This document shows positions 1-64,000 of a stretch of DNA of 64,000 nucleotides, one piece after another (position 1 is the stretch's first letter; each line of letters begins with the position of its first letter). Position numbers and translations under genes: made by a program. This stretch comes from Sulfitobacter sp. F26169L (lineage in GTDB: Bacteria > Pseudomonadota > Alphaproteobacteria > Rhodobacterales > Rhodobacteraceae), in NCBI RefSeq assembly GCF_026410285.1, contig NZ_JAPMLP010000001.1:620001-684000 (forward strand). Direction: 5' to 3'. Under the pieces are notes generated by a model. That model was not told the origin of the DNA, did no database searches, and worked only from the letters and a program-made list of their open reading frames with translations.

Positions 1-250
1 CTGGAAACAATACCCTCGCGGTTCGGTGTACCGCGTACTGCAAAGTTTACGCCTGAAACAAATTTGGCCGTATCGCTGACACTTTTCAGACACTTTTCCC
101 TTTGTCCTACACAATCCAAACAGTATCTATAGTGCAGCCTGACTGGGGGGTGACGTATATTTGGTCCGGGGGCGGCCGCACATTGACTGCATTCTATTGA
201 TGCGGGAGAGGTGCAGCGCCGCGTGTTTGCGACTGCTGCTTTTGATATCT

Positions 251-269
251 CGGAACAAATACTGTTCCG
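251..269. promoter_or_regulatory. Perfect inverted repeat, candidate operator
   Basis: CGGAACA and TGTTCCG are separated by AATAC, a perfect 7-bp-arm dyad 268 bp before the RTX/Hint start. Such symmetry suits a dimeric regulator. It also reads GAAC-N7-GTTC, but the alphaproteobacterial LexA site is a direct GTTC repeat, so LexA is not supported. The binding protein is unknown. Confidence 0.35.
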
Positions 270-384
270 TTATCAGCCATGTTTTGGCTCGTCTCTCCTC
301 ATAATTGGTGCTGATGCGTGCGTGTTGCCCAGGACCGGTGTCCAAGCCTCACGGGGTTTATGAGTTTGAACGGAGAAGACGATA

Positions 385-525
385 ATGATGTCCTGTCTTT
401 CGACTACCCACTGTCCCGAACGGCGTGCTGATGCGCCTGTAACTGCCGCCCATCCGGCTCATAAACAATTGCACTACACCTTTTCCAATCCGGCCGCGTC
501 GCGCGCCGCGCGCATCGCTGCATAG
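385..525 (+). CDS. Possible 46-aa upstream leader peptide
   Basis: ATGATG at 385 is preceded by GGAGA at 372-376, well spaced for ribosome binding, and the frame runs 46 codons to TAG at 523-525. That stop overlaps the AGGAG ribosome site (524-528) of the large gene at 537, a layout expected for translational coupling. The peptide (starts MMSCLSTTHC, ends SRAARIAA) matches no family I know and has no clear signal peptide. Support comes only from the SD, frame and coupling geometry, so it could be chance. Confidence 0.3.
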   Translation: MMSCLSTTHCPERRADAPVTAAHPAHKQLHYTFSNPAASRAARIAA

Positions 526-536
526 GAGCACATGAC

Positions 537-3500
537 ATGATCAGAACAATTGATTTCAACAACCTCGCAACAGGTGAAACCGTTACGAACCAATACGAGG
601 ATATTGGCGTACGCATTTCGGCGAACGGAAATGCGCCAGGCACCGACAAAGCGATGATCTTTGATTCCAACAATCCCACAGGCGGCGACGATGATCTGGC
701 GACAGACAATCTCGATAACGTTTTGATCATCTCCGAGGACGGAGACGCCTCTGATCCCGATGATAATGCGACAGGCGGCAAGTTCACGTTTGATTTCGAC
801 GAAAGTGTTATGATCAAGTCGCTCACATTTCTTGATCTCGAAGAGCCTGCTCGTATGTATTTTTATGGCAAAGACGGGCAGCTTTTGAGCGAGCAGTTTG
901 TGCCACCAAACGGCGACAACGGGCAGAGCGTCGTTCAACTATCCGTTCCGGATACGGTTCGCTTTGATATCGTGATCAAAGGATCAGGCGCGATTGATAA
1001 TCTGGTTTTTAAAGATAACAAGATTTCTCAAAAGCCACCTGTCGCCGAGGATGATTTTGCCGCGACAGACGAGGATACCGAGGTAATTATTGACGTTCTG
1101 GGCAACGACAGCGATCCCGACGGCGATCCGCTGGAAGTGACGGAAGCGACCAGCGCCGATGGCACGGTGGAAATTAACAGTAACGGCACGCTGACCTTCA
1201 CGCCGGCGCCGGACTTCAACGGCGAAGCGACGATCAACTACACCATCACCGACGGCAACGGCGGCTTTGACGATGCGGTGGTGACCGTGACGGTCAACCC
1301 CGATACAGCACCTCCGGTGGAAGGATTCTCGCCGGTGGCGACGGATGATGTAGCGGAAACCGATGAAGAAACGCCTGTTACCATTGATGTTCTTGAAAAC
1401 GACACGGATCCCGATGGCGATCCGCTGACCGTGACCGAAGCGACATCTGAAAACGGTACTGTAGCGATCAATGACGATGGCACGCTGATGTTTACGCCCG
1501 ATGAAGACTTCTTTGGCGAAGCGGTGATTGATTACACGATTACAGATGGCAACGGCGGCATTGATGATGCCCGCGTATTTGTCACAGTTAATAACATAAA
1601 CGATGTGCCGGTCGCGGTAGATGATTGTGTGTCAACGGATGTCGACACGGCTGTAATCATTCCGGTGCTGGACAATGACAGTGATCCAGACGGCGATCCG
1701 CTGGACGTGGTAGCCGCAACCAGCCCCGATGGGACAGTTGTGATCAATGAGGACGGAACACTGGAATTCACCCCGGAAGCGGGCTTCATTGGCGAGTCAG
1801 AAATCACCTATACCATTTCGGATGGGAACGGTGAGACAGCGCAAGCGATTGCGAAAGTTTCGGTTGGTGAGGAATCCGATGGTCCTGTGGCAAATGACGA
1901 CACGGCCGAAACGGATGAAGACACACCTGTCACCATCGACGTGCTTGAAAACGATTCCGATCCGGATGGAGATCCGCTGACGGTGATCTCGGCTTCCAGT
2001 CCGGACGGCGAGGTAGTGATCAACGACGACGGTACGCTGACGTTTACGCCGGCCGCTGATTTCAACGGTGATACAACCATTTCTTATGAGATCACCGACG
2101 GGAATGGCGGAGTGGATACAGCCGAGGTTGCTGTGACGGTGAATCCTGTCAACGACGGCCCGCTCGCCGAAGACGACTTCGCCGTTGTGAACGCAGGCGA
2201 CACAGTGACCGTGCCGGTGCTTGACAATGACAGCGATCCAGAAGGTGATCCGCTGGAGGTTGTGTTTGCTTCCAGCCCGAACGGCGATGTTTCAATCAAC
2301 GATGATGGCACACTCAGCTTCACGCCCGAGGAAGGCTTCTTTGGCGATGCGGTGATCAACTATACCATTTCCGATGGTGAGCTGACCGACCCTGCGGTAG
2401 TCTTTGTAACTGTGCGTGACGGTATCGTTTCCGGTACAGATGGTGATGATCTGATTGATCAGAACTACACCGGCGATCCCGAGGGCGACATGGTTGATAA
2501 CAATGATGAGTTCCTTCCGGGCGAGGGGCCGAATGACGACATCATTATCGCAGGTGACGGCGATGACACTGTGCGTGCCGGTGACGGCAACGATGATGTA
2601 TCTGGCGGTGCCGGTGATGATCTAATCAATGGCGATGCCGGTGATGATATCCTGAACGGTGATGACGGCAATGACACCATCGGTGGCAATGCCGGTGACG
2701 ACACAATCAACGGTGGCAACGGCAATGACGATCTGAACGGTCATGACGGCGATGATAGCATCACAGGCGGTGAAGGCGACGACATTCTGAACGGCGATGA
2801 CGGAGAAGACACACTGGAAGGTGGCGTTGGTGAGGATGTTCTTACCGGTGGTGACGGCGACGATCTGCTGAATGGCGGCGATGACAACGACACGGTCTAT
2901 GGCGGTGATGGCGATGACACGCTGCTTGGGGGGGCTGGCGACGACATCATCAACGGTGACCTCGATGATCGCGTTGACGATCCGACAGGTGACGATCTGA
3001 TCGACGGCGGTGCCGGTAATGACACGATCGAAGCCGGTCCAGGTTCGGATACGGTTGCTGGTGGTGACGGTGACGATGTCATCGACACCAGCAACGGCGA
3101 TATCCTGCCCGATCAGGGTTATCCGGGTCTGTTCCCTGATGATCCAGATCCGGACAATGACCGGGACAGCGTGGATGGTGGTGACGGAAACGATACCATT
3201 CGCACCGGTGACGACAGCGACACCATCAATGGTGGCGACGGCGACGATGTGATCGACGCAGGCATCGATGACGACATTGTCGATGGCGGTGACGGTGACG
3301 ACCGGATTGTTGGCGGCGAAGGCAATGACAGCATCCTTGGTGGTGACGGTAACGACACCATCTATGCAGCCAACGACCCTGATCGGGGCCTCGACGATCT
3401 TGAGATCGAGGATGACGGTTCTAACCCGTTTGGACCTGATCTACTGCCTGAAAACGGTCGTGATACCGTTGACGGTGGTGCCGGTGACGATGTGATCTAT

Positions 3501-4727
3501 GGTGGCGACGACGACGATCTTCTGATGGGCGGCTCTGGCGACGATCTGCTGGATGGCGGCATAGACGATGACACCCTGCAGGGTGGTACAGGCAATGACA
3601 CGTTGCTTGGCGATCAGGGCGATGACAGTCTTGCAGGCGGTCAGGGCGAAGACAGCCTTGACGGTGGTATCGGTGACGACACGCTGCGCGGTAATGTGGG
3701 TAACGACACGCTGGACGGTGGTGAAGGCGACGATCTGCTGGATGGCGGTCAGGATGATGACCTGCTGAACGGTGATGAAGGCGACGACACGCTGCGAGGC
3801 GCGCTCGGCGATGATACGCTGAACGGCGGCGAGGGCGACGATGTGCTTTTGGGCGGATCGGGCAATGATCTGTTCGACGGCGGCGAAGGCGACGACACAA
3901 TGACAGGTGGCGCGGATCGCGATAACTTCGTCAACGTCAATGCAGGCGATCTGGTTGACGGGTCAGAGACAGGCGATGACTTTGACTGTCTTGATCTCAC
4001 GGGATCGGCACCGGAAGGCGGCAGCCTGAATGTCACCTACGACCCTGATAACGTCGAGAACGGTGTCGTTAACTATCGTGATGCGGATGGCAACGATGCG
4101 GGTGAACTGGTGTTCACCAACATCGAAAAGGTCATTCCCTGCTTCACGCCGGGAACGCTGATTGCGACACCGAAAGGCGAGCGTAAAGTCGAAGACCTGA
4201 AGGTCGGTGACCGCATTATCACCCGTGATAACGGGATGCAGGAAATCCGCTGGATCGGTTCGCGCGACATGTCGGGAGAGGAGTTGGCCGCCAAAGAACA
4301 TCTGCGTCCGGTGCTGATCCGCGAAGGTGCGCTGGGGAACGGTCTGCCGGAACGTGACATGATGGTATCGCCACAGCACCGCGTACTGATCGCCAACGAC
4401 AAAACCGCCCTCTATTTCGAGGAACGTGAAGTCCTGGTTGCGGCGAAACACCTGACGGATATGGAAGGGGTCGACGTGGTTGACGTATCGCACACCACCT
4501 ATATCCACATCATGTTCGACCAGCATGAGGTGATCCTGTCCGATGGCACGTGGACCGAAAGCTTCCAGCCTGGTGATATGTCACTGGCCGGTGTCGGTGA
4601 CGCAGCGCGCGACGAAATTCTGGAACTCTTCCCGGAATTGTCGACCAAAGCGGGCATCATGGCATACGCCGCCGCCCGCAAATCGCTGAAAAAGCACGAA
4701 GCAAAGCTGGTCACCAGGAAGATCTGA
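537..4727 (+). CDS. Giant RTX protein with cadherin-like repeats and C-terminal Hint domain
   Basis: A 1396-aa acidic, Asp/Gly-rich protein, probably exported by a type I system and folded by Ca2+ outside the cell (family knowledge; no transporter genes lie nearby). Residues 1-165 form an unassigned N-terminal domain. Five tandem cadherin-like repeats of about 92-95 aa follow, starting near 166, 263, 357, 449 and 541, each with a NDSDPDGDPL-type motif and a NDDGTLTFTP-type strand. Dense RTX nonapeptides (GGxGxDxxx, for example GGAGDDLIN) run from about 640 to 1130. A Hint domain starts at Cys1202 (CFTPGTLIATPKGE) and is followed by an approximately 60-aa tail. The start is supported by AGGAG 8 nt upstream. 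There is no Sec signal. The Hint Cys could allow self-processing, but in this family (Hint_2) that is unproven. Likely adhesin or surface-matrix protein; exact role unknown. Confidence 0.85.
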   Translation: MIRTIDFNNLATGETVTNQYEDIGVRISANGNAPGTDKAMIFDSNNPTGGDDDLATDNLDNVLIISEDGDASDPDDNATGGKFTFDFDESVMIKSLTFLDLEEPARMYFYGKDGQLLSEQFVPPNGDNGQSVVQLSVPDTVRFDIVIKGSGAIDNLVFKDNKISQKPPVAEDDFAATDEDTEVIIDVLGNDSDPDGDPLEVTEATSADGTVEINSNGTLTFTPAPDFNGEATINYTITDGNGGFDDAVVTVTVNPDTAPPVEGFSPVATDDVAETDEETPVTIDVLENDTDPDGDPLTVTEATSENGTVAINDDGTLMFTPDEDFFGEAVIDYTITDGNGGIDDARVFVTVNNINDVPVAVDDCVSTDVDTAVIIPVLDNDSDPDGDPLDVVAATSPDGTVVINEDGTLEFTPEAGFIGESEITYTISDGNGETAQAIAKVSVGEESDGPVANDDTAETDEDTPVTIDVLENDSDPDGDPLTVISASSPDGEVVINDDGTLTFTPAADFNGDTTISYEITDGNGGVDTAEVAVTVNPVNDGPLAEDDFAVVNAGDTVTVPVLDNDSDPEGDPLEVVFASSPNGDVSINDDGTLSFTPEEGFFGDAVINYTISDGELTDPAVVFVTVRDGIVSGTDGDDLIDQNYTGDPEGDMVDNNDEFLPGEGPNDDIIIAGDGDDTVRAGDGNDDVSGGAGDDLINGDAGDDILNGDDGNDTIGGNAGDDTINGGNGNDDLNGHDGDDSITGGEGDDILNGDDGEDTLEGGVGEDVLTGGDGDDLLNGGDDNDTVYGGDGDDTLLGGAGDDIINGDLDDRVDDPTGDDLIDGGAGNDTIEAGPGSDTVAGGDGDDVIDTSNGDILPDQGYPGLFPDDPDPDNDRDSVDGGDGNDTIRTGDDSDTINGGDGDDVIDAGIDDDIVDGGDGDDRIVGGEGNDSILGGDGNDTIYAANDPDRGLDDLEIEDDGSNPFGPDLLPENGRDTVDGGAGDDVIYGGDDDDLLMGGSGDDLLDGGIDDDTLQGGTGNDTLLGDQGDDSLAGGQGEDSLDGGIGDDTLRGNVGNDTLDGGEGDDLLDGGQDDDLLNGDEGDDTLRGALGDDTLNGGEGDDVLLGGSGNDLFDGGEGDDTMTGGADRDNFVNVNAGDLVDGSETGDDFDCLDLTGSAPEGGSLNVTYDPDNVENGVVNYRDADGNDAGELVFTNIEKVIPCFTPGTLIATPKGERKVEDLKVGDRIITRDNGMQEIRWIGSRDMSGEELAAKEHLRPVLIREGALGNGLPERDMMVSPQHRVLIANDKTALYFEEREVLVAAKHLTDMEGVDVVDVSHTTYIHIMFDQHEVILSDGTWTESFQPGDMSLAGVGDAARDEILELFPELSTKAGIMAYAAARKSLKKHEAKLVTRKI

Positions 4728-4824
4728 CTTCTCTATAAAGAATCCCCCGAAGCGGGCCTGAACGGGCGCTGCATCGGGGGGCATGTGTATGCAGCATCAT
4801 TCGGGCGTAGTGATTCCGCGTGTT

Positions 4825-4853
4825 AAGCGGAGCCCCTTGCGGCTCCGCTTTTT
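4825..4853 (+). terminator. Rho-independent terminator after the RTX/Hint gene
   Basis: A perfect 10-bp stem (AAGCGGAGCC / GGCTCCGCTT) with a 6-nt loop is followed by a short T run. A second GC-rich stem (CCCCCGA at 4744-4750 with TCGGGGG at 4774-4780) lies just upstream without a T run. The rest of the 4728-5016 gap shows nothing else recognisable. Confidence 0.8.
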
Positions 4854-5016
4854 CATCGTTTTGCGGTACTGTTTCCGGCTGCATTACAAAGCGGTTTATC
4901 AGTCTGGACTGTTTTTAACTAACTGAAAAATAATAACTATTAACGTGTTGTTGTTGTGTTGCGATGCCTGTGGTCGTGAAATTCAGACGACAGCCAACGT
5001 CAGGAAGCAGAATTGA

Positions 5017-5745
5017 ATGAACGTGCAGCCAGACACAATTGCCCCCCGGAACCGCGTCGTAATCCGGCGTGATCGGGATGCGCCGCAAAATGCGGTGGTG
5101 CAGTTTCTGGATGGCCGCGGCGCGCTGATGGATGAGGTTGCGATTTGCGATGCCGCCGATGCCTCGCCTTGCTTTACCACAGGTACAATGATCGCAACGC
5201 CCCGCGGCGAAGTTGCTATTGAAAACTTGGGCATCGGCGATCGGGTAATCACCCGCGATAACGGTTTGCAGTATGTCCGCTGGATTGGCCAACGCACGAT
5301 GACACGGCGTGATTTCCTGACAAACATCCACCTTGCGCCGGTACGCATCAGGCAAGGGGCGCTTGGCAATGATGTGCCCGAGCGTGACATGATGGTGTCA
5401 CCCAATCACCGGATGCTGGTCGCCAATGATAAAACCGCCCTGCATTTCGAGGACAGCGAAGTACTGGTCGCTGCGAAACATCTGACAGGACTGGTGGGGG
5501 TTGATGTAGTGCAGGACGTTGACACCACATACCTGCACCTGATGTTTGACAATCACGAAGTCATCCTGTCAGACGGCGCATGGTCGGAGAGCTTTCAGCC
5601 GGATGTGCGCGCGCTCGCAGGGATAGGTAATGCGCAGCGTCTTGAATTGTTAACTCTGTTTCCGCAGCTTGCCACGCAAGAAGGGCTAGGGCGCTACACC
5701 GCCGCGCGCCGCATTGTCACCCCGCAAGAGTCTGAAATTATTTAG
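5017..5745 (+). CDS. Stand-alone Hint-domain protein
   Basis: A 242-aa protein in which a Hint domain begins at Cys54 (CFTTGTMIATPRGE) and matches the C-terminus of the preceding 1396-aa protein through blocks such as VGDR/IGDRxITRDNG, RWIG, LGN(G/D)xPERDMMVSP and ADxKTALxFE-like segments. The tail (ESFQPD, LELLTLFPQL) also corresponds. It lacks RTX and cadherin repeats and begins with an unassigned stretch of about 50 aa. It looks like a duplicated C-terminal module of its neighbour, now diverged. It has its own leader after the terminator at 4825-4853. Its stop overlaps the convergent MocA-like gene by 4 nt. Function unknown; the Hint fold is secure. Confidence 0.8.
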   Translation: MNVQPDTIAPRNRVVIRRDRDAPQNAVVQFLDGRGALMDEVAICDAADASPCFTTGTMIATPRGEVAIENLGIGDRVITRDNGLQYVRWIGQRTMTRRDFLTNIHLAPVRIRQGALGNDVPERDMMVSPNHRMLVANDKTALHFEDSEVLVAAKHLTGLVGVDVVQDVDTTYLHLMFDNHEVILSDGAWSESFQPDVRALAGIGNAQRLELLTLFPQLATQEGLGRYTAARRIVTPQESEII

Positions 5746-6341
5746 GGTTTTCTGCGTCCCGCGCGCCAAGCAGCCCAAGCCTGCGGTGTATCAAGATCGG
5801 TGCGCGCATGATTTTCGGGCAGGGGAATGTGCAGGGTTTTGTCTGCATGGGCTTTTACCACCTCACGCCCGCCGGCATCCCCCCACAGGTTAAGCAGCTC
5901 GGGGATCAGACTGCGGTGAAAAACAATAGGGTGGCCTGCGGCACCGGTCTGCGTGGTTGCGCGCCAAATTCTGGTTTCGGCATCCAGATCAATACCTTGC
6001 AGGATGGTGTTGAGGTCATTCACGGTAATGTCGGGCATGTCCGCCAGCATCACCATCACGGCCTCTGCGGTATCAGGCAGCGCAGCTAAACCCGCACGCA
6101 AGCTTGCGTTCATCCCCTCGGATGGGTCAGGGACAGGCACAAGCGTTACGCCCAAGTCGTTGATCACATCATACCTTTGGTGGGGCGCAGGGGGTAATGT
6201 GACCAGCACAGGGCAGGTGGTATCAAGCGCGCGCAGCGTCTGGCGGCGCAAAAGCGGCACACCGTTCACCTCCTCCATCAGTTTGTCACGGCCTTGCATC
6301 CGCCGCGCCGCGCCAGCAGCAAGGATGACTATCGCAATCAT
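5742..6341 (-). CDS. MocA/MobA-like nucleotidyltransferase
   Basis: A 199-aa GT-A-fold NTP transferase of the molybdenum-cofactor cytidylyl/guanylyltransferase type, which adds a nucleotide to molybdopterin. The N-terminus VILAAGAARRMQGRDK is the nucleotide-binding signature, and LADMPDI carries the metal-binding aspartate. The start was set at 6341 because IVILAAG should lie near the N-terminus and this ATG directly follows the stop (6343-6345) of the upstream dehydrogenase gene; a start 11 codons earlier (6374) is possible but would overlap that gene. The two are probably co-transcribed and coupled. The exact cofactor (Mo-CPT or Mo-GPT) cannot be told from sequence. Confidence 0.8.
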   Translation of the reverse strand: MIAIVILAAGAARRMQGRDKLMEEVNGVPLLRRQTLRALDTTCPVLVTLPPAPHQRYDVINDLGVTLVPVPDPSEGMNASLRAGLAALPDTAEAVMVMLADMPDITVNDLNTILQGIDLDAETRIWRATTQTGAAGHPIVFHRSLIPELLNLWGDAGGREVVKAHADKTLHIPLPENHARTDLDTPQAWAAWRAGRRKP

Positions 6342-6342
6342 A

Positions 6343-8760
6343 TCAGCCCCGCATCCGCGTGCCGTCAGGGTCAAACAGCGGTGTCGTGATCAGACGGGCG
6401 GGGCGCATCTGCCCCAGTATTTCGATCTCGACCGCCAATCCCTCTTGCGCCTGCGCGACAGGAACAAACCCCTGTGCAACAGATTTTTCTGCATAATGGG
6501 AATACCCGCCGGAGGTGCAGAAACCGATAACCGTCCCGTTAAGCCAGATCGGCTCGTATCCCTGCACATCTGCATCCAATGCCTCGACCTCGAACGCTAC
6601 CAGCTTGCGATCGGGGCCAGCGTCACGCTCGGCTTCGGCTGCTGCGCGGCCGATGAAATCCGCGTTCTTCCTAAAGCTGATAAAGCGGTCCAGTCCGGTT
6701 TCCGCCGCAGTATAATCCGGCCCGAATTCCAGCAGCCACGCGCCAAAGAACTTGTCCAGTCGCAGGGACATCATCGCGCGCATCCCAAACGGCGTGATGT
6801 TGTGGGGCTGTCCAGCGGCCCGGAGGGTTGACCACAACTGGCGCTGCGCCATGGCGTCGCAATAAATCTCGTAACCCAGATCACCGGTATAGCTGACGCG
6901 CTGCACAAGACAGTTGGTCAAACCGACAGTCATCGCGCGGACATCGAGAAATTTCATCGCTGCGACATCATCCAGCGTGCAGGCTTGCAGCACGTCACGC
7001 GCTTTCGAGCCGGCAATCTGGAACCCCGTGCGCCGGTCAGAGATGTTTTCGACCTGCACACCGTCTTGCATGTTCTGTGCGAACCAGCGGCTGTGATAGG
7101 CTTGCGCGGCGTAAGACGCGGTAAGCTGGAACAGATCATCACCAAGGCAGGAAATGGTGAAATCACCGATCAAGCGCCCGTTGGGAGAAAGCATCGGGGT
7201 CAGCGAAATGCGCCCCGGTGCAGGCACACGGCCCGCCATGATCCGGTCCAGCCATACGCGTGCGTTTGGTCCGGACACCAGATATTTGCCGAAATTCTGC
7301 ACCTCGTTAATGCCCACACCTTCGCGCACGGCGCGCACTTCACGACCTGTCGCCGCAAATGCGTCAGAGCGGCGGAAGGAAGGCGTTTCGTATGTCGGTT
7401 CGCTGTCGGTTGCGAAGTAATTCGGCACCTCCAACCCGAATTGCTGGCCCCAGACAGCGCCTAGATCGCTAAAAATGTCATACATCGGCGTGGTGTGGTG
7501 GGGGCGCGCGGCGGGCAACTCTTCGTTCGGGTAGGACACGGAAAAACGTTTTTGATAGTTTTCGATGACCTTGGGCAGGGTGTATCCCGGAGAAATCCAC
7601 TTGCCAAAGCGGGCAACATCCATGGCGAATACGTCACGCTCGGGTTCGCCTTCTATCATCCATTGCGCCAGCGTCAGGCCAACGCCGCCCCCTTGGCTGA
7701 ACCCTGCCATCACACCGCAAGCCGACCAGTAATTGCGCAACCCCGGCACAGGGCCAACCAGCGGGTTCCCATCAGGAGCAAAGGTGAACGGCCCGTGGAT
7801 TACGTTTTTCACGCCAGCGCGTTCCAGATCGGGAAAGCGGCGGTAGGCAAATTTGATGCTTTCCTCGATCTTGTCGAAATCATCCGCCAGCAGGTCTTGG
7901 CCGAAGCTCCACGGGGTGCCGCCCACCGCCCACGGGCGGCAGGGTTGTTCGTAAAACCCGATGCACAAGCCCATGCCTTCCTGTCGCAGATAGCTTTCGC
8001 CGGCGGGGTCCATCACATGGGGGTGCTCGCGGCCATCTGCCATCATTTCCCTAATGAGGGGCACTTCCTCGGTCACCAGATATTGATGCTCCATCGGGTG
8101 CAGGGGCAGATAAACGCCCGCCATCGCCGCAACTTCGCGCGCCCAAAGTCCACCGGCATTCACAATGTGTTCCGCGTGAATGGTGCCCTTGTCCGTCACC
8201 ACATCCCATGTGCCATCCGGGCGCTGGTTGGTTTCGCGCACCATGCATTGGGTTTCAATCGTCGCGCCGCCCATTTTCGCGGCACGGGCATAGGCATGGG
8301 TGGTCCCTGACGGGTCAAGGTGACCGTCCAGCGGATCATACAATCCGCCGATAATCCCCTCCAGATTGGTGACGGGGGCGATTTTGGCGATCTCTTCGGG
8401 GCCGACGATCTCTGTCTCCAGCCCCATAAAACGGTGCTTGGCACGCTCTGCCAGCAGCATATCGAAACGGTCCTGATTGTCCGCCAGCGTCACACCGCCA
8501 ACATGGTGCAGACCGCAGGACATGCCGGTGATCTCCTCCAGTTCCTTGTACAGTCTGATGGTATAGCCCTGAAGGGCCGCCATGTTGGTATCACCGTTCA
8601 GCGTATGAAAGCCGCCCGCAGCGTGCCACGTCGACCCGGAAGTTAACTCGGAGCGTTCCAGCAGCATCACATCGGACCAGCCAAGTTTGGTCAGATGGTA
8701 CAGAACCGAAGCGCCGACAACGCCGCCGCCGATAATCACAACACGGGTGGTGGTTTTCAT
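6343..8760 (-). CDS. Dimethylglycine/sarcosine dehydrogenase-like FAD protein (GcvT fusion)
   Basis: An 805-aa two-part enzyme of the DMGDH/SARDH family, which oxidatively demethylates N-methyl amino acids and passes the C1 unit to tetrahydrofolate. Residues 1-390 are a DAO-type FAD domain with GGGVVG at 11-16 and GSTWHAAG, whose His46 corresponds to the covalent-flavin His of mammalian DMGDH. An FAO linker domain and a C-terminal aminomethyltransferase (GcvT plus GcvT_C) follow, with RVSYTGDLGYEIY typical of GcvT. A paralogue lies at 10293-12716. Together with the MocA-like gene it forms a minus-strand unit divergent from the DUF2254 gene, with a dyad in the shared promoter region. The actual substrate (glycine betaine derivatives, sarcosine or other) is not determined. 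Confidence 0.87.
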   Translation of the reverse strand: MKTTTRVVIIGGGVVGASVLYHLTKLGWSDVMLLERSELTSGSTWHAAGGFHTLNGDTNMAALQGYTIRLYKELEEITGMSCGLHHVGGVTLADNQDRFDMLLAERAKHRFMGLETEIVGPEEIAKIAPVTNLEGIIGGLYDPLDGHLDPSGTTHAYARAAKMGGATIETQCMVRETNQRPDGTWDVVTDKGTIHAEHIVNAGGLWAREVAAMAGVYLPLHPMEHQYLVTEEVPLIREMMADGREHPHVMDPAGESYLRQEGMGLCIGFYEQPCRPWAVGGTPWSFGQDLLADDFDKIEESIKFAYRRFPDLERAGVKNVIHGPFTFAPDGNPLVGPVPGLRNYWSACGVMAGFSQGGGVGLTLAQWMIEGEPERDVFAMDVARFGKWISPGYTLPKVIENYQKRFSVSYPNEELPAARPHHTTPMYDIFSDLGAVWGQQFGLEVPNYFATDSEPTYETPSFRRSDAFAATGREVRAVREGVGINEVQNFGKYLVSGPNARVWLDRIMAGRVPAPGRISLTPMLSPNGRLIGDFTISCLGDDLFQLTASYAAQAYHSRWFAQNMQDGVQVENISDRRTGFQIAGSKARDVLQACTLDDVAAMKFLDVRAMTVGLTNCLVQRVSYTGDLGYEIYCDAMAQRQLWSTLRAAGQPHNITPFGMRAMMSLRLDKFFGAWLLEFGPDYTAAETGLDRFISFRKNADFIGRAAAEAERDAGPDRKLVAFEVEALDADVQGYEPIWLNGTVIGFCTSGGYSHYAEKSVAQGFVPVAQAQEGLAVEIEILGQMRPARLITTPLFDPDGTRMRG

Positions 8761-8831
8761 ATGCGGGACCTTTCTGTCGCGTACCCTTCGCAGGAAAGGT
8801 CATGCACCATCGTGGAGCAAGTGATTTTGCG

Positions 8832-8858
8832 ACACAATCTGTCGAATTCGTATTGTGT
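8832..8858. promoter_or_regulatory. Inverted repeat in divergent promoter region
   Basis: ACACAAT at 8832-8838 and ATTGTGT at 8852-8858 form a 7-bp-arm dyad around a self-complementary CGAATTCG core. It lies 72 bp upstream of the dehydrogenase start (8760) and 41 bp upstream of the DUF2254 start (8899), the expected place for an operator controlling both. The regulator is unknown. Confidence 0.4.
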
Positions 8859-8898
8859 GAATTTTGGCGTTGGCCTCGGACGGTGAGGGGACTAACTG

Positions 8899-10188
8899 TT
8901 GGGAATGGAAAATATAAACACCCTTTTCGCCACCGCTTTACGCAAAGCGCGCCGTTATTCCCGCAAACTTTGGGTGCGCGTGGTGATGATGGGCCTGCTG
9001 GCGGTTGTCGCGACCGTGCTTAGCCAGTTGATAGAGGTTTATATCCCCGAAAAGCTCGCCCAGAGTTTGAGTGGCGATGCCGCCGACCGTCTGCTGCAGC
9101 TCATCGCCTCGGCAATGCTGTCGGTCACTATTTTCTCGATCACGGTTATGGTGTCGGTTTACCAGTCCTCCTCCACCCAATGGACGCCCCGTGTCCACCG
9201 CCTGATTATGACGGACAAAACTACCCAGAACACGCTGGCAATCTTCATCGGCGCCTATGTCTACTCCCTTCTTGGGATTATTTTGCGAGAACTGGGCATT
9301 TACGTCGACGAGCGGGCATTTGTGTTGTTTTGGATGACGGTTCTGGTTCTGGTGGTGATCGTTGTTTACCTGATCCGCTGGGTTTTACATTTGCAAGGAT
9401 TTGGGCAGCTGCTGGACACAACCCGTCAGGTTGAGGATGTGACTCGCGCGCAGTTCAAGGACCGTCTTGCGCGGCCCTGTCTGGGCGCGCATCCGCTAAC
9501 GGGTGATGTGCCGGAGGGCACCAGAACGCTGAAAGCGTGGGAGAGCGGATACATCCAGCAGATATACCCCGAAGCCCTGAATTCGATCGCCGAAAAGCAC
9601 GATGTTCATTTTTATCTGACGCAGGCGGTTGGTCACTTTGCATTCCTTGATGCGCCGCTGATGGAAGTGGAAAAGATGGGTGGCGAATTGGACTGGGACG
9701 CGCTGTACAAAGATGTTCAGGATGCCGTGTTTCTTGCCGATGTGCGCAATTACGAACAAGATCCCCGTTTTGGTCTGATTGTGATGAGCGAGATCGGATC
9801 AAAGGCCCTGTCACCGGGGGTGAATGACCCCGGAACGGCGATTGACGTGATCACCCGCATCGGGCGCATTTTATCAGACTACAAAGATGAGACAAAAGGC
9901 GAGCCCGAAACACTGTTGGCACATTTGCATGTCCCGCCGATTGATCCGGCGGATCTTTTGCGCGACGGTTTTGGTGCGGTGTCGCGTAACGGGGCCGGAA
10001 CGCTTGAGGTGCAGCAGCGGCTGCAGCAGACCCTTGCGGGACTGATGCGCCACCCCGATAGCGGATTGTGCCGCGCTGCGCGCGACATGGCGCGCGAGGA
10101 ACTGGCACGTGCGCTGGAAACGCTCAGCTTCGAGCCGGACCGCAAGGCGCTTATCGCCTCAAGCGATCCCGAAGTTCGCCCGAATTAG
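8899..10188 (+). CDS. DUF2254 membrane protein
   Basis: A 429-aa inner-membrane protein of the uncharacterised DUF2254 family. Four predicted transmembrane helices occupy about residues 27-50, 70-95, 115-135 and 145-170 (for example VLFWMTVLVLVVIVVYLI). The remainder is a soluble domain with the family block SPGVNDPGTAID near residues 310-321. The start is TTG at 8899, 8 nt after GAGGGG; ATG at 8905, two codons later, is the alternative. It sits between the two dehydrogenase paralogues, but nothing in the sequence links it to them functionally. No reaction can be assigned. Confidence 0.82.
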   Translation: MGMENINTLFATALRKARRYSRKLWVRVVMMGLLAVVATVLSQLIEVYIPEKLAQSLSGDAADRLLQLIASAMLSVTIFSITVMVSVYQSSSTQWTPRVHRLIMTDKTTQNTLAIFIGAYVYSLLGIILRELGIYVDERAFVLFWMTVLVLVVIVVYLIRWVLHLQGFGQLLDTTRQVEDVTRAQFKDRLARPCLGAHPLTGDVPEGTRTLKAWESGYIQQIYPEALNSIAEKHDVHFYLTQAVGHFAFLDAPLMEVEKMGGELDWDALYKDVQDAVFLADVRNYEQDPRFGLIVMSEIGSKALSPGVNDPGTAIDVITRIGRILSDYKDETKGEPETLLAHLHVPPIDPADLLRDGFGAVSRNGAGTLEVQQRLQQTLAGLMRHPDSGLCRAARDMAREELARALETLSFEPDRKALIASSDPEVRPN

Positions 10189-10292
10189 GGGCGCTGTAAG
10201 GGTTGCGACGGATCATGTCGCAAAATTGCTATCGGTCAGGAAGATAGGCAGCCACCATAGCCGGTACAGTAGCCACGATCAGGACCCGTTTC

Positions 10293-12716
10293 ATGCGCAC
10301 CCATGCCCAAGCCGTTGTCATCGGAGGCGGCGTTATCGGCTGCTCCATCCTTTATCACCTCACAAAACTGGGGTGGTCCGATGTCATGCTGCTGGAACGG
10401 GACGAGCTGACCTCGGGTTCGACGTGGCACGCGGCGGCCAACATTCACGGCCTGCACGACAATAACAACATCACGCGCATCCAGAATTACACAATGGATT
10501 TGTACAACGCGCTTGAGGCCGAGACGGGGCAAAGCTGTGGTGTGTTCCAGCCCGGAAGCCTGTATCTGGCGCAGACAGAAGCGCGCGAACACCAGTTACG
10601 TCTGCAAGCGGCCAAGGCCAAATACTACGGACTGGGCTTCTACGAGGTCAGCCGTGCAGAGGCCGAAAAACTGCATCCGCTGGTGGATTATGACGGAATC
10701 CGCTGCATCATGTACGAGCCTTCGGGCGGCAACGTGGACCCGTCCGGCGTGACAAACGCCTATGCCGCCGGCGCGCGGCAAAACGGTGCCGAGATTGTGC
10801 GGTTTTGCCCTGTCACGGGGACAGAGCAACAACCGGATGGCACTTGGATTGTGCGCTCCGGAAAAGGTGATATCCGGACGCAATGGGTGGTCAATGCGGC
10901 GGGCCTGTGGGGGCGTGAAGTTGCGGCGCTGGCAGGGATCAAACTGCCGTTGCAACCCACAGAGCACCAGTATTTTGTTACCGAAACCATTGCCGAAATC
11001 GAAGGTATGGAGGGCCGCCTGCCTTCTGTCGCGGACCGAGACGGAGAATACTACCTGCGTCAGGAAGGCAAGGGACTGCTGGTAGGGGCGTATGAAAAAA
11101 ACCTTCGGTTCTGGGCTGAAGACGGCACGCCGCAGGGGTTCGGGCACGAGTTGTTTGCCGATGATCTGGAAAGGATCGAGGAAAACATGCTGCGTGCGAT
11201 CGAGCGTGTGCCGGCCGTGGGCACCGCGGGGATCAAACGGGTCATCAACGGCCCGATGATCTGGTCCCCCGACAGCAATGTCCTGTTTGGCCCTGTGCCG
11301 GAGTTGCGCAATTATTTTTGCTGCAATGGGATCATCCCCGGATTTAGCCAATCGGGGGGCATGGGCCTGCTGGCCGCTGACTGGATTGTCACGGGCGAAA
11401 GCCGCTATGATATGTTTGCATGGGATGTCGCGCGATTTGGTGATTGGGCGGACAAGGCTTTCACCAAGGCGCGTGTGGGCGATCAATATGCCAACCGGTT
11501 CAAAATTCATTTTCCCAACGAAGAACGCAGTGCCGGACGCCCCGCGCGCTTGCGTCCTGTGTACGATACACAACGTGATATGGGCGCGGTGTTCGGCCTG
11601 AATTACGGCTGGGAGCACCCGCTGTATTTCGGCGATGAAGTGGGGGCGCAGGACCAGACCCACGGCTTTACCCGCCAGTCATGGTGGGATGTTGTGGGGA
11701 AGGAATGTCGGATGCTGCGCGAACATGCCGGTATCATCGACATATCGAACTTTGCAAAATACATCTGCAAGGGTAGCGGCGCCGAAGCCTGGCTGAACGC
11801 TGTGTTTGCCAACACAATGCCGCGCGAAGTCGGGCGGTCGTGCCTGACGCCGTTGATCGGCAAGCGCGGCGGGATCGCGGGTGATTTTACGGTGACCCGT
11901 CTTGCAGAGAATGAATTCTGGGTCATCGGCTCGGGCATGGCAGAGCGCTATCACTGGCGGTTTTTCAAAGAAGTGCCGCTGCCGGAGGGCACCACATTCG
12001 AGAGCCGTACCAACACCATGTGCGGGTTTAACGTTGCAGGGCCAAAATCGCGCGAGTTGCTTCAGCGATTGACCATCACATCGCTTGAAACGCGTGACTT
12101 TCCTTTCATGCGCTCGCAGTGGATCGAACTGGGCGGTGTGCGCTGTCTGGCTTTGCGCGTGTCCTTCACGGGTGATCTGGGGTGGGAATTGCACTGTGAT
12201 GAAGCGGATCAGAAGCGGCTGTACGACGCGCTTGTTACTGCGGGCGCGCAGGTGGGTGCCGGACCGGTGGGCAGCCGCGCCTTGATGTCGCTGCGGATCG
12301 AGAAAGGCTATGGCTCTTGGGGGCGGGAATACAGCCCCGAATACTGGCCGCAAGAGGTTGGACTGGCGCGGCTGTGCAAGCTGGACAAGCCGTTCCTCAA
12401 TCGTGATGCGGTGACCGAAACAATGGCAAATCCCGCGCGCGAGGAGCTTGTCCTGCTGGCGCTGGATGGGGGGCAAACGGAGGCGTCTTTTGCAGATGCA
12501 ACAGGCGGAGAACCGGTTTTCAAAGACGGTGTGGGCATTGGGCGGGTGACATCGGGCGCCTACGGGTATTTTGTCGGGCTGTCGCTTGCGCTTGCCTATA
12601 TCAAAGGGGGCAGTGCAGGGGAGGTTGTGGATGTGATGGTGTTGGGCAAACCACACAAGGCGACGATACTTGCCGAGCCGCCGTTTGACCCTGAAGGCAA
12701 ACGATTGCGCGCCTAG
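10293..12716 (+). CDS. Second DMGDH/sarcosine dehydrogenase-like FAD protein
   Basis: An 807-aa paralogue of the protein at 6343-8760 with the same order: FAD-binding DAO domain (GGGVIG at 11-16, GSTWHAA with His46), FAO linker, GcvT and GcvT_C domains (RVSFTGDLGWELH). After the flavin His it reads ANIHG instead of the GGFHT of its sister, and many surface blocks differ, so the two probably act on different methylated amines. It is expected to use tetrahydrofolate as C1 acceptor and an electron-transfer flavoprotein (family knowledge). The gene is transcribed on its own and is followed by a palindromic repeat at 12729-12793 that separates it from the convergent CBS gene. Confidence 0.87.
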   Translation: MRTHAQAVVIGGGVIGCSILYHLTKLGWSDVMLLERDELTSGSTWHAAANIHGLHDNNNITRIQNYTMDLYNALEAETGQSCGVFQPGSLYLAQTEAREHQLRLQAAKAKYYGLGFYEVSRAEAEKLHPLVDYDGIRCIMYEPSGGNVDPSGVTNAYAAGARQNGAEIVRFCPVTGTEQQPDGTWIVRSGKGDIRTQWVVNAAGLWGREVAALAGIKLPLQPTEHQYFVTETIAEIEGMEGRLPSVADRDGEYYLRQEGKGLLVGAYEKNLRFWAEDGTPQGFGHELFADDLERIEENMLRAIERVPAVGTAGIKRVINGPMIWSPDSNVLFGPVPELRNYFCCNGIIPGFSQSGGMGLLAADWIVTGESRYDMFAWDVARFGDWADKAFTKARVGDQYANRFKIHFPNEERSAGRPARLRPVYDTQRDMGAVFGLNYGWEHPLYFGDEVGAQDQTHGFTRQSWWDVVGKECRMLREHAGIIDISNFAKYICKGSGAEAWLNAVFANTMPREVGRSCLTPLIGKRGGIAGDFTVTRLAENEFWVIGSGMAERYHWRFFKEVPLPEGTTFESRTNTMCGFNVAGPKSRELLQRLTITSLETRDFPFMRSQWIELGGVRCLALRVSFTGDLGWELHCDEADQKRLYDALVTAGAQVGAGPVGSRALMSLRIEKGYGSWGREYSPEYWPQEVGLARLCKLDKPFLNRDAVTETMANPAREELVLLALDGGQTEASFADATGGEPVFKDGVGIGRVTSGAYGYFVGLSLALAYIKGGSAGEVVDVMVLGKPHKATILAEPPFDPEGKRLRA

Positions 12717-12728
12717 ATTGTGTAGTTC

Positions 12729-12793
12729 GGGGCGCTGCCCCGTCTTCGGCCTTTGGCCGAAGACTCCCCGGGATATTTGGGGCCAAAAGAAAT
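12729..12793 (+). repeat. Intergenic palindromic repeat, copy 1
   Basis: This consists of a GGGGCGCTGCCCC hairpin, a GTCTTCGGC/GCCGAAGAC hairpin, then CCCCGGGATATTT and GGCCAAAAGAAATA. The same end sequences recur in inverse orientation at 23342-23390, where the middle hairpin is absent. I recall this pattern as frequent between roseobacter genes. Here it lies between two convergent genes and may act as a transcription end. Confidence 0.7.
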
Positions 12794-12803
12794 AACGGGT
12801 GTG

Positions 12804-14111
12804 TTAAAGAGGACGGATTTTCAGGTCTGTGATGCGGTTACCTTCGCGTTTGAGAACTTCGAACCGGAATCCGTGGAACAGAAAGACCTGTCCGCTGGTC
12901 GGAATCATCTGTGCTTCGTGGATGACAAGGCCAGCAACGGTGTTCGCTTCGTCGTCGGGCAGGTTCCAGTCGTTTGCGCGGTTGAGATCACGGATTGTCA
13001 TTGCGCCATCGATCAGGAACTGGCCGTCACTGTCGGTTTTGATGGCGTGTTCGGCGAGGGGGTCAAACTCGTCGGTGATTTCGCCGACAATCTCTTCGAG
13101 GATATCTTCGAGAGTGATCAGGCCCTGGAGGGTTCCGTATTCATCAACCACAAGCGCGAAGTGGGTTCTGCGGTGCAGGAACTGGCGCATCTGCTCATCA
13201 AGTGTGGAAGTTTCGGGCACGAAATACGGCTCTTTTGCAATTTCGGCGATGTCGAATTCTTTGAGGGCTGCGGCATCCCCTTCGGCGCCGCCGATGAGTT
13301 TGTACATCGCCCGCAGCAGGTCTTTTGCGTGGATCACACCGATAATGTTTTCGGGGTCGTCACGGTAAACTGGAAGCCGTGTGTGATTGGAGCGCAGGCA
13401 CTGTTCCAAGATATCGGAGGGACTGTTACCTGCATCGATCATCTCTATGCCGGAGCGGTGTAGCATGATTTCCTCTACCACACGTTCGCGCAGATCGAGC
13501 GCGCCAAGGATACGGTCGCGGTCTTCTTTTTCAACGACACCTTCGGAGTGGCCAAGCTGTAAAGCGCCTGCGATTTCTTCCCGCACAGCGAGGATGTTGC
13601 TATCGGGGTCAACAGAAACACCGAGCAAGCGCAGCAGACCGCGCACCAGCAGCCGCACAACGCTGACCACCGGGGCAAACACAAATACAACAACGCTGAT
13701 CGGTCCGGAAACAAGAGCGGCGGCGCGTTCTGCATTTGTGATTGCGTAGGTTTTTGGCAGGACTTCGGAAAAGATAAGAACAAGGAGTGTCATGACCAAA
13801 GTCGCCAAGGCAACACCGCTTTCACCGAAAAGGCGTGTAAACAAGGCTGTTGCCAAAGAGGCTGCGAGGATGTTGACGAGGTTGTTTCCCAAAAGGACCG
13901 AGCCGATGAGGCGTTCGTTGTCTTCGGTAATGCTCAGCGCGCGCTGTGCGCCAACCGAGCCTTTATCCGCCTGTGTCCGCAGCTTTCCCCGTGAGGCCGC
14001 TGTCAGGGCGGTTTCGGAACCGGAGAAAAAACCTGACAGGATCAGCAGGAAAAGAATGATCGCTGTGGAAATCCAGAACGCGGTATCTGCCGTAGCTTGT
14101 GGCATGTCCAT
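12804..14111 (-). CDS. HlyC/CorC-family transporter-associated protein (CNNM-CBS-CorC)
   Basis: A 435-aa membrane protein of the hemolysin C/CorC/CNNM family, linked in other bacteria to Mg2+/Co2+ efflux. The N-terminal DUF21 domain (about residues 1-190) has several hydrophobic helices and the SGFFSGSETALTA signature. A CBS pair occupies about 205-330 (LPVYRDDPENIIGVIHAKDL, ALVVDEYGTLQGLITLEDIL), and a C-terminal CorC_HlyC domain ends in FRFEVLKREGNRI. The start was placed at 14111 because a GAGG lies 9 nt upstream and membrane sequence begins soon after; the longer frame to 14252 adds an unlikely polar extension. xerD lies upstream on the same strand across a 268-bp gap with no clear terminator. 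The transported ion is uncertain. Confidence 0.85.
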   Translation of the reverse strand: MDMPQATADTAFWISTAIILFLLILSGFFSGSETALTAASRGKLRTQADKGSVGAQRALSITEDNERLIGSVLLGNNLVNILAASLATALFTRLFGESGVALATLVMTLLVLIFSEVLPKTYAITNAERAAALVSGPISVVVFVFAPVVSVVRLLVRGLLRLLGVSVDPDSNILAVREEIAGALQLGHSEGVVEKEDRDRILGALDLRERVVEEIMLHRSGIEMIDAGNSPSDILEQCLRSNHTRLPVYRDDPENIIGVIHAKDLLRAMYKLIGGAEGDAAALKEFDIAEIAKEPYFVPETSTLDEQMRQFLHRRTHFALVVDEYGTLQGLITLEDILEEIVGEITDEFDPLAEHAIKTDSDGQFLIDGAMTIRDLNRANDWNLPDDEANTVAGLVIHEAQMIPTSGQVFLFHGFRFEVLKREGNRITDLKIRPL

Positions 14112-14379
14112 TGGGGGAAACCTCTGTGTGATAAGTCTGTATGTTATGGGGCGCGGGGGTGCAGCATTCAAGGAGGGCGTTGCGGGAAAGAGCTTGTTTT
14201 GGATGCTTAGGCGCGTTGTTGGCTGCGCTGCTGCGCTAATTTGGCGTGGCAAGAGGCAGATTTACGCAATTTACACAAGACTGACCTAAGTTTTCCGGGA
14301 TGGGAATGGAGCGAAGGTACTGGGTTTGCACAAATGGATAAGGAGATCCGGGGCCGATGCCGCTTTGCTGTGGAAGCTT

Positions 14380-15345
14380 CTAGATGCTGTCGGAGGTCTT
14401 CTTTTTAATCGCTGTTTCGGACAACGGATGATGATCCAGAACCAGTTCTGACAGGCGCGCCTCTAGTACGTGGGTGTAGATTTCTGTGGTAGCAACATCG
14501 GCGTGGCCCAGCATGGTCTGGATGGCGCGCAGATCTGCGCCGCCGGCGAGAAGGTGGGTTGCAAATGCATGGCGCAGGGTGTGCGGTGTAACCTTGGCCG
14601 GATCGACGCCAGCTGCGACTGCGATTTCCTTGATGAGAAGGTAAAACCGGTGGCGCGTCAGGTGGCCATCCTTGCCACGGGAGGGAAACAGGAAACGCGA
14701 TGGTGGCAGTTTTTTCGCCACACGCGCTGCTTCGCTTTCGTCGCGCAGACGTATCCAGAGAGCCAGCGCATCGCGCGCATCCGGTGACAGGGGCACCATC
14801 CGCTCTTTACCCCCCTTGCCGAGGATGAGCAGCAGGCGGGGGTCGCCGCGGGTGGCGCTGACCGGTAGGCCGACCAGTTCACTGACCCGCATTCCGGTGG
14901 CGTAGAGAAGTTCCATTAGGCACGTGTTGCGCACGCGATCCGTGGTATTGCGGCCCAAGCTGCGTGCAGCAGACAGCAGGCGGTCAACCTCCTGCACGGA
15001 AAGGATTTTGGGAAGGCGCTTGTCCTGGCCGGGGCCGCTAATCTGGATGGCGGGATTGTCGCTGCGCAACCCCTCTTCGAACGCAAAGCGATAGAGCTGC
15101 TTGACTGCCGACAAACGCCGGGCGCGGGTGGATTTGGCAAGGCCCTGCGCATCGCAGGATACCAGATACGCCTCGACATCGGCACGGCTGGCTTGGTCGA
15201 AGGTGCAATCGCGATGGGCCAGCCAGCTGTCAAAATCCTTCAGGTCGCGCCCGTAGGCGAGCAGGGTGTTTGTGGCAGCACCCAGTTCGGCGGCCTGTGC
15301 CTCCAGAAACATGGATATCCAGGATGACGGGGGGCGTTTGGTCAT
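14380..15345 (-). CDS. xerD: Tyrosine recombinase XerD
   Basis: A 321-aa site-specific recombinase that with XerC resolves chromosome dimers at dif under FtsK control. The N-terminal SAM-like core-binding domain covers about 5-95. The catalytic set is complete: Arg153 in GMRVSELVGL, Lys177 in LGKGGKERMVPL, His255 and Arg258 in HTLRHAFATHLL, His281 in LGHADVATTEIYTHV and nucleophile Tyr290. The start ATG overlaps the stop of the upstream gene by 4 nt (ATGA), so the two are translationally coupled. XerC cannot be fully excluded by eye, but the TLRHAFATHLL and HADVATTEIYTHV blocks favour XerD. No attachment sites or mobile genes surround it, so it is a housekeeping enzyme and not an integrase of an island. 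Confidence 0.9.
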   Translation of the reverse strand: MTKRPPSSWISMFLEAQAAELGAATNTLLAYGRDLKDFDSWLAHRDCTFDQASRADVEAYLVSCDAQGLAKSTRARRLSAVKQLYRFAFEEGLRSDNPAIQISGPGQDKRLPKILSVQEVDRLLSAARSLGRNTTDRVRNTCLMELLYATGMRVSELVGLPVSATRGDPRLLLILGKGGKERMVPLSPDARDALALWIRLRDESEAARVAKKLPPSRFLFPSRGKDGHLTRHRFYLLIKEIAVAAGVDPAKVTPHTLRHAFATHLLAGGADLRAIQTMLGHADVATTEIYTHVLEARLSELVLDHHPLSETAIKKKTSDSI

Positions 15346-16943
15346 GGTGACCGTTCCAGCAGCAGAATTTGCAGAGCGGCGCGGCGGGCGGTGTCTTCTA
15401 GTCCTAATGCCCGCAACGTGCCAAGAGATTCGCGCAAGGCACGGCTGTCTCCACGGGCACCGTCGCGCAGGGAGTCGAGCGTGGCCAGCAGCGCCTCACC
15501 CAAACGCTGTGTCTTTGCCATCTCAATCCACTCCTGACGGGGGGCGGGAGTGGAAAATGCATCATTGATCGCACGGGGCAGGGCATCCGACGGGGCTTTT
15601 GCAACGGCTTCGCCCTGTGCAACGGCACGGATCAACGCCATCTCCGGACCCAGTTTGATCTCATCGCCCAATGCAACAGCGACCATCTCATAAGCGGGCG
15701 ATAATAGACCCATTCGCGCCTTTATCCGTGCTGCTTTTCCGGTCAGTTCGATTTCTGTGATCCGGTCGTAAAATGCGGTGGCGAAACTCACTTCCAGCTC
15801 TGCCTCACGCATGTGATGCCAGGCAGCGGGAAGCGTTTTCGAAACCGCTTCGACGCTGTTGGTGTTAAGGGCTGTGTCAAACCGTTGCACGGCGCGGACG
15901 CGGTCCCATATTCCGCCAGATGCAGCTGGCTGGCGATTCGTATAGAGGCCAAGCAGGCGGTTGTCGGGCAGCGCGCCTGCGCGGGTCAACCGCTCGGCCG
16001 CTTCGAGTTGGGATTTCCAGCCTGCAATATCACGCAGATCGGCCACGGCGTAGGCGCGCGGCAGCGGTCCGGTCGGGAGCGGCTCGCCTATGGTTTCAAA
16101 CAAGCGGAACGTCAGCGGGTCAACTTTGCGCGGTGATTTCAACGGGGCGGCATCTTCGAAGACATCGGGGTTCAGGAAGCGGTCAAGGACATCTAGTGTT
16201 TCGCGCGGTAACAGAGACAGCGCTTTTGCAGAACCGAAGGTCAGCGCGGCGGTATCCCAGTCGCCCCCGCGGGCGGCACAGAAAATCTGCAAGCCGGCAT
16301 CGTTTGTCAGATAGCGCGCGCGTGATAGCGCACCGCATGCGGTATCTTCTGTACCCACCAACAATCCAAGCTGCGCCCATAAATCGAACAGGCTGCGGGA
16401 GGTAGAAGCCCCCGCCTGTTCCAGTAGCGCCAGCGCGGGATCGACCGCGCCCAGTGCCATCAGTTTTTCAGCGCGCGCAAGGGTCAGTGCGTTTTGCGCA
16501 GATGCGGTGCCGTTTGGTGCGGATGCCTCTGTCAGCAGCAGCGTGAACAACAGCGCATTGCTTGCGGGTAACTCAAGATCAGGCAGTTTGTTCAGGCGAC
16601 GGGCAAGATCGGCCACATCGCTCCCCACCCAGAGATCGGGCTTCATTCCGGTGACGGCGGGGGGCACAAGACCTACGTTTGCAGGCGCACCCGCATCAAG
16701 CGAGCGGGTGATGATGTGCGGGGCACTGCCGTTATTGGTGACCGCCGGTTCGTCCACCGGTTTTGCGGCCGGTTTTGATGCGCGCGGGGCAGGTGCGCGG
16801 GGCAATTGCCCCAGCGGCGCCGGTTTATCGAGCCAATCGATCACCGACAGGGGCGCAGTGCTCTGCGCGCTTGCGGCAAACGCAAACGGCAGAAACACGC
16901 CAATGACGCCGGCGCGTAATCCGCTCATCACGGGGAAAGACAT
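15342..16943 (-). CDS. Secreted Ala-rich protein of unknown function
   Basis: A 533-aa protein with a Sec-type signal peptide (ALRAGV-like basic start, hydrophobic VIGVFLPFAFA, then AASAQ cleavage site), a Pro/Ala-rich linker to about residue 75 and a long alpha-helical, Ala/Leu-rich region that could be TPR-like. I do not recognise a named family. The start was set at 16943 because the signal peptide begins there and GAGGGG lies 10 nt upstream; the frame is open to 17066 but that part overlaps the small gene upstream. It sits between a 50-aa membrane peptide and xerD, overlapping xerD by 4 nt. A periplasmic or envelope role is inferred from export only. Confidence 0.7.
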   Translation of the reverse strand: MSFPVMSGLRAGVIGVFLPFAFAASAQSTAPLSVIDWLDKPAPLGQLPRAPAPRASKPAAKPVDEPAVTNNGSAPHIITRSLDAGAPANVGLVPPAVTGMKPDLWVGSDVADLARRLNKLPDLELPASNALLFTLLLTEASAPNGTASAQNALTLARAEKLMALGAVDPALALLEQAGASTSRSLFDLWAQLGLLVGTEDTACGALSRARYLTNDAGLQIFCAARGGDWDTAALTFGSAKALSLLPRETLDVLDRFLNPDVFEDAAPLKSPRKVDPLTFRLFETIGEPLPTGPLPRAYAVADLRDIAGWKSQLEAAERLTRAGALPDNRLLGLYTNRQPAASGGIWDRVRAVQRFDTALNTNSVEAVSKTLPAAWHHMREAELEVSFATAFYDRITEIELTGKAARIKARMGLLSPAYEMVAVALGDEIKLGPEMALIRAVAQGEAVAKAPSDALPRAINDAFSTPAPRQEWIEMAKTQRLGEALLATLDSLRDGARGDSRALRESLGTLRALGLEDTARRAALQILLLERSP

Positions 16944-16947
16944 GGCG

Positions 16948-17100
16948 CTATTGCCCCTCAAGCGTGACGGGCATCCGTATTTCTTCTGCGGGCGGCGCAA
17001 AGTCGATCCCGATTTCAGGGCCGACATACGCAAAACCCACAAGCCCGATAAATCCGAGAATCGCAAGGATAAACAGAAGCTTGAAGAGTTTTCCTAACAT
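16948..17100 (-). CDS. Small 50-aa membrane protein
   Basis: A short gene encoding MLGKLFKLLFILAILGFIGL followed by a short tail rich in Pro, Glu and Asp that ends LEGQ. It has one transmembrane helix (about residues 4-25) and a probable periplasmic acidic tail. Its stop (16948-16950) is 4 nt before the start of the secreted protein gene, whose ribosome site lies inside its last codons, so the two appear coupled. It is divergent from aroK with a 77-bp shared promoter region. I recall similar peptides at this place in roseobacters; the function is unknown. Confidence 0.7.
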   Translation of the reverse strand: MLGKLFKLLFILAILGFIGLVGFAYVGPEIGIDFAPPAEEIRMPVTLEGQ

Positions 17101-17115
17101 TTTTACCTGCCTGAT

Positions 17116-17143
17116 TTGCCATTATTTTTCCAAACTATATATG
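17116..17143 (+). promoter_or_regulatory. Possible sigma-70 promoter for aroK-aroB
   Basis: TTGCCA at 17116-17121 and TATATG at 17138-17143 with a 16-bp spacer match consensus at 5/6 and 4/6 positions. They lie in the 77-bp gap between aroK and the divergent small-protein operon, 35 bp before the aroK ATG. An AT-rich stretch here could also serve the opposite strand. Confidence 0.35.
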
Positions 17144-17177
17144 GCCTTTTCGGTAAGATCACGTCATTCAGGAACAA

Positions 17178-17771
17178 ATGCATGAAAATGATCCCTCCAC
17201 GGCTGACATCCGCCGACCGAACCCCGACTACCGACTGAAAAAGACGGTGGCGTTGGTGGGTATGATGGGAGCTGGCAAGACGGCGGTGGGCCGTGCGGTC
17301 TCGGCAAAGCTGGGTGTGCCGTTTCTGGACAGTGATGCCGAAATAGAAACCGCCGCGAATCTTTCCGTGCCCGAGATATTCCAGCGCGATGGTGAGGAAT
17401 TCTTTCGCAAGCGCGAGACGGAAGTGATCCGCCGCCTGCTGGAAACACAGACCGGTATTCTGTCCACAGGGGGTGGTGCGTTTCTGGCGCAGATCAATCG
17501 CGATAATATCAGCGAGAAGGGCGTCGCAGTCTGGCTTGATGCGGATCTGGAGCTGTTGTGGAGCCGTGTGCGCCACAAAGACACGCGTCCCTTGCTGCGC
17601 ACAGCCGACCCGCGCGCCACATTGGGCGAAATCTTTGCCGCGCGTACACCGATTTACAAACTGTCCGAATTGCGGGTGAAATGCGCCGCAGAATTGTCGA
17701 TTGATGCCATGGCGGGGCGGGTGATCGAAACATTGCTGACGCGGCCCGATGTTCTGGAGCATAGAAAATGA
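17178..17771 (+). CDS. aroK: Shikimate kinase
   Basis: A 197-aa cytosolic kinase that phosphorylates shikimate at the 3-OH in aromatic amino acid synthesis. The Walker A GMMGAGKTAVG lies at about 28-38. The shikimate-binding Asp is in FLDSDAEIE, the FFRKRE block contains the binding Arg, and the GGGAF motif sits near residue 100. RPLLRTADP is the adenine/lid region. An AGGAA sequence precedes the ATG at 17178. The stop overlaps the aroB start by 4 nt, the usual aroK-aroB operon. Confidence 0.95.
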   Translation: MHENDPSTADIRRPNPDYRLKKTVALVGMMGAGKTAVGRAVSAKLGVPFLDSDAEIETAANLSVPEIFQRDGEEFFRKRETEVIRRLLETQTGILSTGGGAFLAQINRDNISEKGVAVWLDADLELLWSRVRHKDTRPLLRTADPRATLGEIFAARTPIYKLSELRVKCAAELSIDAMAGRVIETLLTRPDVLEHRK

Positions 17772-18883
17772 ATGAACGCGTTCATGTCCCCCTGCCAAAC
17801 CGTGCCTATGACGTAGAAATCGGGCCGGGATTGCTGACGCAGGCGGGGGCGTTTGTGGCCCCCTTGCTGAGCCGTCCCCGTGTGGCGGTGATCACTGATG
17901 AAAACGTCGCCGCGCTGCACCTTGAGGCGCTGCGCAGCGGGCTTAGTGCGCAAGGCATCACGATGGAATCGCTATTGCTGCCTGCGGGTGAGGCAACAAA
18001 ATGCTGGTCGCAGTTGCAGCACAGTGTTGAATGGCTGCTGGACCAGCAGGTCGAGCGCGGCGATGTCGTGGTCGCCTTTGGTGGTGGTGTGATCGGTGAT
18101 CTGGTGGGCTTTGCAGCGGCGGTGCTGCGGCGGGGCGTACGGTTTGTTCAAATCCCCACATCTCTGCTGGCGCAGGTCGACAGCTCTGTCGGGGGCAAGA
18201 CGGGGATCAACACCCATCACGGCAAGAACCTTGTCGGTGCATTTCACCAACCCGCGCTGGTGCTGGCAGATACAGCAGTGTTGGGAACGCTGGAGCCGCG
18301 CGATTTTCTTGCCGGTTACGGAGAGGTGGTGAAATACGGCCTTCTGGGCGATGCCGCATTTTTTGACTGGCTTGAAACCATGGGCCCGGCGCTGGCGGAT
18401 GGCGATGGCCCTGCACGGGTAGAAGCGGTGCGCCGTTCGGTACAGATGAAAGCCGACATTGTTGTGCGCGACGAGACAGAGCAGGGCGAGCGCGCGCTGC
18501 TGAACCTTGGCCATACCTTCGGTCACGCACTGGAGGCCGCCACGGGGTATTCCGACCGGCTGCTGCACGGCGAGGGCGTGGCGATCGGTTGTGCGCTGGC
18601 GTTTGAATTATCCGCCCGGATGGGGCTTTGCGCGCAGGAAGCGCCCAGCCGTGTGCGCGCGCATTTACGAGCGATGGGCATGAAAGTCGACCTGTCCGAT
18701 ATCGAAGGCGATTTACCCGATGCAGACAGTTTGCTGGCGCTGATGGGGCAGGACAAAAAGGTCGTCGAAGGCCAGCTTCGCTTTATCCTCGCGCGGGATA
18801 TTGGCGATGCGTTTGTGACAGGGGATGTCGCCAAAGCAGATGTTCTGGCCGTACTGAATGATGCACTGGCGCAGCGCCGCTAG
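17768..18883 (+). CDS. aroB: 3-dehydroquinate synthase
   Basis: A 371-aa NAD+- and metal-dependent enzyme that cyclises DAHP to 3-dehydroquinate in the shikimate pathway. The motifs are GGGVIGDLVGFAA (NAD site, about 99-111), QIPTSLLAQVDSSVGGKTG, the metal ligand Glu in YGEVVKYG and the metal-binding His residues of LNLGHTFGHALE. Length and order are normal. The ATG overlaps the aroK stop by 4 nt. It converges with a small membrane protein gene, with only 2 nt between stops. Confidence 0.96.
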   Translation: MNERVHVPLPNRAYDVEIGPGLLTQAGAFVAPLLSRPRVAVITDENVAALHLEALRSGLSAQGITMESLLLPAGEATKCWSQLQHSVEWLLDQQVERGDVVVAFGGGVIGDLVGFAAAVLRRGVRFVQIPTSLLAQVDSSVGGKTGINTHHGKNLVGAFHQPALVLADTAVLGTLEPRDFLAGYGEVVKYGLLGDAAFFDWLETMGPALADGDGPARVEAVRRSVQMKADIVVRDETEQGERALLNLGHTFGHALEAATGYSDRLLHGEGVAIGCALAFELSARMGLCAQEAPSRVRAHLRAMGMKVDLSDIEGDLPDADSLLALMGQDKKVVEGQLRFILARDIGDAFVTGDVAKADVLAVLNDALAQRR

Positions 18884-18885
18884 GA

Positions 18886-19191
18886 TCAATCGGGCGGTGG
18901 ATTCAGGTCGACATTCCAGCGTTTGCAGAACCATGCGAAAAATGGTGCTTCGATTACCGAGGTGCAGATCAGTGTAAACGCCCACCATGGTACATCGAAA
19001 AACACTAGTGAGAAGCGGACGCCGCTGCCGTAATAAACAGCACCTACTGCCAACATCAGGGCGCAGGTAATGGCAAGATCCAAGCGCAAAATGCTCACAA
19101 GGGTCTTATTGGCCATACGGGGGTACAGGCCCATATAGGCGGTGGCCGTAACGGCCCCCGCCACCAGTAAAACCGTAAGTTCAGGTGTCAC
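18886..19191 (-). CDS. Small three-helix membrane protein
   Basis: A 101-aa hydrophobic protein with three predicted transmembrane helices (about residues 4-20, 35-55 and 65-88) and a short polar C-terminus ending LNPPPD. I do not recognise a characterised family. It begins 9 nt after the ssb stop on the same strand, so it is probably the second gene of an ssb operon. Nothing in the sequence indicates a role in DNA metabolism. Confidence 0.65.
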   Translation of the reverse strand: MTPELTVLLVAGAVTATAYMGLYPRMANKTLVSILRLDLAITCALMLAVGAVYYGSGVRFSLVFFDVPWWAFTLICTSVIEAPFFAWFCKRWNVDLNPPPD

Positions 19192-19200
19192 GGCAGTTCT

Positions 19201-19719
19201 TCAGAACGGGATTTCGTCGTCCAGATCACGCGCGCCGCCGCCCTGATTGCCACCGCCGGATTGTCCACCGCCAAAGCCGCCGCCCTGATCGTACCCGCCG
19301 CCGCCTTGGTCATAGCCACCGCCGCCCTGATCATAACCGCCGCCGCCACCGCCGCTGCCGCCACCGTCGCGACCGTCCAGCATCGTCAGCGTGCCGTTGA
19401 AGCCCTGCAACACGACTTCTGTTGAATACCGGTCGGCACCGGACTGGTCCTGCCATTTGCGTGTCTGCAGCTGGCCCTCGATGTATACTTTGGACCCTTT
19501 TTTCAAATACTGTTCGGCGATGCGCACCAGACCTTCGTTGAAAATGGCAACCGAGTGCCATTCGGTCTTTTCGCGCCGCTCGCCGGTGTTTTTGTCTTTC
19601 CAGTTTTCGGATGTCGCGATGCGCAGGTTGCACACCTTGCCGCCATTCTGGAAGCTGCGAACTTCGGGATCACGTCCAAGATTGCCGATAAGAATGACTT
19701 TGTTTACTGAACCGGCCAT
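19201..19719 (-). CDS. ssb: Single-stranded DNA-binding protein
   Basis: A 172-aa SSB that coats ssDNA in replication, recombination and repair. The OB fold covers about 4-110 ([37 protein letters not shown]). A flexible Gly-rich linker contains three near-perfect GGGGYDQ units. The C-terminal tip DLDDEIPF is the conserved peptide that recruits partner proteins. Length is normal. The Gly-repeat DNA is low complexity but coding. Upstream is the divergent transglycosylase gene. Confidence 0.97.
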
Positions 19720-19911
19720 GCCGCTCTCCTTGTGGGGTCTGTTTCACTCTGCATTGATACCAGCCGAATCCCGCTGGACCATTCCGGCGTCTTTATAACG
19801 GCATCACAGGGCAGGGCCACTTGCTTTCTCATCGGGTGCATCAGGGTCTGGTCACGGGCGTGACGTTTGGTATAGTGCACGACAACCACGGTCTTGAGGA
19901 CGCAAAGCACC

Positions 19912-20511
19912 ATGCGCATAGCAGTAGTAGCAATGATTGCAGGAACAATGTGCCTTGGAGCGCCCGCGTCCGCTGATGTCTTTTCTTCAAAGAACCGCAG
20001 CAAACTTTTCACCTCGCAGAAAAAACTGCTCGATAGCCGCGCATCAAAACAATATCATAGTTCCGCGCGTCTCCAGCCGCCCAAGGTTGTAACCCCGACA
20101 AAGTGGGACGATGGCAGCGGTTCGGTCAAGAAATACCGAGGTCGCTACAAGGGGCCGTTTCTGCAAATGGCCCGCGCGGCAGCGGATAAGCACGGGATTC
20201 CGCAGGATCTTTTCCTGCGTCTTGTCCATCAGGAAAGCCGCTGGAATCCCAAGGCGGTCAGCCACGCAGGGGCGATCGGGTTGGCACAGCTTATGCCGGG
20301 AACCGCGCGGCTGTTGCGTGTCGATCCAACAGTTCCCGCGCAAAACCTTGAAGGTGGCGCGCGTTACCTGAAACAACAGTATCAGGAGTTCGGCACTTGG
20401 CATCTGGCCCTTGCGGCCTATAACGCTGGTCCGGGCGCGGTGAAGAAATACGGCGGCATCCCGCCTTTCCGTGAGACGAAAAACTACGTTCGCATCATCG
20501 CAGGCAGCTGA
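19912..20511 (+). CDS. Lytic transglycosylase (SLT domain)
   Basis: A 199-aa periplasmic murein hydrolase cutting MurNAc-GlcNAc bonds with anhydro-product formation. A signal peptide ([21 protein letters not shown]) is followed by a basic Ser-rich linker and the SLT domain from about residue 80. [11 protein letters not shown] holds the catalytic Glu, and [23 protein letters not shown] and [21 protein letters not shown] are the family motifs. The ATG at 19912 was chosen because it begins the signal peptide; GAGGA lies 11 nt upstream, and an in-frame TTG at 19894 is less likely. Monocistronic. The exact subfamily is not assigned. Confidence 0.88.
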
Positions 20512-20733
20512 TTCCGCGAAAAAGCGATTCTTTACCTTCGAGTGACCCTACGTCATGAAAATGGTAAATGTGGCAGCGCATTTGCGCCATTTCCCTTATA
20601 AATAGCATTGTGGGCTGACCTGATGAAGACCGGTCACTGCTCCGGCCCAATTGGCAGCTTTCTTTTGCCCAATTCTGGCCCCAATGCCCCGCGATACAGT
20701 CGGTAGTAACGAGTTAACACGAGAGTTAGTCAC

Positions 20734-21150
20734 ATGAGCCAGGACATCTTCAACCAGCGCATCGCACGTATCAACAATCGTTCGGGCTTTGGGAAAGTGG
20801 AAATGGCAACAGGTGAGGGCACCCAAACGCCGATGTTCAGCTCTCCGGTTTTACCTGGTGAAACCCCCACGGCGCGCCGCAACATCAAACCGATGTTGAT
20901 GGGCGCCGTGCTGGGAATGATTTTCGGCACAATCGCGGCGGGCCTTGAAAATCCGGCAATGCCATGGGGTCCGGGATTTGAATATAACGATATGATCACC
21001 ATGCCGACACTTCTGGCGTTGTGCGCTGGTCCGGTGATGGCAATCGCGGGAAGCGTTTTGCGCAACCGCTTCCCGTCTTTCTTCTTCTTCGCAGCAGCTT
21101 ACTTCCCCTGTGTGATCACCATGGCGCTGCTTGATCTGCCCCTGTTCTGA
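20734..21150 (+). CDS. Hypothetical membrane protein
   Basis: A 138-aa protein with a polar N-terminus of about 50 aa and three hydrophobic segments near residues 53-70, 87-106 and 112-134, the last containing FFFFAAAYFPC. No family recognised. It stands alone between the transglycosylase gene and the convergent ABC transporter operon and is followed by a clear terminator at 21177-21203. A likely conserved roseobacter inner-membrane protein of unknown role. Confidence 0.6.
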   Translation: MSQDIFNQRIARINNRSGFGKVEMATGEGTQTPMFSSPVLPGETPTARRNIKPMLMGAVLGMIFGTIAAGLENPAMPWGPGFEYNDMITMPTLLALCAGPVMAIAGSVLRNRFPSFFFFAAAYFPCVITMALLDLPLF

Positions 21151-21176
21151 ACCACAGACAAACCCAAACAGATGAG

Positions 21177-21203
21177 GGCGATCCGCTTGCCGGACCGCCT
21201 TTT
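21177..21203 (+). terminator. Rho-independent terminator
   Basis: GGCG-A-TCCG, loop CTTGC, CGGA-C-CGCC, then TTTTC. This is a 4+4 bp stem with one mismatch, directly after the 138-aa membrane protein gene and 3 bp before the end of the convergent ABC gene. Confidence 0.7.
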
Positions 21204-21205
21204 CT

Positions 21206-23299
21206 TTATTCTGCCGCGACGTCCCCCAGTTCGATAACAGGCTCCATGCCATCAAACTCCTGCTGGCTGAGGTGGCATTTGACCTGATGATTTCCTTGCA
21301 AGGTCCGCACGGGCGGCATCTCTGTCTCGCACAGATTGCCGGGCACTTTTGCCTTCCAGCGGCAGCGCGTCTGAAACGGGCATCCCGGCGGCGGGTTCAT
21401 CGCTGAAGGAATGTCACCTTCCAGCACGATGTGCTTTTTCTTTACCCGCGTATCGGCAATCGGTACAGCCGATAACAGCGCCTCCGTATAGGGGTGGTAG
21501 GGCGGGCTGAACACCTGATCGGTGGTTCCCAGCTCGACCACATGGCCCAGATACATCACCATCACACGGTCGCTGAGATAGCGCACGATGCTTAGATCAT
21601 GGGAAATAAACAGCAGCGTGGTTTTCTGCTCGCGCTGGATTTCCATCAACAGGTCGGTCACCGCAGCCTGAACAGATACATCAAGCGCCGAAACCGGCTC
21701 GTCCGCCACAACAATGCGCGCATCCCCCGCAAAGGCGCGCGCAATGCCCACACGCTGCTTTTGCCCGCCCGACAACTGGCGCGGCATCCGCGTGGCAAAT
21801 TCACGGGGCAATTTTACCAGATCCAGCAATTCCAGCATCCGCTGCCAACGCTCTTTTTCGTTTCTGCCGATTTTGAAGATTTCCAGTGCGCGCACAATCT
21901 GCCGCCCCACCGTCATGGAGGGATTCAACGTATCAAACGGATTCTGGAAAACCATCTGAATATCGGCCACGTTTTGGGTCGACCGTTCTTCGATCGGCAC
22001 ATCCCCGATACTCTCACCGTCCAGCGTGATTGTACCGTCCGTGGCGGTTTCAAGCCCCATCAGCACCTTGGCAAATGTTGATTTACCACAGCCGCTCTCT
22101 CCCACAATCGCCAGCGTCTCGCTTTCCCGGGCTTCGAACGTCAGGGTTTCATTGGCTTTTACCACTTTAGTATTGCCGCCGCCAAACATCGCGTTGGCCG
22201 CCACCTGATAGTATTTTTTCAGGTTGTCCATCTTCAGGACAACCTCGCCGATATCGCCTTTCTTCTTCACATCCGCCAGTTCCAGCGGTGCTTTCCAGTC
22301 GATTTCCTGAAACTTGACACAGCGCGTTGCGTGGCGTTCGTTTCCGGGGACGTCCTGCATATAGATATGCCCCTGATCACATCGCCCAGCCTCGAAATAA
22401 TCACATCGTGGGCCAAAATTGCAGCCTTTGGGCCGCTCGTGGGGCAGGGGGAAATTACCGGGGATCGCGATCAGCGGGCGCGCGTTCTTGTCCGCCCCGG
22501 GCAACGGGATAGAACGGAACAGCGCCTGCGTGTAAGGGTGCTGCATTTCGTCAAACACGTCCTCGATGCTGCCGCGCTCGACCGCCTCACCGGAGTACAT
22601 CACACAAATCCGGTCACAGGTTTCCAGAACCAGACCCAGATTATGCGAGATAAACAACATCGATGTGCCGTATTTCTTGCCCAGATCCTTCACCAGTTCC
22701 ACAACAGCCGCCTCAACAGTCACATCAAGTGCGGTTGTCGGCTCGTCCAGTATCAACAACGACGGCTCGCTCATCAACGCCATCGCAATGACGATCCGCT
22801 GTTGTTGTCCGCCCGACAACTGGTGCGGATAGGCCTGCAAAATGCGCTTGGGGTCGGGCAGCTTCACGTCCGTCACCACCTGCAAAGCACGGGCATAGGC
22901 CTCCTTCTCCGACATCCCCGCGTGTATCATCGGCACTTCGGCCAGTTGCTTGCCGATCTTCATCGCAGGGTTCAGCGATGCCATCGGCTCCTGATAGATC
23001 ATCGCAATCTCAGAGCCCCGAATCTTGCGCAACTCGGTATCGCTCATCTCGCCCAGATCCTGTCCCTTGAATTTGATCGAGCCGCCCACAATACGCCCGT
23101 TCTTGCCCAAATCCTGCATGACACCCAGTGCAACCGTAGATTTCCCGCAGCCCGATTCCCCGACCAGCCCCACAGCTTCCCCCGGTTTCACCGAAACCGA
23201 AAAATCCATAACAGCCGGAATTTCGCGTAACCGCGTAAAGAATGAAATCGACAAGTTGTCGACTTCCAGAATGGGCCCTTCATACGTTGTCTTCGTCAT
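21206..23299 (-). CDS. Fused double ATPase of an oligopeptide-type ABC importer
   Basis: A 697-aa cytosolic ATPase in which DppD-like and DppF-like halves are joined, driving uptake of peptides or related solutes. NBD1 (about 10-265) has Walker A GESGCGKST, signature LSGGQQQR and Walker B LLILDEPTTALD. It is followed by the oligopeptide C-terminal domain with a Cys cluster (GCNFGPRCDYFEAGRCD). NBD2 (about 355-600) has GESGCGKST, LSGGQKQR and VVADEPVSALD, and a second Cys cluster (GCPFQTRCRW) follows. All catalytic motifs are intact in both halves. It is the last gene of the permease-permease-ATPase operon. A palindromic repeat lies just upstream. Substrate unknown. Confidence 0.9.
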   Translation of the reverse strand: MTKTTYEGPILEVDNLSISFFTRLREIPAVMDFSVSVKPGEAVGLVGESGCGKSTVALGVMQDLGKNGRIVGGSIKFKGQDLGEMSDTELRKIRGSEIAMIYQEPMASLNPAMKIGKQLAEVPMIHAGMSEKEAYARALQVVTDVKLPDPKRILQAYPHQLSGGQQQRIVIAMALMSEPSLLILDEPTTALDVTVEAAVVELVKDLGKKYGTSMLFISHNLGLVLETCDRICVMYSGEAVERGSIEDVFDEMQHPYTQALFRSIPLPGADKNARPLIAIPGNFPLPHERPKGCNFGPRCDYFEAGRCDQGHIYMQDVPGNERHATRCVKFQEIDWKAPLELADVKKKGDIGEVVLKMDNLKKYYQVAANAMFGGGNTKVVKANETLTFEARESETLAIVGESGCGKSTFAKVLMGLETATDGTITLDGESIGDVPIEERSTQNVADIQMVFQNPFDTLNPSMTVGRQIVRALEIFKIGRNEKERWQRMLELLDLVKLPREFATRMPRQLSGGQKQRVGIARAFAGDARIVVADEPVSALDVSVQAAVTDLLMEIQREQKTTLLFISHDLSIVRYLSDRVMVMYLGHVVELGTTDQVFSPPYHPYTEALLSAVPIADTRVKKKHIVLEGDIPSAMNPPPGCPFQTRCRWKAKVPGNLCETEMPPVRTLQGNHQVKCHLSQQEFDGMEPVIELGDVAAE

Positions 23300-23341
23300 C
23301 GTCTGTCTCCTCAGGTGGAGGGCCGCAAAACAGGGCAGACC

Positions 23342-23390
23342 TATTTCTTTTGGCCATAAATATCCCGGGGGTCCGGGGGCAGCGCCCCCG
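23342..23390 (-). repeat. Intergenic palindromic repeat, copy 2
   Basis: Read on the minus strand: GGGGGCGCTGCCCCCGGAC, then CCCCCGGGATATTTAT and GGCCAAAAGAAATA. It matches the ends of the copy at 12729-12793 without the extra central hairpin. It lies inside the ABC operon between the second permease gene and the ATPase gene, where it could lower ATPase expression or stabilise the upstream mRNA. Confidence 0.7.
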
Positions 23391-23409
23391 AAACAGCCCC
23401 GACTACAGC

Positions 23410-24876
23410 TTAGTCCCGCAGGCTTTCTTCGCGCAAACCATCCGCCAGCAGGTTCAATCCCAGCACAAGCGTCAGAAGTGACACAGCAGGCGCAATGGCG
23501 GCATGGGGATAAATTGACAGCAACCGGCGTCCGGCATTGATCGTGGTGCCCCAGTCAGGGCTTTCGGATGCCAGCCCCAAACCGAAGAAACCCAGCGTTC
23601 CCAGAAGGATCGTGGTGTACCCGATGCGCAGACAGAAATCGACAATCAGCGGACCGCGCGCGTTAGGCAGAATTTCCCACAACATGATATACCACGGCCC
23701 CTCGCCACGGGTCTGGGCGGCGGCCACATAGTCACGGGTTTTGATATCGAGCGCGAGGCCGCGCACAATTCTGAACACCGTGGGCGCGTTTACAAACACC
23801 ACCGATACAAAAACAACCAGCAGGTTGGGGTCGATATCAAACCCGTCCAGCATCGCGGGCAAACCGGGTATGGCATATGTCGGTGTCGCCACTATGGCGC
23901 CATCCGTACTGACAAGGCTCAGATACAGCCACGCACCAACGCCCAACACCACAATCAACAACGGTGTGCGGAAACTGGGCTGGGTATAAAATCGCGCATT
24001 CAGCAGGATGGCCAGAAATACCAGTGGAAAGACAAACAAAACCAATGCCATGTAATTCGGAATACCCGTCTGAACGATCTCCGGCGTGACCAGCAGATAG
24101 AACAGCAGGATCACCGGAAACGCGAGGATCAGATTGGCCAGAAAGCTCAGGATTGTGTCCAAACGGCCGCCGTAATAACCCGCAGGCAATCCAAGGGTGA
24201 TACCGACCATAAAGGCAAACAAGGTGGCAAACGGCGCAATTTTGACAACCACCCAAGCCCCGTCGAACAAGCGGCTGAATACATCACGGGCCAGATTGTC
24301 TCCGCCCAGCAGAAACCACTGGAAATCTCCCGCTTCGGCGCCGCGAAGCGGAGTGCCGGGGGATTTGTTTTTCATGCCGGAATACTGGCTCAGGGTGTCG
24401 TGGGTGGTAATCATGTCCAGAACTCCGCCAAAAAAGCCGGCGTAAACCCAAAACATCACAAGCCCGAAACCGATCATGCCGACAGTGCTGTCAAACAGCT
24501 TGCCATAAAGGCCCAGCTTGCGTTTGAAAGTGATCGACAAGGCGTAGGTTACGATCAAGGCGATCCAGACCGGCAGCAACTGCTGCGCCATGCCCCCGAT
24601 GATGCCTGCATCCGTCCCCATAAAGATGCCCGCGACAGCGTACAGCAGTGCAATCGCAAGCGTCACAATCAGCGCGTAATGCACGATCATCCCGATGAAG
24701 CCTGACAATCCCCTGTCGGCAGCCATTGATCCATCAGCATATACCGCACGCCCGTCGTCAGAGGGCGCAAAGCTGACCAGAATTTGTGCCACGATCGCGA
24801 TCACCAGAACGGCAACGGCAAGAGCGAGGAATAGATTGAGCGGCGAAAGCGCGCCGGTCCACGTGAGATGTTCCAT
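23410..24876 (-). CDS. ABC transporter permease, DppC-like with extra helices
   Basis: A 488-aa inner-membrane permease of the BPD type. The C-terminal part has the EAA loop (EILPNARGPLIVD) and GFFGLGLASESPDWG, both typical of DppC/OppC. It is much longer than the usual 280-300 aa: about 200 residues with around four additional hydrophobic helices precede the first transport helix, and a further insert of about 90 residues with helices lies inside the permease domain (around TPEIVQTGIPNYMALVL to AMLDGFDIDPNLL). It starts 14 nt after the DppB-like gene. The enlarged form is probably a family subtype and not an error, as the frame is intact. Confidence 0.85.
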   Translation of the reverse strand: MEHLTWTGALSPLNLFLALAVAVLVIAIVAQILVSFAPSDDGRAVYADGSMAADRGLSGFIGMIVHYALIVTLAIALLYAVAGIFMGTDAGIIGGMAQQLLPVWIALIVTYALSITFKRKLGLYGKLFDSTVGMIGFGLVMFWVYAGFFGGVLDMITTHDTLSQYSGMKNKSPGTPLRGAEAGDFQWFLLGGDNLARDVFSRLFDGAWVVVKIAPFATLFAFMVGITLGLPAGYYGGRLDTILSFLANLILAFPVILLFYLLVTPEIVQTGIPNYMALVLFVFPLVFLAILLNARFYTQPSFRTPLLIVVLGVGAWLYLSLVSTDGAIVATPTYAIPGLPAMLDGFDIDPNLLVVFVSVVFVNAPTVFRIVRGLALDIKTRDYVAAAQTRGEGPWYIMLWEILPNARGPLIVDFCLRIGYTTILLGTLGFFGLGLASESPDWGTTINAGRRLLSIYPHAAIAPAVSLLTLVLGLNLLADGLREESLRD

Positions 24877-24890
24877 TATCCTGCCCTCCT

Positions 24891-25937
24891 TTATGAAATG
24901 CGAATGCGCGGGTTAAGAAAGACGTAGCCGATATCGGAAATAAGCTGCGTCAGCAGCACCACCACAACCGATACAACCGACACAGCCAGCAAAAGCTCGA
25001 TGTCGTTATTGCCAGCGGCCTGCACCAGCACCCAGCCAAAGCCTTTGTAGTTGAACAGCGTCTCGACAATCACGACCCCGTTCAACAGCCACGGAATCTG
25101 CAACATGATCACCGTGAACGGTGCAATCAGCGCGTTGCGCAGCGCGTGTTTGAACACGATGTTGCCAAAACTCACCCCTTTCAGGCGGGCGGTGCGGATA
25201 TATTGGGCCGTCATAACTTCGGTCATCGAAGCACGTGTCATCCGTGCGATATATCCCATCCCGTAGAGCGATATGGTCAGTACAGGCAGAAAGAAGTTTT
25301 CAAAATTCGCGCTCTCCATCGCAGAGGTCGCCGACCCCTTGAACCATTTCAACCCGAACGCGGAGGATGCAAATACCGCGATAAAGATAACACCGGATAC
25401 GTATTCCGGTGTCGCGGTGCTGACGATTGAGACTGTCGAAAGGGAGCGGTCAAGCTTTGACCCTTCCTTCATTCCCGCCAGTACACCAACCGCAAGCGCC
25501 ATCGGAACCATCAGCACCAGCACCCAAAACATTAACTTGCCCGTCAGGGCCAATCGCGTGGCGACAATGGCGCCGACATCATCCTTGAAAACGGTCGATT
25601 TACCCCAATCGCCCTGCAAGACCCCACAGAACCTGCGGCGTTCGTCCACTGGTGTTTCTTCGTTATAACAACGCGCCAGTACAGTGCCGTCGTCCTTTTG
25701 CGTCACCCAACCGGGGGCAACCCCCAACCACTGCGCAAATTTTATCGGCAGGGGCTCAAGATAGCCGCGATCGTCCAGATACGAGGTCACGGCCTCGTCG
25801 CTCATGCGGAAGTTTCCTTGGGTTTTGGCAAGCTTTTCGAGGTTCGGATAAAGGTTCGTCAGCCAGAAGACGATGAACGTCAGGCAGAGTGCCGTCAGCA
25901 ACATCACACCCAGACGTCTGAGGATGAATAGTCCCAT
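24891..25937 (-). CDS. ABC transporter permease, DppB-like
   Basis: A 348-aa inner-membrane permease of the BPD type. TM1 (LLTALCLTFIVFWLTNLYP) is followed by a periplasmic insert to about residue 125 and five further helices. The EAA loop region includes RTARLKGVSFGNIVFKHALR, typical of DppB/OppB. It is the first gene of the minus-strand unit with the DppC-like permease and fused ATPase. A binding-protein gene, usually next to such permeases, is absent on both sides; the upstream gene is an AraC regulator. Substrate unknown. Confidence 0.88.
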   Translation of the reverse strand: MGLFILRRLGVMLLTALCLTFIVFWLTNLYPNLEKLAKTQGNFRMSDEAVTSYLDDRGYLEPLPIKFAQWLGVAPGWVTQKDDGTVLARCYNEETPVDERRRFCGVLQGDWGKSTVFKDDVGAIVATRLALTGKLMFWVLVLMVPMALAVGVLAGMKEGSKLDRSLSTVSIVSTATPEYVSGVIFIAVFASSAFGLKWFKGSATSAMESANFENFFLPVLTISLYGMGYIARMTRASMTEVMTAQYIRTARLKGVSFGNIVFKHALRNALIAPFTVIMLQIPWLLNGVVIVETLFNYKGFGWVLVQAAGNNDIELLLAVSVVSVVVVLLTQLISDIGYVFLNPRIRIS

Positions 25938-26245
25938 GTATGTTAGCCCCTGTCGTTGGCTTCAAACGGGTTTGTCCCGCCTATATGATTTATGGACTTG
26001 CGCCCAAGATATGGGAGAAGGCCGCAGCAAAGGCTGCGGATATGCACGCAATGCGAGTGTCGCGTGTTTAATCTCTCCCCGCGATCTGTTGGCCAGATCT
26101 ATTATATAAAGCGGCCCGCTCGGTGTGTGGCAAACCGTCTAGCGCTATCAGGCACGAACTACCCTCGCGCGTCAATGTCACTGGATCACAATTTTTTGCA
26201 TAAAACGACGCTGATTGTCGCGATCAGGCAAGGCAGCAGCGCGCG
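25938..26245 (-). other. Intergenic leader of the ABC operon
   Basis: No gene is seen in these 308 bp. A consensus TATAAT lies on the minus strand at 26101-26106, without a good -35 at normal spacing. It would give a leader of about 155 nt before the permease ATG at 25937. The leader contains a 7-bp hairpin with a 4-nt loop (CCGCAGC at 26022-26028, GCTGCGG at 26033-26039). No binding-protein gene or known riboswitch is recognisable. Confidence 0.4.
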
Positions 26246-27091
26246 CTAATGGGTGCGGCTGTAGGAATTCACGCTCGCAGTGCCAAGATGTCCCCGCAGG
26301 GGCGGCGCTGCTGCTGCGCGCAACTGACTGGGTGAGCGGCCAGCGTGCTGTTGCATAAAACGGGTGAAATACGCTGCACTGCCAAAGCCCAGATGCTGGG
26401 CGATGTTGCGCGCGGGGTGGGTTGTGCTTTCCAGCAGGGTGCGCGCAGCATGGACAACCCGTTCCGTTAGAAGGTCGGCCGCGGTTTTACCGGTTGCGGC
26501 CTTGACTGCGCGTGTAAGGTGGGTGGGAGTCACACCCAGTTGTGATGCGTAAAACGCCATCGACGCGCCTGTTGTATAATGCTGCGGGATCATCTGCGCA
26601 AAGCGGTGGGACAAACGCTCTCCAGCGCTGCGCTTGACGGGAATATGTTCTTCCAGCGTAATCTGGCGGCGCAGCCAGACCGACATCAGCGCGACATGCG
26701 CTTCCAGTGCGTCCTGAGCTAGGGGGCGCGACTGCGATTGCTCGCGCGCAGCGGCTTCAATCAGAGACGAAAGCTCCGCCTGAACCTGCACATCACGCAC
26801 CCGCAAGTGGCGTGGCAGGTCGGGCAGGCGCAGGGGGGTGCCAACAGGTGCAATCACCGCCTGACCCAAACTTTGCGGTCCCGGATCAAGGGCAAACAAG
26901 GCTCCCGCAGGCACAAACACCGCGTTATGCGTGCCAATGCCGCGGCGTTGCCCGTCAAGCATGATGCGTCCCTGACCGCGGGTGAACCAGAATAACATGT
27001 GATAGGGCCTGTCGTGCGCCAGACCCAACCGCCACGAGCTGTTCCCGCCAAGTTGCGCAAGTGTCTGAACTCTCAGGTTTGTATCACTCAT
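26246..27091 (-). CDS. AraC-family transcriptional regulator
   Basis: A 281-aa DNA-binding regulator. The N-terminal cupin-like sensing domain (about 15-120) contains HMLFWFTRGQGRIMLDG-like strands. The C-terminal double helix-turn-helix (about 175-270) has SMAFYASQLGVTPTHLTRAV and HPARNIAQHLGFGSAAYFTRF, followed by GRSPSQLR. It lies upstream of the ABC operon on the same strand with a 308-bp gap, so it could regulate the importer, but this is only proximity. Effector unknown. It may be read separately from miaA, which lies 121 bp upstream. Confidence 0.88.
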   Translation of the reverse strand: MSDTNLRVQTLAQLGGNSSWRLGLAHDRPYHMLFWFTRGQGRIMLDGQRRGIGTHNAVFVPAGALFALDPGPQSLGQAVIAPVGTPLRLPDLPRHLRVRDVQVQAELSSLIEAAAREQSQSRPLAQDALEAHVALMSVWLRRQITLEEHIPVKRSAGERLSHRFAQMIPQHYTTGASMAFYASQLGVTPTHLTRAVKAATGKTAADLLTERVVHAARTLLESTTHPARNIAQHLGFGSAAYFTRFMQQHAGRSPSQLRAAAAPPLRGHLGTASVNSYSRTH

Positions 27092-27212
27092 CTGTTCAGG
27101 CGACTCCGGTTCCGGTAGGATGAGCGTGCCACAACCTTAGCGCGATTGAAATTAAAGGAAAACACCAAAGTTTGCCGCAGGGGCGCAGTATTCCGCTTAC
27201 GTTTTATCCCTT

Positions 27213-28094
27213 TTATTGCGGCAGGGAAATCTTTTGCCAGTCACCCATCTTGCTGCGTATCCATGTGCGCTGACGTTTCGCGTATTGGCGCGTCGCGATG
27301 ATAGCGGCCTCACGCGCCTGATCGAGTGTTAGCGCGCCGCGCAGATAGGCAATCAACTCCGGAACCCCGATTGCCTTGTGTGCAGGCAGGGCAGGGTTGT
27401 AGTGCGGCGCGACGGCGCGCACCTCGTCCAGCGCATCTTGTGCCAACATCTGATCGAACCGTTGCGCAATCCGCTGGCTTAGCCAGTCACGATCCACATC
27501 CAGTGCAATCGCGCTGCATTTATGCAGGGGCAGCAGCGGCGGGGGCGTGTCGGCCTGCCATTCTGCCAGCCCACGACCTGTGGCCTGCAACACTTCCCAG
27601 GCGCGCTGAACCCGTGCGCGATTGGCCAGATCAATGCTGCCGGCAGTGGCGGGATCAAGAGCCGCGACCAGTGTATCAAGGGGCAGTGAATCAGCGCGGC
27701 TACGCATCTCTGGCGGCGTTTGGGGAATTTCTGCCAGCCCTTCTGTCAGCGCTTTGAAATACAGTCCCGTACCGCCCACAATCACCGGGCGCTGCCCCTG
27801 TGCGATCACCTGTTCGACTTCCCGCAGCCAATGCCCCGTAGAATAGGGCGCATCCTGTGACACATGCCCGTAGAGGCGGTGCGGCACCTGCGCCTCCTCC
27901 TGTGGTGAGGGGCGCGCCGAGATAACGCGCCAGCAGTCATACACCTGACTTGCGTCCGCATTCACAATCACACCGCCCCGCGATGCGATCTCCAATGCAA
28001 GTGCCGATTTACCCGATGCTGTCGGCCCCGCGATCAACACGGGGCGGTCCGGGGGAGTGGCGGCAACCAAGGCCGCAGCGCCATGGTGTAACAT
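27213..28094 (-). CDS. miaA: tRNA dimethylallyltransferase
   Basis: A 293-aa enzyme that prenylates N6 of A37 in tRNAs reading UNN codons. The Walker-type loop is [13 protein letters not shown] (about 21-33). NADASQVY corresponds to the conserved DS(M/Q)QVY substrate block, [11 protein letters not shown] is the family signature, and the C-terminal region carries [14 protein letters not shown]. Length is slightly short but normal for Rhodobacteraceae. It is divergent from pyrH with a 107-bp intergenic region. Confidence 0.95.
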
Positions 28095-28201
28095 TTCTTT
28101 GCCTCCCGCTCCTGCGTTGCATTGAATTCCGACGCTATTTGCGACATTTTACGCCGAAGCGAAACCCTCGCGTCCTAATACCCTCGAAAGGTCCCCGTGA
28201 T

Positions 28202-28927
28202 ATGTCAGATATGCCTCAAGTTTCGTTCAAACGGGTGATGCTCAAAATCTCCGGCGAGGCCCTGATGGGCGATCAGGGGTTTGGCCTGAACCCGCCCACG
28301 GTTGAACGCATCGCGAAGGAAGTGAAATCGGTCCACGATCTGGGGGTAGAGATCTGTATGGTAATCGGGGGCGGCAACATCTTTCGCGGCTTGCAAGGCA
28401 GCGCGCAGGGGATGGAACGTACGACCGCCGATTATATGGGGATGCTGGCCACGGTGATGAACGCGCTTGCCATGCAAAGCGCGCTTGAGGCTGAGGGCAT
28501 CCACACCCGTGTCATTTCAGCCATTACCATGAACGAGGTCGCAGAGCCCTACATCCGCCGCCGCGCCGTACGCCACCTTGAGAAAAAGCGCGTCTGTATA
28601 TTTGCAGCAGGCACCGGCAACCCGTATTTCACCACAGATACCGCAGCGACCCTGCGCGCCAATGAGATGTCGTGCGAAGCGATCTTCAAGGGAACCAAGG
28701 TGGACGGCGTCTATGACAAAGATCCGGAAAAATACCCCGATGCCAAACGCTACGATACAGTTTCCTATGATGATGTGTTGGCAAAGCGGTTGGGCGTTAT
28801 GGATGCATCGGCCATCGCGCTTGCGCGCGACAACAACCTTCCAATCATCGTCTTTTCGCTGGACGAACCTGGCGGTTTCAAGGGCATCCTCGCGGGAGAG
28901 GGCACCTACACCCGTGTGCAAGGTTAA
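28202..28927 (+). CDS. pyrH: Uridylate kinase
   Basis: A 241-aa UMP kinase of the amino acid kinase fold, making UDP for RNA, DNA and cell-wall precursors. [14 protein letters not shown] is the N-terminal phosphate loop, [13 protein letters not shown] binds UMP, and [12 protein letters not shown] and [18 protein letters not shown] are family blocks. The start was set at 28202 because the protein normally begins just before the [12 protein letters not shown] block and AAAGG lies 10 nt upstream; the frame is open far upstream through the miaA promoter region. It heads the run pyrH, frr, uppS, cdsA, dxr. Confidence 0.96.
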
Positions 28928-29113
28928 CTCAATCTCGGGTAGGCAAACGATATTTCCGCGATCCGCACAGAAAATGCGCTGCATTTGATACAGATGGGCG
29001 GGGAATGGCCCCGATGACCTCGGGCGGAGGAAAGCGTTCTGGTGTTTTCAGGGATGCCGGATTAAAATATCAAGAAACGCCGGAATTCCGGTAGAAGAAC
29101 AAAAGGATACCGC

Positions 29114-29677
29114 ATGTCAGAAGATTTCATGCTTGATACCGACGATCTGGAGCGACGGATGGCGGGGGCGATTTCGGCCTTGCGCACCGAGTTTGGCTCT
29201 TTGCGTACGGGTCGCGGATCGGCCTCCATGTTGGAGCCTGTGCAAGTCGATGCATACGGGCAGATGACGCCGATCAATCAGGTCGGCACGGTGAACGTGC
29301 CCGAGCCGCGGATGGTGACGATCAATGTCTGGGACAAGGCGCTGGTCGGTAAGGTTGAAAAAGCTATTCGCGAAAGCGGTCTGGGCATCAATCCGCAGCT
29401 GAACGGTACAATCATCATGCTGCCGATCCCTGAATTGAACGAAGAACGTCGCACCCAGCTAAGTAAGGTTGCAGGCAACTACGCCGAAAACGCGCGGGTG
29501 AGTATTCGCAACATCCGCCGTGACGGTATGGACCAGATTAAGAAAGCCAAAGCGGACGGCATGTCGGAAGATGACCAGAAATTCTGGGAGGACGAAGTGC
29601 AAAAGCTTACCAATAAGATGATCAAGGCGATTGATGACCAGCTGGAGACGAAACAGTCGGAAATCATGCAGGTTTGA
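29114..29677 (+). CDS. frr: Ribosome recycling factor
   Basis: A 187-aa factor that with EF-G splits post-termination ribosomes. The three-helix-bundle domain and the inserted domain are both present: [20 protein letters not shown] and [18 protein letters not shown] are the hallmark segments, and [18 protein letters not shown] follows. Length equals the usual 185-187 aa. AAAGG lies 8 nt before ATG. It stands 186 bp after pyrH in the standard pyrH-frr-uppS order. Confidence 0.97.
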
Positions 29678-29828
29678 CTGAGGTCCCCGACATCGTTGAC
29701 GTGAGGGTGTTGCCCTTATCCGCACAGTGTCCCGTGTTGACTGGATTTTGCCACAAATTCGACGGATCGCCGTTCTATCGCAGGGCAACCGACCCGAACA
29801 GCAGGCCTGACACGATGCAGAAGAAACT

Positions 29829-30581
29829 ATGATCAAACGCGCGAAACCCAAAGCGGAACCGCTACCAGAGGCCGCACCGGGCGGGCCACGCCATGTGGCG
29901 ATCATTATGGATGGCAATGGGCGTTGGGCCACGCAACGGGGGCGGCCCCGCCTGTTTGGTCATCACGCCGGTGCCAAACGTGTCCGCGAAGTAGTTGAGG
30001 CCTGCCCCGAAGTGGGGGTCGAATACCTCACTATTTTCGCATTCTCGACCGAAAATTGGAAGCGGACGCAGGTAGAGGTTGCGGGCCTGATGAGCCTGTT
30101 CCGCCGCTATATCACCAAAGAAACCCGCAGCCTGAGCGAATTCGGTGTGCGGGTGCGGTTTATTGGAGATCGTGTCCGGCTGGATGACAAACTGATCAAA
30201 TTGATGAACGAGCTGGAAGAGGCGACTGCGCATAACACCCGTGTCCATCTAACAATTGCATTGAACTACGGGGGCCGTGACGAAGTGGCGCGCGCCACGA
30301 AACGGCTGGCACAAGATGTGGCGGACGGGCGGCTTGATCCTGAGAATGTGGATGAAGAAACCCTTCCAAAGTATTTGGATACCTGCGTTCTTCCCGATCC
30401 CGACCTTGTTATCCGAACCAGCGGCGAGGCGCGGATTTCGAACTTTTTGCTGTGGCAATCCGCCTATGCGGAATATGAATTTATTGATACGCTCTGGCCT
30501 GATTTCACCCGCGAGGAGTTTGCCGCACTCTGTGCGTCATATGGCGGGCGCGACAGGCGGTTTGGCGGGGTCAAAACCTGA
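29829..30581 (+). CDS. uppS: Undecaprenyl diphosphate synthase
   Basis: A 250-aa cis-prenyltransferase that extends farnesyl-PP with IPP to the C55 lipid carrier for peptidoglycan and O-antigen. IIMDGNGRWATQRG holds the catalytic Asp, GHHAGAKRV and TIFAFSTENWKR are substrate-binding blocks, and PDLVIRTSGEARISNFLLWQ is the C-terminal signature. The 250-aa length is typical. cdsA follows 8 nt downstream, so the genes form one transcript. Confidence 0.97.
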   Translation: MIKRAKPKAEPLPEAAPGGPRHVAIIMDGNGRWATQRGRPRLFGHHAGAKRVREVVEACPEVGVEYLTIFAFSTENWKRTQVEVAGLMSLFRRYITKETRSLSEFGVRVRFIGDRVRLDDKLIKLMNELEEATAHNTRVHLTIALNYGGRDEVARATKRLAQDVADGRLDPENVDEETLPKYLDTCVLPDPDLVIRTSGEARISNFLLWQSAYAEYEFIDTLWPDFTREEFAALCASYGGRDRRFGGVKT

Positions 30582-30589
30582 GGTGAACA

Positions 30590-31381
30590 ATGAACGGCAC
30601 TGAGAAATGGACTGATCTGACGGCCCGACTGGGGTCGGCAGCGGCAATGGTGCTTATCGGCGCATTCGGTATCTGGATGGGTGGCCTTGTGTTTCACGTA
30701 CTGGTTGCCTTGATTTGCGGGATGATGGTTTGGGAACTGGTCGGCATTCTGCGACCCGATTCAACGAAACTTCCACTGTTGTTGGGGGGCGCGACCGGTG
30801 CGGCGGTGTTGCTGTCGGTTTATTTGCCTGTCGGCTTTGCGCTGCCGGTGCTGCTCGCACCTGCGCTGATCGGCTTTGGCCAGATCGAGCGGAACCGCAC
30901 TATATATATGGTCTTCACCGTGATGATCCTGTTGTCGGGTTTTGGTATGATCCAGGTGCGTGACGATATGGGCTTTGGCTGGATGCTGTGGCTGGTGCTG
31001 GTTGTGATCGTCACCGATGTGGTCGGGTATTTCGCGGGCCGTGCGTTTGGCGGGCCGAAATTCTGGCCAGCAGTCAGCCCCAAAAAGACCTGGTCAGGCA
31101 CCGCCGCAGGGTGGGGCGGTGCGGCTGTTGTGGGGTTGCTGTTTTCCATCAACACCGGTGTCGGGCTGCAACTTATCGGCATTTCCGTCGCGATATCAAT
31201 GGCCTCTCAGATGGGTGATATCGCGGAATCTGCGATGAAGCGGAAGATGGGCGTCAAAGACAGTTCTGACCTTATTCCTGGCCATGGCGGTTTGATGGAC
31301 CGGTTTGACGGCATGTTGGGTGCCTCTGTCTTTTTGCTGATCATTGGTCAGTCTATCGGGTTCCCCCCCGGATTGGCGTAG
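30590..31381 (+). CDS. cdsA: Phosphatidate cytidylyltransferase
   Basis: A 263-aa inner-membrane enzyme making CDP-diacylglycerol from phosphatidate and CTP. It has about seven hydrophobic segments. The signature SAMKRKMGVKDSSDLIPGHG followed by GLMDRFD lies near the C-terminus (about 216-240). The start is supported by GAGGTG upstream. It is separated from dxr by only 3 nt. Confidence 0.95.
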   Translation: MNGTEKWTDLTARLGSAAAMVLIGAFGIWMGGLVFHVLVALICGMMVWELVGILRPDSTKLPLLLGGATGAAVLLSVYLPVGFALPVLLAPALIGFGQIERNRTIYMVFTVMILLSGFGMIQVRDDMGFGWMLWLVLVVIVTDVVGYFAGRAFGGPKFWPAVSPKKTWSGTAAGWGGAAVVGLLFSINTGVGLQLIGISVAISMASQMGDIAESAMKRKMGVKDSSDLIPGHGGLMDRFDGMLGASVFLLIIGQSIGFPPGLA

Positions 31382-31384
31382 CCA

Positions 31385-32557
31385 ATGCGCAAGGTCAGTA
31401 TTTTCGGCGCGACAGGGTCAATCGGGCAGAACACCATCGATCTGATCCGGCGCGCGCCGGGTAGTTATCAAGTGGTTGCCCTGACAGGTGCCAGCAATAT
31501 CAAGCAATTGGCGGCGGATGCGATAGCGTTGAAAGCGCAGATTGCAATCACCGCGGATGAAGCCCGTCTGTCAGATTTGCAAGCCGCCCTGAGCGGTACA
31601 GGTGTCGAAGCCGCAGCGGGTGCCAAAGCGGTGGAGGAAGCCGCCCATCGTCCTGCCGACTGGATCATGTCTGCGATTGTCGGCGCTGCCGGTCTGGCAC
31701 CGGGGATGGCGGCTCTGCAACAGGGCACAACACTGGCCCTTGCAAACAAGGAATCGCTGGTCTGCGCCGGCAAACTCTTGCTGGAAACGGGCAGGGCGCA
31801 TAACGCTGTGATCCTGCCAGTCGATAGCGAACATTCAGCAGTTTTTCAGGCGCTTGTCGGCGAGCCGATGGAGGCGGTTGAACGGATCATCATCACCGCA
31901 TCGGGTGGTGCATTTCGCGACTGGCCGATTGCCGATCTGGCAGAAGCAACGCTGGATCAGGCATCAAGCCATCCGAACTGGGACATGGGCCAGAGGATTA
32001 CAATCGACAGTGCATCGATGTTCAATAAAGCCATGGAAGTCATTGAAACGCGTGAGTTCTTTGGCGTTGACCCTGCCATGATAGAGGTTTTGATCCATCC
32101 GCAAAGCATGATCCATGCGCTGGTCGGGTTTAACGATGGTGCATTGATGGCCCATGTGGGGCCTGCCGATATGCGACATGCAATCGGCTACGCACTGCAT
32201 CACCCCGCGCGCCGCCATCTGCCGGTTGAGCGGTTGGACCTTGCCACAATTGGCACATTCGAATTTCGTGCCCCTGATGATGTGCGCTGGCCTGCGCTTC
32301 GCATCGCGCGCGAGGTCATGGCGCGCGGTGGTTTGGCGGGGGCCGTTTTCAACGCGGCAAAGGAAACCGCACTGGACGGATTTATCGCCGGACACCTTAA
32401 ATTCACACAAATGTCGGATGTTGTTGCACAGACACTTGAGGTGATGGATTCACATGGTGGTCATATTGATGCCACCATGACCCTTGATAACGTGCTGGAA
32501 ACAGACCATCTGGCACGCAAGGCCGCAAACGCGGCTATCAAAAAAAGAGCAGGGTAG
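31385..32557 (+). CDS. dxr: 1-deoxy-D-xylulose 5-phosphate reductoisomerase
   Basis: A 390-aa NADPH-dependent enzyme forming 2-C-methyl-D-erythritol 4-phosphate in the MEP isoprenoid pathway. The NADPH loop is FGATGSIGQNT at the N-terminus. ALANKESLVCAG, PVDSEHSAVFQ (metal ligands) and ASGGAFRDWP with WDMGQRITIDSASMFNK are active-site blocks, all intact. It feeds IPP to UppS, encoded two genes upstream. The rseP gene begins 4 nt after its stop. Confidence 0.97.
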   Translation: MRKVSIFGATGSIGQNTIDLIRRAPGSYQVVALTGASNIKQLAADAIALKAQIAITADEARLSDLQAALSGTGVEAAAGAKAVEEAAHRPADWIMSAIVGAAGLAPGMAALQQGTTLALANKESLVCAGKLLLETGRAHNAVILPVDSEHSAVFQALVGEPMEAVERIIITASGGAFRDWPIADLAEATLDQASSHPNWDMGQRITIDSASMFNKAMEVIETREFFGVDPAMIEVLIHPQSMIHALVGFNDGALMAHVGPADMRHAIGYALHHPARRHLPVERLDLATIGTFEFRAPDDVRWPALRIAREVMARGGLAGAVFNAAKETALDGFIAGHLKFTQMSDVVAQTLEVMDSHGGHIDATMTLDNVLETDHLARKAANAAIKKRAG

Positions 32558-32561
32558 AGCA

Positions 32562-33914
32562 TTGGACTTCACAACACTTATTCCGCAATTCGGCGGCTTT
32601 ATCTGGACGCTTGTTGCATTTGTTATCGCTTTGTCGGTAATTGTGGCGATTCACGAATATGGTCACTATATCGTCGGGCGCTGGTGCGGGATCAAAGCTG
32701 ATGTGTTTTCGCTGGGCTTTGGTCCTGTGCTCTATTCACGCTTTGATAAACACGGTACGAAATGGCAGATCGCGGCGCTGCCCTTTGGCGGTTATGTGAA
32801 ATTTGCGGGCGATGCCAACGCAGCATCCGGTAAGAACGAAGCAGCGATGGAAGACGCCGCAGTTGATCCGACCCGTCTGCGCGCAACCATGCATGGTGCA
32901 CCCCTGTGGGCACGCGCGCTGACTGTTGCCGCAGGCCCTGCGTTTAATTTTGCGATGTCTATCATCATCTTCGGTGCCATCGCGATGAGCCTTGGTACCG
33001 TGCGCGATCCGCTCACTGTCGAATCCCTCAAGCCGCTCCCCAACCAGATCGAAGGGTTGCGGAAGGGCGATGTGATTCAGGCCATAGAGGGGCGCAGCTT
33101 CCCTTCAAGCATCCGCAGCCCTGAATACCGCACCTATATGGACGAACTGCCGCTCAAGCCCGAGCTTGAATATACCGTGCTGCGTGATGGCGCCTCTGTC
33201 ACTGTTGACGGGCCTTATCCCATGCCTGCGCTGGTGGGCGGTGTTGGTGCGGAAACAGCCGCGCTCGAGGCAGGGCTTGCTGCAGGAGATGTCATCGTCG
33301 GTATCGACGGAGAGCCGACATTTGCGTTTCAGCAGTTGAAGACAGCGGTCGAAAGCTCCGAAGGGCGGCCACTGTTGCTGGACGTTTGGCGCCATGGCGA
33401 GGTGTTGAAATTCACGCTGGTCCCGAAATCCACGGACGAGCCGCAGGCGGATGGCAGCTTTATCAACGTAATGCGCATCGGCATTTCCAGCGATAGCGCA
33501 ATCACCGCCGCCACCGAAACGCCCGGCATCATCGAGGCTGCCAAAAGCGGTGTTGCAGGCACATGGCGGATTATCAAGGGGTCGATCTCGGGTCTTTGGC
33601 ACATGGCGACGGGTGCGATCAGCAGCTGTAATATGTCCGGCCCCGTGGGCATTGCGAAGGTATCCGGTGCGATGGCAAGTCAGGGCGCGCTGAGCTTCAT
33701 CAACTTTATCGCTGTACTAAGCACCGCTGTAGGGCTGCTCAACCTGTTCCCCATTCCTGCGCTGGATGGCGGCCACCTGACGTTTTACGCCTATGAGGCC
33801 GTGACCGGAAAGCCGCCCAGCGACAAGGCGTTGCGTGTGTTGATGAGCATCGGGATCACGTTGGTTCTTGGCCTTATGCTGTTTGCTTTGTCCAACGATC
33901 TGTTCTGCCCGTAA
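32562..33914 (+). CDS. rseP: RIP metalloprotease RseP
   Basis: A 450-aa site-2 intramembrane protease cleaving anti-sigma factors and leftover signal peptides. The zinc motif HEYGH is in TM1 (about 28-32), two PDZ domains lie between (around GLRKGDVIQAIEG and GLAAGDVIVGIDG), and the third zinc ligand is in LDGGHLTFY. The start TTG at 32562 was chosen because the family begins just before this membrane segment, AGGG lies 7 nt upstream and it follows the dxr stop by 4 nt; the frame is open further upstream but would run inside dxr. It sits before bamA, as in many Gram-negatives. Confidence 0.93.
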   Translation: MDFTTLIPQFGGFIWTLVAFVIALSVIVAIHEYGHYIVGRWCGIKADVFSLGFGPVLYSRFDKHGTKWQIAALPFGGYVKFAGDANAASGKNEAAMEDAAVDPTRLRATMHGAPLWARALTVAAGPAFNFAMSIIIFGAIAMSLGTVRDPLTVESLKPLPNQIEGLRKGDVIQAIEGRSFPSSIRSPEYRTYMDELPLKPELEYTVLRDGASVTVDGPYPMPALVGGVGAETAALEAGLAAGDVIVGIDGEPTFAFQQLKTAVESSEGRPLLLDVWRHGEVLKFTLVPKSTDEPQADGSFINVMRIGISSDSAITAATETPGIIEAAKSGVAGTWRIIKGSISGLWHMATGAISSCNMSGPVGIAKVSGAMASQGALSFINFIAVLSTAVGLLNLFPIPALDGGHLTFYAYEAVTGKPPSDKALRVLMSIGITLVLGLMLFALSNDLFCP

Positions 33915-33919
33915 AACTG

Positions 33920-33934
33920 TTAATATTTCGTTAA
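33920..33934. promoter_or_regulatory. Perfect CtrA-box (TTAA-N7-TTAA)
   Basis: TTAA-TATTTCG-TTAA matches the full alphaproteobacterial CtrA recognition pattern exactly, and another TTAA follows at 33936-33939. It lies 6 bp after the rseP stop and 117 bp before the 43-aa membrane peptide gene. ctrA itself is encoded 8 kb downstream in this window. The AT-rich background raises the chance of a random match. Confidence 0.5.
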
Positions 33935-34050
33935 GTTAAAAGCAAAAGCAGGGCGAATGCCTTGCTTTTGCCACATTTGGCACCCGTATTTGCCGTAATC
34001 CACCGTTAATCATTAGCCTAACGTCGTGTTGTTTGATTAAGGAGCGACCC

Positions 34051-34182
34051 ATGCAGACGATTTCTAAAGGCTACCGGGGACTGAGCGTTTTGATGGACCT
34101 CAACTGGGACCGCGCGTTGTATATTTGTACGATTGTTCTTGCGCTATTTGCCGGCGCCTTTGTCGGCACACTTCAGTACTAA
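34051..34182 (+). CDS. Small 43-aa membrane peptide
   Basis: A 43-codon ORF with a good ribosome site (AAGGAG at 34039-34044, 6 nt before ATG). Its sequence starts MQTISKGYRGLSVLMDLNWD and continues into one transmembrane helix (about 21-40), ending GTLQY. It is followed 25 bp later by a strong terminator and preceded by a CtrA-like box, so it looks like a separately regulated unit between rseP and bamA. I recall similar short proteins in roseobacters; the function is unknown. Confidence 0.7.
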   Translation: MQTISKGYRGLSVLMDLNWDRALYICTIVLALFAGAFVGTLQY

Positions 34183-34207
34183 CAAACCCCAGATTATTCG
34201 AAAACAG

Positions 34208-34234
34208 AGGTCTGCGTGCAACGCAGGCCTTTTT
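34208..34234 (+). terminator. Rho-independent terminator after the small peptide
   Basis: AGGTCTGCGT, loop GCA, ACGCAGGCCT, then TTTT. This is a 10-bp stem with one G-T pair followed by a T run. It isolates the upstream genes from bamA at 34324, implying a bamA promoter in 34235-34323. Confidence 0.85.
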
Positions 34235-34323
34235 GCCGCGTAAAAACAGCTTCATGGTTTTGACAAGCAAGCCCCCGACCGTTACTCAAGGCACAACAGT
34301 GTTAATAAGATTGGGTAACAACC

Positions 34324-36681
34324 ATGAGCCTGGGGTCTAATTCACGTGCCAATAGCACGCTTGAGCAGTACAACCATATTTCAACAGGCCTCAAAGGGCT
34401 TGCTTTTTCTCTTTTGATAACAACAGCATATGTTGCGCCAGCGTCTCAAGCGTTTGCGCAGCAATATCAGTTCAACTCGGTTATGATTGAGGGGAACCAA
34501 CGTATCGGTGACAGCGCGATCCTTTCGCAAGCCGGAATCGGGCGTGGAAAAGCAATTAGCGCGGGGCAGTTGAATGATGCCTACCAGCGTTTGAATAATT
34601 CCGGCCTGTTCGAGAGCGTTGCGATTGTGCCGCAGGGCAGTACGCTAAAGATCACAGTGGTTGAGCTACCGACAATCAACCGCATTTCGTTTGAGGGCAA
34701 CCGCCGGATCAAAGATGATGCGCTGAGTTCTGTGATCAGTTCTACAGCGCGGCGGGTGTTTAATCCGGCACTTGCGGAAAAGGATGCGAATTCCATTGCG
34801 CAGGCATATTCAAACGATGGCCGTCTGGCCGCACGGGTGCAGCCCAAGGTGATCAAACGCAGCCAGAACCGTGTGGATCTGGTGTTTGAAGTGTTTGAAG
34901 GCAAAAACGTCGAAGTTGAGCGCCTGAGCTTTGTGGGTAACCGCAAATTCTCGGATCGTCGTTTGCGCCGCGTGTTGGGAACCAAGCAGGCGGGTATTTT
35001 CCGTCGTCTGGTACGCCGCGACACATTCGTCGAGGACCGTGTCGAATTTGATAAGCAGGTACTGCGCGATTTCTATTTCTCGCGCGGCTACGTCGATATG
35101 CGCATCAACTCGGTTAACGCACAGTTGACCGAGGAACGTGACGGCTATTTCGTGGGCTTTAATGTTCAGGAAGGCCAGCAGTTCCAGTTTGGTAACATTA
35201 CAGTCACATCGGATATGCCGAATGTAGACGGCGATGAATATGCGCAATACGTTAAGGTAAAACCTGGCGTGGTGTATTCTCCTACGTTGGTCGAAGCCGA
35301 TATCGCCCGTCTGGAGCGGCAGGCCATCCGTGATGGTGTCGATTTTATGCGCGTCGAACCGCGTGTGACCCGCAATGATCGGGATCTCACATTGGACGTC
35401 GAGTTTGTTCTGTCTCGCGGCCAGCGAATTTTTGTTGAACGGATTGATATCGAGGGCAACACAACCACGCTTGACCGCGTTGTGCGCCGCCAGTTTGACA
35501 GTGTTGAGGGTGATCCCTTCAATCCTCGTGAAATCCGCCAATCGGCAGAACGTATCCGCGCCTTGGGGTATTTCGAAACTGCTGAAGTGAACGCGCGCGA
35601 AGGCTCCACGCCCGAGCAGGTTGTGATCGATGTAGACGTTGAGGAAAAGCCGACCGGCTCGCTCAACTTTGGTGGATCGTTTTCGTCAAACGACGGCTTG
35701 GGCGTTGCGGTAAGCTTCGCAGAGGAGAACTTCCTTGGTCGCGGTCAGAAGCTGACGTTGAATGTATCAACCGCGTCGGATGCCAAACGCTACGGCTTCC
35801 GCTTTGTCGAACCATCTCTTTTGGGCCGCGACGTGAGCTTCGGCCTTGAGCTTGACTACTCCGAGACGAACTCCTCGTTCTCGACCTATGACAGCAACCG
35901 CCTGACGTTCCGCCCCAGTCTGACCTTTCCCGTGTCCGAAAACGGCCGGCTGCAACTGCGCTACACCGCAGAGCAAGCAGAAGTGACAGCGCGTGATCCG
36001 ATTGAACATGGGGTGATGATTCAAAGCGATATCGATGCAGGATCACTTGTCGCGTCCTCTATCGGCTACGAATACAGCTACGATACACGCCGCACGGGTC
36101 TGGATCCGAACGCAGGTGTTCTGTTCCGCTTTAGTCAGGATTTTGCAGGTCTTGGCGGCGATCAGAAATATGTGCGCAGCGTTGCCAAGGTGATCGGTGA
36201 AAAGAAGTTCCTGAACGAAGAGTTGACCCTTCGTGCAACGCTTGAGGGTGGGGCGCTGGCATGGAGCAGCGGTACAAACCGTGCCGTTGATCGTTTTTTG
36301 CTGACCCCGTCACAGCTTCGCGGGTTCAAGCCCGGTGGTGTTGGGCCGCGCGATGCAGCGGGTAAGAACAATGATCCTCTGGGCGGCAACCTCTATCTTG
36401 TCGGTCGCCTTGAGGCGGAATTCCCGCTTGGGCTGCCGGAAGAGTATGGCATTCGCGGGGGGGTATTTTATGATGTTGGCAACCTGTGGGATTTGTCGGA
36501 CGTGAACCTGAACGGCGGCACCGCGCAGGGCGAGAGTGGATCGTTCCGCCATGTCATCGGTGTTTCGTTGTTTTGGGATACCCCGGTTGGGCCATTGCAG
36601 TTCAACATCTCTGATGCGATCCGCAAGGAAGATTTCGACCGCGAGCAGAAGTTCGAAATCACCCTTCAGACGCAATTCTAA
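34324..36681 (+). CDS. bamA: Outer-membrane assembly factor BamA
   Basis: A 785-aa outer-membrane protein that inserts beta-barrel proteins. An N-terminal signal peptide (hydrophobic LAFSLLITTAYV, cleavage near SQAFAQ) is followed by five POTRA domains (about 48-430; the first starts FNSVMIEGNQRIGDSAIL and the fourth and fifth include FVERIDIEGNTTTLDRVVRR). The 16-strand barrel ends in Phe, as required for recognition. The VRGF-type lid motif appears as QLRGFKPGGVGPRD. Length is normal. ompH follows after 3 nt. Confidence 0.96.
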   Translation: MSLGSNSRANSTLEQYNHISTGLKGLAFSLLITTAYVAPASQAFAQQYQFNSVMIEGNQRIGDSAILSQAGIGRGKAISAGQLNDAYQRLNNSGLFESVAIVPQGSTLKITVVELPTINRISFEGNRRIKDDALSSVISSTARRVFNPALAEKDANSIAQAYSNDGRLAARVQPKVIKRSQNRVDLVFEVFEGKNVEVERLSFVGNRKFSDRRLRRVLGTKQAGIFRRLVRRDTFVEDRVEFDKQVLRDFYFSRGYVDMRINSVNAQLTEERDGYFVGFNVQEGQQFQFGNITVTSDMPNVDGDEYAQYVKVKPGVVYSPTLVEADIARLERQAIRDGVDFMRVEPRVTRNDRDLTLDVEFVLSRGQRIFVERIDIEGNTTTLDRVVRRQFDSVEGDPFNPREIRQSAERIRALGYFETAEVNAREGSTPEQVVIDVDVEEKPTGSLNFGGSFSSNDGLGVAVSFAEENFLGRGQKLTLNVSTASDAKRYGFRFVEPSLLGRDVSFGLELDYSETNSSFSTYDSNRLTFRPSLTFPVSENGRLQLRYTAEQAEVTARDPIEHGVMIQSDIDAGSLVASSIGYEYSYDTRRTGLDPNAGVLFRFSQDFAGLGGDQKYVRSVAKVIGEKKFLNEELTLRATLEGGALAWSSGTNRAVDRFLLTPSQLRGFKPGGVGPRDAAGKNNDPLGGNLYLVGRLEAEFPLGLPEEYGIRGGVFYDVGNLWDLSDVNLNGGTAQGESGSFRHVIGVSLFWDTPVGPLQFNISDAIRKEDFDREQKFEITLQTQF

Positions 36682-36684
36682 ACC

Positions 36685-37260
36685 GTGCGGCGTGCGGTTC
36701 AGGGCATCGGGCTGGCGTTGGGGCTGCTGTGTGCAGCGCCAATGGCCGCCCAAGACCTGCGCACGCCAACGAACACAGCTATTCTGACAATTGACAGTGA
36801 CCGGCTGTTTCTGAACAGTGATTTTGGAAAACGTGTCGCGCGCGAGATCGAGGCAAGCGGAAACGAACTTGCTGCCGAGAACCGCCGGATCGAGGCTGAG
36901 CTTGCAGAAGCTGAACAGGATCTGACAGATCGTCGCGCCAGCATGACGCCAGAGGCCTTTCGCCCGCTTGCAGATGCCTTTGATACCCGCGTACAGGAAA
37001 CCCGTCAGGCACAAGCTGCAAAATCCCGTAATCTCAATGCCTTGCTGGATCAAGAGCGCGAAATTTTTCTGAGCGCTGCCGTGCCTGTGCTGCAGGAGCT
37101 GATGGCCGAAGTCGGCGCAGCAGTGATCCTTGAGCGACGCACAGTTTTCATCAGTTCAAACAGCAGCGATATAACGTCAGCAGCAATCGCGCGTCTGAAT
37201 ACAAAGCTGGGCGAAGGTGAAAATGTGACCCCGGCGCCGCAAGGCGATTCACAAGACTAG
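36685..37260 (+). CDS. OmpH/Skp-like periplasmic chaperone
   Basis: A 191-aa periplasmic protein that holds unfolded outer-membrane proteins for BamA. A signal peptide ([17 protein letters not shown]) is followed by the OmpH domain with [20 protein letters not shown] and a long Glu/Arg/Ala-rich coiled coil (about 50-125). The GTG start is 3 nt after the bamA stop, so translation is probably coupled. The acidic C-terminal tail is poorly conserved in the family. Position between bamA and fabZ is standard, but lpxD, often found here, is absent. Confidence 0.9.
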
Positions 37261-37331
37261 CGCAGTCACGCTTGCCCAGCAGCGGTGCAATTGTTAGCTG
37301 TTGCGCCAAAGATTTCGGAAGGACCTCTCCC

Positions 37332-37802
37332 ATGACAAACGACCTCCAGCGCGCGGACATCCAGATGATCCAGCGCATTTTGCCGCACCGCTATCCGTTT
37401 TTGCTGGTAGATAAGGTCGAAGAGATCAACGGCACGCAATCCTCGGTGGGGTATAAAAACGTCTCCATGAACGAGCCGCATTTTCAGGGCCACTTTCCTG
37501 GAACCCCTATTATGCCCGGCGTTACGATCGTAGAAGCGATGGCGCAGACCGCAGGGGTGATGGTAGGCGTTGCGCTGGAGCAGATGGACCGCGACATGCT
37601 GATTTACTTCATGTCGATCGATAACTGCAAATTCCGCCGCAAGGTTGTGCCGGGAGATGTGCTGCGGATGGACCTTAAAACACTGCGCGGTAAACCGGGG
37701 GGCAAGATTTGGAAGTTCGCGGGTGTGGCAACTGTCGATGGTGAAATGGCTGCTGAAGCCGAATTTATGGCGATGCTGGATTTGCCCAAAGGGGATGAAT
37801 AA
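37332..37802 (+). CDS. fabZ: 3-hydroxyacyl-ACP dehydratase FabZ
   Basis: A 156-aa hotdog-fold enzyme dehydrating 3-hydroxyacyl-ACP in fatty acid elongation. The catalytic His is in [11 protein letters not shown] and the Glu in [11 protein letters not shown]. The start was taken at 37332 (MTNDLQRAD) with AAGGA 9 nt upstream; an open frame to 37272 lacks support. Its stop overlaps the lpxA ATG by 1 nt (TAATG). It supplies the shared 3-hydroxyacyl pool that LpxA draws on. Confidence 0.96.
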
Positions 37803-38581
37803 TGTCCATTCACCCCAGTGCTGTTGTTGAAGACGGCGCCCAAATTGATGCCTCCGCTACGGTTGGTCCGTTTTGTGTGATCGGAGCCGATGTGGTGATC
37901 GGGGCCGATGTGGTTCTGAAATCCCATGTGGTGATCAGCGGTCAGACAAGTATTGGCGACGGAACGGTGATCTTTCCATTCGCCGTAATCGGTGAAATCC
38001 CGCAGGATTTGAAATTCAAAGGCGAGGCGAGCCGCCTGGAGATTGGCAAGCGCAACCGGATCCGTGAACATGTTACCATGAACTGCGGCACCGAAGGCGG
38101 TGGCGGTATTACCCGTGTGGGCGATGATAATCTGTTTATGGCGGGCTGCCACATCGCGCATGATGCGATTTTGGGAAACGAAATTGTTGTCGTGAATAAT
38201 GCTGCTGTTGCAGGCCATTGCGTGATCGAGGATCATGTTATCATCGGCGGCCTGTCGGGCATTCACCAATGGGTGCGCATCGGGCGCGGCGCAATCATCG
38301 GTGCGGTCACGATGGTGACCAACGATGTGATCCCCTATGGCCTTGTACAGGCGCCGCGGGGTCATCTGGACGGTCTTAACCTTGTCGGTCTGAAACGCCG
38401 TGGTGTGGCACGGGATGACATTACCGCTTTGCGCGCCGCCTTTCAGATGCTTGCGCAGGGCGATGGCACATTCCATGATCGCGCCGCCCGTCTGGGGGCC
38501 GAAACCGAAAGTGATTATGTCCGCGAGATCGTTGATTTTGTGATGGCCGACAGTGGTCGTCATTTCCTGACACCAAAATGA
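37802..38581 (+). CDS. lpxA: UDP-GlcNAc O-acyltransferase LpxA
   Basis: A 259-aa left-handed beta-helix enzyme performing the first step of lipid A synthesis. Hexapeptide repeats run from about residue 3 to 190 (VVIGADVVLKSHVVISGQTS). The catalytic His lies in CHIAHDAILGN, and the HQWVRIGRGAIIGAVTMVTNDVIPYG region binds the acyl chain. The C-terminal helical domain is present. It overlaps fabZ by 1 nt and lpxI by 4 nt. Confidence 0.97.
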   Translation: MSIHPSAVVEDGAQIDASATVGPFCVIGADVVIGADVVLKSHVVISGQTSIGDGTVIFPFAVIGEIPQDLKFKGEASRLEIGKRNRIREHVTMNCGTEGGGGITRVGDDNLFMAGCHIAHDAILGNEIVVVNNAAVAGHCVIEDHVIIGGLSGIHQWVRIGRGAIIGAVTMVTNDVIPYGLVQAPRGHLDGLNLVGLKRRGVARDDITALRAAFQMLAQGDGTFHDRAARLGAETESDYVREIVDFVMADSGRHFLTPK

Positions 38582-39363
38582 GGCTGGCGCTGATTGTCGG
38601 GCGCGGTGATTTACCGGCGCTGGTCGTGCAGGCGCTGGATGCGCCGCCGCTGGTCTGCGGCTATGAGGGGATCGCGCTGTCCGGTGTCACGGCAGATCTG
38701 ACCTTCCGGTTGGAAACCTTGGGTACGCTTCTGCTGGAATTGGGCGCGCGCGGCATCACACATGTTTGTTTTGCCGGTGCTCTGGACCGTCCTGTGCTGG
38801 ACCCGACAAAGCTTGACGCGGAAACAGCGCCGTTGGTGCCGATGTTCATGCAGGCCTTGCAAGAAGGGGATGACGGCGCATTACGTGTTGTGGTTGATCT
38901 GTTTGAAAAGACGGGATTCACCGTATTGGGCGTCCATGAAATTGCGCCCGACCTGCTGGCCAAAGGCACCGTTTATGGCACCCGTTGGCCGGATGCACAA
39001 ATGCGCAAGGATGCGGCGGTTGGTGCGGCACATCTGCTGAAAATGTCTCCGCTGGACAAGGGGCAGTGCTGTATTGTCAGTCAGGGCCGTGTCGAGGCAA
39101 TGGAGGACGCGCGCGGCACCGACGCGATGATCGCAGGGCTTGGCCCGTTGAAAGATGCGATACTGTTCAAAGGCCCAAAAGCCCGGCAATCGCGGATCAT
39201 CGATTTGCCCACGGTCGGGCCGGAAACATTTCATGGCGCGCACCGTGCCGGACTGTATGGCATTGTGGTGGATGCCGGTGATGTGCTGGTTTTGCAGCCG
39301 GAAAAATGCACCGAACTGGCTGATAAATACGATATCGTATTCTGGGGACGGACCGGAGAATGA
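38578..39363 (+). CDS. lpxI: UDP-2,3-diacylglucosamine pyrophosphatase LpxI
   Basis: A 261-aa enzyme of the LpxI (DUF1009) type that hydrolyses UDP-diacyl-GlcN to lipid X in alphaproteobacteria, taking the place of LpxH. The N-terminal LALIVGRGDLPALVVQAL, internal GTRWPDAQMRKDAAVGAA and C-terminal FKGPKARQSRIIDLPTVGP segments match the family. Overlaps of 4 nt with lpxA and lpxB mark a tightly coupled operon. Confidence 0.93.
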   Translation: MRLALIVGRGDLPALVVQALDAPPLVCGYEGIALSGVTADLTFRLETLGTLLLELGARGITHVCFAGALDRPVLDPTKLDAETAPLVPMFMQALQEGDDGALRVVVDLFEKTGFTVLGVHEIAPDLLAKGTVYGTRWPDAQMRKDAAVGAAHLLKMSPLDKGQCCIVSQGRVEAMEDARGTDAMIAGLGPLKDAILFKGPKARQSRIIDLPTVGPETFHGAHRAGLYGIVVDAGDVLVLQPEKCTELADKYDIVFWGRTGE

Positions 39364-40526
39364 GCCGCCTGCGGGTGTTCATCCTTGCGGGTGAGCCGTC
39401 CGGTGACAAACTGGGTGGCGCGTTGATGGCGGGGCTGAAACAGCTGCACCCGGATGTGGTGTTCGAGGGCATCGGCGGTGTGCAGATGCAGGCCGAAGGT
39501 TTGGCCAGCCGCTTTGACATGAGCGAGCTGAGCGTGATGGGCCTTGCGGAAATCCTGCCGAAATACCGCCAATTGAAACGCCGCATCGCGCAGACAGCAG
39601 ATGCTGTGATTGCGCAGCAGCCCGATGTCTTGATCACCATAGACAGCCCTGATTTTTCCCTGCGGGTGGCGAAGCTGGTCAAGGCGCGCAGTGCAGTGCG
39701 CACGGTGCATTACGTCGCGCCCAGTGTATGGGCGTGGCGTGCAGGCCGCGCTGCAAAGATGGCGCGCCATATCGATCAGGTGCTTGCGCTGCTCCCGTTT
39801 GAGCCGCCCTATATGCAGGCGGTTGGTATGCGCTGTGATTTTGTCGGGCATCCCGTTGTGTCGGAACCCGTGGCATCGCGTGCAGATGCGCAGACGTTTC
39901 GCGCAGATCACGGCATCGACGACGCGCCCTTGCTGATGGTATTGCCCGGATCGCGCCGCTCGGAAGTGGGGCGATTGGGTGCGCGTTTTGGCGAAGTCGT
40001 GCGGCAGGTGAAGGCGGATAATCCGGCGCTGCGCATTGTCGTGCCGGCGGCAGCCACGGTTGCCGCATCCGTGCTGGCGCTTACTGCTGATTGGCCCGAC
40101 ACCACCGTGCTTGACCCGCGCGAGGGCACATATGATGCCGCGATGACCCAAAAGCGCGCAGCATTTCGCGCCGCCGACGTGGCGCTTGCTGCATCTGGCA
40201 CGGTGTCGCTGGAACTGGCCGCTGCCGATACGCCCATGGTGATCGCCTATGACATGAGCCCGCTAAGCAGGATGATCATTAGCCGGATGGTGAAGGTAGA
40301 TACTGTTACGCTGGTCAATCTGGTGTCGCAAACGCGAGTTGTGCCCGAATTTATCGGCAAGGCTTGCGTTGCCTCCGATATCGCCGACGCGATTGGCGAT
40401 GTGATGGCAAACCCTGATCAACAGCGCGCTGCAATGGCGCTGACCATGGAGCGTTTGGGGCGGGGCGGCGAAGCCCCCGGAGTGCGCGCCGCGCGTGCCG
40501 TGCTGGACGGCATCGCGCAGCCTTAG
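39360..40526 (+). CDS. lpxB: Lipid-A-disaccharide synthase LpxB
   Basis: A 388-aa GT19 glycosyltransferase joining UDP-diacyl-GlcN and lipid X to the lipid A disaccharide. The N-terminus [17 protein letters not shown] is the family signature. [28 protein letters not shown] and [12 protein letters not shown] are glycosyltransferase blocks. It is the last gene of the envelope run. Its stop overlaps the convergent mnmA stop by 4 nt. Confidence 0.96.
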
Positions 40527-41665
40527 CCGCGATGTATCCAGCCGCCGCCAAAGATGCGGCTGCTGTCTGTATCATAAAACACGCAGGCCTGCCCGGGGCT
40601 GATGCCTTCTTCCGCTGCCACCAGCTCTACCTCTGCGGTTGTATCCGACAGCGGACGCAGGATCGCCTCGGTCGGCGGGCGGGTTGAGCGCACACGCACC
40701 GACACATTCCATTCCTTGCGCGATGCAAAAGGTTCATCGCCAAGCCAGTTGATTTCTTTCACCGGAACCGTGCGCGTGGCCAGCATGTGTTTCGGCCCGA
40801 CAACCACTTCCTTGCGGTCGGCATCAAGACGCACCACATAAAGCGGATCGGCAAGCCCGCCGATGCCCAGGCCGCGCCGCTGCCCGATGGTGTAATTGAT
40901 CACCCCTTCGTGCTGCGCCAGCACACGCCCTTTGGTATCGACAATCTGGCCCGGGGCAGCGGCTTCGGGCCGCAGTTTGCGGATCACCGATGCGTAATCT
41001 CCGTCAGGCACAAAACAAATATCCTGACTGTCGGGCTTGTTCGCCACACGCAGTCCGTATTTTTCCGCCAATTCACGCGTTGCTTCCTTGGAGGGAAGAT
41101 GGCCCAGCGGAAAGCGCAGATAATCCAGTTGCTCGGGCGTGGTGGAGAACAGAAAATAGCTCTGATCCTTGCTCGCATCCGCTGCCGCGTGCAATTCCGC
41201 ACCCGCTGCACCTATTTTGCGCTGGATGTAATGGCCCGTCGCCATGCAATCGGCCTCAAGGTCTTTGGCGGTTTCCAACAGATCCTTGAACTTCACACGC
41301 TCGTTGCAGCGGATGCAGGGTACGGGCGTTGCACCACCCAGATAGCTGTCTGCAAATTCGTCTATCACCGCGTCTTTGAACACATTTTCATAGTCCAGTA
41401 CGTAATGCGGAAAACCCATATCTTCGGCCACGCGGCGCGCGTCATGGATGTCGATGCCGGCGCAACACGCTCCCTTTTTGGCCAGCGCCGCCCCGTGATC
41501 ATACAGCTGCAAAGTGACGCCGATAACGTCATAGCCTTCTTCGGCCAGCATCGCAGCCACAACGGAGCTGTCGACACCACCCGACATCGCCACAACCACG
41601 CGGGTGTCGGCGGGGGCTTTGGCAAAGCCAAGGGAATTCAGCGGTGGGGTCTGGTCAAGCGGCAT
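40523..41665 (-). CDS. mnmA: tRNA-specific 2-thiouridylase MnmA
   Basis: A 380-aa ATP-dependent thiolase making s2U34 in tRNA for Lys, Glu and Gln. The PP-loop is [15 protein letters not shown]. The two catalytic cysteines lie in [13 protein letters not shown] and [20 protein letters not shown] and [13 protein letters not shown] are further conserved blocks. The start at 41665 has a GAGG 5 nt upstream; the open frame to 41740 adds an unconserved stretch. Sulfur donors are not encoded nearby. Confidence 0.95.
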
Positions 41666-41735
41666 GGGGGCCTCGTCATGTCTGGGACAGTTACGGTGGA
41701 ATATAGGAAAATGCGAACTACTCACAAGGGGTGGC

Positions 41736-41750
41736 TTCACCTGTCATTAA
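41736..41750. promoter_or_regulatory. CtrA-box-like site upstream of sciP
   Basis: TTCA-CCTGTCA-TTAA is one mismatch from TTAA-N7-TTAA and closely matches the site before ctrA at 42104-42118 (shared pattern TTyACCTG-N3-TTAAC). It ends 47 bp before the sciP ATG. The mnmA start lies 70 bp away on the other side. Confidence 0.45.
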
Positions 41751-41797
41751 CGGCAAACAGGTCAACTCAATGCAGGTAATGATTACGGTGTTGTTTT

Positions 41798-42076
41798 ATG
41801 TATCTCAAAAAAGTTGACGGACCGCGGGCTGTGACCCTCGCGGATGGATCGGTGATGACTTACGCGGATTTGCCGCCCGCCGCCACCCGAAGGTGGGTAG
41901 CATCGCGAAAAGCCGCCGTTGTGCGCGGTGTGGTGTACGGATTGATCAGCAAAGACGACGCGCTTGAGCGCTATAGCCTGAGTGATGACGAGTTTATTGA
42001 ATGGGTCCGCGCGGTCTCAAATCATGGCGAATCCGCATTGAAGGCAACAATGGTGCAAAAATATAGACAACCTTAG
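41798..42076 (+). CDS. sciP: CtrA inhibitor SciP (DUF1153)
   Basis: A 92-aa helix-turn-helix protein of the DUF1153/SciP family, which in Caulobacter binds CtrA and blocks transcription of its targets in early G1. The sequence MYLKKVDGPRAVTLADGSVM, the central WVASRKAAVVRGVVYGLIS and ALERYSLSDDEFIEWVRAV cover the whole family domain. Length matches the Caulobacter protein (about 93 aa). It lies 101 bp before ctrA on the same strand, and both have similar upstream CtrA-like sites, which suggests a feedback pair. Confidence 0.92.
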   Translation: MYLKKVDGPRAVTLADGSVMTYADLPPAATRRWVASRKAAVVRGVVYGLISKDDALERYSLSDDEFIEWVRAVSNHGESALKATMVQKYRQP

Positions 42077-42103
42077 GTTGTTGTGCCATTTATGCTGTCA
42101 AGA

Positions 42104-42118
42104 TTTACCTGCGGTTAA
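42104..42118. promoter_or_regulatory. CtrA-box-like site upstream of ctrA
   Basis: TTTA-CCTGCGG-TTAA is one mismatch from TTAA-N7-TTAA, with a further TTAA at 42148-42151. It ends 59 bp before the ctrA ATG, so autoregulation as in Caulobacter is plausible. It resembles the site before sciP. Confidence 0.5.
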
Positions 42119-42177
42119 CTATTTTTGTTCACGTTCAGAGCCATAAGTTAAACCCAACCCGGCGGAGATGAACAAAT

Positions 42178-42885
42178 ATGCGCGTGCTGCTTGTCGAAGA
42201 TGATCCCACGACCTCTAAAAGCATCGAACTGATGCTGACCCATGCAAACCTGAACGTCTACGCGACCGATCTGGGAGAAGAGGGGATCGATCTGGCCAAG
42301 TTGTATGATTACGACATTATTCTGCTGGATCTGGATCTGCCCGATATGAATGGCCACGAGGTTTTGCGCCAACTTCGGCTAAGCCGGATAGAAACGCCGA
42401 TTTTGATCCTTTCAGGGGCCGATGATACGGAAAGCAAAATTCGTGGTTTCGGTTTTGGCGCTGATGATTATCTGACCAAACCCTTCCACCGCGAAGAGCT
42501 GGTTGCGCGTATCCACGCCATCATCCGCCGCTCAAAAGGGCATTCCCAGTCGGTGATCGATACTGGTTTGATATCGGTTAATCTTGATGCAAAAACTGTC
42601 AGCGTTGAAAACAAACCGGTGCATCTGACTGGGAAAGAGTACCAGATGCTGGAACTGCTGAGCCTGCGCAAGGGAACAACCCTAACGAAAGAAATGTTTT
42701 TGAACCATCTGTATGGCGGCATGGACGAGCCTGAGTTGAAGATCATCGATGTGTTTATCTGCAAACTGCGCAAGAAACTGACAACCGCAACAGGCGGCAC
42801 CAACCACATCGAGACAGTTTGGGGCAGGGGATATGTGCTGCGTGATCCTGAACCCGCCGAGATGGATATCGCCGTCAGCGCCTGA
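42178..42885 (+). CDS. ctrA: Cell-cycle response regulator CtrA
   Basis: A 235-aa OmpR-type response regulator controlling, depending on species, the cell cycle, motility and gene-transfer-agent genes. The receiver domain (1-120) has acidic EDD at 7-9, phospho-acceptor Asp51 in [10 protein letters not shown], and Lys in [11 protein letters not shown]. The winged-helix DNA-binding domain (about 130-225) contains [20 protein letters not shown] and [14 protein letters not shown], nearly diagnostic for CtrA. The GGAG lies about 10 nt before the ATG. sciP is directly upstream. The Caulobacter-type hydrophobic degradation tag (AA) is replaced by an ISA-like end, VSA. Confidence 0.96.
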
Positions 42886-42953
42886 AAGCGCGTTCATCCA
42901 GTGTGAAAGATGCTAGACCTGCCTCGGGTGGCAGCCTATCTAAAAGCGGATAG

Positions 42954-47200
<4,247 letters not shown>

Positions 47201-47296
47201 GCGAGGTGATCCAGAAAGTTCACAAATGTTCCTAAAAAGTTCTTTACTGCGCGTTAATAGTGTGAGAACAAAGAGGCAACAAGAATGGAGAGAGAC

Positions 47297-47425
47297 ATGA
47301 GCTTCTACCGCACACTCAAAGCAATCGCCGAACGGTCGCAAGATACGTTGGCGCATGACGCCGCGGGTGCCGCTGCATTGGTTGTGATGTTGGTAGTTGG
47401 TTTGCATCTTCCCGGACTTGTCTGA
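47297..47425 (+). CDS. Small 42-aa protein upstream of a structured RNA
   Basis: A 42-codon ORF with GGAGAGAG just upstream of ATG. The peptide starts MSFYRTLKAIAERSQDTLAH and has one hydrophobic segment in the C-terminal half (AALVVMLVVGLHLPGLV). I recall similar short proteins in roseobacters; no function is known. It is followed by the folded region at 47447-47552 and a strong terminator, so the transcript may carry both peptide and RNA element. An earlier in-frame ATG at 47285 is possible but leaves a less favourable ribosome site. Confidence 0.6.
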   Translation: MSFYRTLKAIAERSQDTLAHDAAGAAALVVMLVVGLHLPGLV

Positions 47426-47446
47426 TTTTCTGCCTGCGCTCTCATG

Positions 47447-47552
47447 CCATGGCCGGTTTACTGGCGCATTTGTCCCAAATTGATGCGCTGTATATGTTAC
47501 GTTCTGCCTGTCCGTAACATTTAGGGGGTGCCTTCCCCAAACCGGCCATTGG
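47447..47552 (+). ncRNA. Candidate structured RNA with four-way junction
   Basis: An outer helix P1 pairs ATGGCCGGTTT (47449-47459) perfectly with AAACCGGCCAT (47539-47549), extendable by CC/GG with one bulge. Inside are P2 (GCGCAT 47464-47469 with ATGCGC 47483-47488), P3 (perfect 8 bp, ATGTTACG 47494-47501 with CGTAACAT 47513-47520, 11-nt loop) and P4 (GGGG/CCCC, loop TGCCTT, abutting P1). The 9-mer TTCTGCCTG occurs in the P3 loop and again just upstream at 47428-47436. A terminator follows at 47578-47615, so the plus strand is favoured. It matches no RNA family I can recall. It could be a stand-alone sRNA, a 3'UTR-derived sRNA or an attenuator. Confidence 0.5.
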
Positions 47553-47577
47553 GTCCTACATGAGTAACGCTTTTCTT

Positions 47578-47615
47578 GCGCCGCCATCTGTCCCGGATGT
47601 GCGGCGCCTTTTTTT
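47578..47615 (+). terminator. Strong rho-independent terminator
   Basis: GCGCCGCCATC pairs with GATG-T-GCGGCGC around a 7-nt loop, giving 11 bp with one bulge, followed by seven T residues. It ends the transcript carrying the 42-aa ORF and the structured RNA, before the convergent Fe-S scaffold gene. Confidence 0.88.
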
Positions 47616-47643
47616 GCGCAATCTCTGTTCGCGGCTTTTCGGT

Positions 47644-48090
47644 TCACGCCATCTGGAGTGCGGTTTCCATCGCTTCGGCCAGTGCCTCAATGCTCAGCAT
47701 GATAGAGGCGTGGCGGTTTTTGTACTCCACCGCAGGGGTCAGCACCTCGAATCCGTCAAATGGCGCGTCCGGCACGCCGCCATTGTCTTTCAGCATCGCT
47801 TTCAACTGGTCGCGGGCAAGTTTCACGGTTTCCACAGTTGCACCTTGGGCTGCGCTGGCTGTTATCGCCGCCGCGGCCTGACCCAATGCGCAGGCCTTTA
47901 CGTCTTGCGCCAGTGTTTCCAACCGGTTGCCCGACATTTTGACATCTACCGTCACGCTTGAGCCGCACAGGGGCGAGCGACGGTTTACGCTCGCATCGGG
48001 TGTCTCAAGCCGACCCAGATGTGGAATATCCGCCGCCAGCGCAAGAATGCGTGCGGAGTAGAGCTTCATCAAATCGGTATCGTTGGACAT
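47644..48090 (-). CDS. IscU/NifU-like Fe-S scaffold protein
   Basis: A 148-aa protein of the NifU N-terminal/IscU-like fold, a family that assembles or carries Fe-S clusters. Two expected ligand cysteines are seen in SPLCGSSVTVDVKM and DVKACALGQAAA, matching the family CGD/CGS and C(A/V)xxxAS blocks. The third Cys of canonical IscU, near the C-terminus, is not present, so it belongs to the divergent subgroup common in Rhodobacteraceae. It is transcribed divergently from hisI with a 75-bp gap. No other Isc/Suf genes are nearby. Confidence 0.75.
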   Translation of the reverse strand: MSNDTDLMKLYSARILALAADIPHLGRLETPDASVNRRSPLCGSSVTVDVKMSGNRLETLAQDVKACALGQAAAAITASAAQGATVETVKLARDQLKAMLKDNGGVPDAPFDGFEVLTPAVEYKNRHASIMLSIEALAEAMETALQMA

Positions 48091-48165
48091 GGCATTTCCT
48101 TTGGCTGACCTCTACATAAGCTGATAACCACCAGATGCAAAAACTTTTGAACAAGGCGCGGCGCT

Positions 48166-48522
48166 ATGGCTTTTGACCCCTCGACACTCACCTTTAACGA
48201 CGCCGGGCTGATCCCCGCAATCGCGCAGGATCACGAAAGTGGCGAGGTGCTGATGATGGCGTGGATGAATGCCGAAAGCATTATGCGCACGCTGGAAACA
48301 GGGCAGGTGACCTACTGGAGCCGCTCGCGGCAGGAGTTCTGGGCCAAAGGCGCGACCTCGGGGCACGTGCAAAAACTGAAGGAAATGCGGGTGGATTGTG
48401 ACCGTGATTGCCTGCTGATGCAGGTGAGCCAGATTGGTCCCGCCTGCCATACAGGACGGCGGAGCTGTTTTTATACAGGTATCACGGTGGACGGTGAGAG
48501 CGATCTGACACCAGCCGACTAA
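48166..48522 (+). CDS. hisI: Phosphoribosyl-AMP cyclohydrolase
   Basis: A 118-aa Zn/Mg enzyme that opens the adenine ring of PR-AMP, the third step of histidine synthesis. [39 protein letters not shown] and [12 protein letters not shown] are family blocks; the metal cysteines lie in the last motif and in [11 protein letters not shown]. It is the single-domain form without the HisE half. It converges with gluQRS with only 3 nt between stops. Confidence 0.95.
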
Positions 48523-48525
48523 CGG

Positions 48526-49374
48526 TTAAAGCCCCACCTTGGCGCGAATGTCCTGTGGCGTGGCCCCTTCGGAGCGATAGAGCGAAATCGCGCGCGCGTC
48601 GTTGCGTTTGGCCAGCCGTTTTCCCGCCGCGTCGCGGATCAGGCGGTGATGGTGATAGCGCGGGCGCGGTGCGTCAAACAGCATTTGCAAAACGACATGG
48701 ATGCGCGTGGCATCAAACAGGTCTTTCCCCCGCACGACATCGGTAATGCCTTGCGCTGCGTCATCCAGCACCACCGACAGATGATATGACGTGCCCATGT
48801 CCCGCCGCGCCAGAACGATATCACCCACATCGCGTGTAAGGTCAGTCGCGGTAAAGGAAACTTCCTCGCCGCAACTGTCCTCATGAAAGCGCAAGGTTTC
48901 CGGCAGGATTGCGCAGGCCTTCGCCATATCCAGCCTTAGCGCCAGATTGCGCGGACGCGCATCCGTTGGGGCCACTGTAGGGCGGCAGGTGCCGGGATAT
49001 ATCAAACCGTCAGGCCCAAGCAGCGGCGCACCTTCTTGCGGGGCGCTTGCCGCCGCAGCGATATCTGCGCGTGTACAGGTGCAGGGATAGAGCAATCCGC
49101 GCGCCCACAGCTCATCAAGCGCCAGATCATAGGTGGTTTGCCGGTCCGATTGGCGCATGACAGGTTGTTCCCACGTCAGCCCCAGCCATGCCAGATCGTC
49201 ATAAATCTGGGCTTCCCACGCGGGGCGTGCGCGCGTCTGGTCTATATCCTCGATCCGAAGCAGAAAACGGCCACCGGCAGCGCGCGCAAGATCATGCGCC
49301 AACATTGCGGAATAGGCATGGCCCAGATGCAGCGGTCCTGTCGGAGAGGGCGCAAAGCGGGTGGTAAAGGTCAA
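48526..49374 (-). CDS. gluQRS: Glutamyl-Q tRNA(Asp) synthetase
   Basis: A 282-aa truncated GluRS paralogue that attaches glutamate to queuosine-34 of tRNA-Asp. The class I HIGH motif appears as GPLHLGHAYSAM, and the KMSKS equivalent as GKRLAKRND. A Zn-type site uses YPCTCTRADI with a downstream CRP. It lacks the anticodon-binding domain of GluRS, which fits its length. It overlaps the upstream methyltransferase gene by 4 nt. Confidence 0.93.
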   Translation of the reverse strand: MTFTTRFAPSPTGPLHLGHAYSAMLAHDLARAAGGRFLLRIEDIDQTRARPAWEAQIYDDLAWLGLTWEQPVMRQSDRQTTYDLALDELWARGLLYPCTCTRADIAAAASAPQEGAPLLGPDGLIYPGTCRPTVAPTDARPRNLALRLDMAKACAILPETLRFHEDSCGEEVSFTATDLTRDVGDIVLARRDMGTSYHLSVVLDDAAQGITDVVRGKDLFDATRIHVVLQMLFDAPRPRYHHHRLIRDAAGKRLAKRNDARAISLYRSEGATPQDIRAKVGL

Positions 49375-49976
49375 GCTTTCTCAATCACATAAACGGTCGC
49401 GCCGAGGTCTTTTCCGGGAAGGTGTTCGCCGTGTTCGCTGAACAGCAATCTGGCGGCACCACAATCAAGCCATTCGTTCAGACAGGCTGTGCTGGCCGGA
49501 TCTTCAAGCGTGTGATCGTTAAACGAAAATACCAGCAATCCGTTGCTGGGAAGTGCGTGCAATAATGTGTTGAGCGTTGAAATGGGGGCCGCTCCCGCGC
49601 CGATCACGCCGACCCCACCGATTAGGGGGTATTCACCTTCCAGCGGTGCGTCGGGGTCAATCTGGGTCAACTTGCGGTAGATGTCTTTTTCGCGCGCCTG
49701 CGCAAGCATTTCGGCAGACAGATCAACACCGTCTATGGTGTCAAATCCGGCAAGTTTGAAAGCCAGACCGGCGAGACCCGTACCACAGCCGAAATCCAGC
49801 AGGGGAAGTGATTTGTCGGGCGCGAATTCAGCCAGCGCTTGCGCGCAGCGCGCAGGTGTTGCGTAGCCCAATGTGCCGACTTCCGCCTCATAAGAGTCAG
49901 ACCATTTGTCATAATGTTCGCGGGTGCTGCCGGTGTCGCGTTCGGCATATGCCTTGTCGAGAAAAGGTGTTTTCAT
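49371..49976 (-). CDS. SAM-dependent class I methyltransferase
   Basis: A 201-aa soluble methyltransferase. The SAM-binding motif I is LLDFGCGTGLAGLAFKLAGF at about 58-77, motif II follows as IDGVDLSAEMLAQAREK, and the acidic loop is DAPLEGEYPLIGGVGVI. The substrate cannot be predicted. The N-terminus ERDTGSTREHYDKWSDSYE resembles small TPR-linked methyltransferases. It overlaps gluQRS by 4 nt, so both are in one operon. Confidence 0.8.
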   Translation of the reverse strand: MKTPFLDKAYAERDTGSTREHYDKWSDSYEAEVGTLGYATPARCAQALAEFAPDKSLPLLDFGCGTGLAGLAFKLAGFDTIDGVDLSAEMLAQAREKDIYRKLTQIDPDAPLEGEYPLIGGVGVIGAGAAPISTLNTLLHALPSNGLLVFSFNDHTLEDPASTACLNEWLDCGAARLLFSEHGEHLPGKDLGATVYVIEKA

Positions 49977-49994
49977 GCTGCTATGATAAGCAGG

Positions 49995-51344
49995 TTAACC
50001 GTCTTGTCCAGCGGTAAGCCAGTCCTGCCAATCCGCTTTTGCGCGGTCTGTGTAGGCTTTGTAACGGTCCTTGCGGCCGCGCCGCCCGCCTTTCAACCCT
50101 TCGACCGGGGGGAACAGGCCGAAGTTAACGTTCATTGGCTGAAACGTCTTTGCTTCAGCGCCACCGGAAATATGTGTGATCAACGCGCCTGTCGCAGTTG
50201 TGGGCGGCGGGGTGTCCATTGTTTCGCCCATAATCTCAGCTGCGGCCAGACGTCCGGCAAGCAGCCCCATCGCTGCACTTTCAACGTATCCCTCGACGCC
50301 GGTAATCTGCCCCGCAAAACGCACATTCGGGCGGGATTTCAGGCGCATCTGCGCATCCAGCAACGTGGGAGAGTTAAGGAACGTATTGCGGTGGATGCCG
50401 CCCAGCCGCGCGAAGCGCGCATTCTCCAGTCCGGGAATGCGTTTGAATACATCAGTTTGCGCACCGTACTTCATCTTGGTTTGAAATCCGACAATGTTGT
50501 AGAGTGTGCCCAGTTTGTTATCGCGGCGCAATTGCACAACGGCGTAGGGTTTTACATCGGGCTGGTGCGGGTTGGTTAGGCCTACGGGCTTCATCGGGCC
50601 AAAGCGAAGGGTCTCGCGTCCCCGCTCCGCCATCACCTCAATCGGCAGGCAGCCATCAAAATATCCTGCAGTTTCGTTTTCGTGAAATTCGGTCTTTTCC
50701 GCGTCGGCCAGCGCGTCAATAAAGGCGTAATACTGCTCTTTGTCCATCGGGCAGTTGAGGTAGGCAGTGCGCTCTTCCTCTGTCTCGCCTTTGTCATAAC
50801 GCGATTGCATCCACGCTTTGCTCATGTCGATGCTGTCGTGATACACAATCGGGGCGATCGCGTCGAAAAACGCCAGTGCTTCGGCCCCTGTTTCGGCAGC
50901 AATCGCAGCGCCCAGATTTGATGAGGTCAGCGGACCCGTCGCGATGATCCAGTGGCCGCTGTCCGGCAGGGATTTGATTTCGCCGTATTCGACGCTGATG
51001 TTTGGATGTGCCAGCAGCGCGTCGGTGACCGATTGCGCAAACGGATCACGATCCACCGCCAACGCTCCACCTGCAGGAAGACGGTGTTTTTCCGCCGTTT
51101 GCATAATTAACCCGTCGGCCTGACGCATTTCCCAATGGAGCAACCCGACAGCGTTTTGTTCGCTGTCATCCGAACGGAATGAGTTGGAACAAACCATTTC
51201 CCCCAGCAAACCCGTCTGGTGGGCGAATGTGCCAACTTCGGGGCGCATTTCATGAATGACAACTTTGATGCCAAGGTGTGCAGCCTGCCAGGCAGCTTCC
51301 GATCCGGCCATGCCGCCGCCGATGATGTGCAATGTTTTATCCAT
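49995..51344 (-). CDS. trmFO: tRNA (uracil-5-)-methyltransferase TrmFO
   Basis: A 449-aa FAD- and folate-dependent enzyme making m5U54 in the T-loop. The dinucleotide loop is [15 protein letters not shown] at the N-terminus. [36 protein letters not shown] and the C-terminal [13 protein letters not shown] are TrmFO blocks. The start at 51344 ([10 protein letters not shown]) was preferred to 51389 because the FAD loop should be N-terminal. The structured element at 51419-51497 lies 75 bp upstream. Confidence 0.94.
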
Positions 51345-51418
51345 AATGGCCAGATAAGCCAGCAGCGTCAGCGGTGCAACCACCGGCAACGGGTATGTTA
51401 AGTTGAGCGAAGGGGGAT

Positions 51419-51497
51419 TTTGGGGTCGCTGCTGCGGGAATTAGGAAATCAGATGAGAGTCTGATCTGGAGGGACCTTCCGCGGGCAGCGACCCAAA
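51419..51497. other. Long imperfect hairpin upstream of trmFO
   Basis: GGGTCGCTGC (51423-51432) pairs with GCAGCGACCC (51485-51494), extendable by a TTT/AAA end with one bulge. A second helix pairs GCGGGAA (51434-51440) with TTCCGC (51477-51482), and a terminal stem pairs ATCAGA (51448-51453) with TCTGAT (51460-51465) over a 6-nt loop. No T run follows on either strand, so it is not a terminator. It is the main content of the 316-bp gap 51345-51660, besides the terminator at 51606-51635. Confidence 0.5.
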
Positions 51498-51605
51498 TGG
51501 GGCAGCTAACGTTGCCATGTCCTATTTGTGCCTTAATCCTGCCCGATTTGCCAGACGCAAGTTGGCAACACTGCGGTGCCGATTCCGCAACAGTCCCGGT
51601 GGCAC

Positions 51606-51635
51606 AAAAAAAACCCGACCGCTGTGCGGATCGGG
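51606..51635 (-). terminator. Rho-independent terminator of the peroxidase gene
   Basis: On the minus strand CCCGATCCGC, loop ACA, GCGGTCGGG (9 bp with one bulged T) is followed by eight T residues. It lies 25 bp after the stop of the di-heme peroxidase-like gene. Confidence 0.88.
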
Positions 51636-51660
51636 GCGGGTTTGGCGAGGTTGCGCAGGT

Positions 51661-52983
51661 TCACGATGGTGGCGCAACGGTATCCTGCGGCAACCCCGAA
51701 GGGACCGATGCAGGTACACCAAGACCGCGCTTGCCCGCGGTTTCATCCGTCAAGGCCCCGAGAAAAGACATGATCCTGTCAATCTCGGACTCTTCCAGTG
51801 ACACGTCGCTGATTTCGATCGCTTCGGCGATGCGCATCACCTCTTCGAAATCATCCATCGCTTCCCAATCGCTGACGGCCAGATCACGTGGCAGTAACGC
51901 CTTTTTACGGTCATAGCTTGCCAGACCTTTTACGGCGTTCAGGTGATGGCGCACGATGTCTTCCAGATCGGAGTAGGCTCCGTTGTGCCCGTATGGTCCT
52001 GTCTGCATTACGTTGCGCAAGGATGGCGTGCGAAAGCGGTACATGTCCTCCGCCTCTCCGGTGACCATGCCGTGTCCGGTGTCGGCGTAGGCGGCGTGGG
52101 TGTTCTTGCCCGGACCGAACTGTGGCAGGCCGATCGCGTGAAAATCATGATCGGTCTGGAAAGCGCCGGAATGGCAGGTGGAGCAGCGCGCCTTGCCGTA
52201 AAAAAGATCCATTCCCTCAAGCTGCGCTTCGGTCATTGCGTCCTCACCGCGCAGATAGCGGTCAAACGGGCTGTCGATTGCCCGAAATTCCGAGCCGATG
52301 AAAGCAGACAGGGCGGTTCCGATATCGGAGATGTGCAAATCGTCGACACCCACAGCGGCAAATCGTGTGCGGTATTCGGTGATTCCCTCAACCCTTCTGG
52401 TCAGGATATCCCACGCACCGCCTTCCCCCATAATACGCTCCGCTGCGACCGCGTCGGCGACAGGGTTTTCACCTGCATTGCCCGCCATTTCTTCGGGCGA
52501 CAGGATTGGCAATATGTTTTGTGCAGCCAGCGCCGATGGCACGGGGCGCTCCAGCGTGCGCCCCTGCGGCATTCTGATGCCGAACATGGCATGGCGGTCT
52601 TTCGCGGTGCGTCCGTCATGGAACATTACCGAAAATTCCCGCGCGCCAAGATTGAAAAGCGCAGGCGCATTGCGCGGGATCCGCGCATGGGGGGTATTGC
52701 GCGCATCAACCCGCCGGTTTGCGCCAAGACCGAAACCGCCTTCGCCAATCGCTAGCGACATGGCATCCGAGGTGCCCAACGAGGGGTGATGACAGGTCGC
52801 GGAGGCAATGTTTTTGTTTCCGGATAGAATCGGGTCAAAAAACAGATCGCGGCCAAGTTCGATGAGCTCGGGGGGAAACTGATGAAAGTCCTTGTCGCTG
52901 ACGGCGGCAGGCAGTGGGCCAGCAAAGGCAGCAGCGCTGCACAGCAGGCTTGCCGACAACGCGCCAAGCGTCCATTTGATCAT
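51661..52983 (-). CDS. Di-heme cytochrome c peroxidase/MauG-like protein with altered heme motif
   Basis: A 440-aa periplasmic protein of the CcpA/MauG family (H2O2 reduction or protein-cofactor oxidation). A signal peptide (TLGALSASLLCSAAAFAG) leads into the first domain, which contains SATCHHPSLGTSD at 61-73. Family members normally have CxxCH here, but Ser61 replaces the first Cys (codon TCC at 52803-52801). The second heme motif, CSTCHSG, is complete. ARIPRNAPALFN and RTPSLRNVMQTGPYGHNG are further family blocks. The start at 52983 has GAGGA upstream and begins the signal peptide. One heme may be bound by a single thioether bond, or the base may be an error. Confidence 0.85.
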   Translation of the reverse strand: MIKWTLGALSASLLCSAAAFAGPLPAAVSDKDFHQFPPELIELGRDLFFDPILSGNKNIASATCHHPSLGTSDAMSLAIGEGGFGLGANRRVDARNTPHARIPRNAPALFNLGAREFSVMFHDGRTAKDRHAMFGIRMPQGRTLERPVPSALAAQNILPILSPEEMAGNAGENPVADAVAAERIMGEGGAWDILTRRVEGITEYRTRFAAVGVDDLHISDIGTALSAFIGSEFRAIDSPFDRYLRGEDAMTEAQLEGMDLFYGKARCSTCHSGAFQTDHDFHAIGLPQFGPGKNTHAAYADTGHGMVTGEAEDMYRFRTPSLRNVMQTGPYGHNGAYSDLEDIVRHHLNAVKGLASYDRKKALLPRDLAVSDWEAMDDFEEVMRIAEAIEISDVSLEESEIDRIMSFLGALTDETAGKRGLGVPASVPSGLPQDTVAPPS

Positions 52984-53078
52984 GTTACCATCCTCACGAT
53001 TTGGTGAGGGGAATAACCCAATTATGGCAATTTTGCGACCTTCGTCATGGAAAAACACCGTGGCGGTTTAGGAAACAG

Positions 53079-53864
53079 TCACTGTTTCCAATCTGGTGGC
53101 CGCTTTTCAATAAATGCCTGCATACCCTCGGCGGTATCGGCAATTGCGAGGTTTTCCACCATCACTTCGCCCGTGTGGGCATATGCGGCGCGGGTATCCA
53201 TGGCGAGTTGATCGTAAAACGCACGTTTGCCGATTTTCACCGCCGCGCCCAGCTTGCCCGCAATCCTTTCGGCAAGGGCGGCGGTGTGATTGGTCAGATC
53301 TTCGGGGGCGCAGACGCGGTTGATCAGACCCAGCTCCTCAGCCCGTTCCGCATCAATGAAATCACCGGTGGTAAGCATTTCAAACGCCTTCTTTGGCGCG
53401 ATGTTGCGGGTCAGCGCAACCATCGGAGTAGAACAGAACAACCCGATGTTCACACCGTTCACCCCGAACCGCGTACCACGGGCCGCAACAGCCATATCGC
53501 AGGTGGCAACCAGCTGGCACCCCGCAGCAGTGGCAATGCCGTGAACTTGTGCAATCACGGGTTGCGGCATGGACTGGATTCGCATCATCACATCGGTGCA
53601 GCGCGAAAACAGATCCGCAAAAGCGGCAGCACCCGCATCCTGTTGCTGGCGCATTGCCTGCATCTGGCGCAGGTCGTGGCCTGCGCAAAACGCCTTGCCC
53701 GCTCCCGACAAGGTAATTACGCGGCATTCCGGATTTTCGGCGAGCTGATCCAGTATCTCTTGCAGAGCGGCGAGCATCTCGTCGCTAAGCGCGTTCAGCC
53801 GCTCGGGGCTGTTCAATGTCAGATGCGTGACTGCGTCCCGTTGCGTTACTTCCAAAATTGCCAT
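53079..53864 (-). CDS. Crotonase-fold protein, ECHDC3-like
   Basis: A 261-aa enoyl-CoA hydratase/isomerase-family protein. The oxyanion-hole segments AFCAGHDLRQM and GIATAAGCQLVATCDMAVA are present. The two Glu residues that add water in classical hydratases are replaced: Gln in AAGCQLVA and Asn in VNGVNIGLFCS. This pattern, with NIGLFCSTPMVAL, resembles the ECHDC3 group, whose reaction is not settled. It therefore may not be a true hydratase. It is transcribed divergently from the thioesterase gene with 74 bp between starts, so the two may share a substrate or regulator. Confidence 0.85.
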   Translation of the reverse strand: MAILEVTQRDAVTHLTLNSPERLNALSDEMLAALQEILDQLAENPECRVITLSGAGKAFCAGHDLRQMQAMRQQQDAGAAAFADLFSRCTDVMMRIQSMPQPVIAQVHGIATAAGCQLVATCDMAVAARGTRFGVNGVNIGLFCSTPMVALTRNIAPKKAFEMLTTGDFIDAERAEELGLINRVCAPEDLTNHTAALAERIAGKLGAAVKIGKRAFYDQLAMDTRAAYAHTGEVMVENLAIADTAEGMQAFIEKRPPDWKQ

Positions 53865-53938
53865 CTTGTGCGCTCCTGTTGTTCGGGCAACTCTAGGGCG
53901 AACGTTACGTCAAAAACAAGCAGCGCAGGAGTGTAAAA

Positions 53939-54376
53939 ATGGCTGAAACAGGTGAAGTGAAGATGCAGGTACCGGAGTTGATGGCCTTTATGCGTGAGGT
54001 TTTCCAGCAGGTTGCGGATGATTTCAACGTCGAGGAGGTCAAACCGAACGAAGTGACCATGCGATTGATCATCACCGAAAAGCACTTGCGCCCCGGTGGC
54101 ACAGTGTCAGGCCCGTCGATGTTTGCGCTTGCCGATGTGGCGGCCTACATTGCAACTCTGGCGATGATCGGGCCGCAAGCGCTCGCCGTTACGACAAACT
54201 GCTCGCTGGACTTTATGCGTAAACCTGCCGCCGGCGTTGATCTTATTGCGACGGCCAAGCTGCTGAAACTGGGGCGGCAACTTTCTGTGTCACATGTATT
54301 GGTCTATTCAGAAGGTATGGCCGAGCCCGTGGCCCAAGCCACAATGACCTATGCCATTCCGCCTGTAAGGGTGTGA
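53939..54376 (+). CDS. PaaI-type acyl-CoA thioesterase
   Basis: A 145-aa hotdog-fold thioesterase, expected to hydrolyse acyl- or aryl-CoA esters. RPGGTVSGPSMFALADVAAYIA is the core helix with the conserved Asp, and NCSLDFMRKPAAG and VAQATMTYAIP form the sheet. The catalytic His of some members is absent, as in many subfamilies. It is divergent from the crotonase-like gene and converges with the DUF1127 gene. Substrate unknown. Confidence 0.83.
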   Translation: MAETGEVKMQVPELMAFMREVFQQVADDFNVEEVKPNEVTMRLIITEKHLRPGGTVSGPSMFALADVAAYIATLAMIGPQALAVTTNCSLDFMRKPAAGVDLIATAKLLKLGRQLSVSHVLVYSEGMAEPVAQATMTYAIPPVRV

Positions 54377-54411
54377 ATGGGTACAATCCGGCAAAGTCAG
54401 GGAATTGTATC

Positions 54412-54438
54412 AAAAAAGGGCAGGGGTGTACCCTGCCC
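54412..54438 (-). terminator. Rho-independent terminator of the DUF1127 gene
   Basis: On the minus strand GGGCAGGG, loop TACAC, CCCTGCCC is a perfect 8-bp stem followed by TTTTTT. It lies 34 bp downstream of the DUF1127 stop and 35 bp after the convergent thioesterase stop. Confidence 0.9.
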
Positions 54439-54472
54439 AAGTGAAAGTGTCTGGCCGTGCGCCACGGGGATG

Positions 54473-54706
54473 TCACGCCTTCCAGAACACCTTACGCGCC
54501 TCTGTACGAGCCGCGTGGGGTGTGAGTCCCACGTCATCCAATTGCCAGGCTTCAAGGTGATTGAGCGCAAGGCGGGTTTGACGGCGGGTTGCCCATTTCG
54601 TCACGCAGGCCGCAAACTTGACACTGAGAACCGCCAGCAGCGGCAAGCTGCGCGTGGTGTTCAGAACTGCCAGTGAGTCGTTCGCGAAGGTGGCTACGCG
54701 TGTCAT
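54473..54706 (-). CDS. DUF1127 small protein
   Basis: A 77-aa basic protein whose C-terminal half (LNHLEAWQLDDVGLTPHAA, then ARTEARKVFW) matches the DUF1127 domain, here at about residues 45-75. Family members in other alphaproteobacteria bind RNA or affect phosphate and motility traits (family knowledge, not specific to this protein). The start at 54706 has GGAG 8 nt upstream. It is divergent from the MocR-type regulator gene, with repeated ATTGT/ACAAT half-sites between, so it is probably the direct regulatory target. Confidence 0.85.
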   Translation of the reverse strand: MTRVATFANDSLAVLNTTRSLPLLAVLSVKFAACVTKWATRRQTRLALNHLEAWQLDDVGLTPHAARTEARKVFWKA

Positions 54707-54724
54707 GGGTAAATCTCCTGTTGA

Positions 54725-54814
54725 ATTGTATTGACACAATTTGGCAATATCGCCATAAATATTGGTACAATACAAAAACACGCAGGACCATTGAAACATT
54801 GTAATGGATACAAT
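54725..54814. promoter_or_regulatory. Cluster of ATTGT/ACAAT operator-like dyads
   Basis: Three related dyads are read directly: ATTGT-N6-ACAAT at 54725-54740, ATTG-GTA-CAAT at 54761-54771 and ATTGT-N7-ACAAT at 54798-54814, the last spanning the MocR start codon. Two more half-sites (TACAAT 54382-54387, ATTGTA 54404-54409) lie beyond the DUF1127 terminator. The layout fits autoregulation by the MocR-type protein and control of DUF1127. Confidence 0.55.
54731..54759 (+). promoter_or_regulatory. Probable sigma-70 promoter of the MocR gene
   Basis: TTGACA at 54731-54736 is followed after 17 bp by CATAAA at 54754-54759 (6/6 and 4/6 matches). The -35 is inside the dyad 54725-54740 and the expected start site is near the dyad 54761-54771, so a bound regulator would block it. 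Confidence 0.55.
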
Positions 54815-56213
54815 TTGGACGCCCGAGGTCGATCCGGCCATAAAGCCGAAATACCGTGCTGTTGTTGCTGCCATCCGCAGCGCCATTGCCGCCGGGGCGC
54901 TGAACGACGGTGACAGGCTGCCGGCGGTGCGGGATCTGGGCTGGAAACTGGGGATGACACCGGGAACAGTGGCGCGCGCCTATACCGTTTTGACGGACGA
55001 AGGCGTGCTGAGCGCCGAGGTCGGGCGGGGCACCTTCGTTGCGGGAACCAAGCCCGAGCCGCCGTTGAACCTGATGGAAATGGATGTCATCGAACACCGC
55101 ACCGGCGGTGATAATTTCGATGTGAATCTGTTTTCGCCCCATCTGCCAAATTGCGGCCAAGCAGCGCTGATCCGCAAACTGTTGGCCGAGATTGCAGACG
55201 ATCCGCCTTCGGGGATAATGCATTACCCTTCAAGGCGCGGCGCGCAGCCGGCGCGCGAGGCGATGTTACACTGGCTTCGTGGTACGCCCATAGGGCCGCT
55301 GAGCGAAGATGATATTGTTTTGTCCCATGGCGGCCAGAATGCCATCATGCTGATTTTTCAGACGATCCTGAAGGGGCGTCGCCCCGTAATATTTGTTGAA
55401 GAGCTATGCTATCCCGGATACCGCCGCGCCGCGACCGCCCTGCGCGCCGATGTTGTGCCTGTTGCGATGGACGGGGATGGTCTGTGCCCGATTGCGCTGG
55501 CCGCGGCAGCAGAGCGGTACCCCGAAGCGCAGATGATTTGCACCTCTCCCGAAGTGCATAGCCCAACGTGTGGTTTTACGCCACTGGAGCGCCGGCGCGA
55601 GATCGTCGAAGTTGCACGGCGCTTTGATTTGCACATAATCGAGGATGATTGTTATCGCATCGGCTCGGCCCAGGCGCCGGGGTATCGCCAGCTTACGCCG
55701 GAGCGTGGTTGGTATCTGACCTCGATTAGCAAATCCATCACGCCCGCGCTGCGGGTTGGCTGCGCGATCAGTCCGCGCGAGTACGCTGCGGCGCTGCACC
55801 GTGCTGCTGATCATGGTTTTTTCGGCCTGGCGACCCCGATCACCGATCTGACAGCCGCACTGTTGATGCATCCGCAGATAGACGCGGTAATGGCGCGCAC
55901 CCGTGAAGGGGTGGGCGAGTACGTTAGGGCAGCGGTAAATGCATTGGGGTCATATGATCTACGCTGGCGCGAGGATGTGCCGTTTTTGTGGTTGAACCTG
56001 CCCGAAGGCTGGCGCGCCAGTGCCTTTTGCCGCGCGGCCGAAACGCGCGGTGTGCGCGTGCGCGCCGCAGAAGAATTTGCCGCCCGACAGGCCAGGGCAC
56101 CCCATGCCGTGCGTATGGCAGTCAATGCCGGAATCAGCCTGCGCAGCTTTGAAGCAGCGATGGAACGGTTGCGCGATCTACTGGACAATCCTACAGAAGA
56201 GATCAGCGTTTGA
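54804..56213 (+). CDS. MocR-type GntR/aminotransferase regulator
   Basis: A 469-aa transcription factor with an N-terminal GntR winged helix (about 12-80; LPAVRDLGWKLGMTPGTVAR, then YTVLTDEGVLSAEVGRGTFV) fused to a fold-type I aminotransferase domain. The PLP Lys is in YLTSISKSITPALRVG, and EDDCYRIG carries the cofactor-contacting Asp/Tyr region. MocR proteins such as PdxR and GabR sense PLP-linked ligands. The ATG at 54804 lies within an operator-like dyad. It is divergent from DUF1127, a common pairing. The ligand is unknown; no pdx or gab genes adjoin. Confidence 0.9.
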   Translation: MDTIWTPEVDPAIKPKYRAVVAAIRSAIAAGALNDGDRLPAVRDLGWKLGMTPGTVARAYTVLTDEGVLSAEVGRGTFVAGTKPEPPLNLMEMDVIEHRTGGDNFDVNLFSPHLPNCGQAALIRKLLAEIADDPPSGIMHYPSRRGAQPAREAMLHWLRGTPIGPLSEDDIVLSHGGQNAIMLIFQTILKGRRPVIFVEELCYPGYRRAATALRADVVPVAMDGDGLCPIALAAAAERYPEAQMICTSPEVHSPTCGFTPLERRREIVEVARRFDLHIIEDDCYRIGSAQAPGYRQLTPERGWYLTSISKSITPALRVGCAISPREYAAALHRAADHGFFGLATPITDLTAALLMHPQIDAVMARTREGVGEYVRAAVNALGSYDLRWREDVPFLWLNLPEGWRASAFCRAAETRGVRVRAAEEFAARQARAPHAVRMAVNAGISLRSFEAAMERLRDLLDNPTEEISV

Positions 56214-56257
56214 GGGTGCCGCGGCGATAAATCCAATAAGAAACCCGAGAATTATGG

Positions 56258-56271
56258 GGTATTATAATACC
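56258..56271. repeat. Perfect 14-bp palindrome
   Basis: GGTATTATAATACC is fully self-complementary. It sits 45 bp after the MocR stop and 49 bp before the rplM -35 box, in an AT-rich stretch. It could be an operator or part of a weak transcription end; no T run of useful length follows directly. Confidence 0.4.
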
Positions 56272-56319
56272 TTAATTTTAACACTTTGTTTTTGCTTGGC
56301 TAATTGGGGTTTGTGGCGC

Positions 56320-56347
56320 TTGACGTGGTCGCAGGCGTGGCTATAAC
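56320..56347 (+). promoter_or_regulatory. Sigma-70 promoter of rplM-rpsI
   Basis: TTGACG at 56320-56325, a 16-bp spacer and TATAAC at 56342-56347 match consensus at 5/6 in each box. The start codon of rplM follows 56 bp downstream, leaving a short leader. Confidence 0.75.
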
Positions 56348-56402
56348 CCGCCCATCACATCGGGGCATCTGCTCCTATCCACCACTAACGGGATTACCGT
56401 AC

Positions 56403-56864
56403 ATGAAAACCTTTTCTGCAACACCGGCAGACATTGACAAGAAATGGATCATCATCGACGCCGAAGGCATCGTGTTGGGCCGTCTTGCATCAATTGTTGC
56501 CATGCGTCTGCGGGGCAAGCACAAGCCCTCGTTCACCCCTCACATGGATTGCGGCGACAACGTCATCGTGATCAACGCTGAAAAAGTCCAGATGACTGGC
56601 AAAAAGCGTGATGAGAAGTTCTATTGGCACACCGGCCACCCCGGCGGCATCAAAGAGCGTACCAAGGCCGACATTCTCGAGGGCAAGCACCCCGAGCGTA
56701 TCGTGACACTTGCCGTTAAGCGTATGCTGCCCGGCAACCGTCTGAGCCGCCAGATCATGACCAACCTGCGTGTTTACGCCGGTGGCGAGCACCCTCATGA
56801 GGCACAAGAGCCTGAAGTTCTGGATGTTGCATCCATGAACAGCAAAAACACACGGAGCGCATGA
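56403..56864 (+). CDS. rplM: 50S ribosomal protein L13
   Basis: A 153-aa early-assembly protein of the large subunit. [53 protein letters not shown] and [18 protein letters not shown] are its conserved blocks. The start at 56403 begins the known N-terminus [10 protein letters not shown]; the frame is open further upstream through the promoter. Length is normal for alphaproteobacteria. It overlaps rpsI by 4 nt. Confidence 0.98.
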
Positions 56865-57355
56865 GCATGGCTGACGAAATCAACACACTCGAAGATCTCG
56901 CATCTGTAGCCGGCATCGAAGCCACTCCAGAAGTTGAAATGACCCCTCGCGAGCCCGTCCGTGACGAGTTTGGCCGTGCCTATGCAACCGGCAAGCGTAA
57001 AGATGCGGTTGCCCGCGTCTGGATCAAGCCCGGGTCGGGCAAGGTTGTGGTAAACGGCAAGCCGCAGAACGAATATTTTGCGCGCCCCGTTTTGCAGATG
57101 ATCCTTCAGCAGCCTTTCGGCATCACCGGCACCGATGGCCAGTTTGACGTCTACGCGACAGTCAAAGGCGGCGGTCTTTCCGGTCAGGCGGGTGCGGTAA
57201 AGCACGGCGTGTCCAAGGCGCTCCAGTTGTATGACCCTTCCCTACGCGACGCACTCAAGGCGGCAGGCTTCCTGACCCGCGACAGCCGTGTGGTCGAGCG
57301 TAAGAAATACGGTAAAGCCAAAGCGCGTAAGAGCTTCCAGTTCTCCAAGCGTTAA
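56861..57355 (+). CDS. rpsI: 30S ribosomal protein S9
   Basis: A 164-aa small-subunit protein whose C-terminal tail contacts P-site t[37 protein letters not shown] and the end [16 protein letters not shown] are diagnostic. An acidic N-terminal extension of about 30 aa before the conserved domain is usual in Rhodobacteraceae. ATG at 56861 overlaps the rplM stop; a second ATG at 56867 is an alternative start. Confidence 0.98.
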
Positions 57356-57374
57356 GTTTTACGAATATCTTGGA

Positions 57375-57404
57375 AAAGGCCGCGCCGCAGGGTGCGGCCT
57401 TTTT
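57375..57404 (+). terminator. Rho-independent terminator of rplM-rpsI
   Basis: AAAGGCCGC (57375-57383) pairs with GCGGCCTTT (57394-57402) over a 10-nt loop; the T run continues to 57404. It lies 20 bp after the rpsI stop. Confidence 0.88.
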
Positions 57405-57491
57405 CGTTTTGGGGCAAACAGTTGTACGGTTATTGTGTTCGAAAGGGCATACCTATAGATAAAGGTAGGTGTTTGTAGAAAGACGGATGAA

Positions 57492-57851
57492 ATGTTTAGA
57501 CAAGTTGTGGTAACAGGCGCGTTTGCGATGTTGGCCAGTTGTGGAACACCCGAATACCGGGCAGAACAGAGCCTGTGCAAAACCTCATGGCTCAATAAGA
57601 TCAAGCCGCGTTTCGAGCAGGAGCTTTATAACCGCACCGAAACCAGACAAGTGCCAACAGGGCAGACAACCTGCCAAACGGTTGGCGCGACCACAAACTG
57701 TATTCAGGTCATGCGGACGGAATATTATACGGTTCCCGCTGTGCGCACGGTGGACCGGAACAAGCCGCGACGCGATGCGCAGATTGATTTGTGTACGAAA
57801 AACCAGTGTGTGGCAAAATTCGGCAACGCCGAATGTAAGGTCGGCGGATAA
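57492..57851 (+). CDS. Putative small lipoprotein
   Basis: A 119-aa protein with a lipoprotein signal: MFRQVVVTGAFAMLASC, with lipobox LASC and acylated Cys17. The mature part contains six further Cys residues (for example TTCQTVGATTNCIQV and DLCTKNQCVAKFGNAECKV), which suggests disulfide bonding in the periplasm. No family recognised. It stands alone between the rpsI terminator and the luciferase-like gene. Confidence 0.7.
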   Translation: MFRQVVVTGAFAMLASCGTPEYRAEQSLCKTSWLNKIKPRFEQELYNRTETRQVPTGQTTCQTVGATTNCIQVMRTEYYTVPAVRTVDRNKPRRDAQIDLCTKNQCVAKFGNAECKVGG

Positions 57852-57926
57852 AATCCTTTCTGATCTGTGGCCTTTCAAGGTGGGTGTGTCGTACCTATGT
57901 TGGTGGCAAGCCTGAAAGGACAACTT

Positions 57927-58922
57927 ATGCACTATTCCATTCTTGATCTTTGTCCGGTGCCCGAAGGCAGCACTGCTGCGGATGCCATGCGCAACACCGC
58001 CGATCTGGCCCGACATGCGGAAAGTCTGGGCTATTACCGCTACTGGATGGCGGAGCATCATAACATGGCAGGCATCGCCTCTGCCGCGACATCTGTTTTA
58101 CTGGGTCATGTAGCGGGAAAAACCTCGACTATTCGGGTCGGCGCGGGGGGTATAATGCTGCCCAACCACGCACCGCTGACGATTGCAGAGCAGTTCGGCA
58201 CGCTTGCAAGCCTTTATGGTGACCGGATTGATCTGGGTCTCGGGCGCGCACCGGGCGGGGATCATGCGGTCTGGCACGCCTTGCGCCGTGGCCGCACCGG
58301 CGAAGATAATTTTCCTGCCGAAGTGCTGGAACTGATGGGTTATCTGGGTGATGCAGAACCAGGCGCACCGGTTCAGGCGCATCCGGGGCAGGGTACACAT
58401 GTGCCAATCTGGATTCTCGGCTCTTCGTTATACGGTGCGCAACTGGCAGCGCACTTCGGTTTGCCTTATGCATTTGCATCGCATTTCGCCCTCGACGCGC
58501 TGGAAGATGCGGCATATATCTACCGGCGTGATTTCAAACCGTCCGCCTCTCTTGCAGCGCCGAAATTCATGTTGGCGGTCAATGTGATCGGTGCCGATAC
58601 AGATGAAGAAGCGGCCTATCTGCGTACATCGGTACAGCAGGCATTTGCCCGCCTCCGCAGTGGCAAGCCAAGCAAGCTGCCCGCGCCTGTCGATGACATC
58701 GACGCCGAAATCGGCGTGGCGCTGCGGCGCGGGGTGGATCAGGCGCTGCGCATTTCGGCGGTTGGTAGTCGCGAAACCGTGCGCCGGCAACTGGCCGAGC
58801 TGGTAGCGAAATACAATCCGGACGAGCTGATCCTGACGGGGCAGATCCACGACCACGAGGCGCGCAAAAAATCGTTTGAAATTGCAGCGCAGGCGTTGGA
58901 GGAATTGGCGCAAGCGGCCTAG
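57927..58922 (+). CDS. Luciferase-like flavin monooxygenase family protein
   Basis: A 331-aa TIM-barrel oxidoreductase of the bacterial luciferase-like family (FMNH2 or F420 type); this subgroup (MsnO8/LLM, alkanal-like) has no settled substrate. [40 protein letters not shown] and [13 protein letters not shown] are the hallmark segments. The start at 57927 (MHYSILDL) has GAAAGGA 6 nt upstream; the frame is open to 57867 without support. Its stop overlaps the convergent TetR gene by 4 nt. Confidence 0.88.
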
Positions 58923-59536
58923 TCGTCCGGTGAAATCAGCCCCAGACCACGCAGGTAAATTCCGATTCCGGTTTCCAGCAAATCCTCGGGCGGGAAGGGT
59001 GATGCCCGCCCGGGCGAATTGCGTGCGAACAATTCGACAACGCCATGGCTCATTGCCCAGATATGGGCTGAAAACATTGAGGCAGGCGGGCGCTTGTGCG
59101 CCGGAATATGCTGGCTGAGGTCGGTCGCTGCCTGTTCCAGCACAGCGTTTGCGCGGTTTGCCACGCTGGCCAGCGCTGCTGTGCGGTTGACCTGAACGCC
59201 GCTTTCAAACATCGCGATATAATGACCCGGATAGCGGCGCGCAAATGCCAGATAGGCGCGGCCCGTGGCCTCGAACGCTTGTAACGCTGAAGGTTGGCCG
59301 CTTTCGTACGCAAACTGCATCAAATCGCCAAAAATTTCGTAGCCCTGTAGCGCGGCTTCGGCGATCAAATCCTCGCGACCTTCAAAATGGCGATAGACTG
59401 CGGCAGGGGTGACACCCGCCTGCTTGGCTGCTTCTGACAATGTGAACCCTGTGGGTCCGCGCAGTTCGATCAGCTTTAGCGCAGCATCTACCAGCGCCTG
59501 ACGCAGGTTGCCGTGATGATAGCCGCGTTTAGACAT
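58919..59536 (-). CDS. TetR-family transcriptional regulator
   Basis: A 205-aa repressor-type protein. The N-terminal HTH (about 8-55) contains [20 protein letters not shown] and [20 protein letters not shown]. The C-terminal ligand-binding domain is a TetR_C_33-like all-helical region. The start at 59536 begins [10 protein letters not shown], a typical N-terminus, and overlaps the upstream ppk2 end by 8 nt (ATGTCTAA), indicating coupling to ppk2. Ligand and targets are unknown; it could act on ppk2 or on the convergent luciferase-like gene. Confidence 0.88.
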
Positions 59537-60398
59537 CCCAGATATCAGGCCCGCCGCAAATGGCGCTGTCGATTTCGCCAATCGTATCAGGATCCTTGCG
59601 GGTATACTCAAAACGGTGGAGTACGGTGCGGATGGCATTTAGACGTGCGCGGCGTTTGTCATCAGACCGCACGACCGTCCAGGGCGCATGATTCGTGTGA
59701 CTGCGCGCAAGCGTATCCTGAATCGCGGCGGAATATTCGTTCCACAGGGACAGGCCTTTTACATCGATGCTGGACAGTTTCCACTGTTTCAGCGGATCAC
59801 TTTCGCGCTTCAGCATCCTGCGCAACTGTTCTGCGCGGCCAACGTTAAGCCAGAATTTGAACAGGTGGACACCGTCCTCGACTAACATCTGTTCAAACGG
59901 CTGAACCTGATTGAAGAACTGCGTATGCTCATCGGGTGTGCAGAACCCGAACACCGGCTCAACCACCCCGCGATTGTACCAGGAGCGGTCAAAGAATACC
60001 AATTCGCCGGCAGCTGGCAGATGTTTGATATAACGCTGGAAATACCATTGCGATCGCTCTTCTTCGGTGGGCTTGGCGAGGGCGACCACGTGGGCCGAGC
60101 GTGGATTGAGGTTCATCCGGAAGCGCCCGATTGTACCGCCTTTGCCAGCGGCATCCCGCCCCTCGAAGACCATCGCGATGCGGATACCGTTTTCGCGCAC
60201 CCATGATTGGAGCTTCACCAGCTCGATTTGCAGGGCATCCATTTCGCGTTCGTAAGACTTCCTGCCTTTGCGTGCGCGGTGGGGGTACGTCTCGGATAAC
60301 ACTTCCCCTTTTTGCGCCGATTGCACGGCCTTGCGCACATCATCGGGCGCTTCGGTTTTGAAAAAGGCGCTGATTGCGCCGTCAAATGGCAGCTCCAT
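59529..60398 (-). CDS. ppk2: Polyphosphate kinase 2
   Basis: A 289-aa PPK2-family kinase that transfers phosphate between polyphosphate and nucleoside diphosphates. Walker A is [29 protein letters not shown]-like and [18 protein letters not shown] follow as Walker B and lid elements, and [15 protein letters not shown] and [13 protein letters not shown] complete the domain. The start was set at 60398 because AGGAG lies 7 nt upstream; a TTG at 60428 is possible. It is co-translated with the tetR gene downstream. Confidence 0.93.
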
Positions 60399-60446
60399 CG
60401 CGGCGCTCCTGTTTGTGTTTTTTTGCAATATGCGATGTTAACAAGA

Positions 60447-61433
60447 TTAACGCAAACCCGCACGCGTAGCGGCACGGTCAATTGCATCTTCGACAGCGTC
60501 GGGGGCAACATGGTGGGGCATGTGGCCGACGTCTTTTAACACCGTCAGAACGGCGCCCTTGATCTGGCGCGCCAGCGGTTCGGAATGGACGGAGAGGGGC
60601 ACGATCGTGTCTTTGTCACCATGAACAATCTCGAACGGCATCTGAAGCCCTTCATAGCGTTTAGACATCTTCACAATGTGGGGACGCAGGGAGTTCACCT
60701 GCTGGGCATTGGCGCGCAGGCTCTCGCGGCGCAGGACAAGGGCCGCGCCGACATATTCTGCGTATCCATCAGGGGCGGGTTGCGGCGCAAAGATGCTTTC
60801 AACGCTATTGTTGATAACCCGCGCGGGAACAAAGGCTGTCAGCAGTGGCACAAGCAATGCACCGCCCCATGTGCTGCCCGTCACGGTATAGGTCCACCCC
60901 AGATCGCCGGGCCAAGGGTTTGACACCGCACCCAGCATCACCACGGCGGCGGTTTCATCCGGTTGGGTCAGCGCCCAGGCCATCGCTACCGCACCGCCAA
61001 AAGAGTGACCCACAACAACAGGGCGGTCAACGCCGACAATTGCCGCCGCTTTTTGCAGCAACTCTGCCTGTTCCAGTGGCGATTCTGCCCGTTTGTTCCA
61101 TGCGCCCGATTTGCCGCGTAAACGGCCGGTCCAGCCCAGTCCGGGACGGTCAAGCATGATGACGCGGTAACGATTTGACACACGATCCGCGAAATTGAAT
61201 GTCCAGTCGCGCACATTGCCGCTGGCCCCGTGGATCAGCACCAGATCGGGCCCGGACCCTGCGATCAGCACATGCACGGGGGTGCCATCCACATCCACCA
61301 CACGCCCCTGCGGCGGGTAGGTGGCGTTTGCAGAAGCTTCACGCGCGCCGGCACGCCACTGAACCACCACGATACATGCCAAAACAATGGCAATGAACCA
61401 AAACATACTAGCTACCGATTTTTTCAATATCAT
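60447..61433 (-). CDS. Alpha/beta hydrolase with N-terminal membrane anchor
   Basis: A 328-aa hydrolase with an uncleaved-type anchor helix (about 10-28, [16 protein letters not shown]). [15 protein letters not shown] is the oxyanion region, [16 protein letters not shown] holds the nucleophile Ser, and [11 protein letters not shown] and KDVGHMPHH supply the Asp and His. Substrate unknown. The start at 61433 overlaps the end of metA by 26 nt; a second ATG at 61406, one base after the metA stop, is an equally possible start that removes the KK before the helix. Probably co-transcribed with metA. Confidence 0.82.
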
Positions 61434-62325
61434 ATGGCGTTGCTTGATAAATTTCCTGAATCCAGTTTCCGTAAAGCAGGTGCGCGTGACTGCGCCAGCG
61501 GTTGACGGGCGGCAAGCTGGGGTTTTCGTCGGGATAGTAATTCACCGGCACGTTGATCTGTGTGCCCGCAGCGATATCACGGTCGTATTCCTGTTTAAGC
61601 GAGTCGCGGTCATATTCGAAATGGTTAAAAACGTAGAGCGCGCGGTGGGCAGCGTCCTCCACCAAGGCCGGCCCGACCTCATCACTTGCCAGAAGCGTCT
61701 TCAGATCCGCAACCGCGTCTACCTCATCCTGCCGGATTTCTGTCCAGCGGGACACGGGGATCACGCAATCATCCGAAAATCCGTTAAGGTAAGGCGATGC
61801 AGGGGCGCGATTGGTGTGACGGAAACAACCAAACGCCTTGGCGTCCAGCATATGCTTTTTTACGCCGTGGAAATGGTTGATCATGGCCATCCCCCCCCAG
61901 CAAACTGCCATGGTGGATTGCACATTTGTCTGGGTCCAGTCCATCACGCGCTCAAGCTCTGCGTAGTAATTTACCTCGTGAAACTCCAGATGTTCGATGG
62001 GTGCGCCTGTGATAATCAGCCCGTCAAATTTTTCGTCCCACACCTCGGATACGGGGCGGTAAAAGCTCTCCATATGTTCGGCGGCTGTGTTGCGTGTTTT
62101 ATGATCCGACATGCGCAGCAATGTCAGTTCGATTTGCAAGGGTGTGGCACCGATCAGGCGGGCAAACTGGTTTTCCGTCTGGATTTTTTTCGGCATCAGG
62201 TTGAGCAACGCAATACGCAGAGGTCGGATATCCTGCAACGCGGCCTGATCTTCGTCCATAACGCTGACGCCCTCGCGGGTCAGAACGTCGTAGGCGGGCA
62301 AGGCGGAAGGTATCTTGATAGGCAT
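61408..62325 (-). CDS. metA: Homoserine O-acyltransferase MetA (predicted acetyl-CoA type)
   Basis: A 305-aa enzyme activating homoserine at the start of methionine synthesis. The nucleophile is Cys142 in MAVCWGGMA, with His235 and Glu237 in [10 protein letters not shown]. Position 111 is Glu in [10 protein letters not shown]. In this family Glu111 is associated with acetyl-CoA use and Gly111, as in E. coli, with succinyl-CoA (established structure-function work). So O-acetylhomoserine is the predicted product despite the usual succinyltransferase name. Length and motifs are otherwise normal. Confidence 0.93.
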
Positions 62326-62407
62326 TGGGGGGCTCTTCTTTTCTTCTGGCGAATATCAGAGATAGAGGCAGTGACGTGCGCTCTCAAGTCTGCGCACGCC
62401 GATGTGT

Positions 62408-63256
62408 TCACAGTTTGGCGGTAACAAGGTCGTCAAAATCCTGCGCGCAGGTGACGGCGTGAATTTCATCAGCGCTGACCGTAATGCCGTGGCGCGCCAT
62501 TGCGGCGTAACGTGGCTGGCGGTGGGCCAGCGCTTGCGCATAGGTCCAGCGGATGAACGAATCCGGATCAACTTCGTCCTCCTGTAGTTTGTTTTCGTTT
62601 AGATAATTTTCCCAGACGCGCTCCAGAAACTCGGGTTGGTAAGCCATGGGTTTGGGGGCGCGGTCAAACCGGCGGATCAGTTCCTGGGAGTGTGCCTCGT
62701 CCCCCTTGATCCAGACCAGAAGGCATTGCGCAGAAAGGTTTGCGAGCAGCGGGTCATTATCATCCTCCGGATCGATCCATTCGCAGATCGAACCACCCGT
62801 GTCACAGATGAAATGAGGATAGCCATACAGATCCTGTGCGCGCTGCCTGAACATCTGCGTGTCGTTCAGGGCGGCAATCTCGGCGGTGCGGAACTGCTGT
62901 TGGCGACGGCGGTATTCTTCCATCGGCAGGCCTCCACGCGCCGGATCACCCGGTTTGCCCAGATAGCTGGCAACGGCGGTCAGGTCGTGATTGTGGACGT
63001 TGGGTTCAAGATACATCGCATCGGCGCGTAGCAACTCCGCCAGAAACGGATCACGCATGGCATGTGCAATCAGGTTGTCCTTGATGTGCTGGTACATGCC
63101 GTTGGTGCCGATGCGGTAGTCAACCGAATAGTGAAACCAGCCGCCCTGTTGCACCAGCAGGTTGGATACATGGGTTTTACCCAAGCCCGACATGCCAAAG
63201 AACAGCACGGATTTGCGCGCGCTGGTGTGCCAGCTTTTTGCATCGGGATAGAGCAT
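62408..63256 (-). CDS. P-loop ATPase of unknown function
   Basis: A 282-aa soluble protein with a Walker A motif in FFGMSGLGKTHVSNLL at about 20-35. ICDTGGSICEWIDPEDDNDP follows in the middle and may act as Walker B or a substrate loop. LVWIKGDEAHSQELIRRFDR and WTYAQALAHRQPRYAAMA lie near the C-terminus. Annotated in roseobacters as an ATPase of unknown role (memory, not searched). It is upstream of metA on the same strand with an 82-bp gap and may be part of the same transcript. Confidence 0.75.
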   Translation of the reverse strand: MLYPDAKSWHTSARKSVLFFGMSGLGKTHVSNLLVQQGGWFHYSVDYRIGTNGMYQHIKDNLIAHAMRDPFLAELLRADAMYLEPNVHNHDLTAVASYLGKPGDPARGGLPMEEYRRRQQQFRTAEIAALNDTQMFRQRAQDLYGYPHFICDTGGSICEWIDPEDDNDPLLANLSAQCLLVWIKGDEAHSQELIRRFDRAPKPMAYQPEFLERVWENYLNENKLQEDEVDPDSFIRWTYAQALAHRQPRYAAMARHGITVSADEIHAVTCAQDFDDLVTAKL

Positions 63257-63285
63257 CGGGGCCTCCGCTATAGGGTTAAACTTCC

Positions 63286-64000
63286 CTAGCGCGCGCGCCG
63301 CAGGCGGTCAATCGCGCGCCCGTCGATGATGACAAGACCAAGGGCCAGCAAGGCGAATCCGGCATAGGCGGAATGGGTCAGTGTTTCATCCAGCACCAGT
63401 GCGCCAAGAATGATCGCGATGGGGGCAATCATCAGCGTGACCAACATCAGATTGCCGCTGCCTGCCAGTTGCAGCACACGGTAGTACAGCAAATACGCAA
63501 GCGCTGTGGCCAGCAAGGCGTAATAGCCCACGGCCAGCATGGTGCGGGGTTGCAGATCAAGCCGTATCGGGCCTTCGAAATACCACGCCATCGGGACCAT
63601 GATGCAGGTGGCTGCGGTCAACATACCTGCCGCTGCCACCTGGGGCGGAAGCCCGGTAAGCCGCTTGCGCGCCCAAACCCCTGCAAAAGCATAGGAAAGT
63701 GTACCCCCCAAAACTGCAAGCTGGGCAAGCGAGGTGACATCGAAATGGCGCAGGCTGTCTGCTCCGATCGCTATGACGACACCGGCGAATCCGACTGATA
63801 CGCCAACGGCCTTGCGCGTGGTCAGCCGCTCGTCACTCAGCAGCATTGCAGCGACCAGCACTCCGAAAATGGCAGCGGTTGCGTTGAAGATCGAAGTAAG
63901 ACCGGTGGGAATATAAAGCTGTCCCCATGTCATCAGGCTGAAGGGCAGGGCGTTGTTCAGCAAGCCCATGCCTGCAAATGCGATCCAGACCTGCCGGCCA
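63286..64000 (-). CDS. EamA/DMT-family transporter, truncated by the window end
   Basis: The C-terminal part of a drug/metabolite exporter with ten expected helices; about seven to eight are in the window. GLLNNALPFSLMTWGQ and TSIFNATAAIFGVLVAA are the family core, and FALLALGLVIIDGR is the last helix. The frame stays open to base 64000 (reading ..QVWIAFAG before the Met at 63969), so the true start is outside. It is 29 bp upstream of the P-loop gene on the same strand. Substrate unknown. Confidence 0.88.
   Translation of the reverse strand, partial: GRQVWIAFAGMGLLNNALPFSLMTWGQLYIPTGLTSIFNATAAIFGVLVAAMLLSDERLTTRKAVGVSVGFAGVVIAIGADSLRHFDVTSLAQLAVLGGTLSYAFAGVWARKRLTGLPPQVAAAGMLTAATCIMVPMAWYFEGPIRLDLQPRTMLAVGYYALLATALAYLLYYRVLQLAGSGNLMLVTLMIAPIAIILGALVLDETLTHSAYAGFALLALGLVIIDGRAIDRLRRAR

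Follow-up and report, generated by a model that had tools for sequence, protein, structure and literature searches.

A conserved structured 3'-UTR RNA joined to a candidate SOS gene for a small membrane protein in Rhodobacteraceae

In the genome of Sulfitobacter sp. F26169L, we found a structured RNA with a four-way junction, encoded directly behind a small gene whose product is predicted to be a single-pass membrane protein. The RNA has a conserved fold on the plus strand, the open reading frame (ORF) to which it is linked is coding, a conserved box precedes both, and the locus is present across a bacterial family. We describe it as a structured RNA in the 3' UTR of a candidate SOS gene that had not been recognised before. 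On balance, and with slightly more credence than doubt, we read the locus as the source of an SOS transcript under LexA control, which would encode a small membrane effector and end in a conserved 3'-UTR RNA that probably acts in trans via C-rich motifs.

Results

The window (the whole stretch of DNA that was analysed, 64 kb) carries recG, recognised by its RecG domains, at 45110-47200 upstream of the element. A convergent Fe-S scaffold gene with a NifU_N domain (24.9 bits versus a cut-off of 22) lies at 47644-48090 on the opposite strand. A preliminary description of this DNA had placed a four-way-junction RNA at 47447-47552 on the plus strand, followed by an intrinsic terminator, and we found its helices, hairpins, TTCTGCCTG repeats and terminator all at the coordinates claimed. 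It had also taken the stretch to be non-coding behind a 42-residue ORF. An outer helix, a LexA-type promoter and the conservation of the ORF had been missed. Its suggestion that the RNA could be an attenuator for the downstream region failed: the next gene is the convergent scaffold gene, and since this lies on the opposite strand, the RNA cannot attenuate it.

When 47400-47640 was folded, the junction proved to be the inner part of a larger structure, in which an outer helix (P0) encloses the closing helix P1 and the junction. The 5' side of P0 (47436-47446; GCG, then CTCATG) and its 3' side (47559-47570; CATGAG, then CGC) pair through GCG at 47436-47438 with CGC at 47568-47570 and through CTCATG at 47441-47446 with CATGAG at 47559-47564, which covariation recovers as helices 1 and 2. 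In P1, the 5' side (47447-47459) pairs with the 3' side (47539-47552) in a perfect helix of 11 bp (47449-47459 with 47539-47549) plus CC/GG at 47447-47448 and 47551-47552; our covariance model, R1, covers the outer part of P1 only (helices 3 and 4). Three hairpins stand inside P1, each seen in folding, covariation and column conservation: P2 (47464-47488) with a 6-bp stem, GCGCAT/ATGCGC, starting at 47464 and 47483, and the loop motif UGUCCCA; P3 (47494-47520) with an 8-bp stem, ATGTTACG/CGTAACAT, starting at 47494 and 47513, and the loop motif UUCUGCCUGUC; and P4 (47524-47538), GGGGG..TCCCC, with the loop UGCCU. On the 5' side, a single-stranded leader (47426-47435) carries the motif CUGCCUG, which extends to 47436, and TTCTGCCTG is found twice, at 47428 and 47502. 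All these elements lie on the plus strand, as does the terminator (47578-47615), a hairpin at 47578-47608 with seven T at 47609-47615.

The inner element (47447-47552) folds with -46.2 kcal/mol and a z-score of -4.4, equalled by 1 of 200 dinucleotide shuffles, which bears out the earlier remark that such nested pairing is unlikely by chance. For 47400-47640 the z-score is -4.97, and none of 200 shuffles was as good. Because the reverse strand of the element has a similar z-score (-4.4), a single fold leaves the strand undecided; it is the relatives that decide for the plus strand, with 125 G-U cells versus 26 A-C cells in the alignment of 71 R1 matches.

R1 was built from seven closer relatives, and the window's own sequence was not among the seeds. 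Within the 64-kb window it locates the RNA at 47428-47578 (48.0 bits, E 5.4e-9), the sole other match listed being no better than chance (12.9 bits, E 0.27). For comparison we assembled 110 loci, 30 from a first tblastn search with the small ORF and 80 more. R1 was run on 100 of them (L030 and L103-L111 were left out) and matched 71 at E ≤0.1 and 65 at E ≤0.01; five of the 71 are seeds, and therefore 66 of 95 non-seed loci were matched. No R1 match was obtained in 29 of the 100 loci, although the ORF is present there. Aligned to R1, a fit that leans towards the model and has a mean pairwise identity of only 54%, the 71 loci show two-sided, compensatory changes at 31 of 31 modelled pairs, and 90.7% of the cells pair. 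Covariation scores 0.498 in this alignment; shuffles scored 0.157, none of 500 reaching the real value, and slid partners gave no more than 0.080.

Two tests were independent of any alignment. The stretch from stop codon to terminator folds with a z-score below -2 in 62 of 95 relatives (L030 and 14 loci without a terminator match were omitted), as against 9 of the 110 stretches that were taken from the end of recG as controls. In minimum free energy folds of unaligned sequences, a three-hairpin junction within at least eight enclosing pairs occurs in 72 of 91 relatives (four further loci, with stretches above 200 nt, were omitted); the same topology arose in 425 of 3,640 shuffles and in 12 of 110 recG stretches. 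The helices are kept in relatives, and so is the GC-rich terminator, in 95 of the 109 relatives scanned, namely those without N. A MAFFT alignment of 81 relatives yielded the terminator only, and mixed smaller alignment sets gave poor consensus folds.

No Rfam family reached its curated threshold at the locus or at the loci of 20 relatives, and at a relaxed threshold two weak matches appeared (16.4 and 15 bits versus thresholds of 50 and 43). Given the covariation and the lack of a curated family, the proposal of an undescribed structured RNA with its own terminator stands. Elsewhere in the window, 25136-25314 matches RF02647 (Cis52_sRNA, Ruegeria) with 102.6 bits versus a gathering score of 56. 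To chance folding of a GC-rich stretch next to a terminator, or to DNA conserved for another reason, we give next to no weight: the reverse strand does fold about equally well, but covariation, alignment-free junction topology and strand asymmetry all contradict chance folding, which we rejected on these grounds and on the z-scores in relatives. That is, the structured RNA is real in fold, strand and conservation.

The RNA begins directly 3' of the stop codon of a 42-codon gene (47297-47425 on the plus strand, stop included). Pairwise differences by codon position (0.417/0.275/0.610 among 101 relatives) mark the ORF as coding. By hydropathy, the product is a predicted single-pass membrane protein, with one hydrophobic segment in its C-terminal half (residues 24-42, mean hydropathy 2.17). 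T17, D21, G24, L28, L32, L36 and P39 are invariant in an alignment of 24 sequences, and the 42-residue protein has no match in Pfam or NCBIfam. In 97 of 110 loci, CTGCC, the start of the RNA leader, lies at most 60 nt from the stop codon, at a median distance of 6 nt. All 71 R1 matches are on the strand of the ORF, at -1 to +67 nt from the end of the stop codon (median +5), and none of the 71 is misplaced relative to the ORF. With the terminator following at 47578-47615, the RNA is predicted to be the 3' end of the small-ORF transcript. For this reason '3'-UTR-derived', one of the types put forward in the preliminary description, fits better than the independent sRNA named beside it.

Upstream of the ORF lies a conserved promoter block, GTTCacaaatGTTCctaaaaaGTTCtttac (47218-47247, plus strand; consensus over 109 relatives), with a LexA-type box, GTTC-N7-GTTC, at 47228-47242 on the plus strand, the sole such box in the 64-kb window. 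In 109 of 110 loci, GTTC-N7-GTTC stands no more than 260 nt ahead of the ORF start that was matched; in the preceding stretch, none of the 110 has it. The sole locus counted as box-less, L030, has a run of N and a frame misread by the script, and it was left out of the z-score and R1 counts. GTTC-N7-GTTCTTTAC is kept in 100 of 110 loci, the box abutting TTTAC, and the promoter consensus over 109 relatives reads GTTC.CaaATGTTCT.AaAAAGTTCTTTACa. A second conserved block, GAGAACAAAG (47264-47273, plus strand), of the type GA(G/A)AACA, follows TTTAC at fixed spacing, exactly 16 nt past it in 90 of 92 matched loci. We recognised no ordinary -10 element downstream of TTTAC, and GA(G/A)AACA is unlike a -10 box; this block is a candidate operator half-site or start region.

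In the genome that the window comes from, recA (GAACATTAATAGAAC) and lexA (GAACGTCCCTAGAAC) both have a box of this type upstream, which in the case of lexA lies 44 nt ahead of the ORF. Boxes were also found close to an imuB-like gene (IMS domain), to the gene of a UvrD-type helicase and to that of a radical-SAM protein, and other boxes that were inspected lie near genes without an evident repair link. A GTTC/GAAC-type box (L145:1538-1552, on C26 of the same genome) overlaps the start of a radical-SAM ORF (L145:1546-2787), which is possibly a further SOS gene. In the roseobacter Dinoroseobacter shibae, LexA sites of GTTC and GAAC form are described, with sites in silico at recA and lexA (PMC6473078). 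The bare box is no commoner genome-wide than the reversed pattern (91, that is 44+47, versus 104, that is 58+46), and the SOS argument therefore rests on position and conservation.

A scan of the GTDB species collection with the promoter only (GTTCNNAAAAAGTTCTTTAC) gave at least 117 stretches, of which 80 were listed as loci. Among the 80 listed, a small ORF lies downstream in 73 by rule (with doubtful frames in L187, L202 and L217), a recG-like end lies upstream in 64 by a loose rule, and R1 matched 38 at E 0.1. The seven listed without the ORF are three Bacteroidota (L184, L199, L252), two loci cut near the locus end (L239, L257), L201 and L220. A related promoter pattern has a single occurrence in the window's own genome, at this locus. 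That is, a scan by promoter alone leads back to the small-ORF locus. From these sequence features we infer that LexA would bind the promoter and that damage would induce the transcript.

With the ORF as query, tblastn gave matches in 181 of 295 genomes of the family (180 of 294 genera). A protein profile (24 sequences) matched 246 of 290 Rhodobacteraceae genomes and R1, at E 0.001 and with stricter filters, 66 of 290, with one copy each in both cases. Six of these 66 R1 matches came from genomes that tblastn had missed, and five of the six have the box and a diverged ORF. Among 385 genomes class-wide, the profile matched five and R1 three, all of them Rhodobacteraceae, so that neither the protein nor the RNA was found outside Rhodobacteraceae in this set. 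Named records carrying the same gene belong to Ruegeria, Roseovarius, Sulfitobacter, Rhodovulum and others, and from these we infer that the family is the Rhodobacteraceae. One RNA match, L307 in G201 (39.5 bits), has neither box nor small ORF within the 1.1 kb fetched; it may be a copy that stands by itself, the locus may be degenerate or the match may be false. At L222 and L242 (Paracoccus saliphilus and P. amoyensis), the promoter block is kept, the small ORF is strongly diverged and R1 found no RNA; possibly, the RNA was lost or replaced in Paracoccus.

The most conserved letters of the RNA include unpaired ones, namely CUGCCUG in the leader, CUGUCCC in loop 2 and CUGCCUGUCC in loop 3, and UGCCUC in loop 4 is conserved less strictly. 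Mean conservation is alike in paired (0.67) and unpaired (0.65) columns, and a reading in trans therefore rests on few motifs, not on whole loops. Such repeated C-rich motifs suggest a partner in trans. Exact complements of GGGACAGG were not enriched over the reversed motif, the sum over two genomes being 306 versus 298 (142 versus 151 in the own genome, 164 versus 147 in G055). Neither were those of GGACAGGCAG in six genomes (89 versus 100 reversed), with counts uneven by genome (20 versus 6 in G187, 19 versus 12 in G055, 11 versus 25 in the own genome). Real loops bound start regions no better than shuffled loops, with the exception of loop 4, which was 0.4 kcal/mol better than shuffled. Coding controls showed this effect equally, and we rejected generic anti-Shine-Dalgarno loops on both counts. 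No target emerged from these tests in silico. Our first guess is a trans-acting RNA, with a cis element and a protein decoy as its main rivals.

As a cis-acting 3' UTR, the fold would serve its own mRNA only, by protecting it from 3' exonucleases or by tuning decay or termination, and nothing would happen in trans. In all 71 model matches the RNA lies directly behind the ORF, at a median of 5 nt, and it stands before the terminator; this place suits such a function, as does the result that no target was found in silico. But the unpaired C-rich motifs of the leader and of loops 2 and 3 are kept while the stems change letters, and stability alone needs none of them, so that we regard a purely cis-acting element as unlikely, if well worth keeping in view. 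A protein decoy or landing pad, whose C-rich repeats bind an RNA-binding protein that the SOS transcript would then titrate, could draw on four similar C-rich unpaired motifs per molecule and on the lack of any base-pairing preference of the loops for start regions; we consider it improbable.

Self-repression in the manner of type I toxins, with the 3' domain folding back on the ORF start and the message silent until processing, is more doubtful still. The pairing of a short hydrophobic peptide, a candidate SOS product, with a folded mRNA does resemble TisB and, as far as the passages on it go, DinQ (PMC3567139), but start regions paired no better with the loops of their own species than with those of other species, and folds of whole transcripts brought the start region into the 3' UTR in only 8 of 67. 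We rejected start-site sequestration by the 3' UTR on these two results.

Discussion

In the reading that we favour, a LexA-controlled message with a trans-acting 3'-UTR RNA, LexA would repress the promoter (box at 47228-47242) between recG and the convergent Fe-S scaffold gene. Upon DNA damage, an mRNA of about 350 nt would be made, comprising the coding region for the 42-residue inner-membrane protein and a structured 3' UTR of 190 nt with, in this order, the outer helix, the four-way junction with its three hairpins and the terminator. The protein would be an SOS effector like SidA or DinQ that slows division or alters the membrane. The 3' UTR would persist or be excised as a stable RNA in which the repeated C-rich motifs are exposed, and this RNA may act in trans on other RNAs or bind a protein. 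Both the SidA- or DinQ-like role at the membrane and what the RNA would bind are guesses, the former by analogy.

TisB is an SOS-controlled small hydrophobic transmembrane peptide with a structured mRNA and control at the RNA level. SidA of Caulobacter is described as a LexA-controlled inner-membrane division inhibitor of 29 residues that binds FtsW (PMC4211646, in part). The likeness to SidA is one of description, both being very small proteins, here a predicted membrane protein under putative LexA-type control; unlike SidA, a proven inhibitor, the protein here has 42 residues and is a candidate effector. DinQ of E. coli, according to the passages available, is a toxic SOS peptide with a single transmembrane segment under RNA control (PMC3567139), and thus resembles the putatively SOS-controlled, RNA-linked single-pass peptide of this locus. 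Whereas DinQ is controlled by the antisense RNAs agrA and agrB, the RNA here would be the 3' UTR itself, and its fold-back is unsupported. No such SOS division inhibitor in Rhodobacteraceae is named in the titles and abstract openings of the literature searched.

Several 3'-UTR-derived sRNAs are described for Rhodobacter sphaeroides, namely CcsR1-4 behind ccaF1, SorX and UdsC (PMC8625941, PMC9779115, in part). From what these passages report, they resemble our putative SOS transcript in that a structured RNA follows the coding part of a stress message, and for ccaF1 and RSP_7527 this coding part is likewise small or hypothetical (PMC8625941, PMC9779115). Unlike those RNAs, with which sequences were compared via Rfam only, the element here would combine a single four-way-junction RNA with a membrane protein and a LexA-type promoter. 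UdsC, in the passages describing it, has 67 nt and depends on RpoHII, and we judged it to be different for these reasons, that is, on size and promoter only. Among Rhodobacterales motifs, HRC-8-4 and uORFC-8-2 are likewise order-restricted structures found by comparative genomics, but their locations differ, between cco operons and upstream of cysS, according to the passages available (PMC8632094). The titles, abstract openings and passages of the literature searched, including PMC2864571 and PMC4809877, hold no description of our element, and we found no literature on a recG-linked sRNA of Rhodobacteraceae.

A wider reading, to which we hold tentatively and with more doubt than confidence, is that most Rhodobacteraceae have a bifunctional SOS transcript, coding for a SidA-like checkpoint peptide and carrying a four-way-junction regulatory 3'-UTR RNA with several binding motifs. 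The locus supplies a structured RNA family, strongly covarying, for a large family of bacteria, and with R1 and the protein alignment many genomes can be annotated for the element. It also gives the Rhodobacteraceae a candidate for an SOS effector of division or of the membrane, and whether a protein effector and an RNA regulator share one SOS message becomes testable. If the wider reading is true, the DNA-damage response of the family would have an RNA arm within the same message as its protein arm.
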